Positions 1 to 25,034 of a stretch of 25,034 nucleotides of DNA are shown piece by piece. The stretch is from the IMG/VR virus record IMGVR_UViG_3300027801_000152, positions 1 through 25,034 of that record. One strand, written 5' to 3'. The stretch comes from a virus. The position numbers were made by a program, and so were the translations under genes. The notes under the pieces are model-generated. The model searched no databases. It was not told where the DNA came from and worked only from the letters and a program-made list of their open reading frames with translations. Every line of letters begins with the position of its first letter. Positions within the stretch are counted from its first letter, which is position 1.

Positions 1-1265
1 AGAACATTCATTTTATTTAATTCTGCTGCTCCACCGATTTGTGATACAACATCTTTTGCAGCTCCTGCAATATCACCCTCAAGTGCAAGTTGTCTTGCTT
101 TATTGAAGTTTAATTGTTTACCAATCATCATCGAAGCTTCCATTTCTTTTTCTATGGAAGATTCGAAATCTAATAATGAATTAGCAATCTTTGCAGTAGA
201 ACCTAAACTCATACCGAGTTTTCGAGCTTGAACTGCTGCCATTGCAAGGTTTTTACCACCATCTTTTGCGAAATCTGCAAATACCTCTGTGTTGGATGCT
301 AAATCTGCTATTACATCTCCAGGTCTTAAATCATTTGCCTGAGCAAGTTCACCAGTCATTTTCTGAAAGTTTAATGATGCATCATATGATGAACCAGTCA
401 AACTCATAAATTCTTTTGATAGTTTTATACTATCCTCGACCGTTATACCTAACAATCTCTTTTGTTTACCCAACGAAATCATATTCTCTTTGGTTGCTAA
501 ACTAACATCACCAAACGCATCCCCATATAATTTTGTTGTTGATGCGACCTCAACACCTAATAATTTTAATGTAGCGAGTGCAGCAGGGTCTGCAAATGCT
601 TTAGTTATTTTGATTGTTTGAGAAGCGGATGTACCGATTGAATCTTGTAAATCAATACCAAATGTAACTGCTTTCTTTAATGCCATTGCCATTGCTACAA
701 CTCCTGCGAGTAATAACAAATATGGATTTGCCAATAGTGCTTTACCAAATAGTACTGCTTGAGCATACATACCTTTCATAGCTGATTCACTCAGATTAAG
801 TGTACCTAATAATTTCTCTGTAAGTTGATGTTGTGCTTGAACCTTTGAAACCATACCCTCTTGCCTACTAAAAATACCTTTAGTCATTTTAAGTTCATCA
901 CCAAGTAATTTTGCTTTTTTCAAAGCATCTTTTGTACCTATGGTTTGTAGCTTTCTAATTTGGTCTGCTGATTTTGCTATCTGCTTTTTATGTGCAGCAA
1001 TATCAAAGTTTAATGCGGATTCTTTATCTGTAATTGAGAGTAATTCTTCTTGAGTATCATATATACCTTGAGCAATCTTTAATTCTTTCTTTCTAGTCTC
1101 AAAACCTATTTTTAACTGATTTATTCTTTGTTTTTGGTGTTCGGATGCTTTGCCTTCTTGCTCAGAAATTGTCTTAGCATAAGATGCTATTATTTTCTTG
1201 AGTTTTTCTTGTTTTTCTGTTAAGTCGAGAATCGCTTCAGCATTCTCTATAGCCCGATTAGCCAT
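1..1265 (-). CDS. Tail tape measure protein, N-terminal part (cut by window edge)
   Basis: The reading frame opens at an ATG at 1265 and stays open to base 1, giving 421 complete codons of a longer protein. Residues 1-150 are rich in Lys, Glu and Gln and look coiled-coil. A strongly hydrophobic segment at about 175-196 follows. The rest is Ala/Leu/Lys-rich helical sequence with stretches such as LALEGDIAGAAKDVVSQIGG near the cut, typical of tape measure proteins of marine myoviruses. The tape measure sets tail length and fills the tube before DNA ejection. Its place directly after tube and tail-chaperone genes supports the call. A Shine-Dalgarno-like AGGGA precedes the start, and the gap to the previous gene is only 13 bases. 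Family assignment is by sequence character and gene order; the C-terminal part is not visible. Confidence 0.8.
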   Translation of the reverse strand, partial: MANRAIENAEAILDLTEKQEKLKKIIASYAKTISEQEGKASEHQKQRINQLKIGFETRKKELKIAQGIYDTQEELLSITDKESALNFDIAAHKKQIAKSADQIRKLQTIGTKDALKKAKLLGDELKMTKGIFSRQEGMVSKVQAQHQLTEKLLGTLNLSESAMKGMYAQAVLFGKALLANPYLLLLAGVVAMAMALKKAVTFGIDLQDSIGTSASQTIKITKAFADPAALATLKLLGVEVASTTKLYGDAFGDVSLATKENMISLGKQKRLLGITVEDSIKLSKEFMSLTGSSYDASLNFQKMTGELAQANDLRPGDVIADLASNTEVFADFAKDGGKNLAMAAVQARKLGMSLGSTAKIANSLLDFESSIEKEMEASMMIGKQLNFNKARQLALEGDIAGAAKDVVSQIGGAAELNKMNV

Positions 1266-1278
1266 TCCTATTCCCTAT

Positions 1279-1491
1279 TTAGAATCCTAGCTCTTTATCA
1301 TACTTTGTGTATTTTGCTGGATTCTTTTTAAAATCCGTTATGAAATCTGCAACATCTTTATTACCTTTATCGATAATTTTTTGAATTTTCTTATCACTAA
1401 GTCTTTGAATGTCTCGTTTCAAGCGAGCAAAGAAACCCTCTAACAATCCTGCTTCGTGTAATTTCTTTAATTGTGATTCTTTTATTCTCAT
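1279..1491 (-). CDS. Small basic protein between tail chaperone and tape measure
   Basis: A 70-residue Lys-rich, probably helical protein beginning MRIKESQLKKLHEAG. I chose the ATG at 1491 because AAGGA lies seven bases upstream; the frame is open further up to a TTG at 1518, but that has no good ribosome binding site and overlaps a conserved promoter-like motif. There are no Cys motifs or membrane segments. It sits between the frameshifted chaperone and the tape measure, so it is probably co-expressed with them and may act in tail assembly. I do not recognise a family. The LHE/A near residue 13 resembles a prohead-protease site, but the tail position argues against processing. Confidence 0.7.
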   Translation of the reverse strand: MRIKESQLKKLHEAGLLEGFFARLKRDIQRLSDKKIQKIIDKGNKDVADFITDFKKNPAKYTKYDKELGF

Positions 1492-1518
1492 TGATTTATC
1501 CTTGTGTGATATTACCAA

Positions 1519-1530
1519 TAATAAATATCA
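1519..1530 (-). promoter_or_regulatory. Conserved intergenic 12-mer, candidate late promoter (copy 1)
   Basis: Plus-strand TAATAAATATCA, read as TGATATTTATTA in gene direction. It lies five bases after the frameshift ORF stop and 27 bases before the ATG at 1491. Identical copies lie upstream of three other minus-strand genes. Promoter function is inferred from position only. Confidence 0.45.
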
Positions 1531-1535
1531 AGTTT

Positions 1536-1733
1536 CTATTTTTTTGGTGTAGATTGACGGCGAGATTTCATATCATCGTTTTCTTTTTTACGAGAGTCAA
1601 TCATCTTGTTCATGTAGTATGTTCTAAGATGGATGGGCATATGATACAACTCGGTGAAAGTGAATCCTTCTCCGTGAAATACCATTGAAAATATTTGGTC
1701 GTGAAGTGTCTGTTTATAGTTCGGACTCAGGCC
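1536..1733 (-). CDS. Frameshifted C-terminal extension of the gp26-like tail assembly chaperone
   Basis: In the +1 (equivalently -2) frame relative to the preceding gene, 65 codons run open from the end of a seven-T tract (sense strand) to a TAG at 1536. The product starts GLSPNYKQTLHDQIFSMVFH and continues with GFTFTELYHMPIHLRTYYM, a compact motif-rich sequence that looks like real protein, not an antisense shadow. The only internal ATG of note (1685) has no Shine-Dalgarno, so independent initiation is unlikely. A slip on TTT TTT T would join residue 251 of the upstream protein to this segment, giving a product of about 316 residues. Short and long forms of a tail assembly chaperone made by programmed frameshift just before the tape measure are a known feature of long-tailed phages. 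The slip itself is inferred. Confidence 0.7.
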   Translation of the reverse strand, partial: GLSPNYKQTLHDQIFSMVFHGEGFTFTELYHMPIHLRTYYMNKMIDSRKKENDDMKSRRQSTPKK

Positions 1734-2487
1734 AAAAAAATCGTATCCCTATAGGTATATTTACCTTATGGGATTCTCCTATTTGACTTGTATATTCTGC
1801 TTCAAATTTAATATCTGGTTGGATGTCTACTAAATGTGCACGAAATTCTCGGGTATCTCTAGCAAGAAACTGATTATCTACAAAGTCATTAATCTTTGTT
1901 CTATCGGTTTCACCATCTACTGAAATAAGTTGTTTCTTCAATCGTGTAGTTAACTCATTGGAAACTCCAGTTGCTTGAGTTATTTTCTTATAACCCTCAA
2001 CTTCGTTTTCAACTTCCCGTTCACTCTTATGTGTCATTAATTTAAATTCAATCACTCGTTTAGAATGTGGTAATGTAAATTTAAATTTATTTCCATTCTT
2101 AAATAAAGATTCATCAATCTTTTTAGTCTCTAATTTTGTTAAATCAAATGTATGTTCTACTTCAAGACCCGTATCGGGGTCATTTATATTTACTACATAA
2201 TCCTTACCATAACCCAAAACTCTTGTACCCAACATTAGTGCGTTTTTATCCCCCACTAACATATCATCCAATTTTACTTTGGGATTTGCTATTACGGATT
2301 CGAGTAATCTATCAATCACTAATCCCTTTTCAATTAAATTTGAAGAAGTTAGAATATCTTCTTCTCTTGCAGTCATATACTTGACTTCTATTGTTCCACT
2401 ACTTAATGGACTATCCTTTGGATAAAGTAAACCTTTTGAAGGCAGTGATAGTTCTTCAGTAGGAAATGTGTACTGATTATCAGCCAT
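1714..2487 (-). CDS. 26: gp26-like baseplate/tail assembly chaperone protein (0-frame form)
   Basis: A 257-residue protein. The N-terminal signature LPSKGLLYP, then IEVKYMTAREEDILTS and KGLVIDRLLESVI, matches the T4 gp26-like baseplate family (Pfam T4_baseplate) as I know it. T4 gp26 is classed as a baseplate hub assembly factor. Here the gene lies between tube and tape measure, exactly where tail assembly chaperones sit in other long-tailed phages, so that role is more likely. The start is an ATG with AGGAG upstream. The last residues read FFWPESEL, and the two Phe codons fall in a seven-T run where a frameshift would give the longer form. About 75 bases separate it from the membrane protein gene upstream. 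Confidence 0.8.
   Translation of the reverse strand: MADNQYTFPTEELSLPSKGLLYPKDSPLSSGTIEVKYMTAREEDILTSSNLIEKGLVIDRLLESVIANPKVKLDDMLVGDKNALMLGTRVLGYGKDYVVNINDPDTGLEVEHTFDLTKLETKKIDESLFKNGNKFKFTLPHSKRVIEFKLMTHKSEREVENEVEGYKKITQATGVSNELTTRLKKQLISVDGETDRTKINDFVDNQFLARDTREFRAHLVDIQPDIKFEAEYTSQIGESHKVNIPIGIRFFWPESEL
1734..1740 (-). promoter_or_regulatory. Putative slippery site for programmed frameshifting
   Basis: Seven consecutive T residues in the sense strand, read CGA TTT TTT TGG in frame, six codons before the stop. A tRNA-Phe can re-pair perfectly after moving +1 on TTT TTT T; a -2 slip gives the same new frame. The new frame is open for 65 codons, while the -1 frame stops after about three. 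Confidence 0.6.
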
Positions 2488-2560
2488 TATTATTTCTCCT
2501 ATGAAATGTGTTTAAAACCATTATACTTATAACTATTAATTTACTTTCGTAAAATCAAAT

Positions 2561-2785
2561 TTATTTTTTTCCTAATACTTTTTCAGCTCCTGCGATTCCA
2601 AATGAACCTAAAGTGGTGAATAGGAATGAATTGTAAACAACATCGTTGATTACTAAATCTTTACCCATAATACCAGTTACAACATCTGCACCTGCAAATA
2701 ATACCATTACAGCAAACGCACCAAACCCTATGATTGATTTCTCGTTATATGAGTTATCATCTTTAAAAATGTCTTTAAAAGCCAT
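2561..2785 (-). CDS. Small membrane protein between tube and tail chaperone
   Basis: A 74-residue protein. After a charged N-terminus (about 1-16) comes a hydrophobic segment, FGAFAVMVLFAGADVVTGIM (about 21-40), then a short polar turn and a second apolar stretch, YNSFLFTTLGSFGIAGA (about 51-67), ending in KVLGKK. Two membrane helices with charged ends recall small holins or other phage inner-membrane proteins, but nothing identifies a lysis role and no lysis genes are nearby. The start is an ATG with AAGGA eight bases upstream, 18 bases after the tube gene, so it is probably co-transcribed with it. Confidence 0.7.
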   Translation of the reverse strand: MAFKDIFKDDNSYNEKSIIGFGAFAVMVLFAGADVVTGIMGKDLVINDVVYNSFLFTTLGSFGIAGAEKVLGKK

Positions 2786-2803
2786 TGTATTTTCCTTATG
2801 GTT

Positions 2804-3295
2804 TTAGAACGAGAGTACTGCGTAATCGTAACGTAGTGTTAACGATATATCAGCAACATCTGTTCCATTAGCAAAATCTAAATCATTGAAGTTTGCAGTT
2901 TGAATGAAAGCACCATGTAGTACCCATTCTTCAACCTTATCACCGACTGGTCCTAAAAGATTGAAACGAACTTCTTTTTTATAAAAGTCTGCATATCCAT
3001 CGCGACCTGTTACTGATTCGTGATGTAATCTTACCCATTCCATTACTGCTTGTGCACCACTTGGAACGATTGGGTCATATAGAGTTATCTCTAATGGCTC
3101 CCACGTACCTTTACCCTTAACATATCGTTTTACATTGATATGGTTAAGTTCGATTTCTTCAAAAGTAATCTGTGGTCTATTAGCTGTCTTTACGAAATAA
3201 GATGGTATCCCATCAATATACATAATGAACCTATTCTTTGTTTTCGGTTCAAATGCTTTAAAAAAGATTTCATCTGTTGTTAGTATGTCGGCCAT
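2804..3295 (-). CDS. 19: Tail tube protein, gp19-like
   Basis: A 163-residue protein, the same size as T4 gp19 and matching the phage T4 gp19 tube family. It has NRFIMYIDGIPSYFVKTANR near the N-terminus, a basic central strand (HINVKRYVKGKGTWEPLEIT), and a C-terminal LTLRYDYAVL strand. Hexamers of this protein stack to form the inner tube that crosses the host envelope on sheath contraction. The start is an ATG with GGAGA six bases upstream. In T4 the tube gene follows the sheath gene directly; here a plus-strand cassette and a terminator lie between them, and a candidate promoter motif sits about 40 bases before this start. Confidence 0.9.
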   Translation of the reverse strand: MADILTTDEIFFKAFEPKTKNRFIMYIDGIPSYFVKTANRPQITFEEIELNHINVKRYVKGKGTWEPLEITLYDPIVPSGAQAVMEWVRLHHESVTGRDGYADFYKKEVRFNLLGPVGDKVEEWVLHGAFIQTANFNDLDFANGTDVADISLTLRYDYAVLSF

Positions 3296-3335
3296 TGCCT
3301 ATCTCCGTTTAAATTAATGCTGTTTTTTTCTTCGA

Positions 3336-3347
3336 TAATAAATATCA
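3336..3347 (-). promoter_or_regulatory. Conserved intergenic 12-mer, candidate late promoter (copy 2)
   Basis: Exact TAATAAATATCA on the plus strand, 40 bases upstream of the tube ATG. Because a bidirectional terminator separates the tube from the sheath, the tube gene needs its own promoter; this motif is the best candidate seen. Confidence 0.5.
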
Positions 3348-3383
3348 GGTTCTTAAAAAATGTGTAATTTCTTACATCATTCT

Positions 3384-3410
3384 TTGAAGTTTTATTGAAG
3401 TTTTTTGAAA
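3384..3410 (+). repeat. Helically phased TTGAA repeats upstream of promoter
   Basis: TTGAAGTTTT occurs twice with an 11-base period (3384 and 3395), followed by TTGAAA at 3405, just before the -35 box at 3418. The spacing of about one helical turn puts the repeats on one DNA face, as for an activator or operator site or an UP-like element. Binding is inferred. Confidence 0.35.
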
Positions 3411-3417
3411 ATAATCC

Positions 3418-3447
3418 TTGACTTGTATAGTATTTATGTTGTATATT
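3418..3447 (+). promoter_or_regulatory. Sigma70-type promoter P1 of plus-strand cassette
   Basis: TTGACT (3418-3423), an 18-base spacer and TATATT (3442-3447), followed by AAGGTA. It is on the opposite strand to all surrounding tail genes and points at the 29-codon ORF at 3474. It nearly matches P2 in both boxes, in spacing and in flanking bases. Confidence 0.65.
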
Positions 3448-3473
3448 AAGGTATAAGAAATGGAAGATAAATA

Positions 3474-3563
3474 ATGAGTTGTAATAAATGTAAAAAAATA
3501 AAAGCAGTAGTAGTGTATAAGGGTAATAAATATTGTAATTGGTATTGTGCGAAAAAAAAATAA
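3474..3563 (+). CDS. 29-residue putative zinc-binding microprotein
   Basis: The reading frame ATG to TAA encodes 29 residues: MSCNKCKKIKAVVVYKGNKY then CNWYCAKKK. Two Cys pairs, C-x2-C (3 and 6) and C-x3-C (21 and 25), spaced 14 residues apart, form a minimal zinc-knuckle or zinc-ribbon pattern. The rest is strongly basic, which would suit nucleic-acid binding. A weak GGAAG lies about eight bases before the ATG, and promoter P1 is just upstream. At this length an ORF can arise by chance, but the four ordered Cys and the promoter make a real gene plausible. No family is recognised. Confidence 0.5.
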   Translation: MSCNKCKKIKAVVVYKGNKYCNWYCAKKK

Positions 3564-3571
3564 AAAAACAC

Positions 3572-3601
3572 TTGACTTATATGGCGAAATGGCCTTATAT
3601 T
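3572..3601 (+). promoter_or_regulatory. Sigma70-type promoter P2 of plus-strand cassette
   Basis: TTGACT (3572-3577), an 18-base spacer and TATATT (3596-3601), followed by AAGGTA. It shares CTTGACTTrTAT and TATATTAAGGTA with P1, so the two are probably duplicates. It lies 26 bases before the ATG at 3628. Confidence 0.7.
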
Positions 3602-3627
3602 AAGGTAACAAATAAAGGAAATAAAAT

Positions 3628-3876
3628 ATGATTAAGATAAAACAACAAATTAGGGGATTAAATTCACTGTCAGAACTGAATGAATTATCTTCCTATATTA
3701 ATGATTGTAAGACTATGTTGGGAAAATCATCGTTATGTGTTGGAGCTAAGGTTTATGTTGTTCAAAAGACAAAGAAAACTCCTGGTGTCATCACTAAGAT
3801 GAATATTAAAAAGGCTATTGTTGATATGAATGGTAGGTTGTATAATGTTCCTTTTGCTATGTTAGAACTAATGTAA
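3628..3876 (+). CDS. Small phage protein of the plus-strand cassette, unknown function
   Basis: An 82-residue protein, the only solid plus-strand gene in the window. The start is an ATG with AAAGGAA seven bases upstream and promoter P2 close by. The N-terminal third is helical (LNSLSELNELSSYINDCKTM). The C-terminal half, GAKVYVVQKTKKTPGVITKM followed by KKAIVDMNGRLYNVPF, reads as a small beta-barrel of KOW/Tudor-like character, with a basic face that might contact RNA or protein. This fold guess rests only on strand pattern. With its own promoters and terminator in the reverse orientation, it looks like moron cargo: an accessory gene expressed apart from the late structural operon. Confidence 0.75.
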   Translation: MIKIKQQIRGLNSLSELNELSSYINDCKTMLGKSSLCVGAKVYVVQKTKKTPGVITKMNIKKAIVDMNGRLYNVPFAMLELM

Positions 3877-3886
3877 TTATATTAGA

Positions 3887-3987
3887 TTCGTGGGTTGCCG
3901 ATATACTACGATAATTTGGAATCGGTTTGGGTTATGTAGTGTTTCACGAAATTAGAAACAACCCTTGTGAGTTAGGTGGTTAAACTC
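3887..3987 (+). ncRNA. Candidate structured RNA or 3' UTR after the cassette gene
   Basis: No convincing ORF is seen here, but complementary segments are dense. TTCGTG (3887-3892) pairs with CACGAA (3945-3950). CCGAT (3898-3902) pairs with ATCGG (3921-3925). The loop of that hairpin, ATACTAC (3903-3909), pairs with GTAGTGT (3936-3942), which would make a pseudoknot. GGGTTG (3892-3897) can alternatively pair with CAACCC (3959-3964). GAGTT/AACTC (3969-3973, 3983-3987) is a further hairpin. It lies between the ORF stop and the terminator on the same transcript. It could be a stable small RNA or a protective 3' end. No known RNA family was recognised. Confidence 0.35.
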
Positions 3988-4014
3988 TCAAAATTTATTC
4001 ATTGTGACCTCCTA

Positions 4015-4053
4015 AAAAGAAAAACCCACAGTCATTTAAGATTGTGGGTTTTT
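4015..4053. terminator. Bidirectional intrinsic terminator
   Basis: AAAACCCACAGTC (4021-4033) pairs with GATTGTGGGTTTT (4040-4052), a 13-base-pair stem with one G-U pair around the loop ATTTAA. T residues follow on the plus side and A residues precede it, so it can end both the plus-strand cassette transcript and the minus-strand transcript leaving the sheath gene (stop at 4080). Confidence 0.85.
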
Positions 4054-4079
4054 CGTATAAGCTATTTTATAAGTTAAAC

Positions 4080-6419
4080 TTATTCAGGAAATGCTGCACC
4101 TGTTGGTTGAATTACAAAGTCAAGTACAATGAACTCAGCAGTTCGTGTAGGTTGGATAAATATCTGTCCTACTAACTGGTTTCTATCAACAACATCTGGT
4201 GTGTTGTTAGAATCATCCATTACTACTTTAAATGCACTTAAACCACTATTTGATTGAACACTCGCTAAGAAAGGATTAACGATTCCTAAGAATCTATTTC
4301 TTGTTGCGGATGTGTTTTGTTCAAATACTAAGTATCTTGATGAAGAAGCAATGAACTTACGAAGTCTGATTAACAATCTTCGTACATTGATTCTATCAAG
4401 TGCACTTGGTTTACCTTGTAGTGTTTTCTGTCCGAAAACTACAACACCTTGACCTGGGAATGAAGCGATTGGATTCAAACGACCTTCATACAAATCATCT
4501 CGTTCTGTATGTGTTAGTCGTGTTTTTGCTTCCAATACTGAACTCAATCCACCTCTGTTTAAACCAGCAGGAGCAAACCATTCGTGTGCTACACTATCTG
4601 TGAAACTAATCACACCAGGTATCACTACGGAAGGCGGAACCCACATTGGTTTATTCTTTACTGAATCAAGTATCTTGACCCAAGGATAATATACACCAGC
4701 ATAATTCGTATCCAATGTTTTAATATCATTGATTGAATTAGCTACACTTCTACCCCATCTTGAACCATCCATTACATAAAAAGCATCTGCACGAGCTTCT
4801 ACTTTTGATATAGCGTGGTTTGAAACGGAATTGTGATATTCGTGTATAATACCAGGTGTTACAAGTAAGTTAATATCAAACTCATCTGGGTTTGATACAG
4901 CATTAATTGCTCGTTTGTACGCGATTGAACCACTAGCAGTAGTACCACTACAATCTAAACCTTGTTGGTTTGTTGCAGAAATATCATTACCAGTTGCTTT
5001 CAATACAGTCGGGTCATCTCCATCAAATCCATGCTGAAAAGGAATTATAAATTTTCTTTGAGCTTTCGCTGAAAGAGCTAATGTAATTGCCTCTGCTGCT
5101 ACTGATTCTTGGGTATCCCCTATTGTAGTTGCATCCGCGTGTCCTAACATATTCTCTAAACTGAATACTGCATTATTACCAGTACCAGCACTTGCAGGTA
5201 TTGGTGATGTGAATGCTTTATTGTCAGTATTTGAGAAATCCCAACCATAGTACACATTTTGGTCAAATACACCGAGTGTGTTAGTTTGTTGTGAAACAAA
5301 ACTTGCACTTGGGATTTGTGTAGTACCGAGAACTGGGTTAGATGCTGCTGCAAATCCATGTGGTAATAAATCTGATGCTATTCCCTCAAGATTTGAAGAG
5401 TAATCACTTAGATATACATGAACTGATTGATTTGGCCAATCACCATTGTAGGTAAGTTTGCCTTCTGTATCAATTGTTACATATCTATCACCAATTGCTC
5501 TTGGTACAAAGTTTACTGAATCAGGGTCAAAGCTAAGGTTGGTGAACTCTTCAAGAACTTCACCATCATTGTTTTCGCCTGGATTGTTTCTTAATACACG
5601 GAGTGCAAAAGAACCATAATCAGAACCTGGTACATTAGCTGCTGTTGTCAAATCTGCTACTGCAATCTTGAAATCATCATTTACATTCGTACCATGCGAA
5701 CGAGTATTAACTTTAAATAAATTTTTTCTAGCTCCACCACTTAATTGTGATACAATATAAGGTGTTGTTGCTACTTTGTAATCGTGTGTAAAATCATCAC
5801 CAGTTGCAGTTGAAGCTGAGACTAAACTCATACTTACATTAGCATCAAATCCATTACTTGAATGGAATTTTTTAAATGATTTATACACATATACATTTGT
5901 GTTAGTTGTTTGTGGGTCTGTTCCGAATACTTTTTCGATGTAATCATCCGAACCTGTATCAAAACTTATTGTTTTTGCAGATACACTACCTATTGTGATA
6001 GAGCCTCCAGCAAAATCAGCTCCCGCTGCTAAAGATGCACTCGCTGCACCACCTAAATCCAACGTATTACTTAGTCTTGATGGTTTTAAAACTGCTGCAG
6101 TATATGTTCCGAGTGAACTTGATAAGTTAACTCTAACTGCAGAATGTTTATATCCACCGATTCCTAATACACGAACTATGGTGACGGTCGGAGCATTCTT
6201 TATATATTCTTGGACGGTATATGGTACATAAAATCGAGTATCTAAACCACCAAAGATATTTTCAAATTCCGAAAAACTTGTTACTTGTGTTGGTACAAAC
6301 GCCGGACCTTTAACTGTCGGTCCAATGATTGCAGCTCCAATATCAGCAATACCTTGTGGTAGGAAAGATAAATCTTTTTCTCTTGTAAATACACCTGGTG
6401 AGACTATTCTCTCGGCCAT
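4080..6419 (-). CDS. 18: Tail sheath protein, gp18-like
   Basis: A 779-residue protein, longer than T4 gp18 (about 660). The N-terminus, RIVSPGVFTREKDLS, is the usual sheath opening that threads into neighbouring subunits. Residues about 20-85 carry GPTVKGPAFVPTQVTSFSEF and YVPYTVQEYIKN, also typical. The C-terminal third holds the conserved core, including SLRRGG-like GLNRGGLSSV, RRLLIRLRKFIASSS and the final TRTAEFIVLDFVIQPTGAAF. The middle (about 110-500) is a Ser/Thr/Asn-rich variable insert that probably forms outward domains and explains the extra length. The protein polymerises around the tube and contracts to drive infection. The start is an ATG with AGGAG upstream. The gene is followed by the bidirectional terminator. 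Confidence 0.93.
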   Translation of the reverse strand: MAERIVSPGVFTREKDLSFLPQGIADIGAAIIGPTVKGPAFVPTQVTSFSEFENIFGGLDTRFYVPYTVQEYIKNAPTVTIVRVLGIGGYKHSAVRVNLSSSLGTYTAAVLKPSRLSNTLDLGGAASASLAAGADFAGGSITIGSVSAKTISFDTGSDDYIEKVFGTDPQTTNTNVYVYKSFKKFHSSNGFDANVSMSLVSASTATGDDFTHDYKVATTPYIVSQLSGGARKNLFKVNTRSHGTNVNDDFKIAVADLTTAANVPGSDYGSFALRVLRNNPGENNDGEVLEEFTNLSFDPDSVNFVPRAIGDRYVTIDTEGKLTYNGDWPNQSVHVYLSDYSSNLEGIASDLLPHGFAAASNPVLGTTQIPSASFVSQQTNTLGVFDQNVYYGWDFSNTDNKAFTSPIPASAGTGNNAVFSLENMLGHADATTIGDTQESVAAEAITLALSAKAQRKFIIPFQHGFDGDDPTVLKATGNDISATNQQGLDCSGTTASGSIAYKRAINAVSNPDEFDINLLVTPGIIHEYHNSVSNHAISKVEARADAFYVMDGSRWGRSVANSINDIKTLDTNYAGVYYPWVKILDSVKNKPMWVPPSVVIPGVISFTDSVAHEWFAPAGLNRGGLSSVLEAKTRLTHTERDDLYEGRLNPIASFPGQGVVVFGQKTLQGKPSALDRINVRRLLIRLRKFIASSSRYLVFEQNTSATRNRFLGIVNPFLASVQSNSGLSAFKVVMDDSNNTPDVVDRNQLVGQIFIQPTRTAEFIVLDFVIQPTGAAFPE

Positions 6420-6518
6420 TGTTATTCTCCTATTTATTGATTATTTGTCATAGATAAAACTATACACTATATAAGTATAAAGCTAAATCACCAAACGATA
6501 TCAGCTTAGAGAAATTTC

Positions 6519-6818
6519 TTAACTATTCGGTGTAAATTCACCAGTACCAATATCTAAATTACCAGCACCATACTTGTCGTTAAGTTCTTTTACTAACTTT
6601 TGTTCATTTTGTTGATTTTCAGCATATCTGGTTTCTAATTCTATTTCAGTTTGTTCTAAACCATCCAGTTGTTGCTGTAATAATATTTTACGAACTTTAA
6701 TAACACCAAAATCACTTTGTATGGTATTGTATGAAGTACGTAAAGTTTCAAGGGATTTTAACTCATCCTCTGAAAATACTATTTTTGTTTTATCCACTTT
6801 TGTTTGCTTTTCAGCCAT
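6519..6818 (-). CDS. Small coiled-coil protein upstream of the sheath gene
   Basis: A 99-residue protein dominated by a heptad-like helix from about residue 17 to 80, rich in Gln, Glu, Leu and Lys, ending in the short tail YGAGNLDIGTGEFTPNS. Small coiled-coil proteins ending in a similar GEFTP stretch occur beside structural genes in T4-like marine phages, to my recollection; no function is established that I know of. The start is an ATG with AGGAG upstream. A relaxed version of the candidate late-promoter motif lies 36 bases before it. It may be a structural or assembly helper, but this is a guess from position. Confidence 0.75.
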   Translation of the reverse strand: MAEKQTKVDKTKIVFSEDELKSLETLRTSYNTIQSDFGVIKVRKILLQQQLDGLEQTEIELETRYAENQQNEQKLVKELNDKYGAGNLDIGTGEFTPNS

Positions 6819-6854
6819 ATCATAACTCCTTTATAATAATGTTTATTCGGTTGT

Positions 6855-6866
6855 ATATAAATATAA
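6855..6866 (-). promoter_or_regulatory. Relaxed copy of the candidate late-promoter motif
   Basis: Plus-strand ATATAAATATAA shares the core ATAAATAT with the four exact 12-mers and lies 36 bases before the ATG at 6818. It lacks the final TCA. AT-rich intergenic sequence could produce this by chance. Confidence 0.3.
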
Positions 6867-6907
6867 TTGTATAACTTGAAAACGATTTATTTATTCGCTC
6901 ATTTTAA

Positions 6908-7360
6908 TTAAATTTTTTCTATAGAGCTATTTTTTTCTTCCAAGAGATTTTGGAGATGGTCGACCTTTTGGTTTAATTCCTTGATTCCCTCAACTAATAA
7001 TGGAATTATCTTATGATACTGAACACCCTTGTAACCAGTATCTCGGTCATTGACTGCAGATGGTAAAATGGCCTCAATTTCTTGAGCAATAACTCCAACA
7101 TCGTGACCTGAATAAATATCTTGTTTTTTATTCCAGTCAAATTCATAACCACCAATTTTCTGCAACTTCTCTAATGAGTTACCTATATATGTTATATTAT
7201 CTTTTAAATTTTTGTCGGATGAATTGTAAGCAATGATATCACCACTAGCTCGTATGGTTGAACCACTTATATCAGATTCAGTCCATATAACTCCAGATGC
7301 AGTTACTTCATTTAGGTGGGCACTTGAACCCGATACTACTACTTTTTTCCAATTTGGCAT
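6908..7360 (-). CDS. Short tail fibre protein with S74 intramolecular chaperone domain
   Basis: A 150-residue protein. The N-terminus, WKKVVVSGSSAHLNEVTASG, matches the start of the large fibre protein encoded at 7749-9590 and probably anchors both to the same site. Residues 47-56, SSDKNLKDNI, are the peptidase S74 autocleavage motif, with Ser48 and Lys53 spaced as in the known Ser-Lys dyad. GVIAQEIEAILP (89-100) and YHKIIPLLVEGIKEL (115-129) complete the domain, followed by a C-terminal coiled coil. In this family the domain trimerises, helps the fibre fold and then cleaves itself off. With only about 45 residues before the cut, the mature fibre piece would be very short. The start is an ATG with AAGGAG upstream. 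Confidence 0.88.
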   Translation of the reverse strand: MPNWKKVVVSGSSAHLNEVTASGVIWTESDISGSTIRASGDIIAYNSSDKNLKDNITYIGNSLEKLQKIGGYEFDWNKKQDIYSGHDVGVIAQEIEAILPSAVNDRDTGYKGVQYHKIIPLLVEGIKELNQKVDHLQNLLEEKNSSIEKI

Positions 7361-7433
7361 TTAATTCATTCTCCTTATGGTTGGTTACCTTTCGGCCCAC
7401 TTCCCAATGTCGCCAAACATCAGGCCAATAAAG

Positions 7434-7724
7434 TTATTCTTCAATAAAAAGTTCACCATCTTGCTCTTTAATTTCGTGTTGAACTCTTTCTATATTCTCT
7501 CTTACTACATCTTTAGTACTTTTAGTTGTCTTAACTACAGCACCTTTTCTATCTATCAATTGGTATTGTGATTTTAATTTATTAATCACATCCATTGCAA
7601 GACCAATATGTTTACCTGGAATCATTCCATTTTTAATCAATTCGAATAAAAATTCAATTTCATCCTTTTTAAACTTTGCTACTTCATTAACAATAGTTTT
7701 TACTTCTTTCGCTCTTATCGCCAT
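7434..7724 (-). CDS. Small acidic-tailed protein between two fibre genes, unknown
   Basis: A 96-residue protein with a helical N-terminal half (KEVKTIVNEVAKFKKDEIEF, then FELIKNGMIPGKHIGLAMDV) and a Lys/Glu-rich second half ending EQDGELFIEE. It has no Cys motifs, signal peptide or membrane segment. It sits between the S74 fibre gene and the large fibre gene, a position where phages often keep fibre assembly chaperones; that role is inferred from location only. No family is recognised. Confidence 0.65.
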   Translation of the reverse strand: MAIRAKEVKTIVNEVAKFKKDEIEFLFELIKNGMIPGKHIGLAMDVINKLKSQYQLIDRKGAVVKTTKSTKDVVRENIERVQHEIKEQDGELFIEE

Positions 7725-7748
7725 ATAACCTCTTTTATTTATTATTTA

Positions 7749-9590
7749 TTAACTATAAATCCAAATCTCACCATCATTAGTGTTGACATGCATCATTCCA
7801 ATTCTATCTCCTGCTGCTGTTCCAAAATCTGATGGAGTAGCACCTGGTGATGTTGCAGAACCACTAACCGAAACAACATATTGTCTTGGTACGATTGCTG
7901 TAGCATCGTGAGCAGTATCATCTTCTTTGGTTAATCCCCATCTCTTAACACTATCATCATATCCAAGTGCAGTACCGATACCATTTGCACCAGTTCCAAT
8001 TATTAAACCACCATCTCCACTTGTTGAACCACTTGAAGCGTAGATAAATCTATCTGCAACTCTCAAGTTTGTACTATCGATTGTTGTTAAATCTCCATTA
8101 ACATCCAAGTTACCACTAATAGTAACTGCACCAGTTATATCTACACCCGTCGCAGTTACACTATGAATTTCTGAATTATTAATCTTAGTATTAACCTCAT
8201 TAGCAGTTGAGAAATCAACATACTCTTGTGATGCTGCTGAACCAACTTTTAAAGCCGTATTGTATATCGAAGTAATCGTTGTTTGTGCTGCAGTGATTGC
8301 AATATCATTTGCATTTGCAGTTATACCATCTCCACCAGCTACGTTTAAAGTTCTTGTTGCGGCTATTGTTCCACCACCAGTTAATCCAGTTCCTGCAGTT
8401 ATCGTTACTCCACTATGGTCTATGTGTTCGTTTGCTACAAATCCACTTAAATTATCGTGAACAATCTCACCATCTGTGGTTGTTATTTCATCGGCGTTTG
8501 CAGTTATACCTGTTCCACCAACAACATTGATAGTTCTGTTAGCTGCGATTGTTCCACCACCTGTTAATCCGGCACCTGCTACAACACTTACTGAACTATG
8601 GTCTATATGTTCATTTGCTACAAAATTTGCTAAACTATCGTGGTCAATAGTTCCTTGCGTTGCTGTTGCGATAGTTCCGTTTATATTACCAGTAACTTTA
8701 AAGTTACCACCACTACCACTTATATAGCTTGTAGTATCTCCTACCCATAAATCTGCAGAACCACTAATCAATGAACCGAAACTTACAGCATCTGTAGTTC
8801 CAACTCCGATTGAAGTTCTTAATGTTGCTCCACTTTCTGCTACTGGGTCACCACTACCATCACCAACAATCATTTGGGAATCTGAAAGAACACCCATTGC
8901 TGTGATTGCACCAGTTCCACTACCTAATAGAACTCCACCATCTGTTAATGTTGAGGCACCTGTTCCACCATCTGCCACTGGGACATCAGTTCCACCAGCA
9001 CGATAAACAACATTACCCTCAATATTTAAATTTCCTGCACTTGCTCTTGTAATTGTTGTATCACTACCATGTCCTAATTCTATACCTGTAAATTGGGGGG
9101 AAGCATCACTTGTAACATCTTGGTTAATTGTAGAATTTGCTTCAATGGTTATTGTTTTCACACCATCAACTCTGTTCTGTCCAATCGTAGTACCATAAAC
9201 TGCAGAACCACTAATAGTTCCTGTATATGTTCCCGTAGCACCACTAATAGTTCCAGTCGTAGTTATTGCTCCACTACCAACATCAATGGAAGTGAATCCG
9301 CTTGTAATGCTACCCGCATCCAAAGCTCCGACTGTAGTTAGGTTACTTAATGTATCAATAGCGGATTCTATAGTTGCTTCCGTTGTTGCGTCAATTGCAT
9401 CTATATTATTCAAGGAAGTGGTATTACCACCAGAAAATATACTCGTTGTTCCGAGTACAATATCTCCACCAGCGACTGTTAAATCACCGATTGTTTTTAC
9501 GTTCCCTGTAGCATATATATCAGATGATGCACTCACCACCGAAAATTCTGGTGATGAACCTGATACTACTACTTTTCTCCATTGTGCCAT
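7749..9590 (-). CDS. Large fibre/adhesin-like virion protein with tandem repeats
   Basis: A 613-residue protein, very rich in Gly, Ser, Thr and Ala, with beta-strand repeats typical of trimeric phage fibres. It begins WRKVVVSGSSPEF, an N-terminal tag shared with the short S74 fibre. A 61-residue unit occurs twice in tandem at 317-377 and 378-438, each with FVANEHIDHS and GLTGGGTIAA followed by GITANA. Around 205-265 is a GG-rich stretch ending SGATLRTSIGVG. The C-terminal part, from about 495 (AVTISGNLDVNGDLTTIDST), resembles a structural repeat common in marine phage fibres. It probably contributes to host binding or particle decoration. The start is an ATG with AGGAG upstream. No enzymatic motif is seen. 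Confidence 0.8.
   Translation of the reverse strand: MAQWRKVVVSGSSPEFSVVSASSDIYATGNVKTIGDLTVAGGDIVLGTTSIFSGGNTTSLNNIDAIDATTEATIESAIDTLSNLTTVGALDAGSITSGFTSIDVGSGAITTTGTISGATGTYTGTISGSAVYGTTIGQNRVDGVKTITIEANSTINQDVTSDASPQFTGIELGHGSDTTITRASAGNLNIEGNVVYRAGGTDVPVADGGTGASTLTDGGVLLGSGTGAITAMGVLSDSQMIVGDGSGDPVAESGATLRTSIGVGTTDAVSFGSLISGSADLWVGDTTSYISGSGGNFKVTGNINGTIATATQGTIDHDSLANFVANEHIDHSSVSVVAGAGLTGGGTIAANRTINVVGGTGITANADEITTTDGEIVHDNLSGFVANEHIDHSGVTITAGTGLTGGGTIAATRTLNVAGGDGITANANDIAITAAQTTITSIYNTALKVGSAASQEYVDFSTANEVNTKINNSEIHSVTATGVDITGAVTISGNLDVNGDLTTIDSTNLRVADRFIYASSGSTSGDGGLIIGTGANGIGTALGYDDSVKRWGLTKEDDTAHDATAIVPRQYVVSVSGSATSPGATPSDFGTAAGDRIGMMHVNTNDGEIWIYS
8277..8642 (-). repeat. Tandem 61-residue coding repeat, two copies
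   Basis: Two adjacent 183-base units, 8460-8642 and 8277-8459, encode 61-residue repeats beginning HDSLANFVANEHIDHS and HDNLSGFVANEHIDHS. They are similar but not identical, so the duplication is not recent or is under selection. Such units can expand or contract by recombination and so change fibre length. Confidence 0.85.
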
Positions 9591-9622
9591 GTTGTTCTCC
9601 TAATTGGACTTTTAATTATCAA

Positions 9623-9634
9623 TTATAAATATTA
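9623..9634 (-). promoter_or_regulatory. Relaxed copy of the candidate late-promoter motif
   Basis: Plus-strand TTATAAATATTA overlaps the stop codon of the upstream fibre gene and lies 32 bases before the ATG at 9590. It shares the core ATAAATAT with the exact copies. Confidence 0.3.
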
Positions 9635-10759
9635 GATTGGTGAGTTTTCGTACCCTAAATACCATACTGAACTACTATAATACATTCCACCCTTTTGTGG
9701 TGTCGGTGTTGAAGTAGATTCCCCCAATATTATTACTTTATTATCTATCTGTATAGATATTTCATCACTACTATTTTTTAGTGTGAATAAATTGTCTGGG
9801 TTGTTAGCCCTAAACTCGAAGTTAGAACCAGTAACTTGTAAACCTGTTGCTGCTCCACTACCACTCGTATTTAATGATACCCCATTATAAGTAAACCCAT
9901 CGGATAAACTTAATGTATCTATATTTGCTGTACCATCTAAGTGTAAATCTTTCCATTGGAAGGTTGCACTCCCCAAATCCATAATATCATCTGCGGTAGG
10001 TGTAAGTGAACCACTAATACTAACACTACCTGTAAATTGATGTGTATCATCTAAACTATCACCGAACCTTGTTGAACCACTTATCTCCTGCGTGGTTATA
10101 TTCGTAACCGATGAACTTACTATAAAATTATTTGCAGTTATATCACCTTGTATGTTTAATCCAGTTGCAAGTGTTGTACCAACATATTGACAAACACTCA
10201 TATAAACTATAGCATTTGAACTTCTTGCAGTATCAAATTGTAATACACCAGTTTTATAATCAAACTGATAATCATTACCTGATATAACATCATCCCCATC
10301 TAATGAACCACTATTAGTTCCTGTTGATGAATATACTCTAACTCCATATCCAGGTGTTGTATCTTCTGTATTAGCATTTGCTAATGAAGCAATTGAATAT
10401 TTTGGTGATATGAAATTTGTTTGTTGGCCAGTTTGTATTAACTGCGGGGTTACCCCACTTGCACTACCTGTCGGTGAAATAAAGAACCAAGCATCCTCAT
10501 CAACATTAGATTTAGTTAACCTAAACCTATACCAATATTTTAATACATCATTACTATTAACTTGAAACGTAGTTCCACTCTGAGAACTTCCACTAAATGG
10601 TAATCCACTTGATGGTATTAAATTGGCTTGAGTATAAATCTCGGATGCACCTAAATCCAATACCTCTGTAAATGCTTCTTGTGAAGTATTTAAATCAGCA
10701 CTCGTAAATCTTCTACCACCGAGTAATCTATTTGATTTTTTTTCGTTATTAATTGCCAT
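9632..10759 (-). CDS. Fibre-like virion protein with shared GDSLDD module
   Basis: A 375-residue protein. The basic N-terminus (NEKKSNRLLGGRRFTSADLN) may dock it to the particle. A beta-rich domain follows, including VLKYWYRFRLTKSNVDEDAW (about 72-91). Residues 227-252, GSTRFGDSLDDTHQFTGSVS followed by ISGSL, form a module also found in the two gene products at 13510-14355 and 14364-16055. The C-terminus includes DLGSATFQWKDLHLDGTANI, a pattern I associate with phage fibre repeats, and ends with a compact aromatic tip (MYYSSSVWYLGYENS). It is probably part of a surface appendage; receptor specificity cannot be read. The start is an ATG with AGAGA upstream. Confidence 0.75.
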   Translation of the reverse strand: MAINNEKKSNRLLGGRRFTSADLNTSQEAFTEVLDLGASEIYTQANLIPSSGLPFSGSSQSGTTFQVNSNDVLKYWYRFRLTKSNVDEDAWFFISPTGSASGVTPQLIQTGQQTNFISPKYSIASLANANTEDTTPGYGVRVYSSTGTNSGSLDGDDVISGNDYQFDYKTGVLQFDTARSSNAIVYMSVCQYVGTTLATGLNIQGDITANNFIVSSSVTNITTQEISGSTRFGDSLDDTHQFTGSVSISGSLTPTADDIMDLGSATFQWKDLHLDGTANIDTLSLSDGFTYNGVSLNTSGSGAATGLQVTGSNFEFRANNPDNLFTLKNSSDEISIQIDNKVIILGESTSTPTPQKGGMYYSSSVWYLGYENSPI

Positions 10760-10769
10760 AATTTATCTC

Positions 10770-13202
10770 TTAACTAAATGTCACTGCTATTGAAGTTACT
10801 GGTGTTTCATCACCTTTATATCTAACTATTACATAAAGTTCATTATCACTTGAATCTAAGTACATTCCATCCGCATTTCTCATTGGGACAGTATAAGTGG
10901 TTGTGGATATACTACCACCAGTGTTCCCATACAAATCTATATCAGAACTGAATGGATTAATATGGTTATCCGTTGATACTCCTGCAGATATCAAGTTACT
11001 TGTAGTTGCACTTGGGTCATATAGTCTACAATTTGTAATTGATGTATTACTTCCTGCACTTGTACCACTCTTTAATATCAATCCAACTGCCGTACCTGTT
11101 GATGTAGAGTTCCAATTCACTAATGTTTTACCTGTATTGATGGTCATACTTGTTCTTGCACTTCCATCTTGGAATCTTCGTATATAATATTTGTATGTTC
11201 CATGGTCATTATAATCCTCATAATACCAATATCTATAATCTCCACCTGGGTCTACCAAATATCCCGGTTTCACTTGTAAATCATAAGAACCCAACTGATT
11301 GATTGCATATGTAGTAACCCAAGCAGTACCATTAAATGCTGTAACATTATCTAATAATTGTATTCTAAAATCTTCTCCTGTAAATGTTTCACTCGTTCCA
11401 GTCAAACTTCCACCATCATATCCTTGTGCTCTCTGATAGACTCCCAAAGAACCACTACCTGCGGGTTGTCCGAATGTTCCAGCGTTGTGGTAATTGTATG
11501 TATAGGTTGCTAATGTAGATTGAGATGATGCACGATTTCTTGCTCTAACTCCGATTGTAAATGTAGAATCACTTACACCAGTCTGATTTATATTTTCTCC
11601 TGTAGAACCAGCTAAAGTATAAATTGAATTATGTTTATAAACATCTGTTCTTGTTGGTACTACACTCGTACCTCTGACTGTTGGTGAATGACTTGTATCA
11701 CTAAATACTGCATTTGCAGTTTGAATTGTTCCCCCATTCGTACTTAAATCATCTACACCAGATGTTGAACTTACTGAACCAACACCTACTGAACTTATAT
11801 TATCATCAACTATCGTGGTTGATGCTGCGTACATTGGGTTAAATAATCCACTCACCGATGCACTTAAATGATATGTTGAGTTAATTAAATATGGTGCTCC
11901 ACTCAAACTTCTTGATGTAGCACTTACATAACTCTGAGTTGCATGTGATATTGTTAATGAATTAGTTCCGATATCTGTACTTATCTGGTCTATTGGTGCC
12001 CAAAATCTATTTTTAGATGAACCAGCTTTGAAAGTATAATCACCTGAACCAGTTGCAATTCCAACCTTTAACCCATAAAAATTATAGTATCCACTTGATG
12101 ATACACTTGTAAAACTTGTTTCAGTTGCGTGATATTTTCTCAACAAAGTTTTCATACTTGTACCACCTACATCTACAAACTTACCATCTTGATATGCAGC
12201 AGGTATAACTGCGGGATTAGCAGAATCAATTTTTGCTAAAGTCACACCACTTGTTGTTCCAAATGAATCCTGTGTTATATCATATATTGATTGGGTTGTG
12301 TATTTGTTAGATGTATTTGTTGGTGTAGAAATACTACCCGTATCACTAAACGATTGTGTTGCATATACTCTAACTTTAAAATCTGTTACTCCACCACTTG
12401 TTAAACTTCCCAACCCAAATAACTCGGTATCGGATGTGGAATTAATACTCGTTGAACCACCACTATTAGAATCAAAATCTATTTTATATGTATTACCATT
12501 ATCGTGATATGAACTAACCCCACTAAATATTGTACCACCATCTATTACCCACCTTTTTGTATAAAGATATTTCATAGTTGCATTTGAACTATCGTAACTC
12601 TGTGGTAAATATCCATCGACAGTATCTGTGTTACCTAAACTATTTTCAATTGTATCTATACTTGCAAATGTCTTTGTGTTTGGTGTTGGGGATGATGTAT
12701 CTATTGAATGACTAATTATTCCAGCCATAAATCTTAATATTTCACTCACGTGGGTTGTATTATCAAAGTTATTAAAGTAACTTCCATCTAAACTTGTACC
12801 CCAATTATTAGAAGTAGGATACCCAGTTGTTATATTGTTTGTAGTTATTGCAGTTGATGTAGTTACTGCAGTGTTTACACTCATTGAACCAGTAACAACT
12901 AAATCATTGTGTGTGGATTGTATTGAACCTGTTGATGAAAAGATTCCAAGTTGTCCATTTATACCACTTGGTAATATTCCAGTCAATCCACTACCATCAC
13001 CTTCAAATCCAGCACTTGATGTTATTGAACCCGTTATTACTAAACTATTATGTGTGGATTGATAAGAACCAGTCGAAGCAAATATACCAAGTTGTCCATC
13101 AATAGCTTCTGGTGGAATAATTGCAGTACCCGTAAGTGAACCACTTAGAGTAAATGAACCAGTCAATCGTGGATTCAGTTGTTTACTATCTATTAATGCC
13201 AT
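10770..13202 (-). CDS. Large fibre/adhesin-like virion protein
   Basis: An 810-residue protein rich in Ser, Thr, Gly and Tyr. The N-terminus, KQLNPRLTGSFTLSGSLTGT, is followed by an imperfect 47-residue repeat: GQLGIF plus STGSxQSTHN occurs at residues 36-51 and 83-98. The body (about 130-790) is an irregular beta-rich sequence with few charges and many aromatic residues, for example YWYYEDYNDHGTYKYYIRRF (about 660-680), as expected for a receptor-contacting fibre or adhesin. No catalytic motif is recognised. The gene ends ten bases before the next fibre gene and overlaps the end of the small zinc-ribbon gene by 17 bases. It is the largest of the fibre-like set and the best candidate for a main host-recognition protein, by inference. 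Confidence 0.75.
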   Translation of the reverse strand: MALIDSKQLNPRLTGSFTLSGSLTGTAIIPPEAIDGQLGIFASTGSYQSTHNSLVITGSITSSAGFEGDGSGLTGILPSGINGQLGIFSSTGSIQSTHNDLVVTGSMSVNTAVTTSTAITTNNITTGYPTSNNWGTSLDGSYFNNFDNTTHVSEILRFMAGIISHSIDTSSPTPNTKTFASIDTIENSLGNTDTVDGYLPQSYDSSNATMKYLYTKRWVIDGGTIFSGVSSYHDNGNTYKIDFDSNSGGSTSINSTSDTELFGLGSLTSGGVTDFKVRVYATQSFSDTGSISTPTNTSNKYTTQSIYDITQDSFGTTSGVTLAKIDSANPAVIPAAYQDGKFVDVGGTSMKTLLRKYHATETSFTSVSSSGYYNFYGLKVGIATGSGDYTFKAGSSKNRFWAPIDQISTDIGTNSLTISHATQSYVSATSRSLSGAPYLINSTYHLSASVSGLFNPMYAASTTIVDDNISSVGVGSVSSTSGVDDLSTNGGTIQTANAVFSDTSHSPTVRGTSVVPTRTDVYKHNSIYTLAGSTGENINQTGVSDSTFTIGVRARNRASSQSTLATYTYNYHNAGTFGQPAGSGSLGVYQRAQGYDGGSLTGTSETFTGEDFRIQLLDNVTAFNGTAWVTTYAINQLGSYDLQVKPGYLVDPGGDYRYWYYEDYNDHGTYKYYIRRFQDGSARTSMTINTGKTLVNWNSTSTGTAVGLILKSGTSAGSNTSITNCRLYDPSATTSNLISAGVSTDNHINPFSSDIDLYGNTGGSISTTTYTVPMRNADGMYLDSSDNELYVIVRYKGDETPVTSIAVTFS

Positions 13203-13461
13203 GTCTTATCTCTTCTTGTTTACGTTCTTCCCACCAATTCTGTATTGAATTAGAAATCTTTTTCTTATGTTGGATAGTCTTTGGTTGTTTCATCTTTTCA
13301 ATCGTATCCAATGTTAACTTTCTATCAGATTGTGCACACGATTTACACACACTATTATTACCAACTGCTCTATCAAAAGCATCTTTTCTTGAATATGTTA
13401 ACATCTTAGTACAAGATGGACATTTTCTATTTTTTCTATCTTTCCAACTTCTTTTTCTCAT
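13186..13461 (-). CDS. Small zinc-ribbon protein with NUMOD-like tail
   Basis: A 91-residue, very basic protein from the ATG at 13461; the longer frame would need a TTG at 13476. C-P-S-C (14-17) and C-K-S-C (39-42) form a C-x2-C-x21-C-x2-C zinc ribbon. The C-terminal part, IEKMKQPKTIQHKKKISNSI, resembles the repeated DNA-binding helix (NUMOD3-like) of phage homing endonucleases. No GIY-YIG or HNH catalytic motif is visible, so this may be a remnant or a stand-alone DNA-binding module. It lies between fibre genes, a common landing place for such elements, and its end overlaps the next gene by 17 bases. No Shine-Dalgarno is evident. Confidence 0.65.
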   Translation of the reverse strand: MRKRSWKDRKNRKCPSCTKMLTYSRKDAFDRAVGNNSVCKSCAQSDRKLTLDTIEKMKQPKTIQHKKKISNSIQNWWEERKQEEIRHGINR

Positions 13462-13463
13462 AC

Positions 13464-13475
13464 TTATAAATATCA
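13464..13475 (-). promoter_or_regulatory. Relaxed copy of the candidate late-promoter motif
   Basis: Plus-strand TTATAAATATCA differs from the exact 12-mer at one position. It ends only two bases before the ATG at 13461, so a transcript starting just downstream would be leaderless for that gene or serve the large fibre gene beyond. Confidence 0.3.
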
Positions 13476-13509
13476 AACAATGGTAAAACCAATGTGGGAA
13501 TCTCTATAT

Positions 13510-14355
13510 TTATGAATTAAATTTTCCCCAAGCAACCACTTCATCACCACTTACCAAATTAAATCCTAACGATGTAGTATTTATATGGGTTAAAAATTTA
13601 GAACCACTTTGTTCTATTGTTAATGCATCTGGTTCCATTAACATACCATTTAAAAAGAATTGAAAATCATTTTTTGTTGTAGTTGTTAATGTACTTACTG
13701 ATGCGGTAACTGCAGTAAATGAGGCAGTTGAATTTGTCATCGTTCCCGATTTTGCAAAATTCTTTCTAAGGAAAACACTATTAGGCCCTGAATCACCTAA
13801 CACCCCTGTGTATGCTGCTGCTTCTGTTACGAGTGTAGTACTACTCCCACCACTAAAATCTGAATTATTACTTATTTCATTTATTTCTACACCATTAATA
13901 TTGATTGAACCACTAATAGAATAACTACCAGTTATATTATGTACATCATCGAGTGTATTACCGAAAGTTGTACTACCACTTTGATGTATTGTGGTTACTG
14001 ATGAACCACTAAAATTTGAAGCTTCATATGATACTGAACCCAATATTGTTACATCATCTTCATGTGTATAATTCTCACTAACAACAAGGTCATTTGTAAA
14101 TGCTATTGTTGAACCTGATATAAACCCATATCCCAATACCATATTTTGAGTACCGGCGTTATTAGGAATAATAAATGTTTGAGTTTCATCAAGATTGGTT
14201 TCGTTAAAAGTTACATTGGAACTTGTGGCAACAGTCTGCCCTATACTTAATTCGTTTATTGCCGGCAATAACCCATCCATCTCACCATCAAAGGATGATG
14301 TGAAACCTGTTCCATCTGATATTGTTAATGGGTTTTTAAATGTAAATAATGGCAT
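13510..14355 (-). CDS. Fibre-like virion protein paralogous to the gp15 fusion C-terminus
   Basis: A 281-residue protein that aligns over most of its length with residues about 320-563 of the protein encoded just upstream. Shared landmarks are SIGQ-x-V-x-T-x-SNVTFN (37-51), GSTTFGNTLDDVHNITGS (127-144), NGVEINEISNNS (154-165), TTLVTEAA, TASFTAVTAS, then DFQFFLNGMLMEPDALTIEQ and the C-terminal GKFNS. The C-terminal domain looks like a compact beta-sandwich tip. The first 30 residues replace the gp15-like part of its neighbour. A tandem duplication explains the pair best. It is probably an appendage protein that works together with the fusion product. The start is an ATG with AAGG upstream, eight bases after the previous gene. 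Confidence 0.8.
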   Translation of the reverse strand: MPLFTFKNPLTISDGTGFTSSFDGEMDGLLPAINELSIGQTVATSSNVTFNETNLDETQTFIIPNNAGTQNMVLGYGFISGSTIAFTNDLVVSENYTHEDDVTILGSVSYEASNFSGSSVTTIHQSGSTTFGNTLDDVHNITGSYSISGSININGVEINEISNNSDFSGGSSTTLVTEAAAYTGVLGDSGPNSVFLRKNFAKSGTMTNSTASFTAVTASVSTLTTTTKNDFQFFLNGMLMEPDALTIEQSGSKFLTHINTTSLGFNLVSGDEVVAWGKFNS

Positions 14356-14363
14356 CTATTACC

Positions 14364-16055
14364 TTATGAGTTAAATTTACCTACCGATATAATCTCATCA
14401 TCACTTTCTAATTCATATCCAATTCCATCGGTATCTACTTGTAGTAAAAATGATGAACCACTCTGTTGAATTGTTATAGCATCATGTTCCATATATTGTC
14501 CGTTGATAAAGAATAAGAAATCGTTTTCATCTGTTGCAGTTACACCTGCAGGTGCAGATGCCGTTACTGCTGTGAAACTTGCAGTAGCAGTATTCAAGAT
14601 TGAAGTAGTAGATTTATAATATTGTTTTCTCAAATAGGTTTGTGTATCCTCAATATTACTTGTAGAAAATGCTTTTAATGCTGCTTCAGTTACTAATGTA
14701 GTTGTACTTTGGTCTCCTAATGTACTATCATTAGATATTTCATTTACACTATATCCATTTAAACTAAACGAACCAGTTATGTTTACACTACCAGTTCTGT
14801 GATGATTATCATCGATGGTATCTCCCAACTTAGTAGAACCACTTTCAAATAATATACTCGAAGAAACATAGGTTGTTTTAAATTCTTTTGCAGTTAGTGT
14901 ACCTAATATTGTGGTATCACCTTGTACAGTCATGTCTCCACTTGTAGTTAATGAACCTGTTATATTTACACTACCACTAATACCAGTGTAGGAATAGACT
15001 GTCGGATTACCAAATATTAATGAACCAGCAGTTATCTGATTAAAGGTTACATTTGATGTAGTACTAACATCTTGACCTATTGAAATTGTTTGTGCTACTG
15101 CTTGTGAACCATCAAATGTTGCACCATTATTACTTAATGTAACACCTGTTCCTGCTTGAAATGTTAATCCATTTGATACCGCTATAGAAAATATATCTTG
15201 TACTGGTGTTGAAATGGATACCCCACCACCTGGTCCAACTGCAGAGATTTCTGCTGAACTCTTCTCAACATCCATATTGAATATAATCTTTTTTGGTGTG
15301 AGTTGTTTTCTTGTAGTTATTAAACTATTAAATTCTTTGGGTATAATATACCCCATTAATTGAACACTAAAATTAGTCTTTACTATTCGTTCACCAGCAT
15401 CCAATTCACTTGCATCTGTAAAGGTTTCTATTCTACTTTTGAATTTCATCTTACCAGGTTCACCCCAATAAGCACCATCCGTATAATTTATCTTTTCTAC
15501 AATTGCATTCATCTGTTCTATATATGAAGTCCAAATAGTAAACTCGTAATTCAATATCATATAATCTGGTATAACTACATTGTAATATTCTTTATTCGGG
15601 GTTTCACCGACAGTTTTTGAAAATTGGTCATAACGATTATTCTGTGAATATTTCTGTTGGAATGTTTGAAAATTGTGTGGTTTGTTTGCATCCATCTTAT
15701 CGATAGGTATATTTTCATTTCTCTCCATACCAGTTCTACGAAATACAATTGCTGGTGTAATTAATTGTTGTCGTTTATCTCTCATAAATCCCTGTTTTTG
15801 TATAGAAAACCACCTCTCTGGTGATGCATACATAACTGGAACTTTAATTGTTTCTTTATTTTCTACGACATTAGGTTTAATTACTTCATTAAAATAGTAC
15901 ATAATTGCACCATCCATATCCATAATGGTATTTGATATGTTTTGTACCTTATCATTATCTCTTCGTATCTCATTACCTCTATTATAATCATCACGGATTG
16001 CAACCGAGTTTAAATCTCTACGAACTCTTCTTGGTATAGGTTTACTTCGTGCCAT
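14364..16055 (-). CDS. 15: gp15-like tail terminator fused to a fibre-like C-terminal half
   Basis: A 563-residue protein made of two parts. Residues about 48-245 match T4 gp15 (about 270 residues) as I recall it: ETIKVPVMYASPERWF, LITPAIVFRRTGM, MILNYEFTIWTSYIEQMNAI, and FSVQLMGYIIPKE. gp15 caps the tail and joins it to the neck. After a linker with GPGGGVS (274-280), residues about 320-563 form a Ser/Thr-rich fibre-like region paralogous to the following gene and ending in the same GKFNS. gp15 relatives normally end soon after the core, so the fusion is unusual and would place appendage domains around the neck. It follows gp13-like and gp14-like genes in T4 order, and its ATG overlaps the gp14-like stop (TAATG). 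Confidence 0.8.
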   Translation of the reverse strand: MARSKPIPRRVRRDLNSVAIRDDYNRGNEIRRDNDKVQNISNTIMDMDGAIMYYFNEVIKPNVVENKETIKVPVMYASPERWFSIQKQGFMRDKRQQLITPAIVFRRTGMERNENIPIDKMDANKPHNFQTFQQKYSQNNRYDQFSKTVGETPNKEYYNVVIPDYMILNYEFTIWTSYIEQMNAIVEKINYTDGAYWGEPGKMKFKSRIETFTDASELDAGERIVKTNFSVQLMGYIIPKEFNSLITTRKQLTPKKIIFNMDVEKSSAEISAVGPGGGVSISTPVQDIFSIAVSNGLTFQAGTGVTLSNNGATFDGSQAVAQTISIGQDVSTTSNVTFNQITAGSLIFGNPTVYSYTGISGSVNITGSLTTSGDMTVQGDTTILGTLTAKEFKTTYVSSSILFESGSTKLGDTIDDNHHRTGSVNITGSFSLNGYSVNEISNDSTLGDQSTTTLVTEAALKAFSTSNIEDTQTYLRKQYYKSTTSILNTATASFTAVTASAPAGVTATDENDFLFFINGQYMEHDAITIQQSGSSFLLQVDTDGIGYELESDDEIISVGKFNS

Positions 16056-16540
16056 TAAAACGCCCTTGTTTGTTCAATATTTAGTGTACTTATTCTTGTT
16101 AAGTTTGCTGTACATGAGATTGTCCAATTTTTATTAAAATCTCCTGCAACTAATTGGTTCTCATTCGTACTATTTATTTCAAAATAACCTAAGTTCCAAC
16201 TGATAACATCACCAATATCAGGTCTGAAACTAACATCAATTAACATATCTCGTTGAAAATGTATTGTTATATTTTGTCCTGCATCAGGTCCAAACTCATT
16301 TGATTCCCAATTGAAATCTTCTGCCTCTATGATACACGATAACTTAATTCCTGATTCATAAGTTTTACCCTCACCTGCTTCACCATACATATTTGTTGTT
16401 GTATCATATAATGAAACTCTGTAAAGTATCACATCTTGACCAATGATTCCCTCTGTTCCATCTTTGAGATTTCCCACGAGTTCATCGTTGAATCGTTTAG
16501 CTAAGTTTGTGTCTCTTGTTGGCCAATATCTACTTGCCAT
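16055..16540 (-). CDS. 14: Neck/head-closure protein, gp14-like
   Basis: A 161-residue protein. The part DAGQNITIHFQRDMLIDVSF then RPDIGDVISWNLGYFEINST (about 98-137) corresponds to the most conserved region of T4 gp14, as I recall it, and the gene lies between gp13-like and gp15-like genes as in T4. It is shorter than T4 gp14 (about 256), mainly lacking the C-terminal extension. The product is expected to close the head after packaging and to join head and tail. The ATG at 16540 follows the gp13-like stop by four bases, and its own stop overlaps the next start. Confidence 0.68.
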   Translation of the reverse strand: MASRYWPTRDTNLAKRFNDELVGNLKDGTEGIIGQDVILYRVSLYDTTTNMYGEAGEGKTYESGIKLSCIIEAEDFNWESNEFGPDAGQNITIHFQRDMLIDVSFRPDIGDVISWNLGYFEINSTNENQLVAGDFNKNWTISCTANLTRISTLNIEQTRAF

Positions 16541-16544
16541 TTGA

Positions 16545-17702
16545 TTATCCTATATAAATTGGGTAAGGAACTTTCTTTAACTTCTCTTGTAAGTTGTCGG
16601 AAACTTCTCTATCAGCTTCCATAAGAGCCCTATTACTTGTTTGGTCTAACATTTCCCTCAATTGTTCTATCAATTGTTCTTTTTCTGCAGTTGCTTCTGC
16701 CCGTAGTGTATCACCATCTAAACTAACTTCTGAACCTGGTATAGGAATACTCCCATATTTGCCCCTAATCATACCCAATAACTCTTTTGATAATGCCATT
16801 CCATACTTTCTAATCCATTGTTTACCAACATCGTTGATATTAGAATATTGCATATTATCATATGGTGCATTACTAATATCTGATATGGTATCATAAGAAC
16901 CACTATATCGTGTTCGTAATGCGTTATCTCTATCAGTTACCTTACTCCACTCTAACCATAGTGAACCTGTTGCGGTACTTGTCCATCGTGGGAATATTCG
17001 TAATTTGTTATTAACTATTTCAAATGAATGTCCAGATTTTCTAATTTGGTCATTAAATTCAATTGCTTGTACTCTAAGTAAATCCGCAAATACTGGTTGT
17101 AATACAAACGATATTGCTGGTGATTTACCACCAAACCCAAATCCATCTAACATATTATTTGTTTGATTTCCAGTCCCAGCGTAAGGGTCAAAGTACCTTG
17201 TGATTGCTGGATTAGCTTCGTGAAATACTCTCTTAACTTCGATTGGACCACTACCACTGGTGTCTGCTATTAATTCATTTAAATCATAATCTTGTGAACC
17301 ACTCGTGAGTGTAATCTTATTTTTATAAACTTCTACCTGTCCACCTACACCTGCTTCAGTACCATAGGTTTCTGATAAGAATATCTGTTCACCCATAGTA
17401 TTAGATAATCGTTTATGTGTATAATTAGAACTTGTTGATTGTCCCTTTAAACTTAATAAATTATCTTTAATATTAAATTGATTAACTTGAGATGAATATT
17501 CTGTAATACTTTCTTCAAAACATGCATAAAATTGTGAATCTTGTACTTCAACCGCTGTTATTGGATAACCTAATCGTTTTGCACACCAAGATGCAAACTT
17601 TGGTGCATCTGATTGAAAACTTGAATCACCATCATAAAATCCAAAAGGTGTAGATTCACTTACTGCCGAACCACTTCCTGGCCATATTGGTTCCTGTGCC
17701 AT
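16545..17702 (-). CDS. 13: Neck/portal adaptor protein, gp13-like
   Basis: A 385-residue protein. The N-terminus, PIWPGSGSAVSESTPFGFYD (5-24), then FASWCAKRLGYPITAVEVQD (36-55) and FYACFEESITEYSSQVNQFN (58-77), are hallmarks of a neck protein conserved in T4-like marine phages. The helical C-terminus (about 340-370) is rich in Glu and Gln. The position right after the capsid gene and before gp14-like and gp15-like genes supports a gp13-type adaptor that binds the portal after DNA packaging. It is longer than T4 gp13 (about 309). It starts a new transcription unit: a terminator and a candidate promoter lie directly upstream. Direct similarity to T4 gp13 is weak by eye, so the call rests partly on gene order. 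Confidence 0.65.
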   Translation of the reverse strand: MAQEPIWPGSGSAVSESTPFGFYDGDSSFQSDAPKFASWCAKRLGYPITAVEVQDSQFYACFEESITEYSSQVNQFNIKDNLLSLKGQSTSSNYTHKRLSNTMGEQIFLSETYGTEAGVGGQVEVYKNKITLTSGSQDYDLNELIADTSGSGPIEVKRVFHEANPAITRYFDPYAGTGNQTNNMLDGFGFGGKSPAISFVLQPVFADLLRVQAIEFNDQIRKSGHSFEIVNNKLRIFPRWTSTATGSLWLEWSKVTDRDNALRTRYSGSYDTISDISNAPYDNMQYSNINDVGKQWIRKYGMALSKELLGMIRGKYGSIPIPGSEVSLDGDTLRAEATAEKEQLIEQLREMLDQTSNRALMEADREVSDNLQEKLKKVPYPIYIG

Positions 17703-17739
17703 ATAAATTCTCCTATATAATTACTTTAGAACATTCCAA

Positions 17740-17751
17740 TAATAAATATCA
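17740..17751 (-). promoter_or_regulatory. Conserved intergenic 12-mer, candidate late promoter (copy 3)
   Basis: Exact TAATAAATATCA on the plus strand, 37 bases before the gp13-like ATG and just downstream (in gene direction) of the terminator that follows the capsid gene. The terminator-then-motif order repeats that seen before the tube gene. Confidence 0.5.
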
Positions 17752-17756
17752 GTGCA

Positions 17757-17788
17757 TAGAAAAAGGGGTGAATAAATCACCCCTTTTT
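17757..17788. terminator. Strong bidirectional intrinsic terminator after the capsid gene
   Basis: AAAAGGGGTG (17761-17770) pairs perfectly with CACCCCTTTT (17778-17787) around the loop AATAAAT. A residues precede the stem and T residues follow, so it works in either direction. It lies between the capsid stop (17846) and the gp13-like start. A second small hairpin, GTGGT/ACCAC, lies at 17797-17816. Confidence 0.88.
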
Positions 17789-17845
17789 CAGGTTGTGTGG
17801 TATTAATAAACACCACTTACGACTTTAATTTAATTAACTAATTAA

Positions 17846-19501
17846 TTAAACTAAGTTTATGTCTGCGACCGTGACTGTTCCGTAATACTCTGGACGAACC
17901 ATTTTCTTAGCGTAACGTGTCATTACCCCTTTACGTGGTGTAAAGTTCTTAGGGTCATAGACAAGTGGTGTCATAATTAATGGAACATACGGAGCATAAA
18001 CCGCACCGGTTTCAAGGAAATTACTTCCTCGGAAACCACATAGGATTTTGTTCTCGAGCATGTAAGGGTTCTTATAGACAGTATATCTGTTATTAAGAGC
18101 TCCTACTTTTTGTACGCCCATTGCGAAAGATGAATTAGTAGCATCACCATTCGTATCAGCAGCATATCCAGGAATTGACTCTATAATTGTAGCAGTTTCA
18201 GGTGATACCACGATGAAATTTGCTCCGCCTCTTAGAGTTTTTTGATGAATTGCGTTTGATACTGATTGGATTTTGTTACCCAATGTCTGGAACCAAGTTC
18301 CTTTCGTGTAAGCAGATGCGTTAGCAGCTGTTTCTTCGAAAAGTGCGGTTGCAGAATTGTATTCATTACCAACTTTTGCTGACCATTTTTCATTCTTAGC
18401 AGAAGCATTAGCAAACAACATATCAAGAATTTCCAAATCAATTTCCATTGAAATATATTCACTTAATAGTGCTGTTAATTCAGCTTCAGCATCAACTGAA
18501 TGATAAGCATTTAAGTCTTGAGCAAGTTCTGGAGTCCAGACAGCTTTTAACTTACGAGTTTTCGCGATAATCGGAATACTCTTTAATGCAATATCTAATT
18601 CAGGAATGTCGATATCAGTTTCAGGATTTAAATCTGTTCCTGCTGCTGTAGCTTCGAAGTCAGTTCTATCATAATTCTGACCTTTAACTTTATGGAAAGA
18701 AACGACAACATTGCTTATAGCAGTTGCTACGTCTTTTCTTACGATAAAAGTTATTCCGGATGTAGATGAATCATAAGTAGTGTAAGCTGGGAATATTTCA
18801 TCGAAGCCTGAACCACTAATTGTGAATGCACGAACACCATCTGAGTCGAAATCACTTAATCCACCAGTGTGGACTGTTACTTTTGCCAAACCATCATCAG
18901 CTAAATAGCCGGCTGATATGGATGAAGATAAGTCTGGTTCAAAATCAACATCACCCCAGACAGCAGAACCAGTAGTAAAATTACCACTTGATAATGCTGC
19001 AGCTGCAGCTTGAACACCAGAATCGGTGTCGTTGATTGAATATCCAAATTTACCAGCGCCATATAAACCGCCAGTTGCGTCTACGTTTGAACCTGATGTG
19101 TTACCATGTACATCAGCATTATTTGTATGGTTATCTGTTTGTGCAGTACCATATTTAAAGTCAAGATAGAAAATCAGACCTGAAGGTAAATTCATTGGCT
19201 GAACACTAACAAATTCTTGAGCAGCAAGCTCCCCAAAAATTCTTCGAACTAAAGGAAGTGCAACACCTGACCACTCTTCTGAGTTTGCAGATGTACCAGT
19301 TCTTGAGGCTTCATCAATTAATTGACGAGCTTGATTCTCAAGCAGTACTGCCATTCCATTTACTTCATGTTCTTTGCCCATGCCTTCTAAAAGACCTGTT
19401 GGCTCCCATTTCTTGACCAATTTGCGAGTTTGTTCCAATAGTTGTCTTTGTGGATTATAACCATCCATCAAGCTTTCTATTGTACTTAGTTTTTTACTCA
19501 T
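17846..19501 (-). CDS. 23: Major capsid protein, gp23-like
   Basis: A 551-residue protein from the ATG at 19501, which has GGGAG eight bases upstream; a TTG at 19516 is in frame but includes that Shine-Dalgarno. T4 gp23 is about 521 residues. The N-terminus, then MAVLLENQARQLIDEASRTG and EEWSGVALPLVRRIFGELAA, matches gp23 relatives. LIDE/A at residues 61-65 fits the T4 prohead-protease rule (I/L-x-E, then cut) at nearly the same place as in T4, so the first 64 residues are probably removed. The C-terminal half has the usual core, including ETATIIESIPGY and MTPLVYDPKNFTPRKGVMTR. The middle holds a Gly/Ser-rich insert (about 120-290). It follows the scaffold gene by 20 bases and is followed by a strong terminator. 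Confidence 0.93.
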   Translation of the reverse strand: MSKKLSTIESLMDGYNPQRQLLEQTRKLVKKWEPTGLLEGMGKEHEVNGMAVLLENQARQLIDEASRTGTSANSEEWSGVALPLVRRIFGELAAQEFVSVQPMNLPSGLIFYLDFKYGTAQTDNHTNNADVHGNTSGSNVDATGGLYGAGKFGYSINDTDSGVQAAAAALSSGNFTTGSAVWGDVDFEPDLSSSISAGYLADDGLAKVTVHTGGLSDFDSDGVRAFTISGSGFDEIFPAYTTYDSSTSGITFIVRKDVATAISNVVVSFHKVKGQNYDRTDFEATAAGTDLNPETDIDIPELDIALKSIPIIAKTRKLKAVWTPELAQDLNAYHSVDAEAELTALLSEYISMEIDLEILDMLFANASAKNEKWSAKVGNEYNSATALFEETAANASAYTKGTWFQTLGNKIQSVSNAIHQKTLRGGANFIVVSPETATIIESIPGYAADTNGDATNSSFAMGVQKVGALNNRYTVYKNPYMLENKILCGFRGSNFLETGAVYAPYVPLIMTPLVYDPKNFTPRKGVMTRYAKKMVRPEYYGTVTVADINLV

Positions 19502-19521
19502 TATTGTGTCTCCCAATAGTA

Positions 19522-20625
19522 TTAAAGTATGTTAGCTAACTTTTGAAAACGACTCTTCAAATCACTACCTTCAGATATTACATCTTTAGATGGTTTTGTT
19601 GAAGCGACTGTTTTCGAACTTGAACCTTTTGATTCCTTAATAGGTTGAGCTTTACGACCTTGGAATGATTCTGCAAGTGTAGAATACACAAGTTTAATCT
19701 CTCTAAGATTTGCTGCTCTATCAAAAGTTTCAACAACTTTCATTTTCTGTTCGTTGGTTAGACCAAACGCACGGAAAAGTTTGTTGGAAAACAATAGTTT
19801 CGCATTTAATAGGTTAACTTCATTTAGTTTTGAACGAAGATATTTTACAACATCTCTATGTTCCTTAATTTCTTTCGAAAGCTTTTTCACTTCCTCAACC
19901 GAATCTTCTTCATCTTCCTCTTCAGATAGTGCTTTAAGAACTTCTTCTAAATCAATATCTTCATCGACGTCAGCATCTTCGTCAGCATGTTGTTCAGCTT
20001 CAGGTGCGGTTTCTTCCTCACCCTCGTCTCCAGCTTCTTCATCTGCTCCTTCACCTTCTGGTGCTTGCGCGCCAGTTTCGGAAGAGTCATTTGAATCGTC
20101 ATCAACAGCATTATCATCTTCTCCGATATCAGATGAATCTTCCAAGTCCTCATCGACTGGTTCTTCATCTTCTTCTTCTTTGATGTCTGCTTCTAATTCT
20201 GCAAGAATAGATTCTAAATCAAGGTCGTCCTCATCTTCAGCTTCTTCAGCTTCGTGTTCGGATTCTTCCACTGCATCTTCTTCAGATTCTTCTGCATCGT
20301 CTACTTCTTCACCTTCAGTTGAAACTGGCTCTTCAGCCGCTTCTTCATCATCAGGAACTTCAGCTTCTTCTACAGCAGCATCTTCATCAGAATGTTGGTC
20401 ATCAGCAGGAGCTTCTTCGGCTCCGTCTGGTGCTTCATCTTCATCGTAAGTTTCTTCAACTCCATCTTCAGATTCTTCATCTTCAATTTCGTGTTGAATT
20501 TTCTTCGACAACATTGATTTAAGTTGTGGTGTGAATGCTTCTTCAAGTGCCATTTTAGCGTTTGCTAATGCAGTTTCTCTAACTGCTTTTGCGTCGGCAA
20601 TGGCTTCTTTTAGTAAATCATCCAT
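19522..20625 (-). CDS. 22: Prohead core scaffold protein, gp22-like
   Basis: A 367-residue, very acidic protein. Residues 1-45 are helical (MDDLLKEAIADAKAVRETAL and following). Residues about 46-255 are low-complexity Glu/Asp/Ala, and the C-terminal third is a regular helix: LNEVNLLNAKLLFSNKLFRA, then NEQKMKVVETFDRAANLREI and STLAESFQGR. That helical part, lying just before the capsid gene, identifies it as the main scaffold of T4-like phages. Scaffold is digested during maturation, and LAE/S and similar sites are present. The acid-rich middle is longer than in T4 gp22 (269 residues in total). The start is an ATG with GGAG seven bases upstream. Confidence 0.85.
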   Translation of the reverse strand: MDDLLKEAIADAKAVRETALANAKMALEEAFTPQLKSMLSKKIQHEIEDEESEDGVEETYDEDEAPDGAEEAPADDQHSDEDAAVEEAEVPDDEEAAEEPVSTEGEEVDDAEESEEDAVEESEHEAEEAEDEDDLDLESILAELEADIKEEEDEEPVDEDLEDSSDIGEDDNAVDDDSNDSSETGAQAPEGEGADEEAGDEGEEETAPEAEQHADEDADVDEDIDLEEVLKALSEEEDEEDSVEEVKKLSKEIKEHRDVVKYLRSKLNEVNLLNAKLLFSNKLFRAFGLTNEQKMKVVETFDRAANLREIKLVYSTLAESFQGRKAQPIKESKGSSSKTVASTKPSKDVISEGSDLKSRFQKLANIL

Positions 20626-20693
20626 TTTGTTTCTCCATAATTGGATTTCAGTATTGTTATTAGGAACAATAATATGATTAGTTTTAATCAGGG

Positions 20694-20729
20694 TACACTT
20701 TATGATGTATTGAATAATACGAAAGTGTA
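20694..20729. other. Extended hairpin upstream of the scaffold gene
   Basis: TACACTTT (20694-20701) pairs perfectly with AAAGTGTA (20722-20729), and GTATT (20707-20711) with AATAC (20716-20720) stacks inside around the loop GAAT. On the minus-strand transcript it would form in the leader of the scaffold/capsid mRNA, about 70 bases before the ATG. It may stabilise or regulate that mRNA. Confidence 0.5.
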
Positions 20730-20738
20730 TTTCGTTTT

Positions 20739-20750
20739 ATATAAATATAC
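20739..20750 (-). promoter_or_regulatory. Relaxed copy of the candidate late-promoter motif
   Basis: Plus-strand ATATAAATATAC shares the core ATAAATAT. It lies 113 bases before the scaffold ATG and just after the palindrome that follows bS21 (in gene direction), so it could drive scaffold and capsid expression. Confidence 0.3.
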
Positions 20751-20762
20751 AGAAACTAAAAA

Positions 20763-20772
20763 ATGTGCACAT
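20763..20772. terminator. Palindrome with T tract after bS21, weak terminator candidate
   Basis: ATGTGCACAT is a perfect 10-base palindrome followed on the minus strand by a run of T residues. With no loop it would form only a short stem, so it could be a weak terminator or a protein-binding site. Confidence 0.3.
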
Positions 20773-20782
20773 AAAGTGTGTA

Positions 20783-20986
20783 TTATTCAGTTTCTTTTTC
20801 TTTTAATACTTTATACTTGTTTCTTAAAATAGCTTTTTTCTTTCTCTCTCTAAGAATATCGGATTTCTTACTATAGAATGAACGGTCTCTCAATTCTAAC
20901 ATCAACCCACTTTGTTTTACTTTTTTCTTAAAGATAGCAATTGCTTTTTCTATCGGTTGTCCTTTTCGGACTTCTACTTTTATCAA
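20783..20986 (-). CDS. rpsU: Ribosomal protein bS21 homologue encoded by the phage
   Basis: A 67-residue, strongly basic protein. IKVEVRKGQPIEKAIAIFKK (2-21), then GLMLELRDRSFYSKKSDILR (27-46), follow the bS21 pattern: a short N-terminal strand, a helix with (F/I)-K-K-K, the R-x-F-Y motif, and a long basic C-terminal helix. bS21 sits on the small ribosomal subunit near the anti-Shine-Dalgarno site and affects initiation. Phage-encoded bS21 has been reported, for example in pelagiphage HTVC008M. The first codon is TTG at 20986 with AGAGG five bases upstream; no ATG is available. It lies between head genes and scaffold, so it is probably made late and may steer host ribosomes to phage mRNA. That role is inferred. 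Confidence 0.85.
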   Translation of the reverse strand: MIKVEVRKGQPIEKAIAIFKKKVKQSGLMLELRDRSFYSKKSDILRERKKKAILRNKYKVLKEKETE

Positions 20987-21001
20987 TATAACCTCTACTT
21001 G

Positions 21002-21694
21002 TTAATCTGTTTCATTATCTGCTTTGTAATTTTTGTCCACATAATTAAAAAACGCTTTTTTCTTATCATCTTCTAATTCATCTGGTGAACTAATTCCAAA
21101 TTTTTTCATTGCTGCTTGAAAGAACACATCATAATCGCCCTCTTTTATATCAGCACCTTTTATATTTTTTAAACCTTTTTTAATCATAGCATCTTCTTGG
21201 TCTGCTTGTGGTTCTTCTTCATGTCCTGCTTCGTGGTCTTCGTCTCCACCCTCTAATTCAAAGTATCTACCAAGAACGTGTCCCATATCTTCATATAATC
21301 CACCCATTCTTTGTTGTAAAGAATTGGATTCTTTTGCAATCTTACCAAATGATTTTGATAAATTAGTTAACTCTTTCATATTACGATTGACCGTAACTTT
21401 ATCAAACCAATCATCCGTTTCACTTAGTGTATATGATTTTGCATTAGTTGCAATTTCGGAAAGCTTTTCAGCAATCTCTTTTAAATTATTAGGATTACTA
21501 AATACTTTACCATATTCTGTGAATTGTGTCATAGATTCTTGTACTTGTTTAGCGGAAACCTTTTCAGAACTCCCATAGATATCTTCTACAATATCACTTA
21601 ATCCTGTATGTGTTCCACCACCTATTGCGGGTATGGAAACTACTCCACCCACGAGTGAGAAACTTTCATTTAATATATCTTTTAATTTGGCCAT
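21002..21694 (-). CDS. Putative internal head/prohead core protein with capsid-targeting tag
   Basis: A 230-residue protein starting MAKLKDILNESFSLVGG. The first ten residues fit the tag shared by the neighbouring genes, with LNE/S at 8-11 as a prohead-protease site. The middle is helical. Residues about 148-170 are very acidic (GGDEDHEAGHEEEPQADQED). The C-terminal segment DVFFQAAMKKFGISSPDELE (about 189-208), then AFFNYVDKNYKAD, is a small domain that I associate with head proteins of marine T4-like phages. The tag predicts that it is carried into the prohead and trimmed there. The start is an ATG with AGGAG upstream, just after a copy of the 12-mer motif. Confidence 0.75.
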   Translation of the reverse strand: MAKLKDILNESFSLVGGVVSIPAIGGGTHTGLSDIVEDIYGSSEKVSAKQVQESMTQFTEYGKVFSNPNNLKEIAEKLSEIATNAKSYTLSETDDWFDKVTVNRNMKELTNLSKSFGKIAKESNSLQQRMGGLYEDMGHVLGRYFELEGGDEDHEAGHEEEPQADQEDAMIKKGLKNIKGADIKEGDYDVFFQAAMKKFGISSPDELEDDKKKAFFNYVDKNYKADNETD

Positions 21695-21712
21695 TACATT
21701 CTCCTTTGTCGG

Positions 21713-21724
21713 TAATAAATATCA
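21713..21724 (-). promoter_or_regulatory. Conserved intergenic 12-mer, candidate late promoter (copy 4)
   Basis: Exact TAATAAATATCA on the plus strand, directly adjoining the stop codon of the upstream gene and 18 bases before the ATG at 21694. If it is a -10-like element, the leader would be very short. Confidence 0.45.
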
Positions 21725-22078
21725 CTATCTACGCTTTTTACCACCTAAATATTTACGAAATCTTTTTTCTACTTTACTCCACAAAACATTCAACATATCA
21801 GGTACTCCTGCACTTACATCACCAGCTTTCTTACCGCCTGATTTAATTGCACGAATCATATCCATCGCATCATACTTACCATCCTTAACACTACCTAACA
21901 TTATACTGATTGATTTCTGTGAAGCGTTATTTAATTCTGTTCCCATCTTCTTTACATCATCTTCTGCAAAGCTTTTAGCTTCTTTATTAGAATACTTCAT
22001 ACCTGCTGGATTAAACTTTCCCTTTGGTTTAGGGCCTGTATATCCATCTAACTCTACTAATTCTTTTAACTTAATCAT
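21725..22078 (-). CDS. Small basic tagged head protein, unknown
   Basis: A 117-residue protein starting MIKLKELVELDGYTGPKPKG. The first nine residues fit the shared capsid-targeting-like tag, with LVE/L as a possible cut site. The rest is basic and mostly helical, ending VEKRFRKYLGGKKRR; a positive tail would suit contact with packaged DNA. Its ATG overlaps the upstream stop (ATGA), so translation is probably coupled. No family is recognised. Confidence 0.7.
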   Translation of the reverse strand: MIKLKELVELDGYTGPKPKGKFNPAGMKYSNKEAKSFAEDDVKKMGTELNNASQKSISIMLGSVKDGKYDAMDMIRAIKSGGKKAGDVSAGVPDMLNVLWSKVEKRFRKYLGGKKRR

Positions 22079-22305
22079 TTTAGTTTCTTCATAATCTTAG
22101 ATAGCATATTTGCAGCTTTAATTATTTCTTTTACTTTATTAGAATTTTTAGCACCCCACTCTAATTGTTTGTTATAATCAGCTCGTCTGATATCAGCATC
22201 TAATGTGTTTAATGCTTGAACCATTGGAAGAGCAGTTTCATCACCTTCACGTAATCTCCAGTCTTTCCACTTTGTATTTATATTACGGATTGTATCGTGT
22301 TTCAT
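22075..22305 (-). CDS. Small head-operon protein without tag
   Basis: A 76-residue protein starting MKHDTIRNINTKWKDWRLRE, rich in Lys, Asn and Ala and probably all helical, ending SKIMKKLK. It lacks the MIKLK-type start of its neighbours, and no clear protease site lies near its N-terminus. Start and stop overlap those of the flanking genes (TAATG and ATGA), so it belongs to the same operon. AGAGG lies just before its ATG, inside the end of the upstream gene. Its function is unknown. Confidence 0.65.
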   Translation of the reverse strand: MKHDTIRNINTKWKDWRLREGDETALPMVQALNTLDADIRRADYNKQLEWGAKNSNKVKEIIKAANMLSKIMKKLK

Positions 22306-22940
22306 TAGTGTTTCCTCTTATACATAGTAATTTTTCTTTTCATTTGGGAAGAGTTCAGTTGTTTATTTACATCAACTAATGCATCAACAAATCCCATAAG
22401 AACCCCATTTCTTTTCAGTAAATATTCAAGGTTTTCCACATCACCCTTTTTAGCTTTTTTAGCTAAATCTATAAATTTTCGTGATAAACTATCTCGTAGT
22501 GTCTTTAAATTTGTTACACCATATCCTGATATATGTACTTGTGGATTCTTCACATCGAACTTCCCATCTTTCATATCTTGGGATACATTATAAAGAGATT
22601 CGTTTTTAATATAATCCTTACCAAGATAATCGTTCTCTTCTTGTTCATTATATTTTTTAAGTGCTACCTTTACTCGCTTATGACGTGATAATCCTCTTCT
22701 AATTTTTTCAATCCCCTTAACAGCTCCTGTCATATTACCAGCCATTGATTTAGCTATCTTTTCTGCTTGTTGAATTTGTTTGAGTATATTTTCATTTACG
22801 CCATCAAATTCTTCGTTCTTAAATGCAAAACCACCACCAGTAAATACTTTACCCATTTCCATATTTTCATTCAACTTTGTTGAACAACAATCTTCATCAC
22901 AAGAACACTCTTCCTTTATTAATTTCGTTAATTTTATCAT
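22305..22940 (-). CDS. Tagged head protein with Cys-rich segment after the tag
   Basis: A 211-residue basic protein. The N-terminus, MIKLTKLIKE, fits the shared tag with IKE/E as a possible cut. It is followed at once by CSCDEDCCS (12-20), a cluster of four Cys unusual for a phage head protein that could bind metal or form disulfides. The remainder is helical, with KNPQVHISGYGVTNLKTLRD in the middle and a very basic end (KRKITMYKRKH). Its ATG overlaps the upstream stop (TAATG). No family is recognised. Confidence 0.7.
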   Translation of the reverse strand: MIKLTKLIKEECSCDEDCCSTKLNENMEMGKVFTGGGFAFKNEEFDGVNENILKQIQQAEKIAKSMAGNMTGAVKGIEKIRRGLSRHKRVKVALKKYNEQEENDYLGKDYIKNESLYNVSQDMKDGKFDVKNPQVHISGYGVTNLKTLRDSLSRKFIDLAKKAKKGDVENLEYLLKRNGVLMGFVDALVDVNKQLNSSQMKRKITMYKRKH

Positions 22941-23227
22941 TAAAATGCTCCATTGATTGCATCATAATCACTAAATTTCTTTTTAGCAAATGCAAATAGT
23001 TTTTTGTCTAATGCATCTCTGGCAATATTTGTTTCATTTGCCCGTCTTAAATAATCTTGAACTATATTAAGTCCTTCATACGCTTTCAATAAATTTTTAT
23101 CTACTTCTTTTGCTAAAGTCATTCTAGCTTCTGTATGGGCATTTCTATCAGTAAGTTGCTCTATTTTATTAATAAGAGCTCCACCAAGTTCTTTCTTTTC
23201 TGTTAGAATCTCTTTTAATTTTAACAT
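22940..23227 (-). CDS. Small tagged head protein, unknown
   Basis: A 95-residue protein starting MLKLKEILTEKKELGG; the first ten residues fit the shared tag with LTE/K as a possible cut. The rest is helical with many charged residues (LTDRNAHTEARMTLAKEVDK and AFAKKKFSDYDAINGAF). It overlaps both neighbours by one base (TAATG), which indicates coupled translation. Its function is unknown; it is probably packed inside the head. Confidence 0.7.
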   Translation of the reverse strand: MLKLKEILTEKKELGGALINKIEQLTDRNAHTEARMTLAKEVDKNLLKAYEGLNIVQDYLRRANETNIARDALDKKLFAFAKKKFSDYDAINGAF

Positions 23228-23481
23228 TATAGCTTATGCATCAATCGTTTAATTTGCTTTAAAATCTTAGCAGTACCTTGGGCATTTTGAAATACACCAT
23301 AATCTGCACCAATCTTTACCAATTCATCAAACTGGTCTCTTAAATCGTATTTCATTTCTTTCCACAACTTATCACTAATATCATAGACTTTATATTTTTT
23401 CCAACCCGTACTGATTTCGTTTATCTGGGTGTTTATTTTACCACCGCCAATTCGTTCAAAAGTTTCTTTCATATTACTCAT
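23227..23481 (-). CDS. Small head-operon protein with internal INE site
   Basis: An 84-residue protein starting MSNMKETFERIGGGKINTQI. It lacks the MIKLK-type start, but QINEIST (19-25) contains INE, which fits the T4 prohead-protease rule and would remove about 22 residues. The rest is charged and helical, with WKKYKVYDISDKLWKEMKYD (27-46). GGGAG lies six bases before the ATG, inside the end of the upstream gene, with a four-base overlap (ATGA). Its function is unknown. Confidence 0.65.
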   Translation of the reverse strand: MSNMKETFERIGGGKINTQINEISTGWKKYKVYDISDKLWKEMKYDLRDQFDELVKIGADYGVFQNAQGTAKILKQIKRLMHKL

Positions 23482-23684
23482 TTCATTCTCCCAAATATTT
23501 TAGTTAATCTTTCTACCATCTCAATTACTCCTGGTAGACTTCTATGGTATTTTTCTGCCCATTTTTCTGGGTTTCTAATTTTTTTCAATGAACCCTCAAG
23601 TTCTTCAAGTGCATAATTTATAGCTTTACCAGCATCTTCTTGGTCAATATATTTTAATTCTAATAATTGTTTTAATTTAATCAT
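23478..23684 (-). CDS. Small tagged head protein, unknown
   Basis: A 68-residue protein starting MIKLKQLLELKYIDQEDAGK. The first nine residues fit the shared tag with LLE/L as a possible cut. The rest is helical and basic (KWAEKYHRSLPGVIEMVERL). It overlaps both neighbours by four bases (ATGA). Its function is unknown; it belongs to the tagged head set. Confidence 0.7.
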   Translation of the reverse strand: MIKLKQLLELKYIDQEDAGKAINYALEELEGSLKKIRNPEKWAEKYHRSLPGVIEMVERLTKIFGRMK

Positions 23685-24238
23685 AATGTTTCAACCTTAT
23701 GTTTCTTTAACCACCAAGCAACTTTGTTAATTACTTGGTCATGTACATATGTGTTTCTCTCTGAACCAAATGCATTATAATAACTCTTCACTAAATAGTA
23801 TGCTGGTTCTGAATCTTTTGAGCCAGGTCTAATATCTGATACAATTTGGGATGCTTGCATATCAGAATTAACATGCTTTTTTAAATAATCATAATCAAAT
23901 GGACTTGAATATTTACCCGATGTTTGAATCCAATTTAAAAGTTTATCACCTTTATCACTTCTCCAAGCAAAATCATTTTTATATTTACTATGTCCCCAAC
24001 CTTGAACATACGCATAATACTGATACATAAGTTTATGTGGTTCTCTTGCCTTACCAGGTTTACCCTTATAATCAATTTTGTGAAAACCATCTTTCTTAAC
24101 TTGTGTACAAAGTTTTATTGTACCCGATGCTATCTTCTCCTTAGTACCAGTTGCTTTTTTAGCAGCATCTATAACTACCTTAAAATCAGATGGACTCATA
24201 GTACTCTCAGACAATAAACTTTTTAATTTAATCATCAC
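23681..24238 (-). CDS. Tagged head protein with aromatic C-terminal domain
   Basis: A 185-residue protein. Two ATGs stand side by side at 24238 and 24235; the second gives MIKLKSLLSES, the standard tag with LSE/S as a possible cut site. The body is rich in Tyr, Trp and Lys (MYQYYAYVQGWGHSKYKNDF and VINKVAWWLKKHKVETL) and looks like a folded globular domain, unlike the simple helices of its neighbours. No catalytic motif is recognised. It starts seven bases after the stop of the upstream gene and overlaps the next start (ATGA). Confidence 0.72.
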   Translation of the reverse strand: MMIKLKSLLSESTMSPSDFKVVIDAAKKATGTKEKIASGTIKLCTQVKKDGFHKIDYKGKPGKAREPHKLMYQYYAYVQGWGHSKYKNDFAWRSDKGDKLLNWIQTSGKYSSPFDYDYLKKHVNSDMQASQIVSDIRPGSKDSEPAYYLVKSYYNAFGSERNTYVHDQVINKVAWWLKKHKVETL

Positions 24239-24244
24239 GAGTTT

Positions 24245-25034
24245 CTATAATCTTACGTTTAAGCCGGTGTTCTTTGTAAACATCTTACCCAATTGGTCGG
24301 CATAAACTCCCTTTTCTTTAGATTTAATTTTTCTTGAACTCCCGCGAATACTTAAAAATTCCATATTGTATAAATCCGCGGATGTCAATTTAATGATGAC
24401 GTGTGATATACTTTTTGAATTTCTACCTATTTTCATATGTAGTTCATTTTTTGATTTATCAACTGCGAGATTTTTTGCTCCTGTCATTGCTATAAATTTA
24501 TTACCACCTAATTGTCGTAGTAATTGTTTTGGGTCCAAACTTGCTTCATTTACAACTGATTCTTCTCTTGAAATTTTTTCATTTACGGATTCAGCATAAA
24601 ATCCTATTTTTTCATATTCCCTTTTTACATTTGGTTTATCTATAATAACCAATTCTTTTCCAGATTTCTTATGTTTGACTGTTATTGTCTTACCTTTTTT
24701 ATACGTAAGTCCTAAATCTGACTCATTTATGGATTCATAATACATTTTGTGTCCAATAGTATCATACATAATACCCACTGCATCATAAAGGCCTCTTATC
24801 CACTTAACAGCGTCTTTACCTTCCGAGCGCCTTACTGCGTTTTCTAATTTTTTTACCAGTTTAATTGTAATTGTATTATATTTTCTGACCTTTTTAAATC
24901 CATTATCGTTTAAATCTCCATATGCTTCATTTACGGATTCAGTTAGATTACTCTTGGATATCTTTGAAACAGAACTCATAATCTTAGCCGATTGTTCTAT
25001 GAATGCAGTTTCAAATTTATATAATTGTTTTTCT
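24245..25034 (-). CDS. Multi-module head protein, C-terminal part (cut by window edge)
   Basis: The frame is open from the window edge, and an ATG at 24979 has no Shine-Dalgarno, so that Met is probably internal (18 codons lie upstream in the window). Counting from that Met, ESVNE (14-18), ESINE (82-86), ESVNE (130-134) and ESVVNE (140-145) separate three modules: 19-81 (helical), 87-129 (beta, with KTITVKHKKSGKELVIIDKP) and 146-244 (with FIAMTGAKNL and DLYNMEFLSIRG). The last two modules resemble small domains that I associate with head regions of marine T4-like phages. V/I-N-E fits or nearly fits the prohead-protease rule, so the protein may be cut into pieces inside the prohead. It is the first gene of the visible head operon. 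Confidence 0.7.
   Translation of the reverse strand, partial: EKQLYKFETAFIEQSAKIMSSVSKISKSNLTESVNEAYGDLNDNGFKKVRKYNTITIKLVKKLENAVRRSEGKDAVKWIRGLYDAVGIMYDTIGHKMYYESINESDLGLTYKKGKTITVKHKKSGKELVIIDKPNVKREYEKIGFYAESVNEKISREESVVNEASLDPKQLLRQLGGNKFIAMTGAKNLAVDKSKNELHMKIGRNSKSISHVIIKLTSADLYNMEFLSIRGSSRKIKSKEKGVYADQLGKMFTKNTGLNVRL

Follow-up and report, generated by a model that had tools for sequence, protein, structure and literature searches.

The window, a 25,034 nt stretch of viral DNA, carries on its minus strand a gp26-like gene that ends a few codons after a run of seven T residues, and beyond this run a second reading frame stays open. The question raised by this locus is whether the two frames encode one protein in a short and a long form, as in the tail assembly chaperones of the lambda G/GT type, or whether the second frame has another origin, and, if the frames are joined, by what kind of slippage.

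The gp26-like gene and the open frame beyond it

The minus-strand gp26-like ORF finishes with ATA CGA TTT TTT TGG CCT GAG TCC GAA CTA TAA, with the T7 run at 1740-1734 and its stop six sense codons after the Phe pair. Starting at GGC (1733), the +1 frame runs through 65 open codons up to TAG (1538-1536), so that the slippery run and open frame described in the original prediction are verified in both coordinates and frame. The locus comprises the following features:

2804..3295, minus strand: tail tube protein (gp19-like), the upstream neighbour (phrog_4542, E 7e-29)
2561..2785, minus strand: small hydrophobic protein of 74 aa between the tube and chaperone genes (ORF only)
1714..2487, minus strand, stop included: gp26-type short form (TAC-N, G-like) of 257 aa (PF12322, phrog_150, AF2 model, HK97 match)
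1731..1740, minus strand: putative +1 frameshift site TTT TTT TGG C, 0-frame F F W (UUU-pyrimidine joint in 59/59 relatives)
1714..1733, minus strand: overlap coding in both frames, frame 0 giving W P E S E L stop and frame +1 giving G L S P N Y (sequence)
1536..1733, minus strand: predicted extension of the long form (T-like segment; 65 codons, +1 frame), closed by TAG at 1536-1538 (open frame, dN/dS, profiles, AF2 model)
1279..1518, minus strand: ORF of 79 aa that separates the extension from the presumed tape measure gene (ORF only)
1..1265, minus strand: presumed tape measure protein, continuing past the window edge (position; annotation in a relative)

The gene order is therefore tube, chaperone, extension and tape measure, with the tube identified by profile and the tape measure from its place in this order and from annotations in relatives (in Flavobacterium phage immuto the gene at the corresponding place is annotated as 'tail tape measure protein'). 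The location between tail tube and tape measure genes, typical of G/GT-type genes and pointed out in the original prediction, is thus borne out. Profile searches gave no significant family match for the presumed tape measure protein and none of note for the 79-aa ORF, and a tRNA and Rfam search of the window returned no match.

The major capsid protein of the window (17846-19516, minus strand) matches Gp23 (PF07068, 2e-77), and we therefore take the window to be a fragment of a T4-type myovirus. Near relatives found in genome bins often lie in bins of Flavobacteriales, from which the predicted host is likely a member of the Bacteroidota. Elsewhere in the window, a Peptidase_S74 intramolecular chaperone domain (3e-15) occupies a stand-alone ORF (6908-7360, minus strand) downstream of several consecutive fibre-like proteins that carry repeated motifs, and a loose region between sheath and tube (3300-4080) contains one plus-strand ORF of 82 aa (3628-3876) and a terminator-like inverted repeat near 4020-4055 (AAACCCACAGTC...GATTGTGGGTTTTT).

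The short form belongs to the PF12322 family T4_baseplate (E 7e-9, 36.1 bits against a curated cut-off of 24.5) and matches phrog_150 (E 4e-11). Sequence searches for a solved structure found none for either the short form or the extension, and the two parts were modelled apart, from the window and IMG/VR sequences only. The AF2 model of the short form (pLDDT 91) has its best match in the HK97 tail assembly chaperone gp13 (2ob9; Z 5.1, rmsd 4.3, 81 aligned, residues 1-93), which is the only match with Z>=5 among 453 solved chains, is of middling strength and covers the N-terminal domain only; it is also the match expected if the gene encodes a chaperone. The extension model consists of three helices (pLDDT 86), and comparison with the PDB gave no specific fold, only helical matches at Z 5.

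The median dN/dS of the extension, calculated for the part beyond the gp26 stop, is 0.165 (72 pairs, all <1), compared to 1.5 and 2.0 when the same DNA is read in the other two frames. These values indicate that the extension is a coding segment, read in the +1 frame and under purifying selection. Gene callers miss it, truncate it or start it elsewhere in immuto, SP-15, Mel-JY01 and the cyanophages, in agreement with the suggestion that ordinary gene calling would overlook this segment.

Conservation of the joint among relatives

Relatives were drawn from IMG/VR, isolate phages and genome bins and confirmed by tblastn, with one IMG/VR search contributing the best 80 of at least 599 relatives. 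At each locus the gp26-like ORF was followed to its stop by a mechanical procedure before the two remaining frames were opened; removal of sequences >90% identical left 59 +1-class representatives among the relatives listed. All 59 of these non-redundant representatives have TTT followed by T or C at the joint, and in all of them the frame relation is +1. The joint reads TTT TTT TGG CC in 31, TTT CTT TGG in 18, TTC TTT TGG in three and TTT CTA TGG in two, the single cases being TTT CTA TTC (LR756508), TTT TTT CAC (SP-15), TTC TTT CGT (GXN1), TTT TTT AGT (LIS04) and TTT CTT TAC (one locus). TTT thus occupies the slip codon in 59/59 compared to 76% TTT among the remaining Phe codons of these genes, a statistic weakened by shared ancestry, as the sequences form approximately 17 clades at 68% identity. 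A Trp codon, UGG, lies within two codons after the slip codon in 54/59. SP-15 has no gp26 relatives in IMG/VR besides itself.

There are 11 A/T runs of seven or more in the 25 kb window, so the T7 run alone is unremarkable, and the signal beyond chance resides in the conserved joint rather than in the run itself. About 20 of the 59 representatives read TTT CTT or TTT CTA, without a long homopolymer. The slippery site proposed originally is therefore real, but the seven-T run is dispensable, and what is conserved is UUU with a pyrimidine (U or C) after it. Slippery codons, downstream frame and frame relation are kept down to approximately 25–35% protein identity, and it was this conservation that had been named beforehand as the check on the original prediction. 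A conserved slippery site near the end of the G-like part is thus followed by an open frame under selection, as in G/GT-type genes.

In a survey of bacterial and archaeal bins, nine contigs with a readable joint repeat the +1 relation at UUU-pyrimidine. One of them, at 35% identity (L239) and in the WOR-3 chromosome CP070664.1 (2.8 Mb), keeps both TTTTTTTGGCC (TTT TTT TGG C) and the +1 segment; a gp26-type chaperone with an intact +1 site inside a bacterial chromosome may belong to a prophage or a contractile injection system. In a locus from an Aquificaceae bin (L241), the gp26-like ORF from 2501 has TTT TTT CTG at the usual place, the 0-frame is open for tens of codons past the site, and the +1 frame holds a T-like segment with its own ATG.

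How the two frames may be joined

Homopolymers are classic sites of sequencing and assembly error, which might split one long gene into two frames. This explanation is ruled out, as the same joint occurs in >100 independently sequenced contigs, some of them without a homopolymer, and in isolate genomes. An improbable source of the fused product is slippage of RNA polymerase on the T7 run, which would delete one U or add two and so give a mixed mRNA: the run is present in the window and about half of the representatives, but the TTT CTT and TTT CTA representatives, together with the three that read TTC TTT TGG, contain no run longer than four and have the same joint. The original prediction left the direction of ribosomal slippage as +1 or -2, which lead into the same frame. 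A -2 slip, giving RFFFGLSP..., would be allowed by the seven T residues, on which the P-site tRNA could re-pair two bases back; we consider it still less probable than polymerase slippage, since such pairing is impossible in the TTT CTT TGG and TTT CTA TGG relatives, whereas a +1 move from UUU to UUC pairs perfectly. The mechanism common to all would therefore be a slip of Phe-tRNA one base forward, from UUU to UUU or UUC, as these relatives have neither a long homopolymer nor a possibility of -2 re-pairing.

The second segment could also be a small protein in its own right, made from an internal start or by re-initiation after the gp26 stop, and in a few relatives this is the case. L222 and L226 carry the downstream segment as an independent gene that starts at an ATG of its own and has an added N-terminal part, Cygsa01 has it as a separate gene with a TAATG overlap, and so perhaps does LR756511, where TAATG occurs alongside a T TTT TTC site; truncated or alternatively started versions are also what is annotated in the isolate genomes named above. 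Such relatives had been named at the outset as evidence that would speak against frameshifting. However, they are few, and L222 and L226 nest within the +1 clade of a gp26 tree built without the slip region, so that their separate genes look derived from a frameshifting arrangement. L222 has lost the slip codon (TTC TTG TAT), while L226 keeps CTT TGG C. A separate protein would not need the conservation of the slip codon, and the first ATG, GTG or TTG of the +1 frame in the window is codon 17, beyond the conserved residues. A candidate start between the frame opening and 10 codons past the joint is missing from 16/59 representatives, the window and 15 others having no start codon ahead of the conserved residues. 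Somewhere in the +1 frame, 17/59 relatives do have a start codon accompanied by a Shine-Dalgarno-like match, and these may have extra internal starts. The original prediction relied instead on the lack of a Shine-Dalgarno sequence for the second segment; none was found upstream of the codon-17 ATG of the window, but this is weak evidence, since a 4-nt match accompanies only 13/59 of the gp26 starts in the lineage, and the absence of start codons is the stronger argument against an own start. We therefore regard independent translation as an unlikely general explanation for the lineage.

We consider it very likely that the gp26-like gene encodes a tail assembly chaperone of the lambda G/GT type, with a minor long form made by programmed +1 ribosomal frameshifting. 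The conserved site and frame relation, the selection acting on the extension, the homology and the resemblance to the HK97 fold are observed, and together with the gene order they support the proposal that gp26-like proteins are chaperones with a long form; from them we infer the slippage itself, its rate, the slow-codon trigger and the action as a chaperone. Most ribosomes would terminate at 1714 and release the short gp26-type form. With Phe-tRNA(GAA) paired to UUU in the P site while the following 0-frame codon (UGG in the window; UGG, CUU or CUA in most relatives) is decoded slowly, some ribosomes would slip one base forward, where by the pairing rules the tRNA would be fully paired on UUU or UUC, and the conserved UGG after the slip codon may serve as the slow codon. 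In the window the P-site UUU would re-pair on UUU with GGC as the next codon, and +1 reading for 65 codons would give a long form of ~316 aa containing ...RFF-GLSPNY.... If the system works like lambda G/GT, a large number of short forms together with a few long ones would surround the tape measure protein and bring in tube subunits, and neither form would be present in the virion. No stimulatory RNA structure was found around the slip site (z -0.13 and -0.27), and no Shine-Dalgarno-like stimulator or purine stretch upstream of it is conserved among the representatives; the efficiency of the frameshift may therefore be low.

Relation to gp51 and to other tail assembly chaperones

A Phe-Phe (or Phe-Leu) pair likewise closes gp26 in cyanophage S-RIM8, Aeromonas 65.2, OLIVR6, phiM9 and, among IMG/VR sequences, 80 relatives of the cyanophage gene. 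The joint in these reads T TTT TTC (or TTG), a standard -1 heptamer, and a gp51-type segment follows in the -1 frame. Approximately 69 representatives are of this -1 type; the dN/dS of their extension is 0.13. The annotated cyanophage 'gp51' is a truncated 3' part of this extension, which agrees with the report that cyanophage gp51 has ~20% of the length of T4 gp51 (PMC3037559). In T4 itself, gp51 is a paralogue of gp26 (BLASTP 2e-6) with an extra C-terminal piece, encoded on the opposite strand from gp26, and T4 thus has its short and long forms as the products of two genes, with no shift, in agreement with the PRFect account of Vladimirov et al. 2022 (PMC10885494).

The +1 extensions match the cyanophage gp51-type (-1) segments by profile at 94%, or 82% without bridging members, and the -1 segments in turn match T4 gp51 (66%/28%; hmmsearch 6e-7 among two sequences) at residues 206-245. 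A direct profile match between the +1 extensions and T4 gp51 was not significant, and the match of the window extension to phrog_634 (gp51 'baseplate hub assembly catalyst') is marginal (E 0.05). In the viral library the extension otherwise has weak matches, among them short proteins from T4-like phages and the Moogle tape measure chaperone. By profile similarity to gp51 and cyanophage gp51, the extension thus resembles the gp51 C-terminal (T) segment, with the link running through the cyanophage segments.

In the gp26 tree the +1 and -1 loci separate almost cleanly (five changes for all labels compared to a shuffled mean of 18), although the deep branches are long and weakly supported, and the tree does not fix the direction of change between +1 and -1. 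It is probable, though less certain than the frameshift itself, that these genes form one orthologous family in which the same Phe-Phe codons became a -1 site in one branch and a +1 site in another, while other members acquired a separate start and T4 a duplication, so that the family would record both a change of direction and losses of shifting. With T4, the window locus shares the PF12322 G-part family and, by profile via the cyanophage segments, the C-terminal segment; T4 has two genes on opposite strands and no shift, whereas the window has one gene with a +1 shift. Cyanophages and other Kyanoviridae have, as here, a shift at the matching Phe-Phe codons and a related T-like segment next, but the shift is -1 on T TTT TTC rather than +1 on UUU-pyrimidine.

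To our knowledge, the review literature treats G/GT frameshifting as near-universal in long-tailed phages and almost always -1. Lambda G/GT, P2 E/E' and HK97 gp13 share with this locus the position between tube and tape measure and the short and long forms, and HK97 also the N-terminal resemblance; lambda differs in its -1 shift, and the window lineage in its +1 shift and larger gp26-type G part. Of published cases, G/GT frameshifting has been described as conserved 'except T4', and HSTV-2, an archaeal myovirus of a haloarchaeal host, is by its description likewise very likely +1 (PMC5009743). The prfB site, CUU UGA C, differs by one base from the CUU UGG C of many relatives, and in both the P-site tRNA would slip one base forward. 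However, prfB has a stop codon in the A site and a Shine-Dalgarno stimulator, whereas in the window lineage the A site holds a sense codon (UGG, CUU, CUA, CAC or CGU) and there is no conserved stimulator or purine stretch, and the site is thus not of the prfB type.

The chaperone role of gp26-like proteins, which the original prediction offered as a suggestion, is already prior work: as credited in the PRFect paper (PMC10885494), Vladimirov et al. 2022 identified T4 gp26/gp51 as the tail chaperones of T4-like phages, and polyT -1 signals in T4-like chaperone genes are credited to the same study (PMC12846349). Already known, then, are G/GT-type frameshifting, the T4 gp26/gp51 chaperones, -1 sites in T4-like phages and a probable +1 shift in HSTV-2. 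What appears to be new, with Vladimirov et al. 2022 known through citing papers, is a lineage-wide +1 UUU-pyrimidine site (often CUU UGG C) at the same Phe-Phe codons that serve as the -1 site in relatives.

With this, G/GT-type frameshifting would also cover a large T4-type lineage that shifts by +1, at a site that in some relatives is close to that of prfB and operates without a stop codon or stimulator. It accounts for a stretch that gene callers have missed or truncated in isolate genomes (immuto, SP-15 and the cyanophage 'gp51'), and provides a simple annotation rule, namely to look for UUU plus a pyrimidine where gp26 ends. It also makes a functional prediction, a ratio of short to long chaperone, that could be tested in cultured Flavobacterium phages.

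Follow-up and report, generated by a model that had tools for sequence, protein, structure and literature searches.

A putative moron-like cassette with a conserved pseudoknot RNA at the sheath-tube junction of an uncultured virus with T4-like tail genes

Morons are a concept from lambdoid phage genomics, and the PeSL (promoter early - stem-loop) cassettes of T4-like phages were reportedly described by Arbiol in 2010 and by Comeau in 2014; to our knowledge, no conserved pseudoknot RNA is on record for PeSLs. The locus described here lies between the tail sheath and tail tube genes of an uncultured virus and resembles a moron in that one or more extra genes, with a promoter and a terminator of their own, separate genes that relatives carry side by side. 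It differs in that the phage is probably lytic and in that the constant element is an RNA. The likeness to PeSL cassettes, which are reported for T4-like phages (PMC4503421), consists of an early-type promoter and a stem-loop terminator that appear to flank small, swappable genes in a T4-like phage, with a mosaic cargo. Unlike a PeSL, the cassette is flanked by two virion genes, to which it runs antiparallel, and contains a conserved pseudoknot RNA. Two known RNA families are also comparable. The last pseudoknot of phage-borne tmRNA (ssrA, RF00023) copies has the form GUGGGUU-stem-GACUAC-N2-AUUUGGA-stem, as does the pseudoknot described here, whereas the cassette RNA of the window lacks both the tRNA-like domain and the tag reading frame and is not matched by the Rfam model. 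The manA RNA (RF01745) is a structured RNA of marine T4-like phages and is found approximately 400-600 nt or more downstream of pseudoknot copies outside the junction; the cassette RNA is a different one, and manA is not present in the sequence analyzed. The kinds of cassette, moron and PeSL, are thus known, and what is new is that the fixed element is an RNA absent from Rfam 15.

The window, that is, the whole stretch of DNA that was analyzed, is the 25,034-base uncultured virus record IMGVR_UViG_3300027801_000152, for which a megablast search of phage records returned no match. The neighbors of the cassette are T4-like tail genes on the minus strand, with a baseplate hub-like gene further out (Table 1). 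The nearest relatives of the sheath protein are those of Microcystis phage Mel-JY01, a 484-kb uncultured phage and the Flavobacterium phages immuto, all at less than 60% identity. An opposite-strand unit with two promoters, two ORFs, a structured tail and a two-way terminator had been described between tube and sheath in an earlier note on this DNA, and every one of these parts is found. The GC skew switches from about -0.1 to +0.3 right at the cassette, and the composition differs from that of the neighbors (GC 0.26-0.30 versus 0.31-0.38, with the skew reversed), a contrast that is partly a consequence of strand and of non-coding DNA. For the tube gene, the candidate late promoter is one of four copies of the TGATATTTATTA motif on the minus strand of the window (1527, 3344, 17748 and 21721), three of which sit 27-49 nt ahead of minus-strand ORF starts. 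A tandem GAAGTTTT-type block at 3386-3411, upstream of this promoter, is conserved whether the junction is empty or occupied. Near the sheath gene, a stand-alone ORF of 150 aa (6908-7360, minus strand) is largely taken up by a Peptidase_S74 endosialidase-type chaperone domain.

Table 1. Features of the cassette and its flanking genes, in window coordinates.
Feature	Position	Strand	Basis or description
Tube gene	2804-3295	-	PHROGs tail tube, 7.1e-29
Candidate late promoter of tube gene, TGATATTTATTA	3333-3344	-	Motif recurrence; putative promoter role
Sigma70-type promoter P1, TTGACT-18-TATATT	3418-3447	+	Sequence pattern; counterpart in L003 and L004
ORF29	3474-3563	+	29 aa, Cys-rich (MSCNKC..CNWYC)
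Sigma70-type promoter P2, TTGACT-18-TATATT	3572-3601	+	Sequence pattern
p82 ORF	3628-3876	+	82 aa
Structured non-coding RNA region	3877-4017	+	Fold energy and homologues; begins at the p82 stop codon
H-type pseudoknot PK-A	3888-3925	+	Compensatory changes and covariance-model match
PK-A stem S1	3888-3893 (UCGUGG) with 3906-3911 (CUACGA)	+	
PK-A stem S2	3898-3902 (CCGAU) with 3921-3925 (AUCGG)	+	
Hairpin B, GGGUU..AACCC around GUUUC..GAAAC	3929-3964	+	Nearly invariant
Hairpin C, UUGUGAGUU..AACUCUCAA, loop AGGUGGUUA	3965-3991	+	Homologue alignment
Bidirectional intrinsic terminator	4019-4054	both	15-bp hairpin; A and T tracts usable either way
Sheath gene	4080-6419	-	PHROGs tail sheath, 1.8e-70

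A general sigma70 scan of positions 1-12000 of this AT-rich DNA gives no enrichment (46 sites found versus 54.6 ± 7.0 in shuffles). The strict pattern TTGAC-N16-19-TAT[AT]TT is present at just two sites in the whole window, counting both strands, and these are P1 and P2; none of 2000 shuffles of the interval contained two strict promoters. This pattern was picked after P1 and P2 had been seen, and the independent support is that it marks the same junction in relatives. The spacer of P2 contains an inverted repeat, GGC-GAAATG-GCC (3583-3594), and GGC-AAAAA-GCC is present at the corresponding place in locus L004. At the other end of the cassette, the hairpin of the terminator was not listed by a simple terminator scan. 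A CCC..GGG hairpin-like pattern follows the sheath stop codon in 92 of the 103 distinct junctions sampled, and the terminator is for this reason probably that of the sheath gene, shared with the cassette. Just ahead of it, CCTCCT at 4008-4013 resembles an anti-SD sequence on the plus strand, and the minus strand reads AGGAGG here, with a four-codon ORF (MNKF) after it. A role of CCUCCU as an anti-SD decoy was considered and rejected, the sequence not being kept in relatives such as L341.

The earlier note had proposed comparing close relatives for presence or absence of the cassette. Relatives were gathered by searches with p82, tube and sheath, the best 80 loci being taken for each at most, and the frequencies given here describe that sample. 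Among the loci listed, the sheath-tube gap is measurable in 156 sequences, 103 of which are distinct. In 72 of these 103 the junction is shorter than 250 bp (median 181.5) and has no strict-type promoter. Among the 31 longer sampled junctions, 22 contain one to three strict promoters, all of which point against sheath and tube, and none of the 103 distinct sampled junctions has a strict promoter on the same strand. Three of the nine longer gaps without a promoter (L130, L134 and L223) hold same-strand ORFs of 137-193 codons. In the isolates, the sheath-tube distance is 94 bp (Mel-JY01) and 45 bp (immuto). The cassette is therefore present in some relatives and absent in others across the 103 sampled junctions, and not common to all, as the gaps of less than 250 bp and the adjacent genes of the isolates indicate. 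By sequence comparison, the space between sheath and tube is an insertion-deletion hot spot, and the cassette has been inserted between two genes that lie next to each other in relatives, with its own promoters and a terminator probably shared with the sheath gene. The proposal that it is a moron holds as far as the insertion polymorphism, the separate promoters, the terminator and the opposite direction are concerned, but the constant part is the RNA and not the ORFs.

The cargo ORFs differ from one promoter-bearing junction to another, and many have a promoter of their own. Where p82 is present, it stands alone, with a 64-aa Cys-rich ORF (L003), with an 81-aa ORF (L001), with ORFs of 74 and 139 aa (L026) or with ORFs of 114, 81 and 74 aa (L004); junctions without p82 carry ORFs of 95-102, 65-74, 90 or 148 aa. 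Ten cargo ORFs were checked, of which one has a clear PHROG match, of unknown function, and none reaches the cut-off of a Pfam family. ORF29 has no family in Pfam or PHROGs. It matches the first half of the 64-aa Cys-rich ORF of L003, and the match ends at the point where the window lacks about 114 bases relative to L003; for this reason, ORF29 is probably a truncated form, possibly a remnant, of that ORF.

The part of the cassette that does not vary is found between the last ORF and the sheath terminator. The fold of positions 3877-4056 has a predicted energy of -51.4 kcal/mol, versus -36.05 ± 4.1 for shuffled sequences (z -3.7), and is better than any of 200 shuffles. Three conserved elements were recognized here in the relatives, namely a pseudoknot unit, hairpin B and a hairpin termed D. 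At least one of the three is present in 21 of the 22 promoter-bearing junctions, L102 being the exception, versus none of the other 81 sampled junctions; the D pattern was derived from these same junctions, which makes its count descriptive, while the pseudoknot pattern was used to fetch other loci and not these 103. Across 29 type-1 RNAs, hairpins B and C hardly vary, which is conservation and not covariation, and 14 type-2 RNAs have another hairpin in place of hairpin C. In 13 sequences of element D, 100% of the cells are paired, with 10 both-side changes versus 3.2 ± 1.3. The loops of the RNA are conserved in sequence. In L026, a promoter is positioned between p82 and the RNA, directly ahead of the latter, and in L091, L100 and L101 little is left except a promoter, an ORF of 2-5 codons, element D and the terminator. 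On the sequence evidence, the constant component of the cassette is a conserved non-coding RNA, around which the ORFs swap freely and may be reduced to as little as two codons.

The pseudoknot motif reads GUGGGUU - stem - GACUAC N2-4 AUUUGGA - stem. S2 closes in the ordinary way, whereas S1 is formed across S2 by GUGG and its 5' neighbors with CUAC and its 3' neighbors. The window contains one match, at 3890, versus 0.07 expected by chance, and a scan of IMG/VR reveals at least 119 stretches with the motif. The fetched loci contain 162 matches, 77 of them distinct: 33 are located in sheath-tube junctions, 10 in tmRNAs and 6 within 600 nt of p82 elsewhere, and 28 are unassigned. The 28 matches without context, of which by eye about nine look like chance and several like tmRNA, were excluded from the alignment A1, and its 49 units were thus chosen by context and not by pairing. 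In these units, 96.5% of the cells are paired, versus 80.6 ± 1.0 when shuffled and 30-47% when slid, and 80 cells are changed on both sides, versus 21.3 ± 3.7 shuffled; the shuffle controls leave sequence relatedness in, and the sliding controls remove it in part. For the junction units alone, the corresponding values are 95.5% paired versus 88.5 ± 0.7 and 32 both-side changes versus 8.8 ± 2.4.

Because the search pattern specifies GUGG and CUAC, four of the S1 pairs had no freedom to vary, and the constancy of the inner S1 pairs therefore proves nothing; the pairing is tested by the outer S1 pair and by S2. The outer pair, which is free in the pattern, takes all four Watson-Crick forms (GC 11, CG 10, UA 10, AU 5, GU 1 and unpaired 12 in the 49 units; CG 10, UA 10, AU 2 and unpaired 11 in the 33 junction units). 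One pair of S1 is a G-U; its complement on the other strand would be a mismatch of C and A, and the plus-strand RNA therefore looks to be the strand that is selected and folded; the invariance of this pair is by construction, but its wobble form is not. The alignment of the full RNA (A3) places CUAC wrongly between the sequence types, and for this reason the pseudoknot was analyzed on the unit alignments A1 and A5 alone. Counting against PK-A, the nested minimum-energy fold contains no pseudoknot and pairs CUAC with a GUAG of hairpin B, and the outer S1 pair fails to form in 12 of the 49 units, among them a third of the junction units.

Comparison of the motif loci with known RNA families reveals the relation to tmRNA. 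Four loci (L228, L269, L255 and L284) match the Rfam tmRNA model above the cut-off, and ARAGORN calls a tmRNA in L254, L255, L246, L312, L318, L337 and L338. In L255, the motif follows the tag part and directly precedes the long helix's 3' strand and the T arm, a position that corresponds to the last pseudoknot. The window RNA aligns over this 3'-side pseudoknot with the motif from 10 tmRNA copies, and the sequence comparison shows that the two are a shared module. The remaining parts of a tmRNA are absent: in the window there is no tRNA-like domain (T arm, acceptor) and no tag frame, and no tmRNA is called. Even at E values up to 5, the window RNA is not matched by the Rfam tmRNA model, and cmscan of the window against Rfam 15 at the gathering score gives no match. 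A permissive cmscan of 3380-4080 gave hits with a best E of 0.63, none of which came near its gathering score, and these were rejected as chance. At the motif loci outside tmRNAs, no other Rfam family covers the motif. Among 14 longer virus records, which are fragments, a tmRNA was found in just two, both picked for a tmRNA-type match. The motif pattern has no match in 84,980 bacterial and archaeal genomes, and a blastn search of the window RNA against 50,697 phage records gives only a 25-base chance match (E 2). In searches of the open-licence PMC literature, none of the papers listed describes this RNA or the junction cassette, as judged from titles and abstract beginnings.

The searches also uncovered tmRNA genes on uncultured marine virus contigs (L254, 8416-8832, minus strand; L255, 11817-12225, minus strand; L228, 1831-2256; L269, 2991-3395, minus strand), with tag ends given by ARAGORN as QPSYSYAA in L254 and QPTYAYA in L255. 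Outside the tail junction, L014 (1040-2017), L048, L250, L328, L340 and L025 contain stretches of several hundred bases that are led by promoters and in which pseudoknots and hairpins form chains, together with tRNA-like T arms; several of these loci also have manA RNAs, of which L014 carries a second, partial one. These stretches are apparently assembled from the same modules as the junction RNA. As a two-piece tmRNA, the RNA of this type gives no tmRNA match by permissive cmscan (L014, 1030-1780) and no ARAGORN call.

An SD-led ORF usually precedes the RNA in the promoter-bearing junctions, with 4-17 nt between its stop codon and the RNA start. This ORF has 82 codons in the window, L001, L003, L004 and L006, 140 in L116, 5 in L091 and L169, 4 in L187 and two in L083, L084, L099, L100, L101, L106, L108, L109 and L112; none is given for L026, L114 and L171. 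The two-codon forms are ATG-TTT-TAA, ATG-AAT-TAA/TAG and GTG-AAT-TAA. An SD followed by start-X-stop is present in 15 of 22 junctions, whereas 200 shuffle rounds gave 2.5 on average and never more than 8; the observed count includes related sequences and two matches (L003 and L114) that are not ahead of the RNA. Owing to this relatedness, the result is a strong hint, but not proof, that the tiny ORFs ahead of the RNA are a real feature. The bar minigenes of phage lambda are two-codon ORFs on short phage transcripts, and the junctions of the D type are similar in having SD-led two-codon ORFs (AUG-UUU-UAA, AUG-AAU-UAA) on short putative transcripts. The window, in contrast, has a full ORF at this place, and the two-codon ORFs of the junctions precede a conserved structured RNA.

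The full ORF of the window encodes p82, for which the predicted fold consists of two helices and a five-strand barrel of the SH3/Tudor/KOW type (model pLDDT 88.5). The model resembles Tudor, PWWP and KOW domains as well as small uncharacterized phage proteins; the matches include the PHF1 Tudor domain (Z 8.8, rmsd 1.3 over 50 residues) and DSIF KOWx-KOW4 (Z 8.1, rmsd 1.1 over 43 residues), Z scores of a size that can mean no more than a common fold. Folds of this type frequently bind nucleic acids or peptides. The protein has 181 relatives, and 16 columns are invariant across 40 homologues. In 84,980 bacterial and archaeal genomes there are two p82 loci, one in a Rickettsiales MAG and one in a Synechococcus MAG, too thin a basis to name a host. 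In pelagiphage HTVC008M, the p82 homologue (L349, 29739-29993) and the next gene run against the surrounding genes. Pseudoknot-driven readthrough of the p82 stop codon was rejected because another in-frame stop follows two codons later (TAA TTA TAT TAG).

The search for p82 loci was made without knowledge of the RNA, and copies with 65% identity or more are termed close. Of the 31 distinct close copies listed, 14 are followed on their own strand by a pseudoknot no more than 600 nt away, six of them in the junction and eight outside. Within the same distance, there is none on the opposite strand (0/31) or upstream (0/27), and 17 of the 31 close and all 19 distant p82 loci listed are without a pseudoknot. 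As the sequences show, p82 travels with the RNA, and p82 may bind it.

The reading that is preferred, with a probability of roughly 0.7, is that of a moron-like (PeSL-like) cassette in the sheath-tube hot spot, which gives rise to a stable pseudoknot RNA and, here, to a small SH3-barrel protein. Host RNA polymerase would transcribe the cassette from the two sigma70-type promoters, against the late genes, and would stop at the two-way terminator of the sheath gene. The constant product would be a structured non-coding RNA with an H-type pseudoknot and two hairpins, and the variable cargo would be small proteins, here p82 as a possible partner of the RNA. Expression would begin at the start of infection, since in related phages promoters of the sigma70 type are regarded as early (Melnitz paper, PMC9004378). 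The RNA would outlast the mRNA and accumulate as a stable 3'-end RNA. The least secure step concerns function: it is possible, although doubtful, that the RNA acts on translation, at the ribosome or at its rescue system. A wider scenario is unlikely, in which marine T4-like phages possess a modular family of early non-coding RNAs put together from tmRNA-type pseudoknots and further hairpins. Tiny obligatory ORFs, at the smallest a start, one codon and a stop, would park a terminating ribosome closely upstream of the RNA, and the RNAs together with p82 would capture or block the rescue or translation machinery of the host.

Several other explanations address the same structured region. It might be a cis-acting 3'-UTR element that stabilizes the cargo mRNA and aids termination without a function of its own, which would agree with an RNA that mostly begins 4-17 nt past a stop codon, runs into the terminator and follows many different ORFs. 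The near-empty cassettes of L091, L100 and L101, the promoter that separates p82 from the RNA in L026, loop sequences conserved beyond the needs of stability and the module common to tmRNA argue against this explanation, which has a limited but real chance of being correct. The near-identical promoters and terminators between which the cargo is shuffled, and the report of PeSLs in T4-like phages (PMC4503421), would also be consistent with a PeSL-type recombination cassette, in which promoter and stem-loops are homology patches for gene shuffling and no RNA product is involved. Homology, however, keeps sequence and not base pairs, whereas here the stems compensate and the loops stay, and this explanation is quite improbable.

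A decayed tmRNA fragment from an old insertion is hardly credible: its pseudoknot would indeed be the one that phage tmRNAs carry towards the 3' side, but no tRNA-like domain or tag is nearby, dozens of junction copies keep their pairs by compensation, and the almost invariant hairpin B is present, among the loci gathered, in junctions and in the context-less L329 and L339, none of which is called a tmRNA. The strong conservation and wide distribution of p82, and the HTVC008M homologue that likewise runs against its neighbors, would instead suit an ordinary moron centered on p82 as an early nucleic-acid-binding host modifier, with the RNA secondary. Most promoter-bearing junctions are without p82 and yet keep the RNA element, which leaves this a minority possibility.

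If the preferred reading of an RNA-bearing, moron-like cassette is true, a gene dedicated to an RNA sits amid the tail operon of a common group of uncultured marine phages, and pseudoknots of the tmRNA type have a second use outside tmRNA. The cassette would then provide an entry to the roles of early phage non-coding RNAs and of tmRNA pseudoknots freed from tmRNA. Additionally, the sheath-tube hot spot would be a simple address for mining new small early phage genes.
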